Made by a program: the position numbers and the translations under genes. This document shows positions 1-64,000 of a stretch of 64,000 nucleotides of DNA, piece after piece. Location: assembly GCA_029775855.1 (NCBI GenBank), contig JARVJZ010000005.1:62001-126000 (forward strand), read 5' to 3'. Source of the DNA: Nitrososphaeria archaeon. GTDB lineage: Archaea; Thermoproteota; Nitrososphaeria; Nitrososphaerales; JAAOZN01. Every line of letters begins with the position of its first letter. Within the stretch, counting starts at the first letter, position 1. The notes under the pieces were generated by a model. It made no database searches. It was given only the letters and a program-made list of their open reading frames with translations, and was not told the DNA's origin.

Positions 1-1
1 C

Positions 2-724
2 CCCGCACTCCTCATAGAAGAAGATGACATACACCACCTTATCATCGCTGACCTACACATAGGGTTTGAAGAGCGGTTCAAGGCTGCTGGGGTTAAACTA
101 CGCCTCTCAACACAAGCCATGCTTAACGAAATCACAGAAATCTGCACACAGCAGAGAATCGATGAAATAATTATACTAGGCGATGTAAAGTTTACAGTAG
201 GAAGGGTTAGCGCATTAGAGCGCAGAGAGGTTCCTATCTTCTTAGAGCAGGTATCGAGATTAGCTAAAACAACAATTGTATTGGGAAACCACGACGGCAC
301 TCTTTCAACCCTTATACCTCGTGGAGTTTCTCTCCACACAGAGCCTCATATGATTATACGGGATATTTGCCTCCTTCACGGGCATACTAAGCTTCCAGAA
401 CTGCTTACAGATGTAAGTAGGGTTGTGATGGGGCATATACACCCAACCTATCTGAGAGAAGGTAGTGTGTTATCTGGTAAACATGTCTGGCTGGTGCTCA
501 AAGTTAGAAGAGAAGCCCTATGGAGCAAGCAGAGTGGAGTTATAGAGATCTATGTGTTGCCGCCTCTCAACAGGGAACTTTCATATGTGGGCTTCGCGGG
601 GAGAACGGGCAAGATCATATCACCAATCATAAGGAGAGCTTTGAAGGGTATATGTGATGCCTTGGTCTTAACGGTTGAAGGTGAAATAGTTGGTTATGTT
701 GACGCATTACCTTATGTCATCTAA
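2..724 (+). CDS. Calcineurin-like metallophosphoesterase, 5'-truncated by window edge
   Basis: The frame is open upstream of the listed ATG to base 2 (PALLIEEDDIHHLIIADLHIGFEERF...). Motifs ADLHIGFE, GD, GNHD, GHIHP. Confidence 0.85.
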   Translation, partial: PALLIEEDDIHHLIIADLHIGFEERFKAAGVKLRLSTQAMLNEITEICTQQRIDEIIILGDVKFTVGRVSALERREVPIFLEQVSRLAKTTIVLGNHDGTLSTLIPRGVSLHTEPHMIIRDICLLHGHTKLPELLTDVSRVVMGHIHPTYLREGSVLSGKHVWLVLKVRREALWSKQSGVIEIYVLPPLNRELSYVGFAGRTGKIISPIIRRALKGICDALVLTVEGEIVGYVDALPYVI

Positions 725-1461
725 CCTCGCTCAAAATATACTTTAACACTAGCTTTAAGCACATCATCAGCCCTACCCCTACTCTTAGAGAGAGAACTAC
801 AGCTGTCAATCTTAACTCCAGCGACTATATCAGCGCCTCTCTTAAAGAAGGGCTCAGGTGTCATACTTGAAGTAGGCCCAAGCACTATAACCTTCTCCGC
901 ACCTTTAGCCAGCTTCAAGTAGCGCTCTAACCCACCGTAAACTAGACAGGAGCCTGTAATCAAAACGATGTCTGCTCCACTCAACACTTCTTCAGCCTTC
1001 TCAGGCGGGTAAACACCCTTCATTTTCTTCCTTTCAACGATCTTCAGACTTTTAGCTGACTTAAAGCGCCAGAATATAGGCTTAAAGTAGCCTACAACAC
1101 CAACACGCTTACCTTTAAAATCAAGCGAGTCAAGCGGGTCGCCAACCTTAAACGGAGGCGTCGGCTTAAGCGCCCAAGTAAGTGCATTTAACGCTGCTAC
1201 ACCTACAGCCCTTCTTCCAGCGACCCTACTCATACATAGTTTAGCAGCATCCAACGGATCTCTCAGCGCCAATTTAGGTGCGGTCGGTGTTAAATCATAA
1301 GGATAATATGCAACCCCGCAGACTCCTGTTGAGAGTTCAAGCAGAAGGTATCTCTTAAGCACCAGCCAACCTTTAACTTCAACCCCCTCGATGCAGCGCC
1401 CCGCGATTATCTTAAATGCTTCATCAAGTATCAATGTAAAGTAAGGTCCTTCAGATATCAA
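721..1461 (-). CDS. DUF364/DUF4213-like (Rossmann-like, putative heavy-metal chelation) protein
   Basis: 246 aa ORF; GVAALNALTW, VGVVGYFKP, ADIVLITGS, VLGPTSSMTPEPFF pattern. Confidence 0.65.
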   Translation of the reverse strand: MISEGPYFTLILDEAFKIIAGRCIEGVEVKGWLVLKRYLLLELSTGVCGVAYYPYDLTPTAPKLALRDPLDAAKLCMSRVAGRRAVGVAALNALTWALKPTPPFKVGDPLDSLDFKGKRVGVVGYFKPIFWRFKSAKSLKIVERKKMKGVYPPEKAEEVLSGADIVLITGSCLVYGGLERYLKLAKGAEKVIVLGPTSSMTPEPFFKRGADIVAGVKIDSCSSLSKSRGRADDVLKASVKVYFERG

Positions 1462-1540
1462 CTTAAATTTTTACTTAAACCGCTAATATTACGAATGCTC
1501 TGTCAAAAACTATTTAAAGTATACTGGATAACAGTTAGAT

Positions 1541-2842
1541 GTGAATCTTATGCTGAGTAGAAAACATAGAGGTCTATCAAACACTATAGCAGGCGCAGCT
1601 ATGATTATACTTCTTTTCATAGGTGTAGGCATAGGCTACGTTATACCAAGAGAAGCCCCAGTAGCCCAAACCATCACAGTAACAAATGTAGTGACACAGA
1701 CCGTAACTCAGACAAGAGTTGAAACAACAACCGCAACAGTGACTGCAACACAGCCCGCTACACCTATCAAGATAGGCTTTTCAGCCCCGTTAACAGGTGC
1801 AGGCGCTTTCTATGGGCAGCAGGCGCTATGGGGTGCACAGATGGCGGTCGATGAAATCAACGCCAGAGGTGGTGTGCTTAATAGGCAGCTTACATTAATA
1901 GCTGAAGATCATCGTGGTGTGCCTGCTGAGGCTGTGTCTACTGTCGAAAAGCTGATAAACGTAGATCAAGTCAGCGTGATAATAGGGACGTTCTTCAGTT
2001 CACCAACCTTGGCTGTTATGCCTATCGTGGCTAAGGCTGGTGTTCCGCTATTCTCACCCGTATCTTCAAGTCCTCTAATATATAATCAGACTGGTGTTCA
2101 GGGGAATAAATGGGTCTTCAAGACAAACCCTAGTGACACTCTGATGGTTAGAGCTTTGGCCAAGTTTATGTTCGATGTTAAAGGCTATAAGAGTGTCAGC
2201 TTAGTTGCAGAAGATACAGACTTCGGTAGGGGTATAGTAAACACGCTCGAAGCAGAAGCTGGTAAATACGGTGTGAAGGTGCTCTCCAAAGACTTTGTGG
2301 AGCAAGGAGCCAAAGACTTTACAGCAGTGCTCACCAAGATTAGGGGTTTGAAGCCTGATGTCATAGGGCTTGGCATCACGGGCACGGCGCAGATCGAACT
2401 TATTGTGAAGCAGAGCAAGGAATTAGGGGTAAAGATACCGTTGAGTGGTAGATATGACATCTTCGCACCTGAGCTAAAACCATACATAGAGGCTGGAGAA
2501 GCAGAGGGCTTCAACACTGTTACACCATACTCGCCACTATTTGAGGGAGGCAGAAACCCAGAGTTCGTTAAATCGTTTAAGGCTAGAACTGGGCAAGACC
2601 CGCACTGGAATGCTTTCTTAGCATACGAATGCGTCTATGTTGTAGCTAAAGCTATTCAGAAAGCTGGCTCATCTGATAGAGCTGCGATAAGGAATGCTGC
2701 TGAAGGCTTGGAATACGATTCAGTGACAGGGTTAAAACTCAAATTCGACGAAAACAACCATATGTTCCCATACTGCTACATCATCGAGGTCAAAGACAAG
2801 AAGTTCAACCTTCAAGTGATTGAAACCGCTGCTCTAAAGTAG
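1541..2842 (+). CDS. livK: Branched-chain amino acid-type ABC transporter substrate-binding protein
   Basis: Periplasmic-binding type I fold: IKIGFSAPLTGAGAFYGQQ, GVPAEAVSTVEKLI. N-terminal TM and Thr-rich linker. First gene of a liv-type operon. Confidence 0.88.
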   Translation: MNLMLSRKHRGLSNTIAGAAMIILLFIGVGIGYVIPREAPVAQTITVTNVVTQTVTQTRVETTTATVTATQPATPIKIGFSAPLTGAGAFYGQQALWGAQMAVDEINARGGVLNRQLTLIAEDHRGVPAEAVSTVEKLINVDQVSVIIGTFFSSPTLAVMPIVAKAGVPLFSPVSSSPLIYNQTGVQGNKWVFKTNPSDTLMVRALAKFMFDVKGYKSVSLVAEDTDFGRGIVNTLEAEAGKYGVKVLSKDFVEQGAKDFTAVLTKIRGLKPDVIGLGITGTAQIELIVKQSKELGVKIPLSGRYDIFAPELKPYIEAGEAEGFNTVTPYSPLFEGGRNPEFVKSFKARTGQDPHWNAFLAYECVYVVAKAIQKAGSSDRAAIRNAAEGLEYDSVTGLKLKFDENNHMFPYCYIIEVKDKKFNLQVIETAALK

Positions 2843-2862
2843 CAGCTCCCCCTTTTTTTATT
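2843..2862 (+). terminator. Possible T-rich termination tract after the substrate-binding protein gene
   Basis: cagctcccccttttttta directly after the stop; typical archaeal poly-T site. Confidence 0.4.
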
Positions 2863-2864
2863 TA

Positions 2865-3752
2865 GTGAGAAACTTGTCTGCTGAAATAATATTCACTCAA
2901 CATCTTGTAAACGGTCTACTCTTAAGCGGCATATACGGTTTAGTAGCCGTAGGACTTACTTTAATCTATGGTGTGCTAGAGATAGTCAACTTTGCACACG
3001 GCGAGTTCTACATGCTCGGCGCATACCTCACATTTATAGCCTCTGCTTGGCTCGGACTACCGTATTATGCGAGCGTCATCTTAGCAGTCCTGTCTTCAGC
3101 TTTTATCGCTCTAATAGTTGAGAGAGGTGCGATAAGACCGATTGTAGAAAGGTCTTTTGAAAGTAAGGTGCTCAGCACCTTCGCAATCTCAATGATCTTA
3201 GCGAATGCGGTGCTCCTACTTTTTACAGCAACACCACGAACTGTAAGAACCGGCATAGCTGGCACCATCGAGTTTGCTGGCGTATTTTTTAGCGTTGAGC
3301 GTGTCGTGGCTCTGCTTACAGGCTACTTAGCTTTCTTGGCTTTACATATGTTTCTTCAGAGAACGAGGTTGGGTAAGGCTATTCGGGCGGTTGCTCAGAA
3401 TAGGGATGCGTGTTATGTTGTTGGTATAGATCTTCATAAGATGGCTCGCTTAACGTTTGCGTTAGGTATAGGTTTGGCTGGGTTGGCGGGTGCTCTTATC
3501 GCACCTATCTTCTCTATTGAGCCGAGCATGGGTCAAGCTGTTGTTTTGAAGGCTTTTGCCATAGTTATTGTTGGCGGCTTTGGTAGTGTGAAAGGTGCAG
3601 CTTTAGCTGCTCTAATAGTGGGTTTAGGTGAGAGCTTGGTTGGAGGTTATGTTTCAGCTACGCTGAAGGATGGTTTAGCCTTCCTCATAATCATACTCGT
3701 ATTAATCATTAGGCCCCAAGGTATCTTTGGTAGAGCGACTAGGGTGCTTTAG
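2865..3752 (+). CDS. livH: ABC transporter permease, LivH family
   Basis: GTG start; LVNGLLLSGIYGLVAVGLTLIYGVLEIVNFAHGEFYMLGAY is a LivH hallmark. Confidence 0.9.
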   Translation: MRNLSAEIIFTQHLVNGLLLSGIYGLVAVGLTLIYGVLEIVNFAHGEFYMLGAYLTFIASAWLGLPYYASVILAVLSSAFIALIVERGAIRPIVERSFESKVLSTFAISMILANAVLLLFTATPRTVRTGIAGTIEFAGVFFSVERVVALLTGYLAFLALHMFLQRTRLGKAIRAVAQNRDACYVVGIDLHKMARLTFALGIGLAGLAGALIAPIFSIEPSMGQAVVLKAFAIVIVGGFGSVKGAALAALIVGLGESLVGGYVSATLKDGLAFLIIILVLIIRPQGIFGRATRVL

Positions 3753-3753
3753 T

Positions 3754-4746
3754 ATGGCTTTCCGCTTAGACGCAAAGAAGGTAGGAAGGCTGACGCTCTA
3801 TTGTGCTGTAGTTGTGGCGGTTCTCATAGTGCCATTCTTTATCCAATCACCTTACATCTTACACATCCTAATTTTAGCCGGAATCTACCTTATATTGGCT
3901 CAGAGCCTTAACCTTATGCTTGGTTATGTGGGTTTTCTCTCTCTGGCTCAAACAGCCTTCTTCGGAATAGGGGCATATACATCAACCATCTTAACCGTAT
4001 CTTATAAGCAGCCGTTCTGGATTGGGCTTCTACTAGCCATAATCTTTCCCTCAATTATCGCTGCGGTTGTAGGCATACCCTTCCTAAGGCTCTCTAGGCA
4101 CTCATTCGTTATATCGACTTTAGGGTTCTTGCTTATCTGTTGGCTCATTGCTAGAAATTGGGTTGAAGTGACTAGAGGACCCTTAGGTATACCCGGCATA
4201 CCTTCTCCAACTCTCAACCTATTTGGTGTTTTGGAGCTCGACTTTTCAAGCAGACCAGCTTACTACATGCTTGTGATGCTCTTAGTTTTAATCATAATCT
4301 TATTCCTAATTAAACTGGTAAATTCACGTATAGGTAGAGCGTTTATCGCCATAAGGGAGGATGAGGCTTTGGCGCAGTCTGTAGGGATAAATACCTTAAA
4401 GTATAAGTTGGTTGCCTTCTCAATATCAGCTGCTATAGCTGGTGTAGCTGGAAGCCTCTTCGCCCACTACATAACTTTTCTTGATCCAACAGTATTCGAG
4501 TTTTATAACCTTGAGAATATTCTAGTGATAACTTTAGTGGGAGGCTCAGGCACTGTAGGTGGACCTATATTGGGCTCAATAATATTTACAATCCTACCTG
4601 AGGCTTTAAGGGTTGCTAAGGAGTTTAGGCTGATTGTTTATGGCGTCATACTGCTCTTTACAGTCCTTTTGATGCCTGAGGGCATAGGTGGTCGATTCAA
4701 AGCATATATGCACAAAAGAAGGTTAAAGGGGGTTTACGCATCTTGA
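3754..4746 (+). CDS. livM: ABC transporter permease, LivM family
   Basis: YLILAQSLNLMLGYVGFLSLAQTAFFGIGAY; IREDEALAQSVGIN. The ATG at 3754 is likelier than the listed 3727. Confidence 0.88.
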   Translation: MAFRLDAKKVGRLTLYCAVVVAVLIVPFFIQSPYILHILILAGIYLILAQSLNLMLGYVGFLSLAQTAFFGIGAYTSTILTVSYKQPFWIGLLLAIIFPSIIAAVVGIPFLRLSRHSFVISTLGFLLICWLIARNWVEVTRGPLGIPGIPSPTLNLFGVLELDFSSRPAYYMLVMLLVLIIILFLIKLVNSRIGRAFIAIREDEALAQSVGINTLKYKLVAFSISAAIAGVAGSLFAHYITFLDPTVFEFYNLENILVITLVGGSGTVGGPILGSIIFTILPEALRVAKEFRLIVYGVILLFTVLLMPEGIGGRFKAYMHKRRLKGVYAS

Positions 4747-5498
4747 GCCTATTAAAGACCGAAGGCGTAGTGAAGAAGTTCTACGGTTTGGTTGCGGTAG
4801 ACCAAGTAGATCTAGAAATTAATGAAGGGGAAATAGTTGGACTCATAGGCCCGAATGGCTCAGGCAAAACTACATTATTTGACTGCATAACAGGTTTCCT
4901 TAAAGTGGATGCTGGGCGTGTATTATTCAAAGACAAGGACATAACCAACAAGATGCCTTATGAAATATCCCTGCTGGGCATTTCAAGAACCTTTCAGAAT
5001 GCTCGCCTCTTCCTCAAGCTGACAGTTGAACAAAACATGATGATAGCCATCCAACAACATCAACGTATATCGTCTTTAAGCGCCCTAGCATCAAGGAGGA
5101 AGGTTAAGGAACTAGAGAGGGAGGCTTCTGAGCGCGCTGATGCTCTGCTTAAACTTGTGGGGTTAGATAGGTTAAGCCAAGAGTATGCTGGCAACTTATC
5201 TTATGGGCAAAGGAAGCTCTTGAGCTTCGCTATGGCTCTCATACCATATCCTAAACTAGTTTTGCTTGATGAGCCTGCTGCTGCGGTTAACCCTACTATG
5301 ATAGAGAAGACGAAGGTTCTCATAAAGGAGCTTAACCGCAAGGGTCTAACCTTCTTCATAATAGAGCATAATATGGAGGTTATAATGAACATATGCGATA
5401 GAGTCATCGTGCTCAACCACGGGGTAAAGATTGCTGACGGAGCCCCAGACGAAGTTAGAGCCAACCCTAAAGTTATAGAAGCGTATCTGGGTGAATGA
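4743..5498 (+). CDS. livG: ABC transporter ATP-binding protein, LivG family
   Basis: Walker A GPNGSGKTT; signature LSYGQRKLL; LLDEPAAAVNP. Confidence 0.9.
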   Translation: MSLLKTEGVVKKFYGLVAVDQVDLEINEGEIVGLIGPNGSGKTTLFDCITGFLKVDAGRVLFKDKDITNKMPYEISLLGISRTFQNARLFLKLTVEQNMMIAIQQHQRISSLSALASRRKVKELEREASERADALLKLVGLDRLSQEYAGNLSYGQRKLLSFAMALIPYPKLVLLDEPAAAVNPTMIEKTKVLIKELNRKGLTFFIIEHNMEVIMNICDRVIVLNHGVKIADGAPDEVRANPKVIEAYLGE

Positions 5499-6213
5499 TA
5501 TGCGTAAAACACTTCTGAAGATCGAAGGGTTATCCTCTGGCTACGGTGGCATTGACATACTGAAGGATGTCTCCTTTGAAGTAAAGGAATTTGAAGTAGC
5601 TTGTATAATAGGGCCTAACGGCGCAGGCAAATCTACCTTAATAAAGACTGTATATGGACTACTGAAGCCGTCATCAGGAAAGATCACCTTTAAAGACGAA
5701 GACATAACAGGCTTGAGCCCCTTAAACATATTAAAGAAAGGAATCTCATATCTTCCTCAAGGCAGAGCAATCTTCCCACTTATGACTGTTCAAGAGAATC
5801 TGGAGATGGGCGTATTTAGCAGAAGAGACACAAAAATAAAAGAGGACATAGCAAAGATCTATGACAAGTTCCCTATTTTAAAAGAGCGGCGAAACCAGTT
5901 GGCTGGAAACTTGAGCGGCGGAGAGCAGCAGATACTCGCCATCGCTATGGCGCTTTTACTATCTCCCACGCTTATGATGCTGGATGAGCCTTCGCTTGGG
6001 CTTTCACCACAGAGTATGAGTATAATCTTTGAGACTATAAAGGCACTTAATAAAGATGGAATAACGCTGCTTATGGTTGAGCAGAATGCGAAGAAGGCTC
6101 TTCAGCTGGCAGACCACGCAATAGTGCTTGAGCTTGGAAGAAAGAGGTTTGAAGGTAGTGGGCAGGAGGTTCTATCTAATCCTGAGCTTAAGAAGCTTTA
6201 TCTAGGTGGTTAG
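5491..6213 (+). CDS. livF: ABC transporter ATP-binding protein, LivF family
   Basis: Walker A GPNGAGKST; LSGGEQQILAIAMAL; LDEPSLGLSP. Confidence 0.9.
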   Translation: MNDMRKTLLKIEGLSSGYGGIDILKDVSFEVKEFEVACIIGPNGAGKSTLIKTVYGLLKPSSGKITFKDEDITGLSPLNILKKGISYLPQGRAIFPLMTVQENLEMGVFSRRDTKIKEDIAKIYDKFPILKERRNQLAGNLSGGEQQILAIAMALLLSPTLMMLDEPSLGLSPQSMSIIFETIKALNKDGITLLMVEQNAKKALQLADHAIVLELGRKRFEGSGQEVLSNPELKKLYLGG

Positions 6214-7226
6214 AGTCTGTTAAGATCCTTGCTTTTTATATTCTTACTTATAAGTTCTTTATAGCTGAGCGCCGCTAAAGAAGCCCCGCATATCGTTAAC
6301 GGTAGATGATATGTTACGATTCTCCAAGCGATTACCTTAGCCCAGCTGCTCAAGCCTAATATATTTGCTGCAAAGTATTTCATCGTTAACTCTGATATAC
6401 CTGAGCCCCCCAGCGTGATAGGCATGTTTCCTACTACAAGTGAAATGTAGAATCCACTTATGGAGAGCAGCAGCCCATTTAGGTTAGGTGCGCCGCCCAC
6501 AATAAAATAGGTTACAGCACCGCTTAGCAAGATCATTAGTAATGTGCAAGCTGCTGCTCCTAAAGCTCGTTTAACCGTGAAGACACTTCTGAGGCTGCTT
6601 GCTGAGTTATGGTATGAGAGTAAGGTCTGCTCTAAAGATCTTACTATCCTTGCACCCCGCTCTACACCTAAAAGACGGCTGATTGAATTAAGAAGCCAAG
6701 TAGGTAGGCAAATAACTTTCTTCCTCGAGTAGATAAAGATGAAAGTAAAAAAGGCAGTAGTCCCGGTTGAGATTAAAGCGGACAATAAGGCTAGCAAGTA
6801 TTCACCAATCATAACCAAGTAGTAAGTTGAAATATAGATCACCAAAGCTGTTGAAGCTACATCAAAATAGATCTCTAAGAAGACAAGCCAAGCAGCTTTA
6901 CCGAGCTCCACATTCTTAGCCTTCAACCAAGCGATTCGAACCGCTTCTCCACCAACAAAGGTTGGTGTGGTTAAACTCACGAACTCAGATGAAATCCTCG
7001 CTAACACGCTGCTTAAAACGCTTCTATGGGTTAAGCCGCTTGTCAATATGTGAAAGCGAATCCCCTGCGTGATCAGCCTTAAAACCACCAAGCTGCCGGA
7101 CGCTAATAATGTTGCCACCTCTAAAGAGGCTACATCTTCAAACCTAACGCCGAAGAGCAGAGAATAGAGAATGATGAAGCCTATGCTTAAAGCGATAGCT
7201 GCTGGCGTAGCCTTCGCAAGCTTCAA
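6210..7226 (-). CDS. Lysylphosphatidylglycerol synthase TM-region/UPF0104-like (AglD-like) membrane protein
   Basis: Polytopic 338 aa protein with SEFVSLTTPTFVGGEAVRIAWLK and GGSGISELTMKYF. Confidence 0.7.
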   Translation of the reverse strand: MKLAKATPAAIALSIGFIILYSLLFGVRFEDVASLEVATLLASGSLVVLRLITQGIRFHILTSGLTHRSVLSSVLARISSEFVSLTTPTFVGGEAVRIAWLKAKNVELGKAAWLVFLEIYFDVASTALVIYISTYYLVMIGEYLLALLSALISTGTTAFFTFIFIYSRKKVICLPTWLLNSISRLLGVERGARIVRSLEQTLLSYHNSASSLRSVFTVKRALGAAACTLLMILLSGAVTYFIVGGAPNLNGLLLSISGFYISLVVGNMPITLGGSGISELTMKYFAANILGLSSWAKVIAWRIVTYHLPLTICGASLAALSYKELISKNIKSKDLNRL

Positions 7227-7239
7227 ATCTAAGACTACT

Positions 7240-7893
7240 CTAACCGCTCTGACTAGTCTTCTTAGGAGAAGGTTTCGCAGGTATAACCCAAGGGCGTGCA
7301 GTTTTCATCTTAGCTTCATACTCAGCGATCTTAGACTCGTGTTTGAGCGTCAGTCCTATATCGTCTAAACCCTCCAGCAGCCTATCTTTGATGAACTTTG
7401 GTATCTCAAATCTATATTCTAAGCCAGAAGGTTCTGAAACCTTCTGCGCCTCCAAGTCTACAGTCAAATAAAGGGTGCCTTCTGTTGCTCTCTTCATGAT
7501 GGTATCAATCTCGTCTGGCTTCAAGGTTATCAGCAGAAGACCGTTCTTGTAGGCGTTGCTGTAGAAGATGTCTGCAAAGCTCTCAGCTATTACCGTTTTT
7601 ATTCCATAGTCAAGAAGCGCCCATACAGCGTGCTCCCTTGAGCTTCCGCATCCGAAGTTTGATCTGGTGACAAGTATGGATGCCTTCTTATATTGAGACT
7701 GGTTTAATACGAAGTCCGCTTTAGGTTCACCGCGTTCATCAAAGCGCCAGTTGAAGAAGAGGTAGTTGCCGAAACCTTTACGCTCTATCAGCTTAAGAAA
7801 CTGCTTCGGTATAATCTGGTCTGTGTCTACATCACGCCTATCAAGAGGCGCGACCAATCCAGTAAAGGTCTTAAAAGGATGCATATTCAACAC
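7240..7893 (-). CDS. leuD: 3-isopropylmalate dehydratase small subunit (bacterial-type)
   Basis: PFKTFTGLVAPLDRRDVDTDQIIPKQFLK; NFGCGSSREHAVWAL. Confidence 0.93.
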   Translation of the reverse strand: MLNMHPFKTFTGLVAPLDRRDVDTDQIIPKQFLKLIERKGFGNYLFFNWRFDERGEPKADFVLNQSQYKKASILVTRSNFGCGSSREHAVWALLDYGIKTVIAESFADIFYSNAYKNGLLLITLKPDEIDTIMKRATEGTLYLTVDLEAQKVSEPSGLEYRFEIPKFIKDRLLEGLDDIGLTLKHESKIAEYEAKMKTARPWVIPAKPSPKKTSQSG

Positions 7894-7896
7894 TCC

Positions 7897-9303
7897 TTAT
7901 TCAAAACTCCACTCCCTTACATCAACGAACCTACCAGCTATCGCAGCGGCTGCAGCCATCATTGGGCTGACTAGATGTGTCCTACCGCCCGCACCCTGTC
8001 TTCCTTCGAAGTTTCTGTTAGATGTGCTAGCGCACCGCTCACCAGGAGCCAAGATGTCTTGATTCATACCTAAGCACATGCTGCACCCAGATTCACGCCA
8101 CTCAAATCCAGCTTCTCGAAAGATCTTAGCCAAACCACGCTCTTCGGCTTCACGCTTTACCGTCTGCGAGCCAGGAACCACCATGGCTCTAACCCCAGAT
8201 GCTACTCTCCTACCTTTGACAACCTTCGCCGCAGCCTCTAAATCACTCAGCCTAGCGTTTGTGCACGAGCCTATAAACACCCTATCAACCTTAATCTCTG
8301 TAATAGGTGTTCCAGGTTTAAGCCCCATGTATTCTAGTGCCCGCTCAACAGCCTTCCTCTCAACCGGATCTTCGAAGCTATCTGGATGTGGCACAACATC
8401 AGTCACATCTACCGCCATCGCCGGTGTGGTCCCCCAAGTAACTTGGGGGGCTACTATGTGTGCATCTATTTTGACGGTTTTATCGAAGGATGCGCCTTGG
8501 TCGGTTTTAAGGCTTCTCCAGTATTCTGCTGCTTCTTCAAATGCGTTATTCTTAGGCGCATACCTTCTCCCTCTAAGATATGTGATGGTCTTCTCGTCTG
8601 GTGCCACAAGCCCGCATCTTGCCCCTGCTTCTATGCTCATGTTGCAGAGCGTCATTCTTTCATCCATGTTGAAGCCTTCTACTGTATCCCCTCTGTATTC
8701 GATTGCGTAGCCACTACCACCACTTACACCAATCTTCCTAATCATATACAACGCTAGATCTTTAGCTGACACACCCCTACTTAGAGAACCAGAAATGTTA
8801 ACCTCCATAACCTTAGGTTTCTCAACCCAGACACACTGCGTAGCAAGCACATGCTCCACCTCACTCGTGCCTATGCCAAACGCCAAAGCACCAAAAGCGC
8901 CATGTGTAGATGTATGGCTGTCTCCACAAACTATAGTCAAACCTGGAAGCGTCAAACCTAGCTCCGGCCCTATCACGTGAACTATTCCGTTGTAGGGGCT
9001 TGATAAATCGAATAGTGTGATTCCAAACTCTGCGCAGTTCTTTTCTAAGGTTGCGATTTGTACCGCAGCAAGCTGATCTGAGACTGGCAGTAAGCGGCTT
9101 GTTGTTGGTATGTTATGGTCCATAGTTGCGAACGTTAGTTCTGGTCTTCTCACCTTGCGTTTAGCTAACCTCAGACCCTCGAATGCTTGGGGTGATGTGA
9201 CTTCATGTATGTAGTGTCTATCTACATAGAGTAAAGCCGGCTTCCCCTCTTCTTGATAGATAACGTGTTCATCCCAGATCTTTTCAAAAAGTGTTTTTGC
9301 CAT
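7897..9303 (-). CDS. leuC: 3-isopropylmalate dehydratase large subunit (bacterial-type)
   Basis: [63 protein letters not shown]. Confidence 0.95.
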
Positions 9304-9402
9304 CCTATTGCCAACCTCTGCCTAAAGGTTAATGATAGATAACCTTTTTCCTCGGTTTAGCAGAAACCTATTTAGCCACATTTTTGTTTGGAGAAGGTGG
9401 TA

Positions 9403-9500
9403 GCCGGGGTAGCTCAGCCTGGTTAGAGCGCCAGCCTCCACATAATAGGGCGTCACTCATAATCTGGAGGTCGCGGGTTCAAAACCCGTCCCCGGCACCA
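9403..9500 (+). tRNA. Elongator tRNA-Met (CAU), encoded CCA, 20-nt intron at 9435-9454
   Basis: Acceptor GCCGGGG/CCCCGGC, A73, CCA. D-stem GCTC/GAGC; T-arm GCGGG-TTCAAAA-CCCGT. Excising 9435-9454 gives anticodon arm CCAGA-CTCATAA-TCTGG. Confidence 0.9.
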
Positions 9501-9563
9501 CGTATGAGTAGGTTTGAGTCTTTGATTACTATAGGTTTAATTGGCTGTTTCTGCTAGTGTCCT

Positions 9564-10307
9564 ATGGTGGAGATGGAGATAGAGGTTCGCAGGTATAAGG
9601 ATATTAATCTTAGGGACGGTGTTGTGCTCGACGGCTTCCCTTCAGCTGGGCTTGTAAGCAGCATCTCAGCGAGCTACCTTATAGCAGCCCTAAATTTAGA
9701 CCAGATAGCGGTACTTGACTCACCGCACTTCCCACCCATATCCTTGATCTTTGACGGTAAGCCGAAGTTTCCCGCTAGGATACATGCTTCTGAGAAGCCG
9801 AAGCTCGCTGTATTTTCAGCTGAGTTTACACCATCCCCTCTTTTGGATAGGGCTCTGGGTAAACGGATACTCGCTTGGTCTAAGGATCATTACTGTAGGA
9901 TGATAGTTACGATAGTCGGAAGACCAGTAGAGGAGACTACCTTTACTACAAGCACACACGACGTTATGGCTGTAGGAAGCACTGAGAGGGCTAGGAGGCT
10001 TATAGAGGGTGCGGGGCTAGAGCAGATGAGGCTGGGCATGGTTACGGGCATACCTGGAACACTGCTTAACGAAGGTAGATGGGAGAATTACGATGTGGTT
10101 GCACTTGTGGTTAAAGCTAGGGAGCATATCGCTGATGCAACAGCGGCGGTTAAGGCTCTTTCAGCATTTTGTAAGCTTGTGCCAGATATATCTATAGACC
10201 TCACACCCTTGGCTCAAGAAGCGGAGAAGATAGAGGCTAGGTTGAGGGTTATGAGGAAAGAGGTCGCTGCCGTTCAGCAACCCCTTGGAAGTGACATCTA
10301 CAGGTGA
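9564..10307 (+). CDS. PAC2-family (proteasome assembly chaperone 2-like) protein
   Basis: VVLDGFPSAGLVSSISASYLIAALN; VTGIPGTLLNEG. Confidence 0.8.
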   Translation: MVEMEIEVRRYKDINLRDGVVLDGFPSAGLVSSISASYLIAALNLDQIAVLDSPHFPPISLIFDGKPKFPARIHASEKPKLAVFSAEFTPSPLLDRALGKRILAWSKDHYCRMIVTIVGRPVEETTFTTSTHDVMAVGSTERARRLIEGAGLEQMRLGMVTGIPGTLLNEGRWENYDVVALVVKAREHIADATAAVKALSAFCKLVPDISIDLTPLAQEAEKIEARLRVMRKEVAAVQQPLGSDIYR

Positions 10308-10660
10308 ATATGATGGCGGTTTTCCCAAAGTGGGCTGCTGAGGAGATATCTAAAGCTAATTTTACATATGTCGAGACGGTAAAGTACAGTGGTTATCCTC
10401 TTGACATAGATTCTGAGAAGAAGAGGGTAGATGTTCAGTTTTATGATAGGCTTCCTGATGGTAGGTATATCGCGACCTTGGATGTGCCTGACGCTAAGTT
10501 GTTGGATGGTGTGGAGAAGGCAGAAGTCTATATATTCAGCGTCAAAGTCTATGAAGCTAGCCTCAGCGATAGATTGAAGAAGCTTCTAAGTGAGGAATAT
10601 GGGGTATCTATTGATAAGATGTATAAATTTGAACTCGAGTCTATAGAAAGGATGGATTAA
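10304..10660 (+). CDS. Hypothetical protein
   Basis: 118 aa ORF overlapping the PAC2 gene by 4 bp and followed by the nuclease-like gene; operonic context. Confidence 0.6.
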   Translation: MNMMAVFPKWAAEEISKANFTYVETVKYSGYPLDIDSEKKRVDVQFYDRLPDGRYIATLDVPDAKLLDGVEKAEVYIFSVKVYEASLSDRLKKLLSEEYGVSIDKMYKFELESIERMD

Positions 10661-10661
10661 G

Positions 10662-10946
10662 TTGGTTTCAACCCCATATACTAGGGGTAGGAGCAGAGAA
10701 TACGCTGCACTTAAGATACTTAGAGAGGAGGGTTGGCTGTGTAGCAGAAGTGCAAAGTCTCACAGTCCAGTCGACATCTTTGCTGGTAAAGATGGTAGGT
10801 TGATTTTGATTCAGGTGAAGAGCGGCTCAGCTAAGGTTAGTAAGGGTGAATTATTAGAGTTGAGGGCTTGGGCTGAAGCTTTTGGTGGCGAAGCGGAGGT
10901 GTGGTTCTTTAAGAAGGGTGGTGAAGTAGTTAGAAAAAGGGCTTAG
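10662..10946 (+). CDS. Short Hjc/VRR-NUC-like (PD-(D/E)XK) putative nuclease
   Basis: TTG start; RGRSREYAALKILREEGW...SPVDIFAGKDGRLILIQVKSG resembles E...D...QxK core of Hjc-like endonucleases. Confidence 0.6.
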   Translation: MVSTPYTRGRSREYAALKILREEGWLCSRSAKSHSPVDIFAGKDGRLILIQVKSGSAKVSKGELLELRAWAEAFGGEAEVWFFKKGGEVVRKRA

Positions 10947-11754
10947 TTAAGGCGCTGTAGAATTTCGGTCTCCTATCCTTGAAGATGTCGTTTAACTCAG
11001 TCAACTTTTTATTTCTTGCTAGCTCAAGGTTTATTTGCGCAGCTTTACATTCTACTTGGTCGTCTGAGGCTGATGCAAGAACCTCCATCTTAGGGCTTAC
11101 GATCTGGCTTCTTCCGATGTATTTAAGATGATAGTTTCCTCGCTTCTCCTCTCCTACTCTATTCGCTGTTACAGTGTATATGTGGTTTTCAAATGAGCGG
11201 GCTAACATAGCTCTTTGGCAGTAGTAGGGTAGCACAAGATTCGAGGGATGAGCTATGATATCAGCACCCTTAAGAGCTAAAACCCTCCATATTTCTGGAA
11301 AGAGCCAATCAAAGCAGATCAGCACACCTAACTTCACACCTTCAACATCATAAACCTTAGGCATTAAGTCCCCTCTGTTGAACAAAATCTTTTCTCTGTT
11401 AAAGAGGTGTATCTTACGATATGAACCCACAAGCCTACCTTTGGAAACAATGACTGCACTGTTATAAACCGCATCTCCAGCCTTTTCAGCCAACCCTGCT
11501 ACGATTGTCTTCTTCTGTCTACCAGATTCTTCTATAAGAGCTCTGCAAGTCTCCCCGTGAGGCACTTCTTCAGCAAAGCGTTTAACCTCTTCTCTATCGA
11601 TAAAGGCGTAGCCTGTGTTGAAGAGTTCTGGAAACACAATTATATCTGCATCAGTGCTTCGAATTAGCGTTAAAGCGTCTTCCACATTAGATTCCACTTC
11701 GCCGAATGTAGGATTCGTCTGGGCATATGCTAACTTTATGACTCTCTCAACCAA
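10930..11754 (-). CDS. Carbon-nitrogen hydrolase (nitrilase superfamily)
   Basis: IVFPELFNTGY (Glu), YRKIHLF (Lys), LICFDWLFPE (Cys). Confidence 0.9.
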   Translation of the reverse strand: MVERVIKLAYAQTNPTFGEVESNVEDALTLIRSTDADIIVFPELFNTGYAFIDREEVKRFAEEVPHGETCRALIEESGRQKKTIVAGLAEKAGDAVYNSAVIVSKGRLVGSYRKIHLFNREKILFNRGDLMPKVYDVEGVKLGVLICFDWLFPEIWRVLALKGADIIAHPSNLVLPYYCQRAMLARSFENHIYTVTANRVGEEKRGNYHLKYIGRSQIVSPKMEVLASASDDQVECKAAQINLELARNKKLTELNDIFKDRRPKFYSALTKPFF

Positions 11755-11760
11755 AGTAGT

Positions 11761-12138
11761 TCAGCCTTTTTCTATCAGCTCAATCCAGATTCCATTAGGG
11801 TCTTTTATGAAGGCTAGGCGCTTACTTCCGCCTTTTAGCATATAGGGTTCTTTTGCTACTTCAACCCCTTCATTCTTCATCTTCTTGATTGTTGTGTCTA
11901 AGTCTTCTACTTCGAAGGCGAGATGGTCAAGTTGGTCACCTTCTTCATAGCTCTTCTTATCCCGCCAATATGTCAACTCAAGCTCTGTGCTATGTGCCTC
12001 ATCTGTTAGAAAGGCTACTTCAGCATTATTTTCCGGAATCTCTCTGCGCCTAAGCAGTTTAAGCCCAAGACGCTTTGTGTAGAAGGTGATAGTTGCATCC
12101 ATATTCTTGACAGTTATTGAAGTGTGCAGGAACTTCAT
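11761..12138 (-). CDS. Glyoxalase/VOC-family protein
   Basis: FLHTSITVKNMDATITFYTKRLGLKLLRRRE; FIKDPNGIWIELIE. Confidence 0.88.
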   Translation of the reverse strand: MKFLHTSITVKNMDATITFYTKRLGLKLLRRREIPENNAEVAFLTDEAHSTELELTYWRDKKSYEEGDQLDHLAFEVEDLDTTIKKMKNEGVEVAKEPYMLKGGSKRLAFIKDPNGIWIELIEKG

Positions 12139-12378
12139 CTTAAATTAAGATAGGAAATTCTCTACACATAAACTTTATCCTCAACCTTCGATTATCTTTG
12201 CATTTACTAGATTTTTATTTGCCTAGTCGTAAAATACCTATAGAAGTCTTGAGTTCAGATTAGATATACAACATTGTTCAAATGCAAGAATCTAATTTTC
12301 AAAATCATATCTCTAGTATTAGTTAAAGAAGTTAAACTTTAAGTATGGTTTCTGCACATAATTAACTAGGCGGCTTCG

Positions 12379-12669
12379 ATGGCGGGTCAAAAGACCAAGA
12401 TATTTGATTATACCGCTTACTCTCTTCCAACCGAAGGTTCTGCAGGGTTTACCGGAAGCTGGAGGTCTAAAAGACCTGTTATAGTCGATGCTAAGTGCAC
12501 GAAGTGCAATTTATGCTGGCTCTACTGCCCAGAAGGCACGATAATCAGAGTTAAAGGTAAAATCCCAATAATAGATCTAACTTACTGCAAGGGTTGCGGC
12601 GTCTGTGCAAACGAGTGCCCCAGCAAAGCCATAAATATGGAGGATGAATCCAAGTGGCTGAGCAAATAG
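12379..12669 (+). CDS. porD: 2-oxoacid (pyruvate):ferredoxin oxidoreductase delta subunit
   Basis: Two 4Fe-4S motifs CTKCNLCWLYCPEG and CKGCGVCANECPSKAI. Confidence 0.9.
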   Translation: MAGQKTKIFDYTAYSLPTEGSAGFTGSWRSKRPVIVDAKCTKCNLCWLYCPEGTIIRVKGKIPIIDLTYCKGCGVCANECPSKAINMEDESKWLSK

Positions 12670-13820
12670 AGGTCTTAACAGGAAACGCAGCAGCAGCATA
12701 CGCCGTAAAACTCGCCAAGGCTCAAGTCATTGCAGCATACCCAATTACACCACAAACCACATTAGTAGAAAGAATAGCAGACTTCATAACAAAAGGTGAG
12801 TTAAAAGCAGAATATATCAAAGTAGAATCTGAACACTCAGCATTAGCAGCGTGCATAGGCGCATCTCTCGGTGGAGCTAGAGCATTCACAGCGACATCTG
12901 CTCAAGGGCTTCTACTCATGCAGGAGATGCTCTTTTGGGCTGCATATGGTAGGACGCCTATGGTTATGGCTGTAGTCACTAGGGCTATTGCGCCTCCTTG
13001 GAATATGTGGTCTGAGCATACCGATGCTTTGTCTCAGAGGGATAGTGGTTGGATACAGATCTTCTGTCATAACAATCAAGAGGTGCTTGATACAGTTATT
13101 CAAGCGTATAAGATATCTGAGGATAAGCGTGTTATGCTTCCGGTGATGGTGTGTTTTGACGGCTTTGAGATTTCACATACTTCTGAGAATGTTAAGGTTC
13201 CTGAGCAGCGGGATGTAGATGACTTTCTGCCTTCTTATGACAACGACCTAATAGATCCTGAGAAACCTAAGCTTCTGTGGAATGGTGTGTATCCTGATGA
13301 TGCGTTCAAATTTAAGATGCTCTTCTCTGAGGCTGCGCAGAAAAGTAAAGATGTAATAGATGAAGTGCATAAGGAGTTCGACTTAAGATTTGGAAGAAGA
13401 TATAGTGCAATAGAGGTTTACGGTAATCCAGACTCCGAAATAATCTTGATCGCTATGGGCTCAGTAGCTTCTTCAGCAAAAGCGGCTGTAGATGTCTTGA
13501 ATAAAGAAGGTCTACCTATAGGCTTGATAAGAATAAGGCTCTTCAGACCCTTCCCCACGAACGAACTCCAAAAGGCAGTGGAGAGAGCAGAAGCCATCGT
13601 CGTGCTCGACCGAAGCCTATCTTTCACACGCGGAATCTTAAGCACAGAGGTCGCAGCGGCGCTTTACAACGCTAAGCGGAGACCAACGCTCTTCGAATAT
13701 ATAACTGGGTTAGGTGGTGCAGTAGTAAGCCATAGATCGATAGTTGAAGCGGTAAAACACTTACTTCCCAAGATCCGCGAACAGCCTAAAGGTGTGTTAT
13801 GGATGAAAGCGGGAGGCTGA
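12654..13820 (+). CDS. porA: 2-oxoacid (pyruvate):ferredoxin oxidoreductase alpha subunit
   Basis: GNAAAAYAVKLAKAQVIAAYPITPQTT; VESEHSALAACIGASLGGARAFTATSAQGL. Confidence 0.93.
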   Translation: MAEQIEVLTGNAAAAYAVKLAKAQVIAAYPITPQTTLVERIADFITKGELKAEYIKVESEHSALAACIGASLGGARAFTATSAQGLLLMQEMLFWAAYGRTPMVMAVVTRAIAPPWNMWSEHTDALSQRDSGWIQIFCHNNQEVLDTVIQAYKISEDKRVMLPVMVCFDGFEISHTSENVKVPEQRDVDDFLPSYDNDLIDPEKPKLLWNGVYPDDAFKFKMLFSEAAQKSKDVIDEVHKEFDLRFGRRYSAIEVYGNPDSEIILIAMGSVASSAKAAVDVLNKEGLPIGLIRIRLFRPFPTNELQKAVERAEAIVVLDRSLSFTRGILSTEVAAALYNAKRRPTLFEYITGLGGAVVSHRSIVEAVKHLLPKIREQPKGVLWMKAGG

Positions 13821-13827
13821 AATCAAA

Positions 13828-14721
13828 ATGGTCACTATAAACGAGCTTACAGACGACGAGTTCCTGTTAAAGGGGAACTCTTCATGCGCAGGCTGCGGCG
13901 CTACAATGGCTATAAGGTGGGTGCTGAAGATCTTAGGTAAGAACACAGTTCTCGTAATGCCAGCTGGATGTGTCAGCGTCTTCCAAGGCATGTTTCCAGC
14001 AAGCGCCTTTGGGGTTCCTGTAATAGATTCAAGTTTCGGTGCTCAGTCATCGATATCAGCGGGTTTAGCTGCTGCGTATAAGGTCAAAGGTAAGAAGATT
14101 AACATAGTTACGCTAGCTGGCGACGGAGGCACAGGAGACATAGGTTTACACGCAGTGTCGGCAGCTGCGGAAAGAGGTGATGATGTGCTATACATATGTT
14201 ATGATAATGAAGCGTATATGAACACAGGAGTTCAAAGAAGCAGCCTTACACCTTACGGCGCGAAGACTGGCACAAACCCAGAAGGTAAGATGGAGTGGAA
14301 GAAGAACCTACCTCTCATAATGGCTGCACACAACATAACTTATGTTGCAACAGCATCAGTAGGTTTCCCATTCGACTTGATGCGTAAAGTAAAGAAGGCA
14401 GCATCACTATCAGGATTCAGATACATACATATCCTAACACCTTGCCCACCCGGCTGGGGAACTGCTGAAAACCTTGCTGCTGAGTTGGGTAGGCTTGCTG
14501 TGAGATGCGGCATCTTCCCTCTGTTTGAAGTGGAGAAAGGTAAGCTAACCCTACATAAGGTGAGCTCAAGACTCCCAGTATCAAAATATTTTGAGGTTCA
14601 AAGGAGGTTCGAAGGGCTTACAGAAGAGCAGCTAAAATATATTCAGAGCAGAGTTGACGAAGAGTTAGCATATTTAGAGCAGCTGGAGAAGATTACATCA
14701 AAGGTGAGTAAAGCTGAATAA
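13828..14721 (+). CDS. porB: 2-oxoacid (pyruvate):ferredoxin oxidoreductase beta subunit
   Basis: SSCAGCGATMAIRW; GDGGTGDIGLHAVSAAAERGDDVLYICYDNEAYMNTGVQRS (TPP motif). Confidence 0.93.
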   Translation: MVTINELTDDEFLLKGNSSCAGCGATMAIRWVLKILGKNTVLVMPAGCVSVFQGMFPASAFGVPVIDSSFGAQSSISAGLAAAYKVKGKKINIVTLAGDGGTGDIGLHAVSAAAERGDDVLYICYDNEAYMNTGVQRSSLTPYGAKTGTNPEGKMEWKKNLPLIMAAHNITYVATASVGFPFDLMRKVKKAASLSGFRYIHILTPCPPGWGTAENLAAELGRLAVRCGIFPLFEVEKGKLTLHKVSSRLPVSKYFEVQRRFEGLTEEQLKYIQSRVDEELAYLEQLEKITSKVSKAE

Positions 14722-14722
14722 G

Positions 14723-15280
14723 TTGATTGAACTCAGATTCCACGGCAGAGGGGGGCAAGGAGTAGCTACAGCCGCTGAACTCTTCGTCAGAGCTGCGGCA
14801 TACGAAAATTGGTTCGTTCAATCAACACCATTCTTCGGTGCTGAAAGACGGGGTGCACTGGTTGTAGCCTATGCTAGGGCATCAGATAGCCCCATATGGC
14901 TGCGCGAACCCGTGTATAATCCAGATATTCTAGTCGTATTTGATCAAAGAGCGCTTTCTGAAGCAGGGGTGCTTGATGGTTTGAAGGCGAGGGGTAAGAT
15001 ATTAGTTAACTCCACTCAGAGGCCAGAAGATGTTAAGCCTAATATCGATGGTGATTTTCAAGTGTTTACAGTGGATGCAACTGGTATATCGATGAAGCAT
15101 CTAAAGAGACCTACAGTAAACACAACTCTTTTAGGAGCGCTCGCCTCTATTACAGACTTGATATCTCTGGAAGCCCTTAGGCGTGCGATTCTATACCGCT
15201 TCCCCAAGATCGACATAGAGGCTACTATGAAAGCGGTGGATGAAGCCGCCACTACTGTAGTAGGCACATATTTATCCTAA
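14723..15280 (+). CDS. porG: 2-oxoacid (pyruvate):ferredoxin oxidoreductase gamma subunit
   Basis: TTG start; IELRFHGRGGQGVATAAELFV...STPFFGAERRGALVVAYAR. Confidence 0.92.
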   Translation: MIELRFHGRGGQGVATAAELFVRAAAYENWFVQSTPFFGAERRGALVVAYARASDSPIWLREPVYNPDILVVFDQRALSEAGVLDGLKARGKILVNSTQRPEDVKPNIDGDFQVFTVDATGISMKHLKRPTVNTTLLGALASITDLISLEALRRAILYRFPKIDIEATMKAVDEAATTVVGTYLS

Positions 15281-15299
15281 TTCAATTTAGGGTTATAGT

Positions 15300-16481
15300 G
15301 TGGAGACTTTGGATGTTGATAGAGTAGCGGCTAGAGTTAGGGGCGTCGAACTCTCTGGTATAAGGGTTATATTTGATATGGCGGCAAAGATGCCTGATGT
15401 TATTCGACTTGAAGCCGGAGAGCCAGACTTCAAGACCCCACAGCACATATGTGAAGCAGCACAAAAGGCTATGAAAGAAGGAAGAACACGCTACACGACG
15501 AGCCGAGGCATACCAGAGTTAAGGGCAGCTATAGCGTCAAAAGCTAAAAAAGAGAATAATATAGATGCCGACCCAGATGAAGAAATCGTAGTCACAGCAG
15601 GAGGCTCTTGCGCAGTCTACCTAGCCATAAACACAGTCGTAGAGGAAGGAGATGAAGTGTTAATTCCAGACCCAACTTGGCCGCACTACGAAGCCTGTGT
15701 GAAACTCGCTGGAGGAAGACCTTTAACCTACCCTCTGAAAGAGGAACTTGGCTTCAGCTTTGACATAGATGAGATAAAGAAGATGATAACAGATAGAACA
15801 AAGATGATAGTTGTGGCTACGCCAAGTAACCCCACTGGCGGCGTTATCCCTCTGAAGGATCTAAAGGCATTAGCTGATGTAGCCATAAACCACGACATCT
15901 TGATACTCTCAGATGAAGTTTATGAGAAGATAGTTTACGATGGAGAAAAGCACTACAGCATCGCGTCACTATCTGGAATGAAAGATAGGTGCATAACTGT
16001 AAACTCGTTTTCAAAGACATATGCTATGACAGGGTGGAGGCTAGGCTACGCTATAGCCCCAAAAGATATAGCTACAAATATGGCTAAGCTTAACCTGTTT
16101 GTCAACTCTTGCCCAAGCTCAGTCTCACAAGAGGCTGGGTTAGCGGCGCTAACGGGTCCTCAAGATGATGTGGTAATGATGCTTAACGAATACTCGAAGA
16201 GAAGGCGTGTAATCGTGGATGGATTAAGTAGAATAGAGGGCTTCACAATTAACCCTCCAAAAGGAGCTTTTTACGCTTTCCCAAAAATCTCCAAGTTGAA
16301 TTATTCTTCTTGGGACCTTTGTATGCTCTTATTGAAAGAAGGGAGGGTTGCAACAGTTCCCGGTTCCGCCTTCGGCGCTTGTGGTGAAGGATATATCAGA
16401 ATCTCGTATGCTAACTCGGTTGAGAAGATCAAAGAGGCAATCTCTAGAATTGAAGAAACGCTTTCTAAGATCCGTCGATAG
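15300..16481 (+). CDS. Class I/II PLP aminotransferase (aspartate aminotransferase-like)
   Basis: GTG start; LEAGEPDFKTPQHI, NSFSKTYAMTGWRLGY PLP-lysine motif. Confidence 0.9.
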   Translation: METLDVDRVAARVRGVELSGIRVIFDMAAKMPDVIRLEAGEPDFKTPQHICEAAQKAMKEGRTRYTTSRGIPELRAAIASKAKKENNIDADPDEEIVVTAGGSCAVYLAINTVVEEGDEVLIPDPTWPHYEACVKLAGGRPLTYPLKEELGFSFDIDEIKKMITDRTKMIVVATPSNPTGGVIPLKDLKALADVAINHDILILSDEVYEKIVYDGEKHYSIASLSGMKDRCITVNSFSKTYAMTGWRLGYAIAPKDIATNMAKLNLFVNSCPSSVSQEAGLAALTGPQDDVVMMLNEYSKRRRVIVDGLSRIEGFTINPPKGAFYAFPKISKLNYSSWDLCMLLLKEGRVATVPGSAFGACGEGYIRISYANSVEKIKEAISRIEETLSKIRR

Positions 16482-17667
16482 TTCTGCCTTTTTTGTTTAA
16501 CAGCCCTTCAATTTGTTTAAAGAGCGCCTTAACTTCATTTGACGCTATGATGGAAAAGAGCTTTACTATACCCTCCACGCCTAAGAGCTGTCTTATCGAC
16601 TTTGAGTGCCTATCGAAGTCGCCTTCCTCAAATATGCTGTTAAGCACCTCTTTCTTCCTAAGCAGGTTGAAGATCTTCTCTAAGCTTTTGTTATCCAACT
16701 TTTCGAATAATCTCCGCGCGTATAATGTGGTTCTGATATCATCCTCAAGTAGGCTGAGCCACCTTTGACTATACCTTTGAAGCGCTTCCTCTTCGCCATC
16801 TAAAATGTAGGCTGCGGCAGCTTGGCCAGACAACACTCCGCCTAAGCCGCCCAAGTATATGCCACCTCCCGTAGATGGCTTTGTCTGACCAGCACTATCT
16901 CCAACAAGCATAATTCTACCATTAACGAACTTCTCCACCGGGCCGCCGACATAAATCGGCGCTGAAACCTTTTTTGTGGGATAACCACCTCTACGCTTTA
17001 AGAATTCATCTAAGGTGGAGAAGCAGTTTATAGAGCGCCCAGCAACCCCAAGTTTTGCTGTATCTCTACTTGTTGGTATGACCCATAGGAAGAAGCCGGG
17101 ATATCTTAGGTTATCTAAATATATTTCTACCGTGTCTTGGTTTATCCATTCTGCTTCTATGTCATATCTTGCGGCTGGGAGGAGTGAATTCTGCTTCTCT
17201 GGTGGTAGGGCTGTTGTGCCTCTTGCATCTATATAGACCTTCGAATTAAAGGTTTGTTTAGCCTTTACCTCAACATAGCCTTCCTTTTCAACCGCTTGAT
17301 AGACTCTTTCTCCAAGATACAGTTCAGCTCCCCTTGACAGAGCTGTTTTGGCGAGCTCTTTGTCGAATATGCTCCTATGTAAGACGATGATGTTCTGCTT
17401 GGATATATCTGCTTCGAGCGGCTTTCCATTTGGAGGATATATTAGAACTCTTTTTACGGTGTTCTGCACAGCTCTGCTCGATGGGATAACACCGAGTTCC
17501 ATGAGCGCTTTCATACTTACAAGCCCATCGCATCTCTCTGGAACACCTATTTCTAGATCTTCTTCAAGCACAGCGACGCACAACCCTTTTGAAGCCGCTT
17601 CTCTGGCAGATAATAGCCCAGCCAAACCTCCGCCAGCTATAATCACATCATAGTCCAGTGTCTCCAT
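16465..17667 (-). CDS. Geranylgeranyl reductase family FAD-dependent protein
   Basis: DVIIAGGGLAGLLSAREAASKG; MLVGDSAGQTKPSTGGGIYLGG. Confidence 0.85.
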   Translation of the reverse strand: METLDYDVIIAGGGLAGLLSAREAASKGLCVAVLEEDLEIGVPERCDGLVSMKALMELGVIPSSRAVQNTVKRVLIYPPNGKPLEADISKQNIIVLHRSIFDKELAKTALSRGAELYLGERVYQAVEKEGYVEVKAKQTFNSKVYIDARGTTALPPEKQNSLLPAARYDIEAEWINQDTVEIYLDNLRYPGFFLWVIPTSRDTAKLGVAGRSINCFSTLDEFLKRRGGYPTKKVSAPIYVGGPVEKFVNGRIMLVGDSAGQTKPSTGGGIYLGGLGGVLSGQAAAAYILDGEEEALQRYSQRWLSLLEDDIRTTLYARRLFEKLDNKSLEKIFNLLRKKEVLNSIFEEGDFDRHSKSIRQLLGVEGIVKLFSIIASNEVKALFKQIEGLLNKKGRTIDGS

Positions 17668-17712
17668 TGTTTAACCAAAGGCTTATTCGATAGAGCGCAT
17701 AAATACTCTCCT

Positions 17713-18078
17713 ATGGCAAGCCGTTGGGACTATAAGCAAGCGATAGTAGTTAGGACAGATCTTAAGATGGGTAAGGGTAAGATTGCTGTTCAAGCCGCGC
17801 ACGCATCTATCTTGGCTGCCGAGGAAGCAAGGCTACAGAAGCCCCAATGGCATCGAGCTTGGCTAGATAGTGGGATGGCGAAGATAGCCTTAAAGATCCC
17901 TTCACTAACCGAGCTTAAGATGCTGGAGAAAGAGGCTAAGGAAAACGACTTACCCGTAGCGACTGTAGAAGACAGAGGCCTAACACAAATACCACCAGGC
18001 ACTATAACCTGCTTAGCCATAGGTCCAGCGCCGGCACAGAAAGTTGATTCTATTACTGGTAGGTTAAAGCTACTATAA
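17713..18078 (+). CDS. pth2: Peptidyl-tRNA hydrolase, Pth2 family
   Basis: QAIVVRTDLKMGKGKIAVQAAHAS; GLTQIPPGTITCLAIGPAP. Confidence 0.95.
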   Translation: MASRWDYKQAIVVRTDLKMGKGKIAVQAAHASILAAEEARLQKPQWHRAWLDSGMAKIALKIPSLTELKMLEKEAKENDLPVATVEDRGLTQIPPGTITCLAIGPAPAQKVDSITGRLKLL

Positions 18079-18080
18079 CC

Positions 18081-19355
18081 TTGCAGCCTCCCCCTCTTGA
18101 CAGAAGCATAGGAATGATGGTGTATGCAACGCCACATGAAGGAGTAGGGGGTAGGCTGCGTGTTGAGTTAGAAGATTTTTTCGTTGAAGAGATCTTAGAT
18201 GGCGTTGTATTTAGACATCTTTCTAACGATCCTCAGAAGCAGAATTCGTTTACGCTCTACACATTAACTAAGGAGGGATTAGATACTCTACACGCTTCGG
18301 AGGTTATCAAAAGAAAGTTTGGCGTTAGAGTTAAGTATCTTGGCATCAAGGATGCGAGAGCAGTCACAACTCAATATATCACTATACCTTCGTCAGCAGG
18401 ATGTCTTAGAGAAAAGGTTTCGGATAAAATCACGGTTAGAAAACTAGGCTACCTAACTTACCCTCTAAACCGCAACCACCTCCTTGGAAATCGGTTCAAG
18501 ATCAATGTTAGAGATGTGATTAAGGCTGAAAATCTTGATAAAATCCTTGACGCATTGGGGGAGCACGGTGTGCCTAATTTTTTCGGTTATCAGCGTTTCG
18601 GCTCAAGAAGACCCGTTTCGCATCTTATAGGAAGAGCCTTGGTTAAAAGAAGATTCGAAGAAGCGGTCGAACTGCTTCTATCATACACTACGGGTGAAGA
18701 GGATCTAGAGGTGCAGCGGCTAAGAAGACTGCTAAGCGAAGAACCTAGCGTAGTGGATATCGAATCTCTTCCACCTCTGATGGATATAGAGAAGACCGTT
18801 TTAAGAGAGTTGAAGAAGAGCCCTACGGATTATGTTAAGGCTGTTAAAGCGCTACCCCTTCGTATAACTAGACTTTTTGTAAATGCTTACCAATCCTACA
18901 TCTTTAATAAGACTCTAAGCGCAGCTATCGAAGATGGTGTGAATTTATCTTCAATACAACCCTCAGACCTTTACGCAGAGTTTGCTGGGTTGAAGATGGG
19001 TGAAGTTAAGAAGGCTGACTGTAAAATTTCGTTAGATAATTCAAAGAAGCCTCTGCTACTATGCCCAATTGTAGGCTATCGCTACAGAGAAGAAAGATCT
19101 GGCAGATTCAGAAGATATGTTTCTGAAATTCTTTCAGACGAAGGCTTGTCTCCTCGAAGCTTCTACATAGATGAAATACCTGAGTTGAGTGTAGAAGGCG
19201 ACCTACGACCAGCAACTATTCCCATAGAATCATTCGGCGCTAAATTCGATGGGGGTATGCTGTCCATCGAGGCTACGCTAAGTAAGGGATGCTACATAAC
19301 ATCGCTCTTAAGAGAAATCATCAAGCCAGCAGACCCTGTTAACGCAGGCTTTTAG
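18081..19355 (+). CDS. truD: tRNA pseudouridine(13) synthase TruD
   Basis: TTG start; [38 protein letters not shown]. Confidence 0.93.
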
Positions 19356-19801
19356 CCGCTAACTACCTTACCTATGTTAACATCACTCTTCACAGCTGGA
19401 TGTGTTGGGTCAACCATTATAACCTCATACCATCGATACTTCCCATCCTCGTATAGCAGATAAGAGCCGAGCACCTTAAGGTTTGGGTAACGCCGCACAG
19501 CCCTATTTTCAGCTATCCTTTGGCTGTTTATCGCGCGCTTAATCTTAACTACACCAAGATGCTTCGGTCTTCTACCCGCTCTTGGGCGTATACGCACTCT
19601 TCCCCCACGACCCACTCTAACCCTAACAACAACGAAACCTTGCTTCGCTTTATAACCTAGACTTCTAGCTCTATGCAGCTTAGTAGGCTTCTCCAACCTA
19701 ACTATAGCCCGCTCCTTCCTCCACTCTATAGCACGCTGCCTTAGAGTTTCCGGCTTCTCCTTGTAGATCTTCTGCCAAGTTTCCGCTAAATGTCTATACA
19801 T
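19352..19801 (-). CDS. rpl15e: Ribosomal protein L15e
   Basis: [71 protein letters not shown]. Confidence 0.95.
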
Positions 19802-19840
19802 CAGCGCTCATACGACTGGCTCAAACATACACACTTAAAC

Positions 19841-20755
19841 TTATCTTACACCCAACGCCTTGACGACCTTCTCAGCAAGAAGTTCACCAGCAGCGTCTTG
19901 CGCCTCAACCGTCTGCGCACCTATGTGTGGTGTGCAAACGACATTAGGCAACTTAACGGCTTCGGTGGTTGGGGGTTCGTGTTCAAATACATCTAGCGCT
20001 GCGCCGGCCAGCCACCCCTCTTTAAGCGCCATGTATAGGGCTTCTTCGTCGACTACCTCACCCCTTGAAGCATTTATCAGATAGGCGCCTTTCTTCATCT
20101 TCGCAAATCTCTCTCTATTCATCATATGCCTAGTTTCCGGGGTCAGCGGGACATGTAATGTAACGAAGTCTGAATTGGAGAGCAAAGTATCTAGGTCTAC
20201 TACCTGCGCATCAAGAGACTTCACAAGCTGCTCTGGGAGTTGAATTACATCATATACAAGTATCTTCATGCCGAAGGCCTTTGCCAACGCTCCAACTCTG
20301 CTCCCTATTCTGCCTAAGCCGACTATGCCTAGTGTTTTACCCTTCAGCTCAATTCCCATCATCTCACCTTTTAGCCATCGTCCTTCTTTCAAACCCCTGT
20401 CTCCAATCGGGATCTTTCTGGCGAGGCTCAGCATGAAACCAAGCACCAACTCAGCTACCGCTTCTGTTGAGGATTCTGGCGTGTTGAGCACGACTATACC
20501 CCTCTTGGCAGCAGCCTCTGTATCTATATTATCTAACCCAACGCCAGCTCGACCTATTACACGCAGCTTCTTACCAGCATCTATCACCGACGAAGTAATC
20601 TTTGTCCTACTTCTAACCACGACAGCATCAAACTCAGATATCTGCTTGATCAACTCATCAGCAGAGATCTTCGGCTGATAGGACACCTCAAGACCAGCAG
20701 ACTTCAGAATATCTATACACTTACTTGATACCGGGTCGCAAACCAGTACCTTCAA
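19841..20755 (-). CDS. serA: D-3-phosphoglycerate dehydrogenase-like
   Basis: VIGRAGVGLDNIDTEAAAKRGIVVLNTPESST; GIVGLGRIGSRVG. Confidence 0.88.
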   Translation of the reverse strand: MKVLVCDPVSSKCIDILKSAGLEVSYQPKISADELIKQISEFDAVVVRSRTKITSSVIDAGKKLRVIGRAGVGLDNIDTEAAAKRGIVVLNTPESSTEAVAELVLGFMLSLARKIPIGDRGLKEGRWLKGEMMGIELKGKTLGIVGLGRIGSRVGALAKAFGMKILVYDVIQLPEQLVKSLDAQVVDLDTLLSNSDFVTLHVPLTPETRHMMNRERFAKMKKGAYLINASRGEVVDEEALYMALKEGWLAGAALDVFEHEPPTTEAVKLPNVVCTPHIGAQTVEAQDAAGELLAEKVVKALGVR

Positions 20756-20817
20756 CCCGCATCAGAAAGAGCTTATCAGCATAACATGCTTTTATATCCT
20801 ACGCTTCCTCAGAATCC

Positions 20818-22026
20818 TTGATGCTAGTAGGTATAGTCGGCAAACCTAACACCGGCAAATCAACCTTCTTCAACGCAGCAACTCTGATGAATGTACCAAT
20901 GGCTAGCTACCCTTTCACAACGATACAGCCAAACTATGGTGTAGCCTATCTTAGAAAAGATTGTGTCTGCAAAAGGCTCAATGTAAAAGATAACCCAGTA
21001 AACTCGGTCTGCGTGAATGGTGTTAGATTAATACCAGTCAAACTCGTGGATGTAGCGGGTCTAGTTCCAGGAGCGTCCCAGGGTCGAGGTTTAGGGAATA
21101 AGTTCCTTGATGATCTTAGGCAAGCCGATGCGTTAATACATGTTGTGGATGCTTCAGGCTCTACAGATGAAGAAGGTAGGGTCTGTGAGGCGGGCAGCCA
21201 TGACCCTTTGAAAGATGTAGAGTTTGTTGAAAGAGAATTTAACCTTTGGCTCAAGCAGATAATTTCAAAGGATTGGCAGAGAGTGGCAAGAACTGTTGAG
21301 GCAGGTGCAGGTAAGCTCGCACCTATGTTGGGTCAAAGGCTAAGCGGTTTATCGATAGGCGAGCAGATGATACAAGAAGCTATTGGAAAACTTGGATTAA
21401 AAGCTGAAAAACCAACCTTATGGTCTGAAGAGCAGATAGACCGCTTTATAGACTATTTGAGGAGAAGGTCTAAGCCAAGCCTCATAGCCGCAAATAAATG
21501 CGATTTACCAACAGCAGAAAAGAATATAATAAAACTTAAAGAGAGCGGCAGACTCGTCATACCCACCGCTTCCGAAGCCGAGCTCGTCTTAAGGAGAGCA
21601 GCAGAAAAAGGGCTCATAGATTATATCCCAGGAGATAGAGAATTTAAGATCAAAGATTCTACGAAACTTACAGCAGAGCAGAAGAAGGCGTTAGACTTCA
21701 TAGAGAACAGAGTATTGGCTAAATGGGGTTCAACAGGAGTCCAGCAGACGATTAACGCAGCATACTTTGAACTCTTAAACAGTATAGTTGTATATCCGGT
21801 GGAAGATGAATCTAAGCTTTCGGATAAAAAAGGGAACGTTTTGCCAGACGCTAAGGTGGTTAGACGAGGCACCACAGCAAGAGACCTTGCCTACATCATA
21901 CATACAGAGCTCGGTGAAACCTTCCTATATGCGGTCGATGCTCTTACTGGTGTGAGATTGGGTGCTGATCATGTGCTGGAAGATGGGCAGGTAGTTAAGA
22001 TTGTGGCTGCTGGTAAGCGTGGTTAG
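20818..22026 (+). CDS. ychF: YchF-type Obg-like GTPase/ATPase
   Basis: GIVGKPNTGKSTFFNAATL; LVDVAGLVPGASQGRGLGNKFLDDLR; C-terminal TGS domain. Confidence 0.93.
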   Translation: MMLVGIVGKPNTGKSTFFNAATLMNVPMASYPFTTIQPNYGVAYLRKDCVCKRLNVKDNPVNSVCVNGVRLIPVKLVDVAGLVPGASQGRGLGNKFLDDLRQADALIHVVDASGSTDEEGRVCEAGSHDPLKDVEFVEREFNLWLKQIISKDWQRVARTVEAGAGKLAPMLGQRLSGLSIGEQMIQEAIGKLGLKAEKPTLWSEEQIDRFIDYLRRRSKPSLIAANKCDLPTAEKNIIKLKESGRLVIPTASEAELVLRRAAEKGLIDYIPGDREFKIKDSTKLTAEQKKALDFIENRVLAKWGSTGVQQTINAAYFELLNSIVVYPVEDESKLSDKKGNVLPDAKVVRRGTTARDLAYIIHTELGETFLYAVDALTGVRLGADHVLEDGQVVKIVAAGKRG

Positions 22027-22733
22027 TTTTGTGAAGACTCTTCTTCTAATTCATCTTCCTCTTCTTCTACTTCTTCTCCAGTAGCGGTTGCTTCTACTAT
22101 ACTCGTAGCTGAAGCCATTATGGGTATTCCTTTAACGATTTTGAATTTACTTATCCCCACGTGTCTTAATGCTGCAACCTTTCTAGCCTCATTATATATA
22201 TCTGAGCCGATTTTACTTAAAACAGCTTCTTGCACAAATTGGTCATAAGTTAAAGATGAAGTCTTCTCTGTGAGCACCTTATCAGCTACTAATCTTACAG
22301 AATGCTTTTTTGATGAGTTTACTCTCTTTTGAGTAAACGCTATGACGTACACTCTTACAGTTATCCCATCTTTGGTTATGTAATCTTTTATAAAGTTAAT
22401 CATCGATGAGCCTCTTCGCACAAGGCTTCTCAAATACTCTCTAGAATACTCATATGCTTTAAGGATGGATTTTGCTACGCCGTCTTGAATTTCTGTTATT
22501 TGGAAGTATAGTTTGTATACATACTGCTGTGGGTCTTGCTTGACGATGTCGTAAAGTGTTGTCTCTACAACTCGCCCTACAGCTTTATCTGGGTCTGTAG
22601 CTGGTATATAGCCTACTTGTGTGCTGCCAAAGGATGGTGGAGCCTCAACTATCAACCAAGTCTTATCCCGCCATTTATCCTTGATCTTTCCGGACTTCTG
22701 ACGCTTCGGCATACTAAACAGCCAAGCCCACAA
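22023..22733 (-). CDS. rps3ae: Ribosomal protein S3Ae
   Basis: DKWRDKTWLIVEAPPSFGSTQVGYIPATDPDKAVGRVVETTLYDI; acidic C-tail. Confidence 0.93.
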   Translation of the reverse strand: MWAWLFSMPKRQKSGKIKDKWRDKTWLIVEAPPSFGSTQVGYIPATDPDKAVGRVVETTLYDIVKQDPQQYVYKLYFQITEIQDGVAKSILKAYEYSREYLRSLVRRGSSMINFIKDYITKDGITVRVYVIAFTQKRVNSSKKHSVRLVADKVLTEKTSSLTYDQFVQEAVLSKIGSDIYNEARKVAALRHVGISKFKIVKGIPIMASATSIVEATATGEEVEEEEDELEEESSQN

Positions 22734-22734
22734 C

Positions 22735-24030
22735 CTACTTAGATTTAAGCCCTACTCTACCAGACAAGACTAGCCTCTCATCCCCAAAGTATGGTATAAG
22801 AACCTTCGGGATGTTTATCGAATTATCTTCGTTCTGATTATTCTCCAAGATAGCTATCAGCGTTCTTTCGGTTGCGACCAGCGTGCTGTTAAGGGTGTGA
22901 ACAAACTTTGACTCTTCATTGGGCTTATCTCTATATTTTATTCTTAATCCACGAGCTTGGTAGTCTAAGCAATTACTGCAGGAGACAACCTCCCTATATG
23001 TGTTCTGGGCTGGAAACCAAGCTTCCAAATCGTAGGTCTTTGCAGCCGTCTTACCCAAATCTCCTGTGCATAGTAGGACAACTCTATATGGAATCTCTAA
23101 CGATTGGAAAAACTCTTCAGCGTTGCGTAAAAGTAGTTCGTGCTCTCTCCATGAATCTTCTGGTTTAGAGAAGATAAACTGCTCAACCTTTTCAAACTGA
23201 TGAACCCTAAAGATCCCTTTCGTATCACGCCCATGCGCCCCCGCTTCTTTTCTGAAGCAAGGACTTACACCTCCATATCTTAGGGGTAGTAGAAAACCAT
23301 CTAATATTTCATCCATATGCATAGCAGCTATCGCGTGTTCAGAGGTTCCAATAAGGTAGAGGTCTTCACCTTCTATTTTATAGATTACATCCTCAAAATC
23401 CGAAAGTATTACAGCGCCCTCTATTGCCTCCCTTTTTAGCATGTAAGGTGGCTGCAGAAGTAGGAAGCCTCTCTGCTTTAAGAAATCAAGCGCATAGGAT
23501 ATTAAAGCATAGTTTAATCTGACTAGATTATCTTTTAGATAGTAGAATCTTGAGCCAGCCACTTTTGCTGCTCTATCTGTATCGATGATGTCTAACCATA
23601 TGCCTAAAGTTATGTGGTCTCTTGGTGGAATTTGGAGCGGTTTAGGTTCACCCCACCTTCTAATGACGACGTTATCTGACTCATCTTTCCCTACTGGTAC
23701 TGATTCGTGTATAAGGTTAGGGAGGGACTTTAACATGTTGTTTACTTCTTGGTCAAGTGCCTTTGCTTCCGAGTCTAATTGCTCTATTCTATCTGATATC
23801 TCTTTGACGGTATGGAGTTTTTCGAGGGTGTCTCTGCCTTCTTTTTTCGCTTGCGCTATCTGTAAAGAGATCAAGTTTCTTTGATGCTTAAGCCTCTGAA
23901 CTTCTGTGAGTAGCTGCCTCCTTTTAGCATCCTTTTTTAAAAGTTCTTCGAGTGGAAAGGAGATGTTCCTTTTTTCAAGCATATCCTTTATTATCTCTGG
24001 GTGTTCTCTTACCAGTCTAAGGTCAAGCAT
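22735..24030 (-). CDS. serS: Seryl-tRNA synthetase
   Basis: MLDLRLVREHPEIIKDMLEKRN; class II motifs FRKEAGAHGRDTKGIFRVHQFEKVEQ. Confidence 0.97.
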   Translation of the reverse strand: MLDLRLVREHPEIIKDMLEKRNISFPLEELLKKDAKRRQLLTEVQRLKHQRNLISLQIAQAKKEGRDTLEKLHTVKEISDRIEQLDSEAKALDQEVNNMLKSLPNLIHESVPVGKDESDNVVIRRWGEPKPLQIPPRDHITLGIWLDIIDTDRAAKVAGSRFYYLKDNLVRLNYALISYALDFLKQRGFLLLQPPYMLKREAIEGAVILSDFEDVIYKIEGEDLYLIGTSEHAIAAMHMDEILDGFLLPLRYGGVSPCFRKEAGAHGRDTKGIFRVHQFEKVEQFIFSKPEDSWREHELLLRNAEEFFQSLEIPYRVVLLCTGDLGKTAAKTYDLEAWFPAQNTYREVVSCSNCLDYQARGLRIKYRDKPNEESKFVHTLNSTLVATERTLIAILENNQNEDNSINIPKVLIPYFGDERLVLSGRVGLKSK

Positions 24031-24278
24031 CAGGTCTTCACCACATTTATCGAGTCCAAGGCTGAGTTTATATCCTCAAGCATTTCTTCTATGGTGGATA
24101 TTAAGGTTTCAAACTTGGATTCAGATTTAACTTCTATGGTCATTTTGCACCCTATCAAATCCATTCTAATGTGGAGCCCCTTTGGTAGGTTAGTGTTATC
24201 TGGATATAGGGCGTTGTAGAGTGCTTTAAGCAGATTCTGGTCGAGACTTGTTATCTCTAAGTTTATTTTAGAGATCAA
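24030..24278 (-). CDS. pcc1: KEOPS complex subunit Pcc1
   Basis: 82 aa Pcc1-like: LLKALYNALYPDNTNLPKGLHIRMDLIGCKMTIEVKSES...; KEOPS neighbourhood. Confidence 0.8.
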   Translation of the reverse strand: MISKINLEITSLDQNLLKALYNALYPDNTNLPKGLHIRMDLIGCKMTIEVKSESKFETLISTIEEMLEDINSALDSINVVKT

Positions 24279-25665
24279 CGTTTAGACCTTCTTGGAGTAC
24301 CTCCACTAACTTACTTGGCTCCATGTAGATTAGAGTTGCTCCTCCGGCTGCTTTATGCCCCCCTCCTTGACCATTAACCTTTTCAGCCACTTTTCTTAAT
24401 GTAAGCCCGATGTTCACTTGCCCCTTGAATGCTGCACCTATTCTTGCAGAAACTCTTAGATTTCCTTCTTTTGTTTTAGTGGTTAAAAATAGTGGTTTCT
24501 CTGAAAATTTGGGTACACTTGAGAGTATGGATGAAAGTGAGCCAAGCATCTCAGCGTTAACTAAACCTTCGGCTACAATTAGGTTAAAGAGTTGATGCTT
24601 TATGATTCTAGTTTCATCTTCGGTAAGCACCTTGACCAACCTACTTATAGTCTGCCGGTATTCTGCAAGAACCTTTTCAGCTTCGCTCAGAGAATAACCT
24701 CGATCACCTAAGCATAGACCTATTGCAAGCCCAGCTTTACCCATCCTACCACAAGCATTAAGAAGTGTGCCAAACTCTCTAGCATCCCTTAGCGGTGAGA
24801 ATTCATCCTCCTTAACCAAAGTGTATATGTAGCCTACGAGCTCGTCAACACCTCTCCCACCTATGTATGGAAGAAGCACTTCAACGATCTTCTGCTTCTC
24901 CTCTATCGTAAGCTCAGCTAATGTGCGCCAGCGATCATCCTCTCTTAATTTGATGCCTCCTGCATTCAACGCATTTAGGCAGGCTTCTCGATTGCCGCTT
25001 AACCCGTGTATGTAAGGTGTTGTTGTAGCAGCTAATGCTTCGTGCACAGCTCTGGTCTCACGCCCGTAGAAGAGTAGATCTACACTATCATTTATTAAAC
25101 CAGCTTCTTTAGATACTTCAAGAACTACTTTGTTAGCACCTGTTAACGCTCTCCTCTCTCCTTGATCCTGCTTATCAGCTAAAGCAGCTACTACTGGAAG
25201 CCAGCTGAAGTTTTTGATGCTATGGTCTATGTTGGCTGCGACATAGTAGGATAGGGTTGCTGCACAAGCATCTACGCCACCGTCAAAACCGTATGCCCAA
25301 GCGTTCAAGATGGAAGGGTGCTCAAGCTCCTCTTGCGGAACTTGGTGGTGGTCTATAAGAACCCACTTTGAGCCTAGATTTGTTTCTATATCTTTAAGCA
25401 TCCCTCCACCCATTTCACAGAGTATATAGAGGTCGTATTCGCTTTCCTTTAATGCTTGGAGTGCTTGTATGCTTAGGTCGTTGTATATCCGTATTGTGTA
25501 AGGTGCTTCTAGACATCTTAAGGAGTTTGCGATTAGGCTTGCTGAAGATATGCCGTCAGCATCGATATGGCCTATGATGATTATACGCTGCCTACGCTCT
25601 GCTACTTCTACTATCCTCTCAGCTATGTGCGCGGCTTTTGTCTTTAGGGATTCGAAGTTACCCAA
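24268..25665 (-). CDS. DHH-family phosphoesterase / archaeal RecJ-like exonuclease
   Basis: GHIDADGISSASLIANSL, VLIDHHQVP; C-terminal GGGHKAAGGA. Confidence 0.9.
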   Translation of the reverse strand: MGNFESLKTKAAHIAERIVEVAERRQRIIIIGHIDADGISSASLIANSLRCLEAPYTIRIYNDLSIQALQALKESEYDLYILCEMGGGMLKDIETNLGSKWVLIDHHQVPQEELEHPSILNAWAYGFDGGVDACAATLSYYVAANIDHSIKNFSWLPVVAALADKQDQGERRALTGANKVVLEVSKEAGLINDSVDLLFYGRETRAVHEALAATTTPYIHGLSGNREACLNALNAGGIKLREDDRWRTLAELTIEEKQKIVEVLLPYIGGRGVDELVGYIYTLVKEDEFSPLRDAREFGTLLNACGRMGKAGLAIGLCLGDRGYSLSEAEKVLAEYRQTISRLVKVLTEDETRIIKHQLFNLIVAEGLVNAEMLGSLSSILSSVPKFSEKPLFLTTKTKEGNLRVSARIGAAFKGQVNIGLTLRKVAEKVNGQGGGHKAAGGATLIYMEPSKLVEVLQEGLNVDL

Positions 25666-25678
25666 CTCTAACTATCGT

Positions 25679-26158
25679 TTATGCTAGCTGTGCTATAACG
25701 GCGGAATACTTCCAATCTGGGCTGATGCGTCCTATTCTCTTATAATATTTTGAGAGCCTGTGTATCTTTGCCTCCAGTAGTTCCAGTGAACGAACATTCT
25801 TTCTATCGTTTTTGTGAACTCTAAGGTGTTCTTGAAGACGCGTCGCTCGATTGATCAACCTCTCCAAATCTTCTGGGTGATCGCTTAACAGATTATTCTC
25901 CTTAAGCACCTCTGTTATTGATTTGCCTAAGATGGGTTTAACAAGAGGTATATTATATTCGTCTCTAAGTCTAACACCAATCTCAGAAGGCTTTAATCCA
26001 CTTTTAGCCAGCTTCACAATTAGCGCTTCAACTTCTTCTGGGCTATGGGTAACCCAGCTAGGAACCCTCTTTGAAGTCGGTCTAATTGAATGCGACTTCC
26101 CCTTTCTGTGAGAGTGTATCCTCGCCAAAGTCTCTGTTACAGCGCCTACATTACCCAC
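25679..26158 (-). CDS. rps15: Ribosomal protein S15
   Basis: GKSHSIRPTSKRVPSWVTHSPEEVEALIVKLAKSGLKPSEIGVRLRDEYNIP. Confidence 0.96.
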   Translation of the reverse strand: MGNVGAVTETLARIHSHRKGKSHSIRPTSKRVPSWVTHSPEEVEALIVKLAKSGLKPSEIGVRLRDEYNIPLVKPILGKSITEVLKENNLLSDHPEDLERLINRATRLQEHLRVHKNDRKNVRSLELLEAKIHRLSKYYKRIGRISPDWKYSAVIAQLA

Positions 26159-26178
26159 AACATAAACCTTACGGATAA

Positions 26179-26757
26179 CTATTTGTATTCTTCAAGTAGC
26201 ATAGACGCTAAAAGGCGAGCCGCCTTAGCTCGATGCGAAAACATATTTTTCTCTACAACGCTCATCTCTGCGAAGGTCTTTGAGCATCCTTTCGGTATAA
26301 ATATTGGGTCGAAGCCGAACCCACCACATCCTCGCGCCTCCTCTGCTATCGTTCCTTCACACGAGCCTCTGCATAGTTTTAATGAGCCTTCTTCGTTGAT
26401 GTATGCTATCTGTGAGATAAATTCTGCTTCTCTATTACTTTGACCAAACATAAGCTTTAGAACACCATCTACACCTATCGTCTTATAGACGAATGATGAA
26501 TAAGGGCCTGGGAAGCCATTTAATATCTTCACAAAGAGCCCCGCATCCTCTACAAAGAGTGGTTTCTTTAAAGTTTGGTAAGCATATAATGCGCTTTCTC
26601 TTGCTATTTCCCCTATATCTTCGCTCTGTATTTCGCGCTTCTTTATTTGTGATACGACTATTGAGATATCGTAGGTGGAAAGCACATTCTCAATCTCCTT
26701 TGCTTTATTGATGTTGCTGGTCACGAAGATTATGCTTAGCTTAAACGACTCTGGCAT
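26179..26757 (-). CDS. XTP/dITP pyrophosphatase (HAM1/RdgB family)
   Basis: IIFVTSNINKAKEIENVL; GFGFDPIFIPKGCSKTFAEMS. Confidence 0.94.
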   Translation of the reverse strand: MPESFKLSIIFVTSNINKAKEIENVLSTYDISIVVSQIKKREIQSEDIGEIARESALYAYQTLKKPLFVEDAGLFVKILNGFPGPYSSFVYKTIGVDGVLKLMFGQSNREAEFISQIAYINEEGSLKLCRGSCEGTIAEEARGCGGFGFDPIFIPKGCSKTFAEMSVVEKNMFSHRAKAARLLASMLLEEYK

Positions 26758-27376
26758 ATCTTCCTCTACGCTCTATCTCACGAATTTTCACTTTAAGAAT
26801 GTTAACGACTTCAGCGCCAAGTATTGAGCTGTAGCCGTTTAACACTGAGTTGAAGAAGGCATCTGCTTTATCGGTGTATGTGCTGAGCAACACGCTCTTA
26901 AGTAGGTGTAGATCGACAGCCCTATCTTCTATCTTCTTGGAGGTAAAAGATAACCCAAAGTCGATAACTACAAGCCCTTTTTTTGATAAAATAAAGTTAG
27001 AAGGTGTTAGATCGCTATGCATGATATCACCTTGATGTAGAAGCGCTATAACCTTCCCCATCTGCTCACAGAGCTTTAAGCATTCATCATACGCTCTACT
27101 TAAAAGCAGTTCTTTAAGCCGTATCCCTTCAATAAACTGCATAATCAGCTCAGCACCCTTAGGGTCCACATAATAGACTACAGGAGTTAAGACGCCGCAT
27201 TCACGCGCCTTCTTCAAGAATAGGGCTTCGTGCGATGTTCTGTAGGTTCTGAGGGCCTGATCAAGTTTAGGTTGAAGATAAGATTTTGAGACCCTAACTT
27301 TCTTAACAGCTGGTAACCCAACCCAATCTATCAGATATAGGTCTGCTTCAGCACCTTTCTTCATCAGCTTCTCCAA
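26741..27376 (-). CDS. bud32: KEOPS kinase Bud32
   Basis: GAEADLYLIDW, IMHSDLTPSNFIL, VVIDFGLSF, DLHLLKSVLLSTY. Confidence 0.94.
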   Translation of the reverse strand: MEKLMKKGAEADLYLIDWVGLPAVKKVRVSKSYLQPKLDQALRTYRTSHEALFLKKARECGVLTPVVYYVDPKGAELIMQFIEGIRLKELLLSRAYDECLKLCEQMGKVIALLHQGDIMHSDLTPSNFILSKKGLVVIDFGLSFTSKKIEDRAVDLHLLKSVLLSTYTDKADAFFNSVLNGYSSILGAEVVNILKVKIREIERRGRYARVV

Positions 27377-28374
27377 GGTGTATCTACCGAATCAAGCCTC
27401 CAAGACTGCCTTATCACACTCTTCTCCAAAGGTATAAAGACACCTGTACTGAATGCCAAAAGTCCAGCCCAAGCGATTTGAGCACCACAGTCCCCAGCGA
27501 ATCTACTCGACACAGCACAGAACTTGGCATTATGCCTTAAAGCGACAGCATTAAGCATCTCACAAAGCCTTCTGTTCGCAGCCACACCACCAGCTACCAG
27601 AAGTTCACTCTTTTCAGTAAAAGCCAGCGCCCTCTCTGTTACTTCGCAGAGCATAGCAAAGCCAGTTTCTTGAAGCGAATATGCTAGATCTTCCAAAGAT
27701 TCACCTGATGCCAGCATATTCTTCGCAGCTGTTAAGATGCCTGAAAAGGAGACATCGTTGCCTTTCACAGTATAAGGTAGGCTTATATATCTTTCAGCAG
27801 CTTTTGCGAGCTCTTCAAGTTTTCTGCCGGCTGGTGAAGCGAAGCCTGCTGCTCTGCCGAATTGATCTAGAAGCTGACCAATGGTTATGTCAAGAGTTTC
27901 ACCGAAGATCCTCCACCTTCCATACGAGTGCGCTGATATAAGTGTGTGGCCACCTGAAACTAACAGAACAAGCGGGTCTGAAAAGCCGGCTTCAAGAGCC
28001 GCTATTTCTATATGACCAACCGCGTGATTAACTGGTATAAGAGGTAAATTAAAGTAAGATGCTATCGCTCTAGCTACAGTAGCACCAACTCTCAGACAAG
28101 GGCCTAAGCCTGGTCCTGCAGAGTATGCTATGAACGACAGATCTCTAGCTTTTATTCCCGCGCCTCGTAAAGCTTCATCTATTACATTAGCAGCCTTTTC
28201 TGAATGGTGTCTTGACGCCTCTCTGGGGTGTATGCCTGAGCCTTGCGGTGGTATATAAACTGATTTAGCGTCTGTCAAGATTCTACCCGTTGAGTCAACT
28301 ACCGAAGCTCCAAAGGTGTGTGCTGTAGATTCTATACCTAATCCGTAAACTATCTTCTTCCCGGTTTTATTCAT
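27364..28374 (-). CDS. kae1: KEOPS subunit Kae1 (tRNA t6A threonylcarbamoyltransferase)
   Basis: GLGIESTAHTFGASVV, HHSEKAANVIDEAL, PVNHAVGHIEI. Start at MNKTGKK (28374) rather than listed 28431. Confidence 0.95.
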   Translation of the reverse strand: MNKTGKKIVYGLGIESTAHTFGASVVDSTGRILTDAKSVYIPPQGSGIHPREASRHHSEKAANVIDEALRGAGIKARDLSFIAYSAGPGLGPCLRVGATVARAIASYFNLPLIPVNHAVGHIEIAALEAGFSDPLVLLVSGGHTLISAHSYGRWRIFGETLDITIGQLLDQFGRAAGFASPAGRKLEELAKAAERYISLPYTVKGNDVSFSGILTAAKNMLASGESLEDLAYSLQETGFAMLCEVTERALAFTEKSELLVAGGVAANRRLCEMLNAVALRHNAKFCAVSSRFAGDCGAQIAWAGLLAFSTGVFIPLEKSVIRQSWRLDSVDTPWRS

Positions 28375-28399
28375 CTCCACACCAAGAGGATATATTTGG

Positions 28400-28966
28400 T
28401 TAGGTTGGTTTATGCGCTCTATAAAGATCACCTAGCAGCTCGATGTAAGGCTTTACTTCTATTAGAAAGTCATCAAACTTAGCTTTTTCGTAGTAGAATT
28501 CAACCCCACCACCTTTAACCACACACTTTGCTATAAGCACTATACCTTTGCTTCGCTCCGGCTTCTTTGGATCAAGCTCTGGAAAGTAGATTAGAGCGCC
28601 GTAGCCGACCTTTTGGTCCTTCAGTTTGAAGATTAGATTATAGTACATGCTCATCGTCTTTGTGAATTCTCTCATCTGCTTCTTTCTGCTTTCTGAGCGT
28701 TTAACTTCTTCGAAGTCTCCGCTGGTAAGTGTGTTGACCATTTCTTTAAGAAACTTTAGTTCTGGTATTCTTTTTGTGTACCCCCCGTATTCTATCGGTA
28801 TCTCATATACTGAGTGCATAACCGTATCCCAATCATCTATGTATCTGAATTTTTTCCCCGATTCTAGAAACATTTCTCGTCTAAGTTGCTCTTCTAGCAG
28901 ATCTTCTATCCTTAGGTCTCCGGTCGTCTTCTTTTTTTGACTCAAATCTATATCCCTTCTCCACAT
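28400..28966 (-). CDS. Conserved-looking hypothetical protein upstream of kae1
   Basis: 188 aa ORF, no recognisable domain; same strand and adjacent to kae1. Confidence 0.65.
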   Translation of the reverse strand: MWRRDIDLSQKKKTTGDLRIEDLLEEQLRREMFLESGKKFRYIDDWDTVMHSVYEIPIEYGGYTKRIPELKFLKEMVNTLTSGDFEEVKRSESRKKQMREFTKTMSMYYNLIFKLKDQKVGYGALIYFPELDPKKPERSKGIVLIAKCVVKGGGVEFYYEKAKFDDFLIEVKPYIELLGDLYRAHKPT

Positions 28967-29027
28967 ACTTACCAGTAACCGATATGAATAAAGATATAGG
29001 TGGCATGTCTGATAAGCGGTTAGACGC

Positions 29028-29474
29028 TTGACTAAGATTGTATTTATGTCTGCGGAGGTTTCATTTCATCTACATGCTACAGAGGATGAAGAGAGGTGTT
29101 TATCAACATTCGCAGAGACATTAGGTATAGAGCCGCAGCAATTCGCTAAGAGCGTTCTTACTGGGCATTATGGTAATGAAGTTAAAAGGTATGTAGCACA
29201 CTTAACAGGTCAAAAGGCTGACGATTGGGGTAGGCTCCTCATATCCAAATTAGATGAGGAAGATAGAAAACATATTGCGCGTGAAGTAGAAAGGCATGTT
29301 GACGAGCATGGTAAGCTCTATCTACGATTAGATAAACAGAGTTTAGTAGATGGTTCAGTTAGGTTAGGTTCTAGTGATGTTGTAAGGGTGAAGTTAAAGC
29401 CTAGGTTTAGGTGGAATACGCTTAAGATGTATGATGAATTTGCGCGCCTTTTTCTTGAGGCGCGTAAAGGTTAG
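29028..29474 (+). CDS. RNA-binding protein, COG1325-like exosome-associated family
   Basis: VSFHLHATEDEERCLSTFAETLGI...GHYGNEV; RLDKQSLVDGSVRLGSSDVVRVKLKPRF. Confidence 0.75.
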   Translation: MTKIVFMSAEVSFHLHATEDEERCLSTFAETLGIEPQQFAKSVLTGHYGNEVKRYVAHLTGQKADDWGRLLISKLDEEDRKHIAREVERHVDEHGKLYLRLDKQSLVDGSVRLGSSDVVRVKLKPRFRWNTLKMYDEFARLFLEARKG

Positions 29475-30883
29475 CGTTTACCAAGCAGCCCAGCCAATCT
29501 AGGCATCATTGTTTCCAGCTGCTCCCTCATAAGTAGCTGATAGTAGTTAATTATGATACCTACCATAAGAAGAATACCTATCCCAGAACCAAACACACCC
29601 AAGACCTGTGAAGCTCCAGCGATAAGACCGATGAGGATACCACCTATTATCGTGAGTGTTGGAATATACTTTTCTAAGATGTGTTCAACAGACACACCAG
29701 CCCTCCTAAAACCTGGAACTTGGACATTAGCATCAAGCAGACTCTTAGCCGCAGCTTTGGGAGATAAGCCTCCAATTTCAACCCAAATCTTAGAGAAGAG
29801 CACAGCAAAGCCTATCAAGATCAAAATCGAGGTGACGGTGCGTATAGGCTCAGATAATGCAACATCAAGTGAAGTAGGTATTGACATGTAGTAGAGAAGC
29901 CCTCCTGTAGGTCCGGCGCCGGGGTTGGTTTGGTTGAATGTGACTATGGTGTTTAATATCGGGTTATCGTTATTTGGGTTAAGGTTGCTCCACAAGATTT
30001 GAGAAAAGAAGGTTATGTTAGCCATTAAGGCTGATGTTAAAATTACAGGGATGTTTGAGACATATAGTAGCTTGATTGGATATACCCCTGAGAAGCCTCG
30101 GTATCTAGTAGATGTTATCGGTATCTCGATTCTAACCCCCTCTATGTATATGATGGCAAGTATGACTAAGATTGTGATGAAAAGAGTCGATATGCTAGGC
30201 AGCGCGCCGTGCCTAAACCAAGCTTCGTGAGGCACTCCGGCAAGCGTCGCGTTGATTGCGTGTGGAATAGCGCCAAAATAACCAGCACCAGTAGGCAGTA
30301 TGCTGAACATATCCCATACTATACGCTGAGCTACACCCGCCATGATAAAGAGGGATATCCCGCTTCCAATACCCCAACCCTTCTGAACTAACTCATCTAA
30401 GAGCATAACCACAACGCCCGCAAAGAGAAGTTGAGCTAGAAGAATTATGATAGTTGTTGAAGTGAGATTTCTGCCGAACGCTCCTCCAGCAATATAGGCT
30501 GAGGCTTCAACGATTATCACTATAAAAGTGAGTAGCTTAGTAGCGGATGTGAAGAGCGCCCTATCTTCAGGCTTCTTAAAATCGACTCTAAATATGTCAG
30601 CACCTTTAAGGAGCTGAAGAATAAGACCCGCGGTAACGATAGGGCCAATACCAAGCTCCATAAGAGTCCCTTGCGATGAAGCGAAGATAATTCTCGTAAA
30701 AGCGAGCTGATCTTGACCGCCTACAGCAACACCATAAAGCGGCACTTGAGCCATAACAAGGTAGATTACCAAAGCAATAGCCGTCCAAATAAAACGCTCA
30801 GTAAGGCTAGGCTTCTTAGGGGGCTTCGGAACCTCGGGTAAAATAGTTGACGCAGATGATATGAAGTTCCGAAGCGCGCTCAT
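29471..30883 (-). CDS. secY: Preprotein translocase subunit SecY
   Basis: Polytopic 470 aa; VPLYGVAVGG, LLDELVQKGWGIGSGISLFI; spc operon context. Confidence 0.96.
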   Translation of the reverse strand: MSALRNFISSASTILPEVPKPPKKPSLTERFIWTAIALVIYLVMAQVPLYGVAVGGQDQLAFTRIIFASSQGTLMELGIGPIVTAGLILQLLKGADIFRVDFKKPEDRALFTSATKLLTFIVIIVEASAYIAGGAFGRNLTSTTIIILLAQLLFAGVVVMLLDELVQKGWGIGSGISLFIMAGVAQRIVWDMFSILPTGAGYFGAIPHAINATLAGVPHEAWFRHGALPSISTLFITILVILAIIYIEGVRIEIPITSTRYRGFSGVYPIKLLYVSNIPVILTSALMANITFFSQILWSNLNPNNDNPILNTIVTFNQTNPGAGPTGGLLYYMSIPTSLDVALSEPIRTVTSILILIGFAVLFSKIWVEIGGLSPKAAAKSLLDANVQVPGFRRAGVSVEHILEKYIPTLTIIGGILIGLIAGASQVLGVFGSGIGILLMVGIIINYYQLLMREQLETMMPRLAGLLGKR

Positions 30884-30889
30884 GATCGA

Positions 30890-31294
30890 TTAGCCCTCTA
30901 TCAACTGACCCCCAACTGCTTCTATCTTTGATTTAGCTTGTTTAGTGTATGCTCTTACTGTCACCTTTATCGGTGTTTTGATCTCTCCTGAGCCTAGTAG
31001 TTTGTCGTAGCCTAGGTTTGTTAGGTTTATCTCATTTGTTTTTTGCTTCTGTGCTATCTCTTCTAGTTTGCTTAAGTTGATCCATCTGCGTGGTCTTGAT
31101 TCTTTTTTCGGTTTTAATGAGTCTCTGCTGAAGTGCTCTGGGGCATATTTTACCACCCAACTCCATTTGTGTTTATGCAGACCAGCCTTGCCTCTGCCGC
31201 CTTTTCTTCCACTCTTTCTATGCTGCCCTATTTGGCCCCATCCGTGAGTTCTTGAGCCGCGAAGTTTTCTTACTTTGCGTAGTCTAGTCGGCAT
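30890..31294 (-). CDS. rpl15: Ribosomal protein L15
   Basis: RKLRGSRTHGWGQIGQHRKSGRKGGRGKAGLHKHKW. Confidence 0.95.
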   Translation of the reverse strand: MPTRLRKVRKLRGSRTHGWGQIGQHRKSGRKGGRGKAGLHKHKWSWVVKYAPEHFSRDSLKPKKESRPRRWINLSKLEEIAQKQKTNEINLTNLGYDKLLGSGEIKTPIKVTVRAYTKQAKSKIEAVGGQLIEG

Positions 31295-31369
31295 ATCATT
31301 TACCCTCTTTTAAGCACAACTAGAGTATTTAGCCCCTAAGATAAACTTGTTTATTGAAGTCATCTTAAG

Positions 31370-31831
31370 TCACAGCATACTCGCTATAAGCTTTGGTAGC
31401 TCGGGATTTTCACCAAGAATGCCATCTTTGTAAAGCCTTCTGCTTGAGGCGGGGAATCCACCTCTTGGTGGATGAAGGGCGAAGAATGGTTTTATCGGCT
31501 TGAGCTTGCTTAAAGATATCTTACACTGAGCCAGAGATGCTGCTAGAGAAGAGAAGTCGTCAAACCCTAGCTCCTTAACTACATCAAGGCTAAGTCGCTT
31601 ATTTCCTGAAACTTTGCCACGCTTCTCCAGAAGTGCTTTTACCAACTCGGCGTCAGCAACACACCAAGCCACATAATCTTTAACCTTCTTGAGCATACCT
31701 ATAACAGAAGGCGAGTCTGCAACTAAAGTTGCTCTGAACCGCTTATCTAGATTAAGTAAGCGTAGGGTCGTCTTAGCCCAATATGGGACATTTACCGTCC
31801 CTCTTAACCTTACAACTACTAGGCAAGCCAT
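31370..31831 (-). CDS. rpl30: Ribosomal protein L30
   Basis: LVVVRLRGTVNVPYWAKTTLRLLNLDKRF; LHPPRGGFPASSRRLYKDG. Confidence 0.93.
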   Translation of the reverse strand: MACLVVVRLRGTVNVPYWAKTTLRLLNLDKRFRATLVADSPSVIGMLKKVKDYVAWCVADAELVKALLEKRGKVSGNKRLSLDVVKELGFDDFSSLAASLAQCKISLSKLKPIKPFFALHPPRGGFPASSRRLYKDGILGENPELPKLIASML

Positions 31832-31840
31832 ATTATCCCA

Positions 31841-32461
31841 CTACCTAGATACAATATTCAACTTATGCATGTTCTTAAACGCCATACTTACAGCATTAGT
31901 TATGGAAGACGGTGTGTTAGTCGAGCCAAAGGTTCGTGTCCAAGCATCCACAACACCAGCCAAGCTGAGAAGTTTCCTTACCGTCTCACCAGCCACCAAC
32001 CCTAAGCCCCTTGGTCCGGGTATGATCTCAACAGTAACACTTCCAGCCTTCCCCACTATCTTATAGGGGACGCTGTGTGGTCTCGCGCATCTACATTCCC
32101 AGCTCCCACACCCAAGTTTAACGGGTAAAATATTTAGCAGCGCGGCGTTTGTAGCTTTATCGATGGCGCTTCGCATTTGCATAGCTTTACCTCTCCCCAC
32201 ACCAAACCAGCCAGTAGTGCCAACTGCGACTATAGCAACAAACCTTGTGACTTCTCCTGCGTCTGTCTGCTTCTGAACTATGCCGGCGCTTATCACCTCT
32301 GTTTTGATGTCTGGAAGTAATGTTTTGACGATCTCCGGCTCTCTTATTCGATAACCCATTTCGAAGACGTTGCTGAGTGAGGTTATCTTACCGCTTTGCA
32401 CCATCAGACCTAGCTTGGTTCGAGGGTTCCAGATCTGCTTATCCTTCGATTCTAAACTCAC
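31841..32461 (-). CDS. rps5: Ribosomal protein S5
   Basis: WNPRTKLGLMVQSGKITSL; VAVGTTGWFGVGRGKA; PGPRGLGLVAGE. Confidence 0.95.
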   Translation of the reverse strand: MSLESKDKQIWNPRTKLGLMVQSGKITSLSNVFEMGYRIREPEIVKTLLPDIKTEVISAGIVQKQTDAGEVTRFVAIVAVGTTGWFGVGRGKAMQMRSAIDKATNAALLNILPVKLGCGSWECRCARPHSVPYKIVGKAGSVTVEIIPGPRGLGLVAGETVRKLLSLAGVVDAWTRTFGSTNTPSSITNAVSMAFKNMHKLNIVSR

Positions 32462-33060
32462 TTTGCTTTCACCTTTAACTCCTTAAACAACTTCGATTTA
32501 ACCAACGCTGTGTGCTTAGCATATTCTTCAGGTTTAAATCGACGAGAAAGTAAAAAGGAGAACCTTCGCTTATACTCCTCTGGTGAGGAAGAGAGCAGCA
32601 TATTAGCGTACTCAGATATATGCTTTCCAGATAAATACTCCTCTTTTGGCAGTAGCTCAGGATCTACTGGAACATCGACGCCAGCATCGATTATCCCCTT
32701 GACTAAAGCTGTGACTCTAGAACCCTTGACAAATCGCCTAGGACCCAAGTAGAGGACTGCTGACTTTACACCTTTTTCTAAGGCTCTTAAGCCTACTAAT
32801 AGTCCAGTAAGGTATGCTGAGGGTATGTTCTTCCTTGAACCCTTCCACCCATATTTTGTTAGTTCTTTTGAGTTAGCAGAAGCTATAACTATGTCTCCTT
32901 TTAGTTCCGGTTTGTGAATCTGGCAGTATATGGTGTAGTTACTTTTGTGGAATGTTATGAATGGTTTCTTACCATATAGTAGAAGCCTTCTCTTCTTATA
33001 GTCGGTCTTTCCCTCTCTTCTCCTTCTGAATATTGGGATGTAGCTCTTCTGGATATTCAA
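32458..33060 (-). CDS. rpl18: Ribosomal protein L18
   Basis: RRRREGKTDYKKRRLLLYGKKPF; YLTGLLVGLRAL. Confidence 0.94.
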   Translation of the reverse strand: MNIQKSYIPIFRRRREGKTDYKKRRLLLYGKKPFITFHKSNYTIYCQIHKPELKGDIVIASANSKELTKYGWKGSRKNIPSAYLTGLLVGLRALEKGVKSAVLYLGPRRFVKGSRVTALVKGIIDAGVDVPVDPELLPKEEYLSGKHISEYANMLLSSSPEEYKRRFSFLLSRRFKPEEYAKHTALVKSKLFKELKVKAK

Positions 33061-33491
33061 GATTTACTTACCTCTTTTACGAGTTCGTTTAGATGGCGTA
33101 GGCTTCTTACTTGCCCACCCTTTATCTGCAGATAAAGCTCGTCGAAGACTTTACCAGTTATTACCCCCCTATCTCTGAGCAGCTTTAACCTTCTCCTTAA
33201 TGCCCTTACGCGGGTTACCCAATGTTCCTTCTTTCCCATTCTTGCGCCTTTAGCGCCTTTTTTGCTTCCTGCACCACGCTTACTTTTCCTATCTTTAGTT
33301 AATCTATGCCTACCTCTTGATACACCTTTAGCCGGCTCAGCCCATATAACGCCTCTTTTTATTAAGTTCCTTATGGATGCACGAGTTATAGCGTCAGCTA
33401 TCGCATCAGCCTCATTTGGGTCTAGCCTAACTCTGCTAACTCCGACCTTCAATATATCTGCAGCCAGCCTCTTCTTTGCACTAAGATCCAT
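33057..33491 (-). CDS. rpl19e: Ribosomal protein L19e
   Basis: AKKRLAADILKVGVSRVRLDPNEADAIADAITRASIRNLIKRGVI. Confidence 0.95.
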   Translation of the reverse strand: MDLSAKKRLAADILKVGVSRVRLDPNEADAIADAITRASIRNLIKRGVIWAEPAKGVSRGRHRLTKDRKSKRGAGSKKGAKGARMGKKEHWVTRVRALRRRLKLLRDRGVITGKVFDELYLQIKGGQVRSLRHLNELVKEVSKS

Positions 33492-33494
33492 AGT

Positions 33495-33899
33495 CTACTT
33501 CACCCGCTTAGGAACAGTCGGATTAAGAACCTTTATGCCCATTTCCTTTGCTTTAGCCATAATTTCCAGCCTCTTCTTAGCGCCCACAGTAGACGCTATT
33601 CTAGCCGCATCAGTCTCAGGATTGAGGCTTTCAAGATCCGAGGGGTTATAGATGAGTATATCCCTGTAGCCGCTTGGATGTAAACCTCTGACAGCAGCGG
33701 GGCCTCTGTATCCTATCTTTACAATCTTTGGCCATCCCTTGACTTGCAGCCGCATTTTGCTGTCTATACCTTTTGGTTTACGCCAAGATGGCTTTAACCT
33801 ATTATATCTCCAGCTCTCTTGCCTAACAAATTTAGGTCTCTTTGATGATAACTGTTTTCTAAGCGTTAACATCTGTTTAATGTCTGACCTACTGCTCAA
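33495..33899 (-). CDS. rpl32e: Ribosomal protein L32e
   Basis: FVRQESWRYNRLKPSWRKPKGIDSKMR...GYRGPAAVRGLHPSGY. Confidence 0.95.
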   Translation of the reverse strand: MSSRSDIKQMLTLRKQLSSKRPKFVRQESWRYNRLKPSWRKPKGIDSKMRLQVKGWPKIVKIGYRGPAAVRGLHPSGYRDILIYNPSDLESLNPETDAARIASTVGAKKRLEIMAKAKEMGIKVLNPTVPKRVK

Positions 33900-34444
33900 G
33901 GGTTAACCACCTTTTCGTAGATATATATGCCGTCCAAAAAGACTCTTTGATCCTTTCTTTTAATCCTCGTAGCTTGCTCTATGTTGGCAGCTGTCGCACC
34001 AACATGCTCTTTATCTATTCCAGTAACTATAACGTCTTCACCTTGCACTTGAACCTTGCATTCACCAACTATTTCTGCGGTCCTTGGGCTACGCTCACCA
34101 TAAAAGTTTTCAATGTAGACTGTTTTATCTTTGACCCTAACAGTAATCGGAAAATGAGCATAAACAACTTTAAGCTTGTATGTAAATCCCTTTGTGACTC
34201 CGATAACCATATTTGAAATTATAGATTTAGCAGTGCCCAGCACAGCCTTATCACGCCTCCTACTCGATGGCACAGTAAGAACTACTTTATCCCCACTAAC
34301 CTTCAACAACACAGGGATCTTCGAGAAATCTTTTGAAACAGCACCTAAAGGACCCCTAATCTGAAGAATGTAGCCGTCCAACTTGCCTACTACACCATCA
34401 GGTAGAAGAATTTCTTCAGTTAAGGGATTAGTAGACGTAGCCAA
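33896..34444 (-). CDS. rpl6: Ribosomal protein L6
   Basis: IRGPLGAVSKDFSK; NMVIGVTKGFTYKLKVVYAHFPI. Confidence 0.95.
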   Translation of the reverse strand: MATSTNPLTEEILLPDGVVGKLDGYILQIRGPLGAVSKDFSKIPVLLKVSGDKVVLTVPSSRRRDKAVLGTAKSIISNMVIGVTKGFTYKLKVVYAHFPITVRVKDKTVYIENFYGERSPRTAEIVGECKVQVQGEDVIVTGIDKEHVGATAANIEQATRIKRKDQRVFLDGIYIYEKVVNP

Positions 34445-34829
34445 GCAATCTCCCCCCTACTCCTTGCTCTATAGCCTCATAATGTGACATAACACCCTTT
34501 GGTGTTGTGACAATAAGTATCCCCACGCCTACTGCGGGTAGGAACCTCTGCTCCCATACGCTGAATTCATCTTTAGCGACGCTGAATCGAGGTGTGATTA
34601 CTCCACATTTATTGATTCGCCCTAGCAGCTGTATTCTTAGTTTTCCCGAGAGACCATCGTCAATAAACTCGAATTCGCCGATATACTTGTAGCGCTGCAT
34701 AGTTCGAAGGACTTCGCTAGCAAGCTTTGAAGCTGGTATAACGAGGCATTCCTTCTTATTCCTAATCTCGTTGTTATAAATAGTTGAGAAAAGATTTGCA
34801 AGCACGTTTTGAGCTGGCATAACTAGCAC
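34428..34829 (-). CDS. rps8: Ribosomal protein S8
   Basis: NVLANLFSTIYNNEIRNKKECLVIPASKLASEVLRTMQRYKYIGEFEFIDDG. Confidence 0.95.
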   Translation of the reverse strand: MLVMPAQNVLANLFSTIYNNEIRNKKECLVIPASKLASEVLRTMQRYKYIGEFEFIDDGLSGKLRIQLLGRINKCGVITPRFSVAKDEFSVWEQRFLPAVGVGILIVTTPKGVMSHYEAIEQGVGGRLLGYVY

Positions 34830-34991
34830 CTACTCATACTTCTTAAATCCCAGCTTCTCTGCGACTTCTCTGAAGCACTGTCTGCATAGCTGAAGATCGT
34901 ATTTTCTGATTAGGGCGTTGTATTGCCCACATCTCTTACACCACCTAGCACCCTTACCAAATTTTCTTGGCTTACCGTGCCTTTCCTTCAA
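34830..34991 (-). CDS. rps14: Ribosomal protein S14 (not in supplied ORF track, 53 aa)
   Basis: Hand translation: TTG start, (M)[52 protein letters not shown]; zinc-binding CxxC...CxxC. Confidence 0.93.
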
Positions 34992-34993
34992 AC

Positions 34994-35521
34994 TTAAACC
35001 ACCTCTACACCGAAGTTTGACTTTAAGAATTCTATCGCATCTTCTCTCTTGACTCTGTGGGCTCGTCCAACCTTAGAACGGGCACGTCTACGATACATAA
35101 CTCTGTATCCTGGTCTTGTGATAAATACAGAGACGTTCATTCCAAAGATGCCTAATTCAGGCTTATATTTTACACCAGCTATGTCTATATGTTCTTTTAA
35201 TCCGAATGAGACGCTTCCGTTTACATCGAAGCTTGATTCTGGGAGCTTATTTCCCTTTGCTTGTAGAAGCTTCTTAAGTGCTTCCGTTGCTTTGTCCCCT
35301 CTTAAAGTCACAGAGACACCGATAGGTTCACCTTTTCTTACACCAAAATCTCTTATTGTCCTCCGTGCCTTTCTTACGCTGGGTTTTTGCTGAAAGAGTT
35401 CTTCTAGTATCGTTGAAGCTTTCTGCAGGGGTTCGCCTGACTTTCCTACTCCTATATTTACTACAACCTTCTCTATACGCATCATTCGCATAGGATTCTC
35501 AGAGATCTGTATGGCTGACAT
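34994..35521 (-). CDS. rpl5: Ribosomal protein L5
   Basis: [36 protein letters not shown]. Confidence 0.95.
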
Positions 35522-35523
35522 GA

Positions 35524-36297
35524 CTACCTACTCCCTATATATATGAGGGGCTTATCTTCACCCACAGGCATGAGTATGTTTGTAGGTAGTTCAACCGTTG
35601 CTGCCCCGGTTAAAAGGGTTGCTGTTGGTTTTCTAGTAAACGTTCCTGGCTTAAGGTCTTCCACATAGCCTAATAGTCCAGCCCTCTCTCCACTAGTCAC
35701 CAATGCTTGGATACCCTTCTTCATTCTTATGGTATTGATAAGCCTTTGTGAGGGAACTTCAATGAGACAAGTATCCCCAGTCTTAAGAGACAAGTCACCT
35801 TCATCCAATAGGCATCGACCATCGTGTAGAGTATATTGTGTAATCCCGCCTCTGACGGTGTTCTTTTTAAGTATCTTGCATAGCTTTAGATTCTTTTCAT
35901 CTGGAGATATTTCAATGGGCACAAGAGGTTTCCCATCACGTGGGACAAGCCGATACACCTTTCCAAGACCATCGAATTCCACAACATCCATCAAACCTAT
36001 CGGAAAGTCTAAAGCACGCCTAACAACACCATCTACCCGCACTTTACCCGAAGATGCGACAAACCTTGCTTCCCTATAGGTGTTTACTAACTTAAGCACG
36101 TCCCTAATCAAAACAGCGAGAGCATAGCTACTGTCTTTACCATGCGGCCCTGGGCTTGTTTTGACCGTGAACTCTTTTACTTTACGGGGTATAGGCCAGA
36201 ACGGTGGTGCGGTAGACCTTTTAGCTCTGTTTGACCCTCCCTTTTTACCCAACTTCACCTTACACCTCCTTTGCGCTCCAATATCTTCTGTCTCCAT
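35524..36297 (-). CDS. rps4e: Ribosomal protein S4e
   Basis: GSNRAKRSTAPPFWPIPRKVKEFTVKTSPGPH; S4-like and KOW segments. Confidence 0.94.
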   Translation of the reverse strand: METEDIGAQRRCKVKLGKKGGSNRAKRSTAPPFWPIPRKVKEFTVKTSPGPHGKDSSYALAVLIRDVLKLVNTYREARFVASSGKVRVDGVVRRALDFPIGLMDVVEFDGLGKVYRLVPRDGKPLVPIEISPDEKNLKLCKILKKNTVRGGITQYTLHDGRCLLDEGDLSLKTGDTCLIEVPSQRLINTIRMKKGIQALVTSGERAGLLGYVEDLKPGTFTRKPTATLLTGAATVELPTNILMPVGEDKPLIYIGSR

Positions 36298-36608
36298 TTG
36301 TCGTCTAGATTGAGCGATGTTATCATAACCTTCGAAGCGTGTATCTTTACTGGAGCTGTGCCTCCAGCGATCTTTTCACGTGTTACACCCTCTACCGCGA
36401 TTCTACCCATCGCTCGATAAACCGCGGTAACCTTACCCTCTACCCCAGCGTATTCACCACGCAGGATCTTTACCGTATCCCCCTTCCTTAACGGAAGCGA
36501 CCTTATACCATATTTTGCTCTGAGATCGTCGGATAGATGTGCTGAAAGCATCTTACCACGCTTATGGTGTGGAACAGTCTTCAGAATTATTCTGCTTCTG
36601 CTCGGCAT
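36255..36608 (-). CDS. rpl24: Ribosomal protein L24
   Basis: HKRGKMLSAHLSDDLRAKYGIRSLPLRKGDTVKILRGEYAGVEGKV. Confidence 0.94.
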   Translation of the reverse strand: MPSRSRIILKTVPHHKRGKMLSAHLSDDLRAKYGIRSLPLRKGDTVKILRGEYAGVEGKVTAVYRAMGRIAVEGVTREKIAGGTAPVKIHASKVMITSLNLDDKWRQKILERKGGVR

Positions 36609-36621
36609 ATCGTGTTCACCA

Positions 36622-37056
36622 TCACACTATCATAGACGCCAAGTTTGCGATTCTAGGCCAACGTTCAGCGGCTTCAGCGGCAACAGGACCTTTTATGTCC
36701 GTGCCCTTAAGGTCACCTTCTGGTGTAACTATTACCGCTGCGTTGTCTTCGAAGCTGACTCTAAGTCCACTCGCCCTTCTAATAGGATATTTTTGCCTAA
36801 CTATTACCGCGCCGAAAACTTGTTTTCTTAGCTCTGGATTACCTTTTTTCACAACGACGGTCACGTGGTCTCCAACTGAGGCTGCGGGTATTCTTTTAAG
36901 TCTGCCTTTAAATCTAGTAACTTGAACGAGCTTTAGGGTCTTCGCACCTGTGTTGTCTGCGCAGTTGATTACTGCGTTCGCTGGTATTGCTTTGGTTATG
37001 TATAGCTTAAATTCAGATACACCCTTTGCTGATACAGCACGAGACTTTGGCAACAC
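36622..37056 (-). CDS. rpl14: Ribosomal protein L14
   Basis: INCADNTGAKTLKLVQV; VGDHVTVVVKKGNPELRKQV. Confidence 0.96.
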   Translation of the reverse strand: MLPKSRAVSAKGVSEFKLYITKAIPANAVINCADNTGAKTLKLVQVTRFKGRLKRIPAASVGDHVTVVVKKGNPELRKQVFGAVIVRQKYPIRRASGLRVSFEDNAAVIVTPEGDLKGTDIKGPVAAEAAERWPRIANLASMIV

Positions 37057-37379
37057 TATTCACTCTCCTTACTTATGACTACGAAGGCTACAGATTTTGC
37101 TAGAGGTCTGCACTCAGCTATCTGCACCACGTCGCCCTCTTTCACATCAAGGCAAGGTGGTAGGTGTGCGTGAATTCGGCTTCTTCTCCGCTCATATCTC
37201 ATAAACTTCGGTATATAGTGGAGGTATTCTTTCTCTACAACCGCTGTATTCTTCGACTTCACACTGACTGCCTTACCCTTTATCAGCTTACCTCTAATGC
37301 TGAGTTTGCCATGGAAAGGACATAACACGTCTGTGCAACTTTTTTTTGGTGGTTCAACATCTATTCCTATGCGTCTCAT
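37056..37379 (-). CDS. rps17: Ribosomal protein S17
   Basis: DVLCPFHGKLSIRGKLIKG; YERRRSRIHAHLPPCLDVKEGDVVQIAECRPLAKSVAFVVI. Confidence 0.95.
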   Translation of the reverse strand: MRRIGIDVEPPKKSCTDVLCPFHGKLSIRGKLIKGKAVSVKSKNTAVVEKEYLHYIPKFMRYERRRSRIHAHLPPCLDVKEGDVVQIAECRPLAKSVAFVVISKESE

Positions 37380-37651
37380 CTTAATCTCAACCTCTTCACT
37401 CTATCTTCTGGTCGCCCCACAAGTTTCCACCCTTCCACTTCAACAACACGCTGAGGCAGACGTAAGGCAAATCTACAGACATCTTTTGGGACGACCTTTA
37501 TCCTACCATTTGCAGAAATATGTAGCGTCTTCTTAGTTTCGTAAACTACTACACCATTTAGATTAATAAGTGTAGGTTCTTTACTGTCAACTATCTTAAT
37601 ATTTAGTCCAATTAATTCATGGCATAATAAATTTATAGGCGTTATCTTCAC
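37376..37651 (-). CDS. rnp1: RNase P protein component 1 (Rpp29/Pop4-like)
   Basis: NLLCHELIGLNIKIVDSKEPTLINLNGVVVYETKKTLHIS; position between L29 and S17. Confidence 0.9.
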   Translation of the reverse strand: MKITPINLLCHELIGLNIKIVDSKEPTLINLNGVVVYETKKTLHISANGRIKVVPKDVCRFALRLPQRVVEVEGWKLVGRPEDRVKRLRLR

Positions 37652-37884
37652 CCGCTTACACCTCTCTTAGCGGCAAGTTCCTTCTCTCTTATTATAGTCA
37701 GCACTCTTGCAAGATTTCTTCTTACGCTTCTGATCTTACCTGACTCCTTTCTTAATGTGCCTCTTGCTGACGCGGTGCGCAGTCTAAGAAGCTCACTTCT
37801 AAGTTCTCTTACCTTTGAATTAAGCTCCTTGATGTCCATCTTTCTCAGCTCAGCTGGCTTTAGCTTGGTCACCTTCTTTCTCAC
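37648..37884 (-). CDS. rpl29: Ribosomal protein L29
   Basis: LKPAELRKMDIKELNSKVRELRSELLRLR...KIRSVRRNLARVLTIIREKE. Start may lie within or after the rps3 overlap. Confidence 0.92.
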   Translation of the reverse strand: MRKKVTKLKPAELRKMDIKELNSKVRELRSELLRLRTASARGTLRKESGKIRSVRRNLARVLTIIREKELAAKRGVSG

Positions 37885-38476
37885 CTTCCTCTTTTAACTC
37901 AAATTCAGATGGAACAACATCTTTTAAAGCGATCTTAACCTTGATACCATAAAGCCCCATCTTAAGCAAAACATGTGTCACAGCTTCCCTCACCATCTTT
38001 TCAGCAGGGTCGCCGCTCTTAGGTAAGACACCTATACGATACTTTTCATAGTTAGCCCGCTCGCTTCTAAGCTTACCTGCAATCCTAATTTCAGCACCGC
38101 TCGCTCCAGCAGCCATTATAGAGTTGAGCGCCCATAGAGCAGCCCTACGGAAGGCTGTTCCCTTTGTAACCATTTGTGCTATTCGATTGCACATTATACG
38201 TGGATTTAGTTCAGGTATTTCAACTTCCGTAACCGAGATCTGGGGGTTAGGGAGGTTGAACTTCTTTTCGAGCTTCTCTGTTAATTCTTTAATTCCTAAA
38301 CCTCTTCTACCTATGACTAAACCTGGGCGTGTGACGTAGATGGTTATCCTTGTTCCTATGGGTGTCTTGAGGATATCTGAGGCACCGTAGCCTGCTTCAC
38401 TCAGCTCTTGTTGGAGAAATTCATCTATTTCAGCGTTTCTTATATAATTTTTCATTACATTCTTGACCGCGGACAT
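37850..38476 (-). CDS. rps3: Ribosomal protein S3
   Basis: KH motif VIGRRGLGIKELTEKLEKKF; GAEIRIAGKLRSERA. Confidence 0.95.
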   Translation of the reverse strand: MSAVKNVMKNYIRNAEIDEFLQQELSEAGYGASDILKTPIGTRITIYVTRPGLVIGRRGLGIKELTEKLEKKFNLPNPQISVTEVEIPELNPRIMCNRIAQMVTKGTAFRRAALWALNSIMAAGASGAEIRIAGKLRSERANYEKYRIGVLPKSGDPAEKMVREAVTHVLLKMGLYGIKVKIALKDVVPSEFELKEEGEKEGDQAKAS

Positions 38477-38479
38477 AGA

Positions 38480-38941
38480 CTACACCACCTTACCAACAAC
38501 CTCTATATGCACCAAAGTGTTAAAGCTCGGGCTTGAACGCCCAAACGCTCTTGGAACATAGCTCTTCACTTTTCTGCCTCGATGAGCAGCAGCATGCACT
38601 ATAACAAGATTATCTGTGTCAAGTCCTCTGAACTCAGCATTTGCCTCTAGATTTTCAAGAGCAGAAAGAACCTCCTTCGCGGCTTTAACCGGATATCTAC
38701 CAGCGTAAAACTTGACCAAACCAGATTTATGCCCAAGATCCTTCTTGTACTTCCTAAAAGGCACACAACACTTTTTCTCTATAACCTCATTTAAAAGACG
38801 CTTCGCCTCAGAAAGGGTCTTACCTTTTATAAAGGCGCAGACTTCGGTTGCAGCCTTTGGGCTAACATCTACTTCGCGCCTACTGGCGCGCACGTGTATA
38901 AGAGGGTCGTATTCTTTGAAGCTGTAACCGAACTCTGGCAA
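38480..38941 (-). CDS. rpl22: Ribosomal protein L22
   Basis: TTG start; AFIKGKTLSEAKRLLNEVIEKK; HAAAHRGRKVKSYVPRAFGRSSP. Confidence 0.94.
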   Translation of the reverse strand: MPEFGYSFKEYDPLIHVRASRREVDVSPKAATEVCAFIKGKTLSEAKRLLNEVIEKKCCVPFRKYKKDLGHKSGLVKFYAGRYPVKAAKEVLSALENLEANAEFRGLDTDNLVIVHAAAHRGRKVKSYVPRAFGRSSPSFNTLVHIEVVGKVV

Positions 38942-39026
38942 TATGGAACCCCAATCTTGATTTGACCCGTCACACCACTAAATAAATACTTTACCTTATA
39001 TCAGAAGACAAAGCTCTTCTTCTGCC

Positions 39027-39977
39027 TTAGGAGATTTGCAGCATCCTTTCTATAGCTACTCTTGCTCTTCTTGCTACATCATCATCCACTTTAACTACAT
39101 AAACCATATTCTTTAACGAAGCAAGAACTTTATCAAGAGTTATCATCTTCATGTATTTGCAGACGGCATCTTCTTTGACAGGTATGAACGTTTTATCTGG
39201 GCTCTCTTTTGCCAACCTATGCAGTAAACCGACCTCGGTTGCTATAATGAATTCTTTAGCTTGTGATAGCTTAGCTTCCCTTAGCATACCGCTTGTAGAT
39301 AATACAGCCATACCGTTATAGCCCTCTGAAGCGCATAAATAAAGGCACTGGCTTACGCAACCGCACTCAGGATGTATAAGTAGTTTAGCATTTGGATGCC
39401 TTCTTCTGACAGCCTCGATATCTTGCAATCTTATTCCCGCGTGCACATGGCATTCACCAGTCCAGATGTGCATTTTACGACCTAGCTTGGCTTCTGCGTA
39501 TGCGCCGAGGAACATGTCTGGTAGGAACAGAATCTCTTTTTCTTTTGGTATAGCTTCTATGACTTTGAGGAGGTTGCTTGAAGTGCAGCAGTAATCGCTT
39601 TCAGCTTTAACCTCTGCTGTTGTGTTCACATAGCTTACGACTACTGCATTAGGATGCTTCTTCTTCCAATCTCTAAGCTGCTCAACATTTATCGTATCAC
39701 ATAGTGAGCATCCAGCGCCAAGATCTGGTATGAGGACTGTTTTGTCTGGGTTCAGTATGGCTGCTGTTTCAGCCATAAACTTTACACCGCATAAGACTAT
39801 AACCTTAGCTTTGATTTTTGAGGCGTATCTTGCTAGTTCTAGTGAGTCGCCTATGTAGTCTGCTATATCTTGAACTTCTGGGATTTGGTAGTTGTGCGCT
39901 AAGATAGTCGCTTCCCTAACTTCCTTCCAATGCTTTATCTCCGCCTCTATGCCTTGTAGGGTCTTCGCACTCTGCAC
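39027..39977 (-). CDS. nadA: Quinolinate synthase
   Basis: AHNYQIPEVQDIADYIGDSLELAR; CGVKFMAETAAILNPDKTVLIPDLGAGCSLC. Confidence 0.96.
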   Translation of the reverse strand: MQSAKTLQGIEAEIKHWKEVREATILAHNYQIPEVQDIADYIGDSLELARYASKIKAKVIVLCGVKFMAETAAILNPDKTVLIPDLGAGCSLCDTINVEQLRDWKKKHPNAVVVSYVNTTAEVKAESDYCCTSSNLLKVIEAIPKEKEILFLPDMFLGAYAEAKLGRKMHIWTGECHVHAGIRLQDIEAVRRRHPNAKLLIHPECGCVSQCLYLCASEGYNGMAVLSTSGMLREAKLSQAKEFIIATEVGLLHRLAKESPDKTFIPVKEDAVCKYMKMITLDKVLASLKNMVYVVKVDDDVARRARVAIERMLQIS

Positions 39978-40019
39978 ATAATATTTAGCGAATAATATTT
40001 AATAAAAAATGTAGGTTTT

Positions 40020-40065
40020 CGGCAATTTAGGCAAGTATGATTGATTTTTGCTTCTTAAATTGCCG
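40020..40065. repeat. 10-bp perfect inverted repeat, 26-nt spacer, between nadX and nadA
   Basis: CGGCAATTTA (40020-40029) and TAAATTGCCG (40056-40065). Confidence 0.75.
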
Positions 40066-40066
40066 T

Positions 40067-40900
40067 TTAAGTGCCTACTTTAAGACCAAGAGTGCATATG
40101 CTTCTTAGGGTAGAGATGGCTGAGAGTGCTGCTATATAGCTCGTTTTAGGGTTATTTGGGAAGGGTTTATTTTTAAGCACTATGCTTATTTCCCCAAATT
40201 TACCTTTTGCTACTACCTCATGTATGTTTACGTCTAACGTTGGGTCTGCTATGACGCGTATTGTAGGCTCTCTATTCGGAGAGGCCGCTAGTGTGAGCGT
40301 TGCACCCACGTTCACATTTGCTGGAAAGAGTCTCGCAGCTTCGACGGCTCCTCCTTCATAAAGTGTGGTTGGTTCAGTTATGCTGCTGGGGTCGATTCCT
40401 TTTTCGGCGAAGAAGGGTGAAGAGGCTAGTGCTCTTGGATGCTTACGTGTAGTTAGGCTTAGTTCACTAAAGCCGACTATACTTGCAGCCTTTACTGCAT
40501 CAATGCCTCCAAGTGCTCCTGAGACTACATAGATTTTACAACCGTATCTTTGACATAGTAAAAGTAGTCGTTGGAGTAATTCTCTGTCCAGTAGTGCTCC
40601 TACGCTTAACACGACGAGGTCTTTTCTGCTCTTAAGGATCTTTTCAGAGTATTCTCTTACAGCTTGCTGTGACGCTGCTTCTACTATTAAATCTATATTG
40701 CTCTTTAGGAGCTCGGCTAACGTTTTGACTGGTTTGTATCTCTTTTTTAGGTGTGTGTTGAGTGTGTGTAGTGCTTGGAGGTTTTTGTCTAATGCTGCTT
40801 TGAGTTCAGCGTTTGGTACCAGCCCCTCATCTATAGCTTTTGCTATTTCGCTTCCTATCGCGCCGCAACCTATAAGTCCTATGCGCACCTTCTTAGACAC
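40067..40900 (-). CDS. nadX: L-aspartate dehydrogenase (NadX-like)
   Basis: IGLIGCGAIGSEIAKAID; IYVVSGALGGIDAVKAAS; between nadA and nadC. Confidence 0.88.
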   Translation of the reverse strand: MSKKVRIGLIGCGAIGSEIAKAIDEGLVPNAELKAALDKNLQALHTLNTHLKKRYKPVKTLAELLKSNIDLIVEAASQQAVREYSEKILKSRKDLVVLSVGALLDRELLQRLLLLCQRYGCKIYVVSGALGGIDAVKAASIVGFSELSLTTRKHPRALASSPFFAEKGIDPSSITEPTTLYEGGAVEAARLFPANVNVGATLTLAASPNREPTIRVIADPTLDVNIHEVVAKGKFGEISIVLKNKPFPNNPKTSYIAALSAISTLRSICTLGLKVGT

Positions 40901-40910
40901 ATTCTCACCT

Positions 40911-41780
40911 TCAAATAGGTTCCAATTCTAAGCTTATGTCTATGTATTGTGGTGTAGAGGTTAGGCTGCCCATCGAAATTATATCTACACCAGCCATAGC
41001 GTAGTTGAGCACATTTGAATAGTTTATTCCCCCAGAAGCCTCAAGTAGAACCTTCTCACGCAACCCCCTTCTCTTAAGAACATCAACCACTTGTTTAACG
41101 TCGTCAGAAGATAGGTTATCGAACATAACTATGTCCGCACCGGCTTCTATCGCTTCTAACGCTTCATCCAAAGACTTAACCTCTACTTCGATCTTCATAG
41201 AGAAGCTTGAACCAGACCTAACCTTTTTAACAGCCTCACCTACCCCGCCGCATAATGCTATATGGTTATCTTTTATGAGGATCATCGAAGATAGATCCAT
41301 CCGATGCGGGTCACCACCTCCAGCTAAGACCGCCTTCTTCTCGAACAGCCTTAAACCAGGGTGGGTCTTCCTTGTGGCAGCTATACGTGTGTATAGACCA
41401 TTTGCTCTAAGGAGATCCACGATGTTTTTGGTCGCTGTTGCTACTCCACACATATGTGATAGTAGGTTCAGAAGCGTCCTCTCGATTAGAAGTATGTCTT
41501 TGGCTTTACCTGTTATCTCACCTAACACGCTTTGTGCTTTGAATCTTTCCCCGTCTTTGAGGTTAAGCTTGCTTGATAGGTTGAAGAGTGAAGATAGTGT
41601 CTCAACTTCTTCTGAGCCTGCGAAGACGCCGTCTGTCTTTGCTATTAGGCTTGCCCTTGCCTCTGTTTTAGGGTCTACTATAAGATGTGTTGTGATGTCT
41701 CCCCAAGGAGCATCTTCCTCTACAAATTTCATTAGTAGGTCTTTAATAAGCGGGTTCATCACTTTTTTGCCCCCCTTCAC
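40911..41780 (-). CDS. nadC: Quinolinate phosphoribosyltransferase
   Basis: EDAPWGDITTHLI; LLNLLSHMCGVAT; ATRKTHPGLRLFEKKAVLAGGGDPHRMDLS. Likely start MNPLIKD (41759). Confidence 0.95.
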   Translation of the reverse strand: MKGGKKVMNPLIKDLLMKFVEEDAPWGDITTHLIVDPKTEARASLIAKTDGVFAGSEEVETLSSLFNLSSKLNLKDGERFKAQSVLGEITGKAKDILLIERTLLNLLSHMCGVATATKNIVDLLRANGLYTRIAATRKTHPGLRLFEKKAVLAGGGDPHRMDLSSMILIKDNHIALCGGVGEAVKKVRSGSSFSMKIEVEVKSLDEALEAIEAGADIVMFDNLSSDDVKQVVDVLKRRGLREKVLLEASGGINYSNVLNYAMAGVDIISMGSLTSTPQYIDISLELEPI

Positions 41781-42774
41781 TTTCTTCTAATCTCCAGAGC
41801 TCATCTACAACTGCTTTCGGATAAGCATGCTTTTTTCCCATTTCATCCACAACAATACGCTTTGAAGCTGTAAATCTACCTATCTCAGCTACTGATATGC
41901 CTTTACATTTAAGCTGACTTTTAACCTCCTCCACACCTTTTGGGTCAACCGCCATAAGTAGTGAGCCAGAGCTGATTAGAAGAAGCGGGTCTATACCCTT
42001 CAATCCACAGATCTCTCTAGTCACAGAAAGCACTGGAATCTTAGATCTGTAGACTATAAAACCTAAGCCGGATGCTACAGCCATCTCACATAACCCCCCT
42101 ATAACCCCGCCTTCGGTCGGGTCATGCATAGCGTGCACATAGCCAGTTGAGTAAGCAGTCAGAGCGTCCTCTACTATACTGATCTTCTTTGCTAAGTTGA
42201 TAGCCTTCTTCCTAGTTGAATTAGGAAGATTTTTTAAAGATCTGTCGAATCTAGCTAAGATCGATGTGCCTTCTAATGCCGCTGCCTTAGTCATCATTAT
42301 TACGTCTCCAAGTCTTGCGTCTGCAGATGTTACGTATGTTTCCGCTACGCTGAAGCAAGTTGATATTACGATAGGTTTTTTGAGGCCTTTCACTGTTTCT
42401 GTATGTCCTCCGGTTATTGAGATACCTAGCTTCTTAGCTGCCTTATGCATATCATAAGCTATCTGTTTAAGCGTGGAAGCATCTGAGCCCTCAGGAAGTA
42501 ATATGACTGACTGCAGAAACATTGGTCTAGCCCCTGATGTTGCAACATCGTTTGCAGCGACATTCACAGCATACCAGCCTATCTCCTCTGCTACACCCGT
42601 TATCGGGTCTGAGGATAGGATAAGGTAGTGCTCTTTAAGTGCTATGACAGCTATGTCTACGCCTACTTTTGGCTTAACAAGGAGTAACGGGGAAAAAGCA
42701 CCACCCTTCTTAAGCACGATAGATTCAAGAATTTGTGGAGGAACCTTACCTAATGGTAGAGCCATGCCCTTCAA
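41743..42774 (-). CDS. AIR synthase-related protein (HypE/ThiL-like fold)
   Basis: ILSSDPITGVAEEIGWYAVNVAANDVATSGARPMFL; GGHTETVKGLKKPIV; DPTEGGVIGGL. Confidence 0.85.
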   Translation of the reverse strand: MKGMALPLGKVPPQILESIVLKKGGAFSPLLLVKPKVGVDIAVIALKEHYLILSSDPITGVAEEIGWYAVNVAANDVATSGARPMFLQSVILLPEGSDASTLKQIAYDMHKAAKKLGISITGGHTETVKGLKKPIVISTCFSVAETYVTSADARLGDVIMMTKAAALEGTSILARFDRSLKNLPNSTRKKAINLAKKISIVEDALTAYSTGYVHAMHDPTEGGVIGGLCEMAVASGLGFIVYRSKIPVLSVTREICGLKGIDPLLLISSGSLLMAVDPKGVEEVKSQLKCKGISVAEIGRFTASKRIVVDEMGKKHAYPKAVVDELWRLEESEGGQKSDEPAY

Positions 42775-42848
42775 CTATCTTCTAAACTCATTTATACGCT
42801 TAAGCATCACACTAATAAGCTATTAGGTTAAAAGCGAAGGGGTAGGGT

Positions 42849-43748
42849 GTGTCGACAACACATATAGCAGCACAAACATTAAAGAGCCTCAGCTCAGAAG
42901 ATTGGAGCGTACTTTCAGCGCTTGAGAGAGCGCTCGAAGCATATGAAGTTGTGCCATTTGAGTACATATCTAAAACAACAAACCTACACCTTGATGAAGT
43001 AAAGTTTAGGCTTAAACGGCTAGACCAATTAAAACTCATCCACCTTACCACAAACGGAGCTACATTAGTATCTGCGGGTCTAGATGCATTAGCCCTCAGA
43101 GGCTTTGTGAAACGAAACTTCATATCTGGCATAGGGCCAATAATAGGTGTAGGCAAAGAATCTGATGTCTACGAAGCCATAGACGACGCAGGCAGAGCCT
43201 ATGCGGTAAAGTTCTATCGAATAGGGCGCATAAGCTTCAGAGCCATAAAGATCAAGCGGAGCTACGTGGAGCCAACCGCACACCACCATTGGCTAAAGGT
43301 GAACATCAGCGCAGCGAAAAAAGAGTTTGAAGCAATTAAAAAATTGAGCCAAGTTGGTGTATCTGTACCTGAAGTTATAGCGCGTAATAGGCATGCGCTG
43401 CTGATGGAGAGAATTCGAGGAATGCTTTTAGTAGATTGTAAGGAGCTTAAGGAGCCTAAGAAGGTGCTTAAAGAGATCTTAAAGAATATCCGCTTAGCCT
43501 ACACTAAAGCTGGTATAGTTAACGCAGACCTCAGCGAATTTAACATCTTATGCAGCGACTCAAAGATCTTGCTTATAGACTGGCCTCAAGCAGTAAGTAA
43601 AGAGCACCCTAATGCAACTATACTCTTAGACCGAGATGTGTTGAACATCTTGAAGTTTTTTAGAAGAAGGTTTAAAATTGATTGCTCAATGGAGGATGCC
43701 TCTTTTTATGTTAGGGGCTGGCGAGACAGTGTAGAACTTCACAGCTAA
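42849..43748 (+). CDS. RIO-family kinase (Rio2-like, N-terminal winged helix)
   Basis: GTG start; GVGKESDVYEAIDDAGRAYAVKFYRIGRISFR; IVNADLSEFNIL; LLIDWPQAV. Confidence 0.93.
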   Translation: MSTTHIAAQTLKSLSSEDWSVLSALERALEAYEVVPFEYISKTTNLHLDEVKFRLKRLDQLKLIHLTTNGATLVSAGLDALALRGFVKRNFISGIGPIIGVGKESDVYEAIDDAGRAYAVKFYRIGRISFRAIKIKRSYVEPTAHHHWLKVNISAAKKEFEAIKKLSQVGVSVPEVIARNRHALLMERIRGMLLVDCKELKEPKKVLKEILKNIRLAYTKAGIVNADLSEFNILCSDSKILLIDWPQAVSKEHPNATILLDRDVLNILKFFRRRFKIDCSMEDASFYVRGWRDSVELHS

Positions 43749-44965
43749 AATAGCGTAACCTCTCGGCGCCTTATCATCTCCGAAACCTGGGAAGTCTTAC
43801 CTAATTCCTCTTCAATTATTTTTTCAACATCCCCTCTAACAGCGCCCAGCGTCTTACCTTTCTCAAGGAGCAGAGCTGCGCTTGCTACTTGAGGTTCAGC
43901 TATAGGTGAGCCTATTCTGCTTAATATCCTCACATAGACTTCTTTAATTCCACTAACTTCTTTGATGATTCTGTTTGCAGCGCTCTGAGCGATTACTTGA
44001 TATATCTTACCCGTATGGTTCACCGGATTCTTACCAGCTGTAGCTTCCATGGAGTATTGGCGCATGGGTGTGATAAGCCCATTAACTCGGTTTCCTCTAC
44101 CCGTATTGCCATCATCACCTGCTTCAGCTGAGGTGCCTGTAACGGTTAGGTAGTAGCTGCCGGTTGACTTTATGTCCCCTGAATTTACTTTTACTTCTAC
44201 TTCTAGTTCACTCTGCCTAGAGGCTAGGTCTTTAATCAAATTGCTTGCTTCTTCGATTACACTCTCGTAATGAGATGCGTCGGGGATAAGCCCGCTTACT
44301 GTAGCTAGAGCTACTGTAAGATGTAGCTTCTTTCCTCTTCGGAAACCCATAACCTTTATGTCCTCGCCAGTTTCAGGCAGCATCTTCTTAACACGCTCTG
44401 AGTTAAGCATCTTTTCAGTTTCTAAGACAAGAGTCTCAGTTGGTGAAAGAGGTGCATAAGCCACACCGATAGAGGTGTCGTTAGCTAAGGGTATCTTGTT
44501 TGAAGATGTGAAGACAGACATAAGATCTTGTGAACCCTGTTTTATCTTATAGTCCACTACTACATGTGTCTCTACGTCAAGGTGTCTGACGGTCTGCTTA
44601 AGATAGCGTTTGACTGCAGAGATGGCGATGCCGCCTATTGGAACTGAGAGCACTTCTGAGCCTTTGTTTATGAATGATGTCGCTCTGCCTGCTATAAGTA
44701 TGTAGATGGGTTCTATAACCTCTCCGCCTCCGAATCTAGGCTTTGATCTACCGCCTACAAGAAGCCCTTTGTCCACGTTATGATGGAGGATGGTGCCAAA
44801 TTCTTTAAGGTAGTACTCACATAAATTCAGAGAAACCGCTTCACACGCACCATCTATGAGGCTATCTGGGTGTCCTAATCCTTTCCTCTCAACTATCTCA
44901 ACCTCGAGTTCAGAAACCATAGGTGCTTTGATTTCTTCTGTATGTAGAAAGGACATCAACACCAC
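43745..44965 (-). CDS. mat: Archaeal-type S-adenosylmethionine synthetase
   Basis: [68 protein letters not shown]. Confidence 0.95.
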
Positions 44966-44978
44966 CCTATATTCGGTG

Positions 44979-45218
44979 CTATATATCGTCTTCGAATTTA
45001 ATGAAGAGTACGTTATTTCCTCTTATAACTACTTTGCCGAATTGAGCTGAAAGCACACCCTTTGAAAACTCCTGTGCGTCAACAAGTATAACATTCATGT
45101 AGTTATCCACATTCGCCATTTTTCCTCTGTATTCCAAATCACTCTTTAGCTTCACAGATATATGCTTGTTAATCGCTTTCTGGAGGCATTGAAGTGGCTT
45201 CTTTCCGCTTTGCAACAA
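44979..45218 (-). CDS. Sm-like (LSm) RNA-binding protein
   Basis: ISVKLKSDLEYRGKMANVDNYMNVILVDA...GKVVIRGNNVLFIKFEDD: Sm1/Sm2 motifs. Confidence 0.88.
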   Translation of the reverse strand: MLQSGKKPLQCLQKAINKHISVKLKSDLEYRGKMANVDNYMNVILVDAQEFSKGVLSAQFGKVVIRGNNVLFIKFEDDI

Positions 45219-45303
45219 CCGTGTTCACTTCTCTATCTTATAAAGACGCTTCCAGATGCTAAATAAAAACCTTCCTAATTTAGATATGGGTTGAATTGAA
45301 GCC

Positions 45304-46098
45304 TCAAAGACTCCTTGCATATGCCTCCACCAAGTCTCTAGCAGTAACTATACCCACAAGATCTTCTCCTTGAACAAGAGGAAGCCTCTTTATCCGCTTC
45401 TCCACCATAATCTTGGCCGCTTCGCTTACAGACACATTAACTGAAGCTGTGATAAGTGGTGTAGAGAGCAAGAATTTTAATTCGGTTGTGAAAGGTATGT
45501 TTTGTGCGGCAACCTTTGTCATAAGGTCTCTCTCAGCGAATATGCCATACGGTTCATCGTCTTTTGTTACTATTACACTACCTATCCTCTTTGATGCCAT
45601 CATTTGAGCAGCATCAAGGGCTGTTGCATTCTCATCCAAACAGTAGACCTTTTTCGACATAACACCATCTACACCAACACGGAGGTTGAGTTCAGATATA
45701 CCTTTAACAAGATCTGAAGCGGTCACTATACCCGCAACTTTATCACCTTCAAAAACCAAAAGACGCTTCTTCTTTTCAAGCATAAGCTTAGCGGCATCCT
45801 TCAGTGAAGCGTCAGAAGCGATACGACCATAGGCGATAGACATAACCTCCAGCACTAAGGTTGTTGATAAATCCCTCTTCAATGCTATAACCTTCCAAAT
45901 TATGTCTGTCTCTGTTAGAAGGCCTATTGGGCCAACACTACCTATCACTACTAGGCTTCCTATATGCTTCTCACCTAATATGGTTGCTGCTACCTTCAGT
46001 TTCTCAGTTGGGTTTATACACTGCACATTCCTTTGCATAACATCCTCAACTATCTTAAACAATCTAATCTCTACTTTTAGGCATCTCCTATTAAACAT
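45304..46098 (-). CDS. Multi-CBS-domain protein
   Basis: Repeated CBS units: DVMQRNVQCINPTEKL..., VMSIAYGRIASDASL..., VMSKKVYCLDENATAL..., LITASVNVSVSEAAKIM.... Confidence 0.9.
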   Translation of the reverse strand: MFNRRCLKVEIRLFKIVEDVMQRNVQCINPTEKLKVAATILGEKHIGSLVVIGSVGPIGLLTETDIIWKVIALKRDLSTTLVLEVMSIAYGRIASDASLKDAAKLMLEKKKRLLVFEGDKVAGIVTASDLVKGISELNLRVGVDGVMSKKVYCLDENATALDAAQMMASKRIGSVIVTKDDEPYGIFAERDLMTKVAAQNIPFTTELKFLLSTPLITASVNVSVSEAAKIMVEKRIKRLPLVQGEDLVGIVTARDLVEAYARSL

Positions 46099-46111
46099 AA
46101 CGTATGCTGAC

Positions 46112-47137
46112 TCACTTATTTGGGTTGATAACCACTTTTAGCGCTTTACCCTCAATAACCAACTTAAAACCAGACAATATTTCAGAAAGAGGTAGACGGT
46201 GGGTAATTAGGTCTTTTAACTCAAGCGTCTTAGCGGATACCATATCAAGAGCTTCTTTTAGATCTTTTGGCGCTGCACCATAGGAGGTTGTCAAAGTCAC
46301 TTCGTTCCTCCAGTAGTCAGTTAATGGGATATGCGCTCTAAACGCTGGGTCAGGTACTGCAAAAAATAATATGGTGCCTCCTCGATCTACACATTTCAAA
46401 GCATCTTTATAGGCTGATGATGAGCCTGTGCATAGAATAACTTTATCAGCTCTTTTCCCCTCATTAAAGTCTAAGAGAGCCTGCTCAACATCATCTTTCA
46501 GAGCGTTTATAGTTAAGTCAGCACCAAAGCGCTTAGCATAATTGAGCTTGAGATCGTTAACATCTGTCGCAATTATCTTCGACACCCCTCTATGATGAGC
46601 CAGTTGTATATGAAGAAGCCCAGCCACACCACTACCTAGTATGAGGACTGTGTCTCTGCTCTTTACTTCTGCCACTCTCTGACCGCGTATAACACATCCT
46701 AAAGGCTCGATGAACACGCCTTCTTCGAATGAGATTGTGTCTGGTAACCTAAAAACTCCTCTCTCCACGTTTATCTTAGGCACCCTAATGTATTCTGAAA
46801 ATCCACCAGGATAGTAGTTCGTTGTATGTAGGGTTTCGCAAGCTGTTTCCTTGTCTGAAAGACAATATTTGCATACACCGCAAGGTACATGGTGCGAAAC
46901 GAAGACTCTATCTCCGCATTTATATTCCTCCACACCTGCGCCTACTTCTACTACTTCCCCTGTAGCTTCGTGTCCTAAGACGGTGGGTGCTCTTTTCTTA
47001 CGATACCATTCTAATACATCAGTTCCGCAGATTCCGCAGGCTTCTGTTTTGATTAGTAGTTCTCCGCTTCTGATTTTTGGTCGCTCTACCTCCTCTACTC
47101 GTATATCTTGGTTGCTGTAGTAGACTGCGACACGCAA
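46112..47137 (-). CDS. Zinc-dependent medium-chain alcohol/polyol dehydrogenase
   Basis: CGICGTDVLEW, LGHEATGEVVEVG, structural Zn HVPCGVCKYCLSDKETAC, LILGSGVAGLL. Confidence 0.92.
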   Translation of the reverse strand: MRVAVYYSNQDIRVEEVERPKIRSGELLIKTEACGICGTDVLEWYRKKRAPTVLGHEATGEVVEVGAGVEEYKCGDRVFVSHHVPCGVCKYCLSDKETACETLHTTNYYPGGFSEYIRVPKINVERGVFRLPDTISFEEGVFIEPLGCVIRGQRVAEVKSRDTVLILGSGVAGLLHIQLAHHRGVSKIIATDVNDLKLNYAKRFGADLTINALKDDVEQALLDFNEGKRADKVILCTGSSSAYKDALKCVDRGGTILFFAVPDPAFRAHIPLTDYWRNEVTLTTSYGAAPKDLKEALDMVSAKTLELKDLITHRLPLSEILSGFKLVIEGKALKVVINPNK

Positions 47138-47152
47138 CTGTATCTAAACCTT

Positions 47153-47947
47153 TTAACCTGTTAGTTTAGCTCTTTCGAACTCATCTTGTGCCTCTTTAGG
47201 TGTGTAGTTTTCGTGGATCAACGCTCTTAAAGCCTTTATCATAGCTACAGGATGGTCGTGTTGCCAGATGTTTCTTCCCAAGTTCACACCTATCGCCCCT
47301 TTCTGAAGGGCATCATATACCCACTCAAAGACCTCTAGCTCTGAATCAACTTTTGGCCCTCCAGCTATAACCACTGGCACTGGGCATCCTCTAACAACTT
47401 TTTCGAAGCCTTCTTTGCAGTAGTATGTCTTCACTATTCTTGCACCTAGTTCTGCTGCTATCCTTGAACTTAACGCTAAGTATCGTGCTTCACGCTTCTC
47501 CAACTCCTTCCCAACCGCTGTGACCGCCATCACAGGTATACCGTAATCTTCACATACATTGACTAACCTCGCTAGATTCAGTAGTGATTCGCGTTCATAT
47601 TTATGGCCGACGAAGATAGAGAGCGATACAGCCGATGCATTCAGCCTTATAGCCTCCTTAACTGATGTTATAATCCCCTCGTTAGAAAGGTCTTCACCGA
47701 TAACACTAACACCACCTGAAACCCTGAGTATGATTGGTTTGGTGTTTGTTGGATCTATACAGGAACGCAGCACGCCACGTGTAAGCATTATAGCATCAGC
47801 ATAAGGCATAAGAGGCGCAACGGTCTTACCAGGCTCTTCGAGGCGTGTAGTAGGGCCTTGAAAGTAGCCGTGGTCTATCGGTAGGAAGAGTGCACGCCCA
47901 TCTTTCTGGATTAGTTGGGCTAACCTATTCTTCATACCCCAATCCAT
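47153..47947 (-). CDS. LsrF-like (DhnA/FbaB superfamily) aldolase/thiolase
   Basis: MDWGMKNRLAQL, DHGYFQGPTTRLE, TRGVLRS, VPVVIAGGPK, GVNLGRNIWQ; resembles remembered LsrF sequence. Confidence 0.82.
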   Translation of the reverse strand: MDWGMKNRLAQLIQKDGRALFLPIDHGYFQGPTTRLEEPGKTVAPLMPYADAIMLTRGVLRSCIDPTNTKPIILRVSGGVSVIGEDLSNEGIITSVKEAIRLNASAVSLSIFVGHKYERESLLNLARLVNVCEDYGIPVMAVTAVGKELEKREARYLALSSRIAAELGARIVKTYYCKEGFEKVVRGCPVPVVIAGGPKVDSELEVFEWVYDALQKGAIGVNLGRNIWQHDHPVAMIKALRALIHENYTPKEAQDEFERAKLTG

Positions 47948-47997
47948 AGCGGCTCATCAACCATATGCTCTAGTTATTAGATAACCTTTTACTGTTA

Positions 47998-49068
47998 TCA
48001 GCCTAACCAATCTTTTAAGGGTTGTGTTATAACTTTTCGAGCGTTTCTTAGTTCGCTGACTTTTTGCGCACCAACTAAGAACATAGTTGCTTTGAAATGT
48101 AGGATTATCTTATTAAGTGTGGCTTCAACTTCTTCCTTTGAGACAACCGCTGCCTTTAGAAGGGGGTATGCCATCCCACTTAGAGCAGCGCCTAGAGCGA
48201 TACATTTTGCAGCCTCCAAACCTGTTCTTATGCCTCCAGAAGCTATAACTGGAACCTTAACCGCTTTAACCACCTCTATGAGCGCTGCCGCTGTTGGTAC
48301 CCCCCAGTCCCAGAAGACTTCGCCTAATTCAGCCTTTTGCGTCACGTTTGCATCTTGGGCTCGTTGGCTCTCTATGCCCGCCCAGCTTGTTCCCCCTGCT
48401 CCAGCTACATTTATTGCAGCAACACCAGCTAGCTGCAGTTTTAAGGCTACTTCCCTTGATATTCCACAGCCGACCTCCTTTACAATAATAGGTATATTCA
48501 ACTGCTTCGTTAGTTCACGTATTCTTTCTAAAACACCCTTATAGGTAGGCTCTCCTTCTGGCTGTATAAGCTCTTGCAGAGGATTTAGATGAACTACAAG
48601 CGCATCTGCCTTCACTATGTCGATAAGCTTCTTAACATTCTCAACGCTTAAGCCTCTTGCGAGCTGCGCCCCACCTATATTGGCGGCTAAAAATATGTTT
48701 GGTCCTTCTTTTCTTGCAACTCTGTAGGTTTCCGCTAAGTCTTCACCTAATAGTGCTGCTCTTTGGCTCCCAAGCACCATACCTAGGTTTAACTTTTCGG
48801 CTGCTGCAGCTAAGTTTGCGTTTATCTTGGTTGCTTCTGGGGTTCCTCCCGTCATTGCATCTATGAGTAGGGGTGCACCGAATCTGTGGTTTAGGAATGT
48901 TGTTGATGTATCTATACTGTTAAAGTCTAATTCTGGTAATGCGTTGTGAATTAAGTGCACGCATTCAAGTAATGTGGATGTTGTGCGTGCTTGAACATTT
49001 CGCTCTAAAGGTATTTTGAGTCCGTCTAGCTTCCTCTTAGCTATAACTTCTTTTTCATCTTCCTTCAA
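47998..49068 (-). CDS. fni: Type 2 isopentenyl-diphosphate isomerase
   Basis: RKLDGLKIPLERNVQA; LLIDAMTGGTPEATKIN; VKEVGCGISREVA; GGTSWAGIE. Confidence 0.94.
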   Translation of the reverse strand: MKEDEKEVIAKRKLDGLKIPLERNVQARTTSTLLECVHLIHNALPELDFNSIDTSTTFLNHRFGAPLLIDAMTGGTPEATKINANLAAAAEKLNLGMVLGSQRAALLGEDLAETYRVARKEGPNIFLAANIGGAQLARGLSVENVKKLIDIVKADALVVHLNPLQELIQPEGEPTYKGVLERIRELTKQLNIPIIVKEVGCGISREVALKLQLAGVAAINVAGAGGTSWAGIESQRAQDANVTQKAELGEVFWDWGVPTAAALIEVVKAVKVPVIASGGIRTGLEAAKCIALGAALSGMAYPLLKAAVVSKEEVEATLNKIILHFKATMFLVGAQKVSELRNARKVITQPLKDWLG

Positions 49069-49823
49069 GACCTTACCCTTCCAGACACCATTGTGCTTAT
49101 AGTTTCCTCTCCACGTAATACCTTTAAAACTCTTTCAGGGTATAGCCCGTTTACAAAGTATACATCTGAACCCAGAGAGGCGATCTTTTGGGCTTCTCTA
49201 ACCTTCCCTAATATGCCGCCTGTCACATCAAATTCTACACCCGCATTGTGCTCTGTACGCCAAGTCAAAGAGATTTCTTTAAGCAGCCTACCAGACTTAG
49301 GGTCAGTATCATACAGCCCATCAACATCGATTATGAACACCACTTTTCTCGGCTTAAGGTATTCTGCAAGGAGACGCATCAGCATATCCCCAGATATAAC
49401 GAAGCACCCCTCTTTGCTTGGAATGACATCGCCGTATGTTATAGGTGTTAAGTTGCATGAGAGAGCTTCGTTGAGGACATTGATGCACTCTTTATATAGG
49501 ATATGGTGTGGGTGTATACTATATACTGGTATGCCAGCCCTTAAGAGGCTCAGCACGACCTCGTTGTGTAAAGTAAAGACGCCTAGGCGTGTAAGTGTGA
49601 CTCCTTTAGGCTCAACTTTTGCTGGCTCAATCTTCAACCCATATTTTTTTGCTATCGGGTGAGCATAAGAGCCGCCGCCGTGCACCAGCACCAACCTACC
49701 CTCATAGCGTGCTAATGCTGAGGAAAGGTTGTTTAAACAGTTGAATCTAAGAGATAGCGGTTTGCTTTTATCCGTGATTACTGAGCCGCCGATCTTAACT
49801 AAAGTTAACTCTTCTGAATCCAA
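49065..49823 (-). CDS. ipk: Isopentenyl phosphate kinase
   Basis: LVKIGGSVITDKSKPLSLR; LVHGGGSYAHPIAKKYGL (catalytic His); amino acid kinase fold. Confidence 0.93.
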   Translation of the reverse strand: MDSEELTLVKIGGSVITDKSKPLSLRFNCLNNLSSALARYEGRLVLVHGGGSYAHPIAKKYGLKIEPAKVEPKGVTLTRLGVFTLHNEVVLSLLRAGIPVYSIHPHHILYKECINVLNEALSCNLTPITYGDVIPSKEGCFVISGDMLMRLLAEYLKPRKVVFIIDVDGLYDTDPKSGRLLKEISLTWRTEHNAGVEFDVTGGILGKVREAQKIASLGSDVYFVNGLYPERVLKVLRGEETISTMVSGRVRS

Positions 49824-50758
49824 GTCTTTACCCCGCTGTTAGGTAAGGGTGTGGCGAAGGCTTCTGAGGATATGCTTGAGATCTCTTTAACAACATTATC
49901 TACCTTATCCTCTGAGCATAGTATAATCACGCTACCACCTCCGCCAGCTCCTGTCAGCTTCGCACCGTATGCTGAAGATGATAGAGCTGCTTCAACTATC
50001 CTATCGATTTCCTTTATCGAAATTCCAAGCCAGCTTAAAGTTGCGTGAAAGAAGTTGAGTATAGCCCCAGCCCTCTTAAGGTCGCTTAAACATAAGGCGT
50101 CGGCGCAGCAGTGCGACATTACAGTTGAAGACTCCACAAGACTGTTAAACAAAGACGGATTCTCCTCCCTCCAAACCTTAACCCGTTCAATTAAATCACT
50201 TGTCTTCCTCTCTATACCAGTGCAAGCTACTACAAAACTCACATTTTTGCTGAGGGTCAGAGTTTGTGGTTTAGCACCTTTTTTGAATAAGAGTAAACCG
50301 CCTCTGGCTGAAACTTGAACATCCACACCAGAGGGGCTCCTATGCACTAAACGTTCAGCAGACATCGCTAACTCTATAACTTCATCTAAAGACAATTTAT
50401 GCCCAAGGGCCAGCGCGGTAGCAGCTACTGTGGCGACTGCCGATGAGCTCGATGAACCTAATCCGGATCTAGGCGGTATGTTGCTTTGAATCGTTAGTTT
50501 AACTCCTCTTTTTTCGTTTAAATATTCTTTTGTGGAGGAGATTGCTGCTGCGAGTGGTTTAAGTTTTTCTGGAATCTTGTTAGTTGATAGGTCTGCTTGC
50601 ATCTCGAGGTTCTTGGAGTATATAGTGGTTGTAGGCGAGGTTTCGGCTATGGCTGTTGTGCCTCGATTTATGGCTGCTGCGAGGGCTGTTGCGCCGTAGA
50701 CTACAAAATGTTCTCCGCAGATTATTATCTTTCCTGGGGCGTAGGCGTATGCTTCCAA
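49805..50758 (-). CDS. mvk: Mevalonate kinase (GHMP kinase)
   Basis: APGKIIICGEHFVVYGATALAAAI; IPPRSGLGSSSSSAVA; KLTGAGGGGSVI. Confidence 0.94.
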   Translation of the reverse strand: MEAYAYAPGKIIICGEHFVVYGATALAAAINRGTTAIAETSPTTTIYSKNLEMQADLSTNKIPEKLKPLAAAISSTKEYLNEKRGVKLTIQSNIPPRSGLGSSSSSAVATVAATALALGHKLSLDEVIELAMSAERLVHRSPSGVDVQVSARGGLLLFKKGAKPQTLTLSKNVSFVVACTGIERKTSDLIERVKVWREENPSLFNSLVESSTVMSHCCADALCLSDLKRAGAILNFFHATLSWLGISIKEIDRIVEAALSSSAYGAKLTGAGGGGSVIILCSEDKVDNVVKEISSISSEAFATPLPNSGVKTWIQKS

Positions 50759-50764
50759 CGCTCA

Positions 50765-51610
50765 TCATTTACTAAACTTTACTGAGGCGTAGCCGACTAC
50801 CGAACTTTTGTCCCCTGTGATATCGCCGCTTGTAGCGTATTTGAGAAGCTCAGCTTTTCTTAGATTAAGTTCGTTCACAGCGGTTATCAACGCAGCTATA
50901 GGACCATACCCGCAAGCAGATACATCTAGGCGTTGCAGCACATTATAGAGCTTAGATACATCTAGAGTAAGTGCAGCTTTAATAAATTCATAATCTTTGG
51001 TTGAGGCTTGTTTATGGCTCTCATAGTGAGTTAGATCTGAAGACGCTATTATTATGCATCTCCTTCCCCTAACTATCTTCGCCAAAGCGTGTCCAACTTC
51101 CGTAGAAGTTTCTTTATCTTGGAAGAGCATAGATATAGGTAGGATCTTAAACTGTGAATTGAAGATGTATTGTAGGAAGGGGAGTTGAACCTCTATCGAA
51201 TGTTCACGCTTATGTGACTCAGCGTTGAAATCGACTATACCTGAAAACTTTACGAGAGTCTTAGCGTCCTCTGAACTAACTTCAAGAGCACCTAAAGGTG
51301 TACGCCAGATTCCTCCTGATACCGTGGCAACCCCACTACCGAGCCCCCAGTGATTAGGCCCCATGATTACAACGAGCTCAGGATTAGGCAAGGCTGAAGC
51401 ATAATAGTAGCCGTGTGCAGCGATTGGACCTGAATACATGTAGCCAGCGTGTGGAGAAATAAGTCCAATAACTTCTTCATCAGACCTTGGAGCTGGCGGT
51501 ATCTTCTGAGGCCCGAGTGGATGTAAGAAGCATTCTTCGATGCTCTCCTTGAGCTTAGTAGGGTCTGATTCGTAAAACTGCCCGGCTACGGCAGGCATTC
51601 TAACCTCCAA
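50765..51610 (-). CDS. MEMO1-family / AmmeMemoRadiSam system protein B
   Basis: MPAVAGQFYESDPTKLKESIEECF; GLISPHAGYMYSGPIAAHGY; SSDLTHYESHK. Confidence 0.93.
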   Translation of the reverse strand: MEVRMPAVAGQFYESDPTKLKESIEECFLHPLGPQKIPPAPRSDEEVIGLISPHAGYMYSGPIAAHGYYYASALPNPELVVIMGPNHWGLGSGVATVSGGIWRTPLGALEVSSEDAKTLVKFSGIVDFNAESHKREHSIEVQLPFLQYIFNSQFKILPISMLFQDKETSTEVGHALAKIVRGRRCIIIASSDLTHYESHKQASTKDYEFIKAALTLDVSKLYNVLQRLDVSACGYGPIAALITAVNELNLRKAELLKYATSGDITGDKSSVVGYASVKFSK

Positions 51611-51650
51611 AGAGCATCGGATTAGAGTAGTAGGTGCTGGCTTTAAAACA

Positions 51651-52331
51651 TTAGGGCTTAGATGTTCCTTCTGCTGCTTCCTCTATGATTTTGGTTTCAA
51701 AGTCCTCTATAGTGTATTTCATAGGCTGGTCTGCGGTTAATCTGCCTGTCCGTATAAGTACTGCTCTGGCTAGTAGCCAAAAGACTGCCGCCAAAGCCTT
51801 TCTGCCACGGTTATTTGCTGGTATTACTAAATCGACTTTAGAGGTTACATTGTCTGTGTCGCAGACCGCAATAACAGGCACACCCATCTTGGATGCTTCA
51901 TCAACTGCTTGTGCGTCTATCGCTGGGTCACTTACTATAAGGAGCTCTGCATCTATATGGTAAGGGTAGAGCGGGTTTGTAAACGTACCAGGCATAAAGC
52001 GTCCGGTTACAGGGATTGCTCCAGTTAGTTCGCAGAACTTTTCTACTGGGGTTTTACCGTATTCTCTGGCTGAATATACTACGACTTTGCTTATGTCTGC
52101 TCTTGATATGAAGCGAGCTGCTGTCTCGATCCTCTCTAAAGTTTTGCCTAAGTCTATGTAGTGTAGGCCGTCGGGGGTTGTTCTGCTTATAAAATGCGCC
52201 ATGGCTTTAGTCTTTACCATTGTGCCTACGCGTATACCTGTTGCGAAGAGTGTCTTCTCTGTTATTGCGGTTCCAGCTTTTGCTAGCTGATCTACACCTT
52301 CCGATTCATCATTTAGGTCTTTTTTGGACAT
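51651..52331 (-). CDS. rps2: Ribosomal protein S2
   Basis: FISRTTPDGLHYIDLGKTLERIETAARF; GRFMPGTFTNPLYPYHIDAELLIVSDPAIDAQAVDEASKMGVPVIAVCDTDN. Confidence 0.95.
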   Translation of the reverse strand: MSKKDLNDESEGVDQLAKAGTAITEKTLFATGIRVGTMVKTKAMAHFISRTTPDGLHYIDLGKTLERIETAARFISRADISKVVVYSAREYGKTPVEKFCELTGAIPVTGRFMPGTFTNPLYPYHIDAELLIVSDPAIDAQAVDEASKMGVPVIAVCDTDNVTSKVDLVIPANNRGRKALAAVFWLLARAVLIRTGRLTADQPMKYTIEDFETKIIEEAAEGTSKP

Positions 52332-52413
52332 CTTGCTTATTTCACGCTTACCGCATATTAGGCTTCCTACAGCTTCTTTATAAGGGTATGCTGGGAGCTC
52401 GATAAGGTTTTAA

Positions 52414-52827
52414 TTGGGTGGAATGAGGTTCTCTGCTGGGTTGGAGTATTCTTATGCTGATGATGTTAAGAAGATGGCTGAATCCATAGTGAATGCGCTC
52501 AGTTTAGGATACATCGATCTTTCGAGGCTTGGTTTCGTTAGGAGCAGAGGCAGTAGATCTAGGCAAGCTGTTGCGAGGATACATGCAGTAGGTAGGGCTT
52601 GGGAGGCTGCTTTCAATATTAGACCGATGTATCTTATAGAGGTTATATCTGAAAGGTTTGATAGGCTCTCCCAGCAAGAGAAGGAGAAGGTTATTATACA
52701 CGAGTTGCTACATATACCGAAAGGTTTCAGTGGAGGGTTTGTACCTCACGGCAGAGGTGTGAATCGAAGAAGAGTTGATGAGATGTATGCTAAATACATA
52801 GAGAAGAGCATTCTATTCAGATGTTAA
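52414..52827 (+). CDS. Putative zinc metallopeptidase (HExxH)
   Basis: KEKVIIHELLHIPKGFSGGFVPHGRGVNRRRVDEMY. Confidence 0.75.
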   Translation: MGGMRFSAGLEYSYADDVKKMAESIVNALSLGYIDLSRLGFVRSRGSRSRQAVARIHAVGRAWEAAFNIRPMYLIEVISERFDRLSQQEKEKVIIHELLHIPKGFSGGFVPHGRGVNRRRVDEMYAKYIEKSILFRC

Positions 52828-53021
52828 GATACTTTATATCCTATCTTAACAGTAACTTGGAACTCCTTTACTTCCCCTTCCTTTATGCTGCCTCTAATCT
52901 CAGATACTGAGAACCATGAGATCTGCTTACTTTCTTTATAGGCTTCCTTCACAGCCTTCTTTATGGCGTCATCCAACCCTTCTTGGGATACACCTACTAC
53001 TTCAATATATTTGTAGACCAA
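52824..53021 (-). CDS. Dodecin
   Basis: 65 aa; YKYIEVVGVSQEGLDDAIKKAVKEAYKESKQISWFSVSEIRGSIKEGEVKEFQVTVKIGY. Confidence 0.92.
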   Translation of the reverse strand: MVYKYIEVVGVSQEGLDDAIKKAVKEAYKESKQISWFSVSEIRGSIKEGEVKEFQVTVKIGYKVS

Positions 53022-53127
53022 TAACCATCAGAATAGAGGTAAACAGTTCTTGAATATCAGTTTTGCGCTTCGGTTAGATAACTAAATTTTTATACTATAG
53101 GTGTCAAATTTGATTGCGTGGTGCTGA

Positions 53128-53607
53128 ATGGGCAAGAAAGGAAGGGAAGTAGTTGAGGGTGATGTCAACTTACTTATCAAGGAGCTTCAGAAGGCTCACG
53201 CCGATGAATGGATAGCATTCTACTACTACACTTTAGCATCTGAAGTAGCTGAAGGTAGAACCTCACCTATGATCATAGATGCCTTAAAAGACCTTGCTAA
53301 AGATGAACTTGAACACGCAAGCGAGCTAGCGGAGAGGATAATTGAACTCGGCTCAGAGCCGACTACAGATTTCGCCCAACTCACAAAGGTAGCAAACTAC
53401 CCTGAGGTTAAGCTGCCTAAAGACCCCAAGGATCTTGATGGCATAGTTAATGCAGTCATCGAAGCTGAAAGAGGGGCTATAGATGTATACAACAATTTGC
53501 TAAAGAAGCTGATGAAGGATTGGAAAGACCCAGTGACCTTCCACATAATACGGCATATAATGCAGGAAGAGGTGGCTCACGAAGAGAGGATGGAGGACAT
53601 CCTCTAG
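53128..53607 (+). CDS. Ferritin-like diiron protein (Dps-like/bacterioferritin family)
   Basis: LIKELQKAHADEWIAFYYYTLASEVAEG; ExxH motifs DELEHASEL and EEVAHEERM. Confidence 0.85.
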   Translation: MGKKGREVVEGDVNLLIKELQKAHADEWIAFYYYTLASEVAEGRTSPMIIDALKDLAKDELEHASELAERIIELGSEPTTDFAQLTKVANYPEVKLPKDPKDLDGIVNAVIEAERGAIDVYNNLLKKLMKDWKDPVTFHIIRHIMQEEVAHEERMEDIL

Positions 53608-53630
53608 CCACCGCTCTTATTTTTACCTCG

Positions 53631-55640
53631 CTATGACAATAATCTTCTTAACTCATCCCTACTTGTAGTCGGCGGATAGCAACTCTGTTTAACACACACA
53701 TAGGCTGTAGGCAAACCGTTTAAGGGCACCTTACCTTTAACAATTGGAATAACAGTTGAGTGCTCTGACCCATCTAGAGTTTGGGCTAAGACTTTGTTCG
53801 GTAGAGGTCTTCGATGTACCTCTTCAATCAAATGTTTGGCTTGCTTAGGGTCTCCTACTATAACCACTTCAAGTTGTGAATTCTTGTATTCTGCTGCTGT
53901 TATTAGTGTTGTATGCTGCTCTGGTAGTTCAGCGACAGCACCCCACATAGCTTTTATAGCTTTTTCTGATACTGAGTAGAATCTGCTGTTTTGGTTTAAT
54001 GCAGCTAATCTGAGCAAGTTTAGGGTTAAGGTTGCGGCTGGAGATGGGGTAGCGCCGTCTTGAGCATCCTTAAGTCTTAATATGGTGTTTCCTTCTACTG
54101 TATTGTAGAAGCCACCCTCACCTTTGTCTTCGAATAGTTCAATCGCTTTCTCTGCAAGCCTATAAGCCCATTCTATCCACTCTATGCTAAAGTCTGATTC
54201 GTATAGGTCTATTAGAGCTTTGATCAAGTAGGCGTAATCTTCAAGTAGACCTTTTACTCGAGCTTCACCTTCACACCAACTGTGATAAAGTATGTCTCCT
54301 TCGGTTAAATGCTGCTTTATGAAGAGGATGGTCTTTCCCGCCACTTGAAGGTAAGTGTCGTCGCCGAAGGCTTGGTAGGCTGTTGAGAAGGCTGAAGCTG
54401 CTAGAGCGTTCCAAGATGTCAGTATCTTTTTATCTATGCTAGGTTTTGTGCGCCTTCCTCGCTCCTCTAGTAAGGTTTTGTGCGCCTTCAAGAGTCCCTC
54501 TTCAACCTTGGTTTCATCAATCCCTAATTCTGAAGCAACTTGCTTAACATCCTTAGATACATAAAGTATGTTTCTCCCTTCAAAGTTTCCCTCTTCTGAT
54601 ACGCCATAGGCTAAGTTAAAGGCCTCTGAGCCTACTAATCGGTCTAACTCATCTTTCGACCAAGTGTAGAATTCACCCTCCACTCCGCCGCTTTCTGCGT
54701 CTTGGGCTGAGTAGAATCCACCTTCAGGCGCAGCCATCTCATTAAGCATCCATTGCAAAGTCTTCTCAGCAACCCGCCTATAAAGTGGTTCTCCAGTAAT
54801 CCTCCAAGCGTCGATGTAAATAGATGCTAATAGAGCGTTGTCGTAGAGCATCTTTTCAAAGTGCGGTATAAGCCAATACCGATCTGTTGAATATCTGTGA
54901 AAGCCGCCGCCAAGTTGGTCAAAGACACCCCCTTTAGCCATATGTGTTAAGCTCTTGTTGAGCATCTTAAGCGCTAAGCTGCTCTTCGATTTAACATAAT
55001 ACATTATTAGAAAGGATAAGTAAGGTGCATTCGGAAACTTCGGCGCCTCGCCGAAGCCTCCATAAAGTTGGTCAAACATCCTACTCAGGTTAAGGAAAGC
55101 CTCATGACTGACCTCTTGAGTAGGCACACCAAATGAAGATTTAGATGACTGGCGGAGATATTCTAGCAAGTTTGACGAAGCCTCAACTATCCTTGCTCTA
55201 TCATTCATCCAAAAATGCGCTATTGTCAAGAGTATCCGTTTAAAGCTTGGAAAACCGAACTTATCCTCTGGCGGGAAGTATGTGCCACCATAAAATGGTT
55301 TTAATTCAGGTGTAAGAAAGACTGTAAGCGGCCAACCTCCTTGCCCAGTTAAGCTGACCACAGCCTTCATGTAAAGTTGATCTACATCAGGTCTCTCCTC
55401 TCTGTCAACTTTAATGGCAACAAAATACTTGTTGATTATAGAGGCGGTTTCTTCATCCATAAAGCTTTCTCGATTCATAACATGGCACCAGTGGCAAGTA
55501 GAGTATCCTATGCTCAGTAGTATCGGTTTATCCTCAGCAACGGCTTTAGCGAAAGCTTCATCACACCAAGGATACCAGTCAACTGGGTTAGAGGCGTGCT
55601 GTTGCAGATACGGGCTCTTTTCTCTAGCTAATCTATTCAA
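53631..55640 (-). CDS. Thioredoxin-domain protein, YyaL/SSP411 family (DUF255)
   Basis: [36 protein letters not shown]; glycan epimerase-like (alpha/alpha)6 region. Confidence 0.93.
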
Positions 55641-55682
55641 CTCGACTATATATTAATACATAAACCTACTTGATTAACATTC

Positions 55683-57644
55683 CTAATCATTATCCTTCCT
55701 ATATTCAGATAACAAATTGAGGAGTTTTGCGATGTCTTTATCATTCGTGAACTGCTCGATGCTGAACTTCGCCCTCTTCCTCCAGTTTCCCGCTTCAACA
55801 CCTGTACCCGGTATATTATGTGCTTCTTCTTCTAGCCAAAGATCTTCTAGGTTGACTAGCAGTATCTTTGCTTTGCTTAGTGCTAGCAATTTTAGCGCCG
55901 CTTCTAGTAGGTCTTTTTCGCTTTGGCTTTTTTTGAGTAGTTTTGCGGTCTTTAGATGCTGCCTTAGTTCCTCTATTTGATGCGTTCGCTGTGTTATTTC
56001 ATTTTCTGCTTGCTCTTTGTCTATTAGACCCATTTTAAATCTTAATTTGATGTCTCTTCCTTCTAGGTAAGCTTTGAATGGTGGCATGTCGTGTGTGTTA
56101 AGAGCGGTTAAAGTGTTTGTTGACACATTCTGTAGCGCTGCTAATGGTTTAATTTGTAGGATGAAGCAGCCAATTAACCCATGCCTTTGGATTGCATTAT
56201 TTATGTAGTTTGGTACCGTCCCTAGGTTCTCACCTATTACTGCGCACCTATGCCTATGTGATTCTAAACTGATTATAGCGTAAAACTCTTCAGCGTTATA
56301 TTCCACATAGACACCTTCGTCGCCACCAGCTCCCTTAGGTATCCAATAGAGCCTATGGAGAGCCATCACATGATCTAACCTCAAGATTTGTGCGAAGCGC
56401 ATATGGTGCTGTATGCATTGAATGAAGTAGTCGTATCCTTCTTCCCTTATCTTCTCTGGATGGATCGGATTAATACCCCAGTTCTGCCCCTTTGGAAAGA
56501 AAGAGTCTGGTGGAGCACCTACATAAACATCTTTAACGAATATGTTGCTCCAACGCCAAGCGTCATATCCATCTGGGCTGCAACCTAGAGGTAAGTCAAG
56601 ATATAGTTTTACTCCATGTTTTTTAGTTTGAGAGGCTAGGTGTTTTAACTGCAGTTGGGCTAGGGTCTGTAGGTAAAGGTGTTGTTTGAATCTAGCCTCA
56701 TATTCCTTATTAGATGATGCTTGCTTCGATGCCCTAAACCTCGCGTATTCTTCCAACTCTGGGTGTTCTTTGATATACCTCTTTATGGTGTGGTCTCCGT
56801 TTTCGATGGCTTCCTCAGCAAGATTAGCTGCAACCAGCTCTTTTATTTTGATTATATTCTCGTAATCAACCTTCTTGGATGCATTCACTTCCTTTATCCT
56901 CTGCTTTAAGGTATGACTTAACTTTCTTAGGTTAGAAGGTGTGTTAAGGTCTACATAGAATTCGCTCCAAAACACCTTGCTGAATGGTGTGTATGGGCTT
57001 GGGTCAAAAGTATGGTTTGGGTTTAAAGGGAGTAGGGGGGTTGTGCCAACGAAACCAGCTCCAAATTTAGAAACCCATCTGCTAAGTGTTAGAAGGTCGT
57101 TGTATGTTCCAGCACCCCAGCTTCTTTTTGAATAGAGTGCATAGAGTGGTATGTATACTCCCCAAATCTTACTTTTAAGCTGATATGCTTTAGAAGGCGC
57201 TGAGATGATAAGAGCCTTACTCAACAACCCCTCTACCGCTATCTCAAACCTGTGGTAGCCGAAGGGTATCCTAAAAGGTAGATTTAGCGTTCTATTCTCT
57301 TTTAACTCAGCGAACCACGACTTAACCCTTCTTTCACCCTCTAGGAGAAGCCGACACTCAACTCTTTTGCAGCTATCCACATTTGATTTGACGGGTAAGG
57401 AGCGGGCGCCATCAAACAACACTACAACAGGTTCGATGAGCCTCGATTCAAGTTGAGCAAGCCTATATCTATAGGCGTTCTCCAAATCAGAAAGAGTATC
57501 TAATCTTGCACCAAGCGCTTTCAACACCTTCAGCAACGAAGCCAAAGGAGGTCTCCTAAGCCTACCAAACACATCTCGATACCGTATTTGAACACCATAC
57601 GCTCTACATAAATCGGTTAAGGTGGGCTTTCTTTGACGGTGCAA
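55683..57644 (-). CDS. malQ: 4-alpha-glucanotransferase (GH77)
   Basis: KRSWGAGTYNDL, YLDLPLGCSPDGYDAW, FAQILRLDHVMALHRLYWIPKG, VIGENLGTVP, ALNTHDMPPFKAYL. Confidence 0.93.
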   Translation of the reverse strand: MHRQRKPTLTDLCRAYGVQIRYRDVFGRLRRPPLASLLKVLKALGARLDTLSDLENAYRYRLAQLESRLIEPVVVLFDGARSLPVKSNVDSCKRVECRLLLEGERRVKSWFAELKENRTLNLPFRIPFGYHRFEIAVEGLLSKALIISAPSKAYQLKSKIWGVYIPLYALYSKRSWGAGTYNDLLTLSRWVSKFGAGFVGTTPLLPLNPNHTFDPSPYTPFSKVFWSEFYVDLNTPSNLRKLSHTLKQRIKEVNASKKVDYENIIKIKELVAANLAEEAIENGDHTIKRYIKEHPELEEYARFRASKQASSNKEYEARFKQHLYLQTLAQLQLKHLASQTKKHGVKLYLDLPLGCSPDGYDAWRWSNIFVKDVYVGAPPDSFFPKGQNWGINPIHPEKIREEGYDYFIQCIQHHMRFAQILRLDHVMALHRLYWIPKGAGGDEGVYVEYNAEEFYAIISLESHRHRCAVIGENLGTVPNYINNAIQRHGLIGCFILQIKPLAALQNVSTNTLTALNTHDMPPFKAYLEGRDIKLRFKMGLIDKEQAENEITQRTHQIEELRQHLKTAKLLKKSQSEKDLLEAALKLLALSKAKILLVNLEDLWLEEEAHNIPGTGVEAGNWRKRAKFSIEQFTNDKDIAKLLNLLSEYRKDND

Positions 57645-57680
57645 GATAGAATCTGTTTACTATTCAAGCTCTTTTTAGTC

Positions 57681-58418
57681 TTATCCCTCCTCGGCTCCTA
57701 CATGTTCACCTAAAGCTATCTTCAAGATCTTTGTATGCTTCTTTTCATCTATGTCGATAGAGGTTAAGAGTGCTTTCACCGTTGGACTAGTTTCCTTCAA
57801 AAAGTCTAGTCTGCTATCAATAGCCTCATCCTCCATCTCTAAAACAGCCCTTAATGTTTGAAGCTCTGCGTCAGTAAAATATGGTTCATTTAATTTATCA
57901 AGCCTAGCGAAAATATGTGAAACTATGTCAGCATGCCTTAGGCTGTCTGCTGCTATCTGTCTGAATAGAAGTTCAATTAACTCATCTCTAATGTTGTCAG
58001 TAGCCTTAAGACAACGCTGCGCTGTTTTAATCTCTAACAACCTTCTAGCGTTAAGTAGAGCTGCTAATTCGCCAATCTCACCTTCAGCCTTAGGCTGCAT
58101 CTTTGAACCTTTTTTAAGCGAAATTATCTGTTTTGCAGCATCAAGTAGATTGAGTTCAACAGCATCCGCATCTAAACCTCCAGCAACCTTCTGCGTAAGC
58201 TCCTCAACAACCAACTGAGCCTCACCATCAAGTAACTCACGAAGCCTAACACCACGGCTACCCTTCATATACTGCGATACAGCAGCAGGCGTCACACAAA
58301 GCACGGTAGCCGCATCCTTCTTAGAAAAGCCGTATCTTGAGATAAGTAGAGCTGCAACAGACGCTCTTAAAGGTGGAATGATATCCTCACTTCTAACTCT
58401 CTTAAGTTTTTTATCCAT
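57681..58418 (-). CDS. Putative transcriptional regulator: N-terminal HTH plus C-terminal ferritin-like helical domain
   Basis: HTH ISRYGFSKKDAATVLCVTPAAVSQYMKGSRG. C-terminal helices with LLEIKTAQRC, IAADSLRHADIV, LEMEDEAIDSRLDFL and DIDEKKHTKIL. Divergent from ftr1. Confidence 0.7.
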   Translation of the reverse strand: MDKKLKRVRSEDIIPPLRASVAALLISRYGFSKKDAATVLCVTPAAVSQYMKGSRGVRLRELLDGEAQLVVEELTQKVAGGLDADAVELNLLDAAKQIISLKKGSKMQPKAEGEIGELAALLNARRLLEIKTAQRCLKATDNIRDELIELLFRQIAADSLRHADIVSHIFARLDKLNEPYFTDAELQTLRAVLEMEDEAIDSRLDFLKETSPTVKALLTSIDIDEKKHTKILKIALGEHVGAEEG

Positions 58419-58432
58419 TTGTTATTCACACT

Positions 58433-58451
58433 GTTAACCAGTTAAATTAAC
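58433..58451. promoter_or_regulatory. Palindromic element in the regulator/ftr1 intergenic region (candidate operator and/or promoter element)
   Basis: GTTAACCAGTTAAATTAAC contains GTTAAC and the palindrome GTTAA-A-TTAAC; another TTAAC at 58466-58470. Confidence 0.45.
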
Positions 58452-58504
58452 GCCGTAAGGATTATTTAACTCTATTTCCACTATATTTACTATAGGTGCC
58501 GTGT

Positions 58505-59392
58505 TTGATTGGGCAGACGCTGATTGCATTGAGAGAAGGGTTTGAAGCAGCTCTAATCACATCGATAATAATAGCATACCTTACCAGACTGAATCGAAAG
58601 GACTTGACAAAGCAAGTCTGGATAGGAGCCTATTTATCCCTAGCTTTAAGCGTATTGCTTGGCGCAGCCATCTGGTTCACATACGGAGCCATACCTAAGA
58701 GCACACAAGTTCTATTTGAAGGAGTAGCGGCTTGGATAGCAGTTATTGTTCTCACGTCGATGATATACTGGATGGCTTCAAAAGGTAGGAGGCTAAAGGA
58801 AGAAATCGAGCATAAGATAAACCAAATTATGCATAAAGAAGTTGTAGCAACATTTGGTAGCGGCTCCTCAACCTACCTTATCCGCACCTCAACACTAGCA
58901 TTTGCGGCTCTTAGCTTTGTTGTGGTGTTCAGAGAAGGCTTGGAGACCGTTCTCTTCCTTACACCATTCTTACTAAGTAGCGTATTTGAAACATTAGCCG
59001 GAGCAGCCGCAGGTATTGGCGTAGCATTCCTCTTATCCTACCTAATATTCAAAGTAGGCATGAAGCTAAACCTACGAAGATTTTTTTACTATACAAGCAT
59101 ACTCTTAACATTACTGGCAGCTGGTCTAGCTGGATACGGAACACACGAACTTCTAGAGTACTCCAAATCTGTAGGCTTAGACTTAGGCTGGCTCTCTAAA
59201 AACGCTTACGCATTAAACATACCAGACGATAGCATCCTACACCATAAAGGCGCCATAGGATCTATATTCGCTGTTATGTTCGGCTACACCATTAAGGCGG
59301 AGTGGCTTAGAGTATTTGTACATCTAATCTATTTAGCTGTAACTTTACCCCTTATACTATATGCCTACTCTAATAAGCGAAGCAGCAATTGA
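58505..59392 (+). CDS. ftr1: FTR1-family high-affinity iron permease
   Basis: Two REGxE motifs (LREGFEAALITSIIIAYL, FREGLETVLFLTPFLL), about 7 TM helices. TTG at 58505 gives the typical FTR1 N-terminus and sits ~22 nt after TATATTTA; the listed GTG is at 58496. Confidence 0.9.
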   Translation: MIGQTLIALREGFEAALITSIIIAYLTRLNRKDLTKQVWIGAYLSLALSVLLGAAIWFTYGAIPKSTQVLFEGVAAWIAVIVLTSMIYWMASKGRRLKEEIEHKINQIMHKEVVATFGSGSSTYLIRTSTLAFAALSFVVVFREGLETVLFLTPFLLSSVFETLAGAAAGIGVAFLLSYLIFKVGMKLNLRRFFYYTSILLTLLAAGLAGYGTHELLEYSKSVGLDLGWLSKNAYALNIPDDSILHHKGAIGSIFAVMFGYTIKAEWLRVFVHLIYLAVTLPLILYAYSNKRSSN

Positions 59393-59472
59393 GCCCTTCT
59401 TTCCATATTCTATATATTAAAGGTAAGAAATATTTAAACCAATGTATCTACAACTAAGAGGCGTGCGATAAT

Positions 59473-60168
59473 ATGAGTGTAGGGGCAGAAGTCTCAAAAG
59501 TTTTGTCTAGCAGCTCAAGGTGGAAGATACTAGAAATACTAGCAAAAGGTCCTAAAGATATTAAGGCTATAGTGAAAGAAACAGGAATACAGCCCACAGC
59601 AGTCAGATATCACATACAATCACTACATCGGCTTGGATTAGTCGAAACCTACGAAGAAAAAGGCACCATCGGCAGACCACGCATATACTATAAACTCTCT
59701 AAAAAGCAAATCTCTGTAGGCTTCCCAGCTAGAAACTACATACTGCTAGCCACACTCCTAATAGAAGCGATAAAGCAGAACTTAGGCACAGAAGAGGCTA
59801 AAAAGTTAATTCATATAGCGGGGGTTAAAAAAGGGAAGGAGCTCGTAGAAGAGCTAACCTCAAAGTATAATATAACGAAGTGGAAACCACATGACTTCAA
59901 ATCAATCTATATTGAGGATTATCTTACTCAAATAGGTGTTCAACCCGAAGTAGTGAAGATGAGCAGCGATAGAATTGTCTTTAGAGAGCATAGCTGCCAA
60001 TTCTTAGAGCTGGCAACAAAGTATCCTGATTTGGTTTGTGATGTCCTTGACACAGCTATACACTCTGGCATAAGTGAAGCATTAAAGGATGTGAAGATAA
60101 CTAAAACCAAATGTATGGGACACGGCGACGAATTCTGCGAATACACAGTATCTTGGAAGAAGAGTTAA
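59473..60168 (+). CDS. HTH transcriptional regulator with C-terminal V4R/SufR-like Cys-rich domain
   Basis: ArsR-like wHTH (SRWKILEILAKGPKDIKAIVKETGIQPTAVRYHIQSL) plus EHSCQFLELATKYPDLVCDVL...KTKCMGHGDEFCEYTV. Confidence 0.85.
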   Translation: MSVGAEVSKVLSSSSRWKILEILAKGPKDIKAIVKETGIQPTAVRYHIQSLHRLGLVETYEEKGTIGRPRIYYKLSKKQISVGFPARNYILLATLLIEAIKQNLGTEEAKKLIHIAGVKKGKELVEELTSKYNITKWKPHDFKSIYIEDYLTQIGVQPEVVKMSSDRIVFREHSCQFLELATKYPDLVCDVLDTAIHSGISEALKDVKITKTKCMGHGDEFCEYTVSWKKS

Positions 60169-60647
60169 CTTTCTAAAAGCGCGTTGCAGTATCTGCGTAT
60201 GTGTTCAGCTGCTTTACCCTCTTTAATCCATCGTCTTTTCAATAGAAGGGTGGCTTTTACTCGAGCGCCTTTTTTGTTAAGGAGCTTAATCATCTGCTTT
60301 AGGTAACGTCGCTCATCAAATCCACCGTATGTTATAAATAGACCTAGCGTTTTCCCCCTAAGATTTACCTCTTTAAGATACTGGTTTATAGGCGGGCAGC
60401 TTACTGTCCACTTCGGCAGACCCAAGCATACCAAATCGTATTGGCTCGGGTTTGCTTTAGGCGGTTTTATGGGGGTGCGTAACTTTGGGATGAATGATAG
60501 TATAAGCCAGTATAGGTACGGTTGGTGCCTAGTAGGCTGTATCTCTTCTAAATCTACATCCACTTTCTCATTTAAAACTGAAGCTAAGGATTCTGCGACC
60601 TTTCTGGTGTTGCCGGTGTATGAGAAGAAGGTTATAAGAACCTTCAC
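60165..60647 (-). CDS. Flavodoxin-like protein
   Basis: ITFFSYTGNTRKVAESLA FMN phosphate-binding loop; LVCLGLPKWTVSCPPINQYL. Confidence 0.88.
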   Translation of the reverse strand: MKVLITFFSYTGNTRKVAESLASVLNEKVDVDLEEIQPTRHQPYLYWLILSFIPKLRTPIKPPKANPSQYDLVCLGLPKWTVSCPPINQYLKEVNLRGKTLGLFITYGGFDERRYLKQMIKLLNKKGARVKATLLLKRRWIKEGKAAEHIRRYCNALLES

Positions 60648-60696
60648 AACACATATAGGAGTAGAGATGCTTTAAAAAGATGATAAGGAAGAGTGG

Positions 60697-61185
60697 ATGC
60701 GGTTGAGGGTAATCGCTATATCAGACACACACATACAGAGCCTTAACGAGCTGCCTCAGAAGGCGATAGATGTTTTATCGAAAGCAGACATAATCCTACA
60801 CGCTGGAGACTACACTGGTATACAACTTATTCTAGATCTTAAAGAGTTAACTGAATTTAAAGGGGTCTACGGAAACATGGATCCACCGAGTATTAAAGCC
60901 CAACTTAGATCTGTTGAAGTTATCGAAGAAAAAGGGTTTAAAATAGGGCTCACACATCCGAGCGAAGGAGGAAGCCCCTTCGGACTCATAGATAGAGTGA
61001 GTCGACACTTTAAAGATGTTGATGTTGTGGTATATGGTCACAGCCACAAGGCTAGAAAAGATGTCGTTGGAGAGGTGATTTACCTAAATCCAGGCAGTTT
61101 GACTGGAGCCTTCCCCGCTATTCGGAAGACTTGTGCTGAAATTACGGTAGGCGATAAGATCGATGTTAATATCATAGAGCTCTAA
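60697..61185 (+). CDS. YfcE/MJ0936-like metallophosphoesterase
   Basis: VIAISDTHI, ILHAGDYTG, GNMD, GLTHP, VYGHSHKA, LNPGSLT. Confidence 0.92.
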   Translation: MRLRVIAISDTHIQSLNELPQKAIDVLSKADIILHAGDYTGIQLILDLKELTEFKGVYGNMDPPSIKAQLRSVEVIEEKGFKIGLTHPSEGGSPFGLIDRVSRHFKDVDVVVYGHSHKARKDVVGEVIYLNPGSLTGAFPAIRKTCAEITVGDKIDVNIIEL

Positions 61186-61236
61186 AGGGTGCATTAAACT
61201 TAATAGTATGTGTGTATTAATTTCTTGTGAGCTAAT

Positions 61237-61887
61237 ATGTTTGAGTATAGTGGTGTTAAGATATCTTGGTTAGGGCACGACGGCTTTAAGATTAAAAACG
61301 ACGTCACAATATACATAGATCCATTTCAGATCTCAGGCGGAGAGAAGGCGGATATTGTGTTAGTGACTCACGAGCACTTTGATCACCTCAGCCCAGAAGA
61401 CATTAAGAAGGTCTCTACACCAGACACAACGATTGTGGCGCCTAAGATCGCTGAATCTGGGCTTAAGGGTATTAAATGTAAGCAAGTCTTAATAATCAAG
61501 CCGGGCGAGGTTAAGGAGGTTAAAGGTGTTTCTATTCAAGCGGTTCCGGCATATAACATAAACAAGTTTAGGGCTCCTGGTCAAGTCTTCCACCCAAAGG
61601 AAGACGGGAGAGTCGGATATGTGGTAAAGGTGAAGGGTGTAAGCATATACCACGCAGGGGACACAGACGCTATACCAGAGGTAAAAAAGTTGAATGTTGA
61701 CATAGCGCTTCTTCCAGTCAGCGGCACTTATGTTATGACAGCGGATGAAGCTATAGAGTTGGCTAACACTATGAAGCCCAAGCTTGCTATCCCGATGCAC
61801 TACGCAGCCATAGTAGGAAGTGAAGCTGATGCCCAACGATTCAAGAAAGGCGTGGTAGGTAAGGTAGAAATCTTGGAGAAGGAGTAG
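61237..61887 (+). CDS. UPF0173-type metallo-beta-lactamase-fold hydrolase
   Basis: ISWLGHDGFKI, VTHEHFDHLSPED, YHAGDTDAIPE, AIPMHYAAIVG. Confidence 0.92.
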   Translation: MFEYSGVKISWLGHDGFKIKNDVTIYIDPFQISGGEKADIVLVTHEHFDHLSPEDIKKVSTPDTTIVAPKIAESGLKGIKCKQVLIIKPGEVKEVKGVSIQAVPAYNINKFRAPGQVFHPKEDGRVGYVVKVKGVSIYHAGDTDAIPEVKKLNVDIALLPVSGTYVMTADEAIELANTMKPKLAIPMHYAAIVGSEADAQRFKKGVVGKVEILEKE

Positions 61888-61929
61888 GGAAAGAGTTAAT
61901 AGGTTGGTTTCCGAATAGAAACATAGGTC

Positions 61930-62202
61930 TTGTCGGAAGTAGAAAGCGACCCTGACTTCGAGAATATAGTGGGTCAAGAGTTAGTGACTTACGCGCAGCT
62001 AAAGAAGATAAGAGAATACCTCATAGCTAAGCTAGCATACAGAAGCCCACGAGTAAGTAAGAGAATAATACATCATAACAATAAAGCGTATATGCTTACA
62101 ATAAGGCTTGAAGAGGTTAAGCCGAAGATAGAGGTTCCTGAAGGTGTGCCTGAACCTGAGAGTGCAACAACTCAGACAGCCGAAGCTAAGAGCGGTGAAT
62201 AG
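61930..62202 (+). CDS. Small hypothetical protein
   Basis: TTG-start 90 aa ORF with charged middle and Pro/Glu/Thr-rich tail. Confidence 0.5.
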   Translation: MSEVESDPDFENIVGQELVTYAQLKKIREYLIAKLAYRSPRVSKRIIHHNNKAYMLTIRLEEVKPKIEVPEGVPEPESATTQTAEAKSGE

Positions 62203-62215
62203 CAGATACCCACAT

Positions 62216-62392
62216 CTAACTATTTTTTGAGGTTTCTAAGGCTTCTACCTCAAATTCGAATGCGCCACTCTGTCTAGATAGGAGACCTAGAGCTTCGATG
62301 AGCATATTTCCAAGGTATACCTTATCAACCCAAGTGAACTTTGGCTTAAACTTTATCTTAAATTCAAACTCTTGTTGCGGCAACCTGTTCAA
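62216..62392 (-). CDS. Small ORF, 58 aa (not in supplied ORF track)
   Basis: Hand translation from TTG 62392: MNRLPQQEFEFKIKFKPKFTWVDKVYLGNMLIEALGLLSRQSGAFEFEVEALETSKNS*; TATA-like TTTATATAAG ~25 nt upstream. Confidence 0.5.
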   Translation of the reverse strand: MNRLPQQEFEFKIKFKPKFTWVDKVYLGNMLIEALGLLSRQSGAFEFEVEALETSKNS

Positions 62393-62439
62393 CCACTACA
62401 CTATCTTTACACTTATATAAAAGGCAGATGTTTCAACAC

Positions 62440-62994
62440 CTATTCATTTAACAAAATTTCTATAGCAACCCCTTGACTTATAAGTGGCTTAGCGTTTTCG
62501 AGCGGTATAGTAGCTACATCTTCAGGCTGAAATGGACCATACTTCTGTAAGTCCACACCTATTATAGCATCAAATGGTTTTAGGAAGCGTAGTGTGACTA
62601 GTTTTTTTATGCTGCGTTCCTGTATGCTTGTAAGTAGGGAGACTTGTCCGTTCTTTAGGGCGTTTTCGATCTTATTTATTCGCTGCTTCACCGACGCTTC
62701 GGCTTCAAGTATGTATCTCTCTTCGGCTAGGAGGTTTGCTTCTTGAAGTTTTAGACCATTTTTTGCTTTGGTTAACCTAAGTTGCAACAGATTTAATGTG
62801 ATCTTTAATATGAGTTCCTTTTCTCTTGCCTTTAGATGTGTGAGCAAAGTTTCTGTGAAATGGTCTGTGTTTCGCGCATTCTTTAGAAATAGAGCAACGG
62901 ATCTGTAAAGGTCTTGCGGTATGCTTCTAAGCTCTTTATCTACCATCTCCTCTTCAAGCAGCTTACCGAGTAGGTTAAGGTTCATTTCGGTCAA
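62440..62994 (-). CDS. GINS complex subunit (Gins51/Sld5-like)
   Basis: C-terminal small domain FKPFDAIIGVDLQKYGPFQPEDVATIPLENAKPLISQGVAIEI; next to priS. Confidence 0.8.
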   Translation of the reverse strand: MTEMNLNLLGKLLEEEMVDKELRSIPQDLYRSVALFLKNARNTDHFTETLLTHLKAREKELILKITLNLLQLRLTKAKNGLKLQEANLLAEERYILEAEASVKQRINKIENALKNGQVSLLTSIQERSIKKLVTLRFLKPFDAIIGVDLQKYGPFQPEDVATIPLENAKPLISQGVAIEILLNE

Positions 62995-62998
62995 CGCC

Positions 62999-63999
62999 CT
63001 ACACCATCTTTGCTAAGCCTTGCCCCAGTAGGTATACTGCTGCTGCAAGTGGTAGTTTAACTTTCTGCGCTTCTTTGAATTTATAGTTCTGGTCTAGCAT
63101 GGTGAAGTGAAGAGCGTGTGTGATTTCCACTTCAACCTTTTCTTCACCGAAGGCTACTGCGTCAACGAAAGGATTGAATTCATCTAAAGAGTAGACCCTC
63201 TTCTTTATTAAACCTGTTTCTCCGTGTAGTGTGCCGGGAAGCCTGAGTATTCTATGTACATCTGTTGTGACATTTGTATCTATTGTTGCACCCATTTGTC
63301 TTGCGCATTCCTCTAGAACTTTCTTGAAGCCGCTGTATCTGGTTTTTGTGTAGAGTTCTATAATATTCTTCTTCGGGTCTTCTTTGCCCTTGTTCGCAAA
63401 GTATTCTGCGATTCTGCCCCTCCAGCCGCCTTCGTCTATGCGAGGTAGTCTGCTTATAAGTTCGTCTGCTGTCGCTCTTTTGGAGATTCCTATGAACTCT
63501 GGTATAAGCCCTCTACCACATACATAGTCTGCGAGCTCCATCCTACCCATTTGATCTAGGTTTTCATAGGCTGTGTCTTCTAGTATTATGTGATAACCTT
63601 TGCTTCCAGAAAAGTAGACTTTGATCTGCTTTTTTGTGAAACCTAGGTCACTTATCAGAATCTCTATTAGCTTGTTTGCTTCGTGTTTCGCGCCGTTTAA
63701 GCAGTTTCGACAGACCATATTTAGCTGTGTGAAAGATGTGCTGCCGCAGATGCATCTTTTGGGTTTGTTTCCCCGACCTTGTCTACCACATTTGCTGCAT
63801 GACCATATGTCGTGTTCTTTTTTGCATTCTAGGTTTAGGTCGTCACAGTCGATGTCGAAGGCGATGTCTGCGCCTTTCCATCCTTTTTCTTGCATCGGCA
63901 GGGTTGGCTCATAGTAGTATGCGATTGAGTAGTAGAAGGCTCTTGGAGCCTCTTTTACCAGCTGAGCCTTTAGCTCGCCTTCGTTTTTGTATGATAGAT
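62999..63999 (-). CDS. priS: DNA primase small subunit PriS, truncated by window edge
   Basis: Upstream frame stays open (SYKNEGELKAQLVKEAPRAFYYSIAYYEPTLPMQEKGWKGADIAFDIDCDDLN); zinc CSKCGRQGRGNKPKRC; GSKGYHI. Confidence 0.93.
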   Translation of the reverse strand, partial: LSYKNEGELKAQLVKEAPRAFYYSIAYYYEPTLPMQEKGWKGADIAFDIDCDDLNLECKKEHDIWSCSKCGRQGRGNKPKRCICGSTSFTQLNMVCRNCLNGAKHEANKLIEILISDLGFTKKQIKVYFSGSKGYHIILEDTAYENLDQMGRMELADYVCGRGLIPEFIGISKRATADELISRLPRIDEGGWRGRIAEYFANKGKEDPKKNIIELYTKTRYSGFKKVLEECARQMGATIDTNVTTDVHRILRLPGTLHGETGLIKKRVYSLDEFNPFVDAVAFGEEKVEVEITHALHFTMLDQNYKFKEAQKVKLPLAAAVYLLGQGLAKMV

Positions 64000-64000
64000 G

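Follow-up and report, generated by a model that had tools for sequence, protein, structure and literature searches.

Introduction

The iron regulators known from prokaryotes draw on few sensor folds, those of DtxR, Fur and the Fe-S proteins of the Rrf2 type. In plants, iron is sensed by a diiron bundle in the hemerythrin-domain E3 ligases, which do not bind DNA directly (PMC12022348). We have analysed a 64,000-nucleotide stretch of a Nitrososphaeria archaeon contig, referred to hereafter as the window, in which the gene for a helix-turn-helix (HTH) protein with a ferritin-like C-terminal domain is divergent from an iron permease gene. One-component metalloregulators are a known kind of protein; the ferritin-like sensor is new as far as we have found. 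The open-access literature that was searched did not describe an HTH/ferritin-like regulator, which is weak negative evidence, and no model covering the fusion was returned by Pfam and NCBIfam scans. On balance, we lean towards the view that the protein represents a family of archaeal metalloregulators not described before. In this family, a ferritin-like diiron site with one Glu changed to Ser or Cys would be the direct iron sensor of a DNA-binding repressor, which would control four unrelated importer types via a conserved tandem operator.

Results

Architecture and predicted fold of the regulator

The gene and the domains of its product are arranged as follows.

57681..58418, minus strand: gene of the HTH plus ferritin-like regulator, with an ATG start and 245 aa; 50 full-length homologues including the window protein
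58233..58391, minus strand: N-terminal XRE/Cro-type HTH, residues ~10-62, with HTH_3 in 36/48 and AlphaFold helices at pLDDT 91-96
58113..58223, minus strand: linker helices, residues 66-79 and 84-102, from the AlphaFold secondary structure
57714..58079, minus strand: ferritin-like/rubrerythrin-like four-helix domain, residues 114-235, from AlphaFold and sequence profiles

Genomes of relatives and of the archaeal phylum at large were searched for homologues, which were given family labels (f1, the window's own, f9, f14 and so on). L009, which holds the same gene as L038, was left out of the alignments submitted to other programs and entered only scripted analyses. The open reading frame put forward in the original prediction is real, and the peptides quoted from it are all present in the product. 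The N-terminal HTH claimed for it was borne out. The window protein matched Pfam HTH_3 with E=8e-4, under the curated cut-off, and 36 of the 48 full-length homologues, each scanned singly, matched at E<=0.01; the full-length family profile matched 3op9 and the lambda-repressor-like 28tn. The linker helices that follow are a possible dimerisation region.

The sequence profiles likewise agreed with the claim of a ferritin-like C-terminal domain. The window protein gave a sub-threshold match to Pfam Rubrerythrin (PF02915; E=1.3e-3), and its C-terminal part alone reached E=2.2e-4; at 22.1 bits, the window protein falls slightly short of the curated cut-off of 22.8. Rubrerythrin was matched at E<=0.01 by 36/48 full-length homologues scanned singly, and at E<=1e-3 by 35 of 49 homologous C-terminal domains scanned alone. 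When a profile of the C-terminal domain was compared with the PDB, nearly all matches were ferritin-like or designed diiron four-helix proteins (best E=7e-4); they comprised bacterioferritins, COG1633 ferritin-like proteins, symerythrin and designed diiron four-helix bundles. The Pfam scan of the window protein gave no match to Fur (PF01475) or to Fe_dep_repr_C (PF02742).

The AlphaFold model used was built from 48 sequences and had a mean pLDDT of 86.8, while an input of 9 sequences gave a pLDDT of only 67. Its HTH helices span residues 10-29, 33-39 and 44-52, and its C-terminal helices residues 114-142, 146-173, 183-200 and 212-235. The four-helix ferritin-like fold that had been predicted stood in part: the sequence profiles and the four confident helices speak for it, while the model of the monomer failed to superpose on a closed bundle of the ferritin type. 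The top Foldseek matches of the monomer were ferritins, with a probability of ~0.96 but with E >0.2 and TM ~0.24-0.40. Sulerythrin, which was present among the structure matches of the regulator, is an archaeal relative that forms a domain-swapped dimer (PMC12833474). By analogy, a swapped dimer would explain the open AlphaFold monomer, as would wrong packing of the monomer; both are possible.

Five of six diiron-type ligands are invariant

The 50 full-length homologues were aligned for residue conservation, and the putative ligands of the window protein were located as follows.

58032..58034, minus strand: E129, helix-1 ligand, identical in 50/50
57933..57947, minus strand: D158-S159-L-R-H162, helix-2 motif, with D158 and H162 invariant
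57831..57833, minus strand: E196, helix-3 ligand, identical in 50/50
57735..57749, minus strand: D224-E225-K-K227-H228, helix-4 ExxH motif, with D224, E225, K227 and H228 in 50/50

R125, E129, D158, H162, E196, D224, E225, K227 and H228 were identical in all 50 homologues. The ligand letters that the original prediction had named were correct, and the presence of E129, H162, E196, E225 and H228 in every homologue is well beyond chance. Ligand conservation among homologues had been set as a test beforehand; five of the six ligands proved invariant. The canonical set of E, ExxH, E and ExxH is incomplete, as the helix-2 Glu is replaced in 50/50 proteins: position 159 is occupied by Ser in 43 homologues and by Cys in the other 7. 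This position aligns with the Glu of the helix-2 ExxH in bacterioferritin and in the Dps-like protein of the window. The hhalign comparison with the single Dps-like sequence was not significant; the ligand motifs nonetheless lined up. In bacterioferritin, the helix-2 Glu is a bridging carboxylate.

The five kept ligands, together with D158, D224 and K227, were unchanged down to ~25% sequence identity. As judged from the alignment, the presence of Ser or Cys for the helix-2 Glu is a conserved change, not decay, and the protein is a derived relative within the ferritin-like superfamily, not a canonical diiron protein. The earlier description of the domain as 'degenerate' is too strong, since one ligand is always Ser or Cys and the other five are kept. 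We infer that the sensor domain binds metal, iron included.

In many Feo- or Phn-linked homologues (L070, L076, L078, L084 and others of f25 and f30), the helix-3 Glu is followed by two additional His (EExxHxHSL), which may supply extra metal ligands; the window protein does not have them. A ferritin-like protein that stands alone and shares the DSLRH and DExxH motifs is encoded beside MobA/MobB-like genes (L017:1477-1908), and is a probable HTH-less relative of the sensor domain.

The regulator is divergent from metal importers of several types

58496..59392, plus strand: ftr1, FTR1/EfeU-type iron permease (PF03239, E=2.4e-69); homologues also divergent

The FTR1 gene that had been recognized next to the regulator is divergent from it at a distance of 77 bp; comparison with a same-genus relative suggests that its start is perhaps a TTG at 58505. 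An association with iron genes at other loci had also been set as a test, and was found with FTR1 in three families, FeoAB in one, ZIP in two, and PhnD/ZnuABC-type ABC systems. Outside f26, most lineages have a metal importer as the divergent partner, either FTR1, FeoA-FeoB, ZIP or a PhnD-type ABC transporter. FTR1 lies beside the regulator at six loci in three families: in f1, at the window locus and in two further genomes of the genus; in f14, in a pair of genomes with regulators ~28-30% identical; and in f30, in one genome. FeoA and/or FeoB are divergent at 11 of the 12 f25 loci, L089 having been read by hand; at L078, FeoB was seen and no ORF was called for FeoA. A ZIP-family transporter is divergent at three loci of families f9 and f72. 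The f72 protein matches Pfam Zip, and the f9 proteins belong to the same BLAST cluster but are without a Pfam match of their own. Six f30 loci have a divergent set of PhnD-type binding protein, ABC ATPase and permease, and at several f30 loci ZnuABC-type genes lie on the other side of the regulator.

When placed on the regulator tree, the partner types group by lineage, and FTR1 requires three changes, which indicates that the regulator was retained through exchanges of its partner. Genomes G125 (L070) and G224 (L071) have near-identical regulators (tree distance ~0.02), with FTR1 in one and PhnDCE in the other at the same locus. This swap suggests that FTR1 and the PhnD-type transporter do the same job, and therefore that the PhnD-type ABC transporter probably imports iron or another metal.

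HTH-only relatives of ~136-163 aa with a C-terminal CDxHH...CxxC motif were seen at L019, L021 and L023, and similar HTH-only matches occur in many genomes of the phylum; these are possibly metal- or Fe-S-binding regulators.

Candidate tandem operators precede the importer promoters

58425..58437, no strand assigned: candidate operator site 1, TTCACACTGTTAA, ~6 bp from the regulator start codon
58447..58459, no strand assigned: candidate operator site 2, TTAACGCCGTAAG, spaced 22 bp from site 1 and immediately preceding the TATA-like box of ftr1
58462..58469, plus strand: ftr1 TATA-like box TTATTTAA, read from the sequence, in the same place as TTAAAT/TATAT in relatives

A palindrome, TTWACRSYGTWAA, was seen by eye in the regions upstream of the regulator and then counted by script. 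With at most one mismatch, it occurred within 120 bp upstream at 24 of the 39 non-f26 loci, as compared with 0.16 expected from dinucleotide shuffles, a count made on the sequences from which the motif was derived and on loci that are related within one family. The motif is supported despite this test on the same data because it recurs in several families (f1, f9, f14, f25, f30, f45 and f72). When the consensus was loosened slightly, pairs with a spacing of 21-23 bp were found at 16/50 loci, against 0.0 in shuffles. The same search of 120 bp with at most one mismatch found TTWACRSYGTWAA at none of the 11 f26 loci; these have no metal-transporter neighbour, and their regulators keep all of the ligands. 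We infer that TTWACRSYGTWAA is bound by the regulator.

Read in the direction of the transporter, the elements are ordered as site, 8-10 bp, site, 0-5 bp and TATA-like box at FTR1, ZIP, FeoAB and PhnD promoters, an order that is recurrent though absent from some loci. The f30 importers have a further ATAACRSYGTTAT site shortly after the TATA-like box, a position that speaks for repression. Across the window genome, the exact site with at most two mismatches was found at 39 places, against 25 for a reversed-pattern control, so that it is not an abundant site there. Among the 29 loci that were opened, only the regulator-ftr1 locus had a paired intergenic site. The regulon of the regulator thus looks local.

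At three f45 loci (L080, L081 and L086), the operator motif lies upstream of the regulator and the neighbours are methyltransferase-like and HIT-family genes, not importers; the regulator perhaps controls its own gene there, with no importer alongside. A second palindrome, ATGCCGTATGGCAT-like (TGACGTATGTCA in L041), is present in the divergent intergenic regions of 3/3 ZIP-linked loci (L036, L037 and L041), just downstream of the ZIP TATA-like box; it is perhaps the site of another metal regulator.

Other regulators and neighbouring genes

The window genome (G000) encodes one DtxR-type protein, from a separate gene at C1:170185, and has no match to Fur (PF01475); Fur is present in the two f26 genomes tested. 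The idea that the HTH-ferritin-like protein is the only iron regulator of its genome was rejected, since DtxR is present. It would thus be an additional, apparently local, regulator.

The gene next after ftr1 (59473-60168, plus strand) encodes an ArsR-type HTH followed by an ATC_hydrolase/V4R-like C-terminal domain, with several Cys. Its best NCBIfam match is SufR (E=1e-12), far below cut-off, and the order of ftr1 and this gene is kept in two same-genus genomes; the product is possibly an Fe-S-sensing regulator. A Dps-like ferritin gene (53128-53607, plus strand; PF00210, E=4.5e-21) lies ~4 kb from the regulator, and a Dps-like gene is also nearby in a same-genus genome (L032).

Discussion

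We consider it probable that the protein represses the adjacent iron importer and its own gene in a metal-dependent manner, sensing via a modified diiron site. The N-terminal HTH would bind the 13-bp palindromes TTWACRSYGTWAA as a dimer. In the geometry that we propose, two dimers would occupy the shared intergenic region at a spacing of ~two DNA turns, one lying against the importer's BRE/TATA and the other close to where the regulator gene starts. The C-terminal domain would bind ferrous iron (or a comparable divalent metal) at E129, H162, E196, E225 and H228. In its metal-bound form, the regulator would repress both its own gene and the importer, which is ftr1 here and feoAB, ZIP or an ABC importer at other loci. 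Under iron scarcity, metal would be lost and transcription would resume. The loss of one carboxylate may weaken ferroxidase chemistry, possibly leaving the reversible metal binding that a sensor needs.

The protein might instead be an activator. The second site is directly upstream of the BRE/TATA-like box, a place also suited to an activator, and some archaeal activators, such as Ptr2, act from directly upstream of TATA. The metal-free protein on the paired sites would then recruit TBP/TFB and turn the importer on in iron scarcity, and metal would release it. We regard this as unlikely, because the f30 sites downstream of the TATA-like box and the site that lies within a few bp of the regulator start both fit repression better. 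Following the logic of PerR, the protein might alternatively sense peroxide or oxygen, oxidation of an iron-preloaded site, rather than its occupancy, altering DNA binding and adjusting uptake under oxidative stress. The closest sequence family, rubrerythrin, is a peroxide-reactive diiron family, and there is a Dps-like gene (53128-53607) at a distance of 4 kb, both of which fit such a sensor. The partners are metal importers, however, with no peroxidases in the neighbourhoods read, and one carboxylate of the canonical diiron site is absent in 50/50 homologues, so that we think this reading quite improbable.

The ZIP and ZnuABC-type partners in f9, f72 and f30 would suit a sensor of another divalent metal, Mn or Zn, with FTR1 as one of several targets. 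Such a sensor appears very doubtful given the FTR1 or FeoAB partners in f1, f14, f25 and one f30 genome, both of these being iron transporters, and given that a ferritin-type ligand set suits iron. The replacement of one of the six ligands could also mean that metal binding has been lost and that the C-terminal bundle is a dimerisation scaffold only, in a protein responding to another signal. To this we give hardly any credence, as the other five ligands, D158, D224 and K227 are identical in proteins with as little as ~25% identity.

If our preferred reading of metal-dependent repression is true, a ferritin-like sensor in a DNA-binding repressor adds another fold to those used in iron sensing, and shows a route from an iron storage or oxidation fold to a switch. 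For the study of iron homeostasis in a large archaeal phylum, of which much is uncultivated, the locus offers a regulator, an operator and a target that can be tested. PhnD-type ABC transporters are usually annotated as phosphonate importers; a metal role is suggested for them here, and if our reading of the family is true, those associated with it import iron or another metal.

Compared with described systems, the regulator resembles DtxR, IdeR and MntR in one-component, metal-sensing control of iron or manganese uptake, in palindromic operators over the promoter and in the co-repressor logic that we propose. It differs from them in having a ferritin-like sensor rather than the DtxR dimerisation domain, and an XRE-type HTH where theirs is a winged helix. 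With the Fur family it would share the logic of iron-uptake repression, but it lacks a Fur domain. Archaeal regulators of the ThiR/COG2522 type, which may be related, appear to have a similar HTH followed by a variable sensor domain; theirs is ThiN, whereas the sensor here is ferritin-like. The hemerythrin-domain sensors FBXL5 and BRUTUS also use a diiron-binding helical bundle to sense iron, but belong to another bundle family, are eukaryotic and act via ubiquitin ligases, not directly on DNA (PMC12022348). Rubrerythrin, bacterioferritin and sulerythrin likewise have four helices with a ligand pattern of E, (S)xxH, E and ExxH. The protein described here departs from them in having Ser or Cys for the helix-2 Glu and a fused DNA-binding domain, and by its anatomy it is neither an enzyme nor a storage cage.
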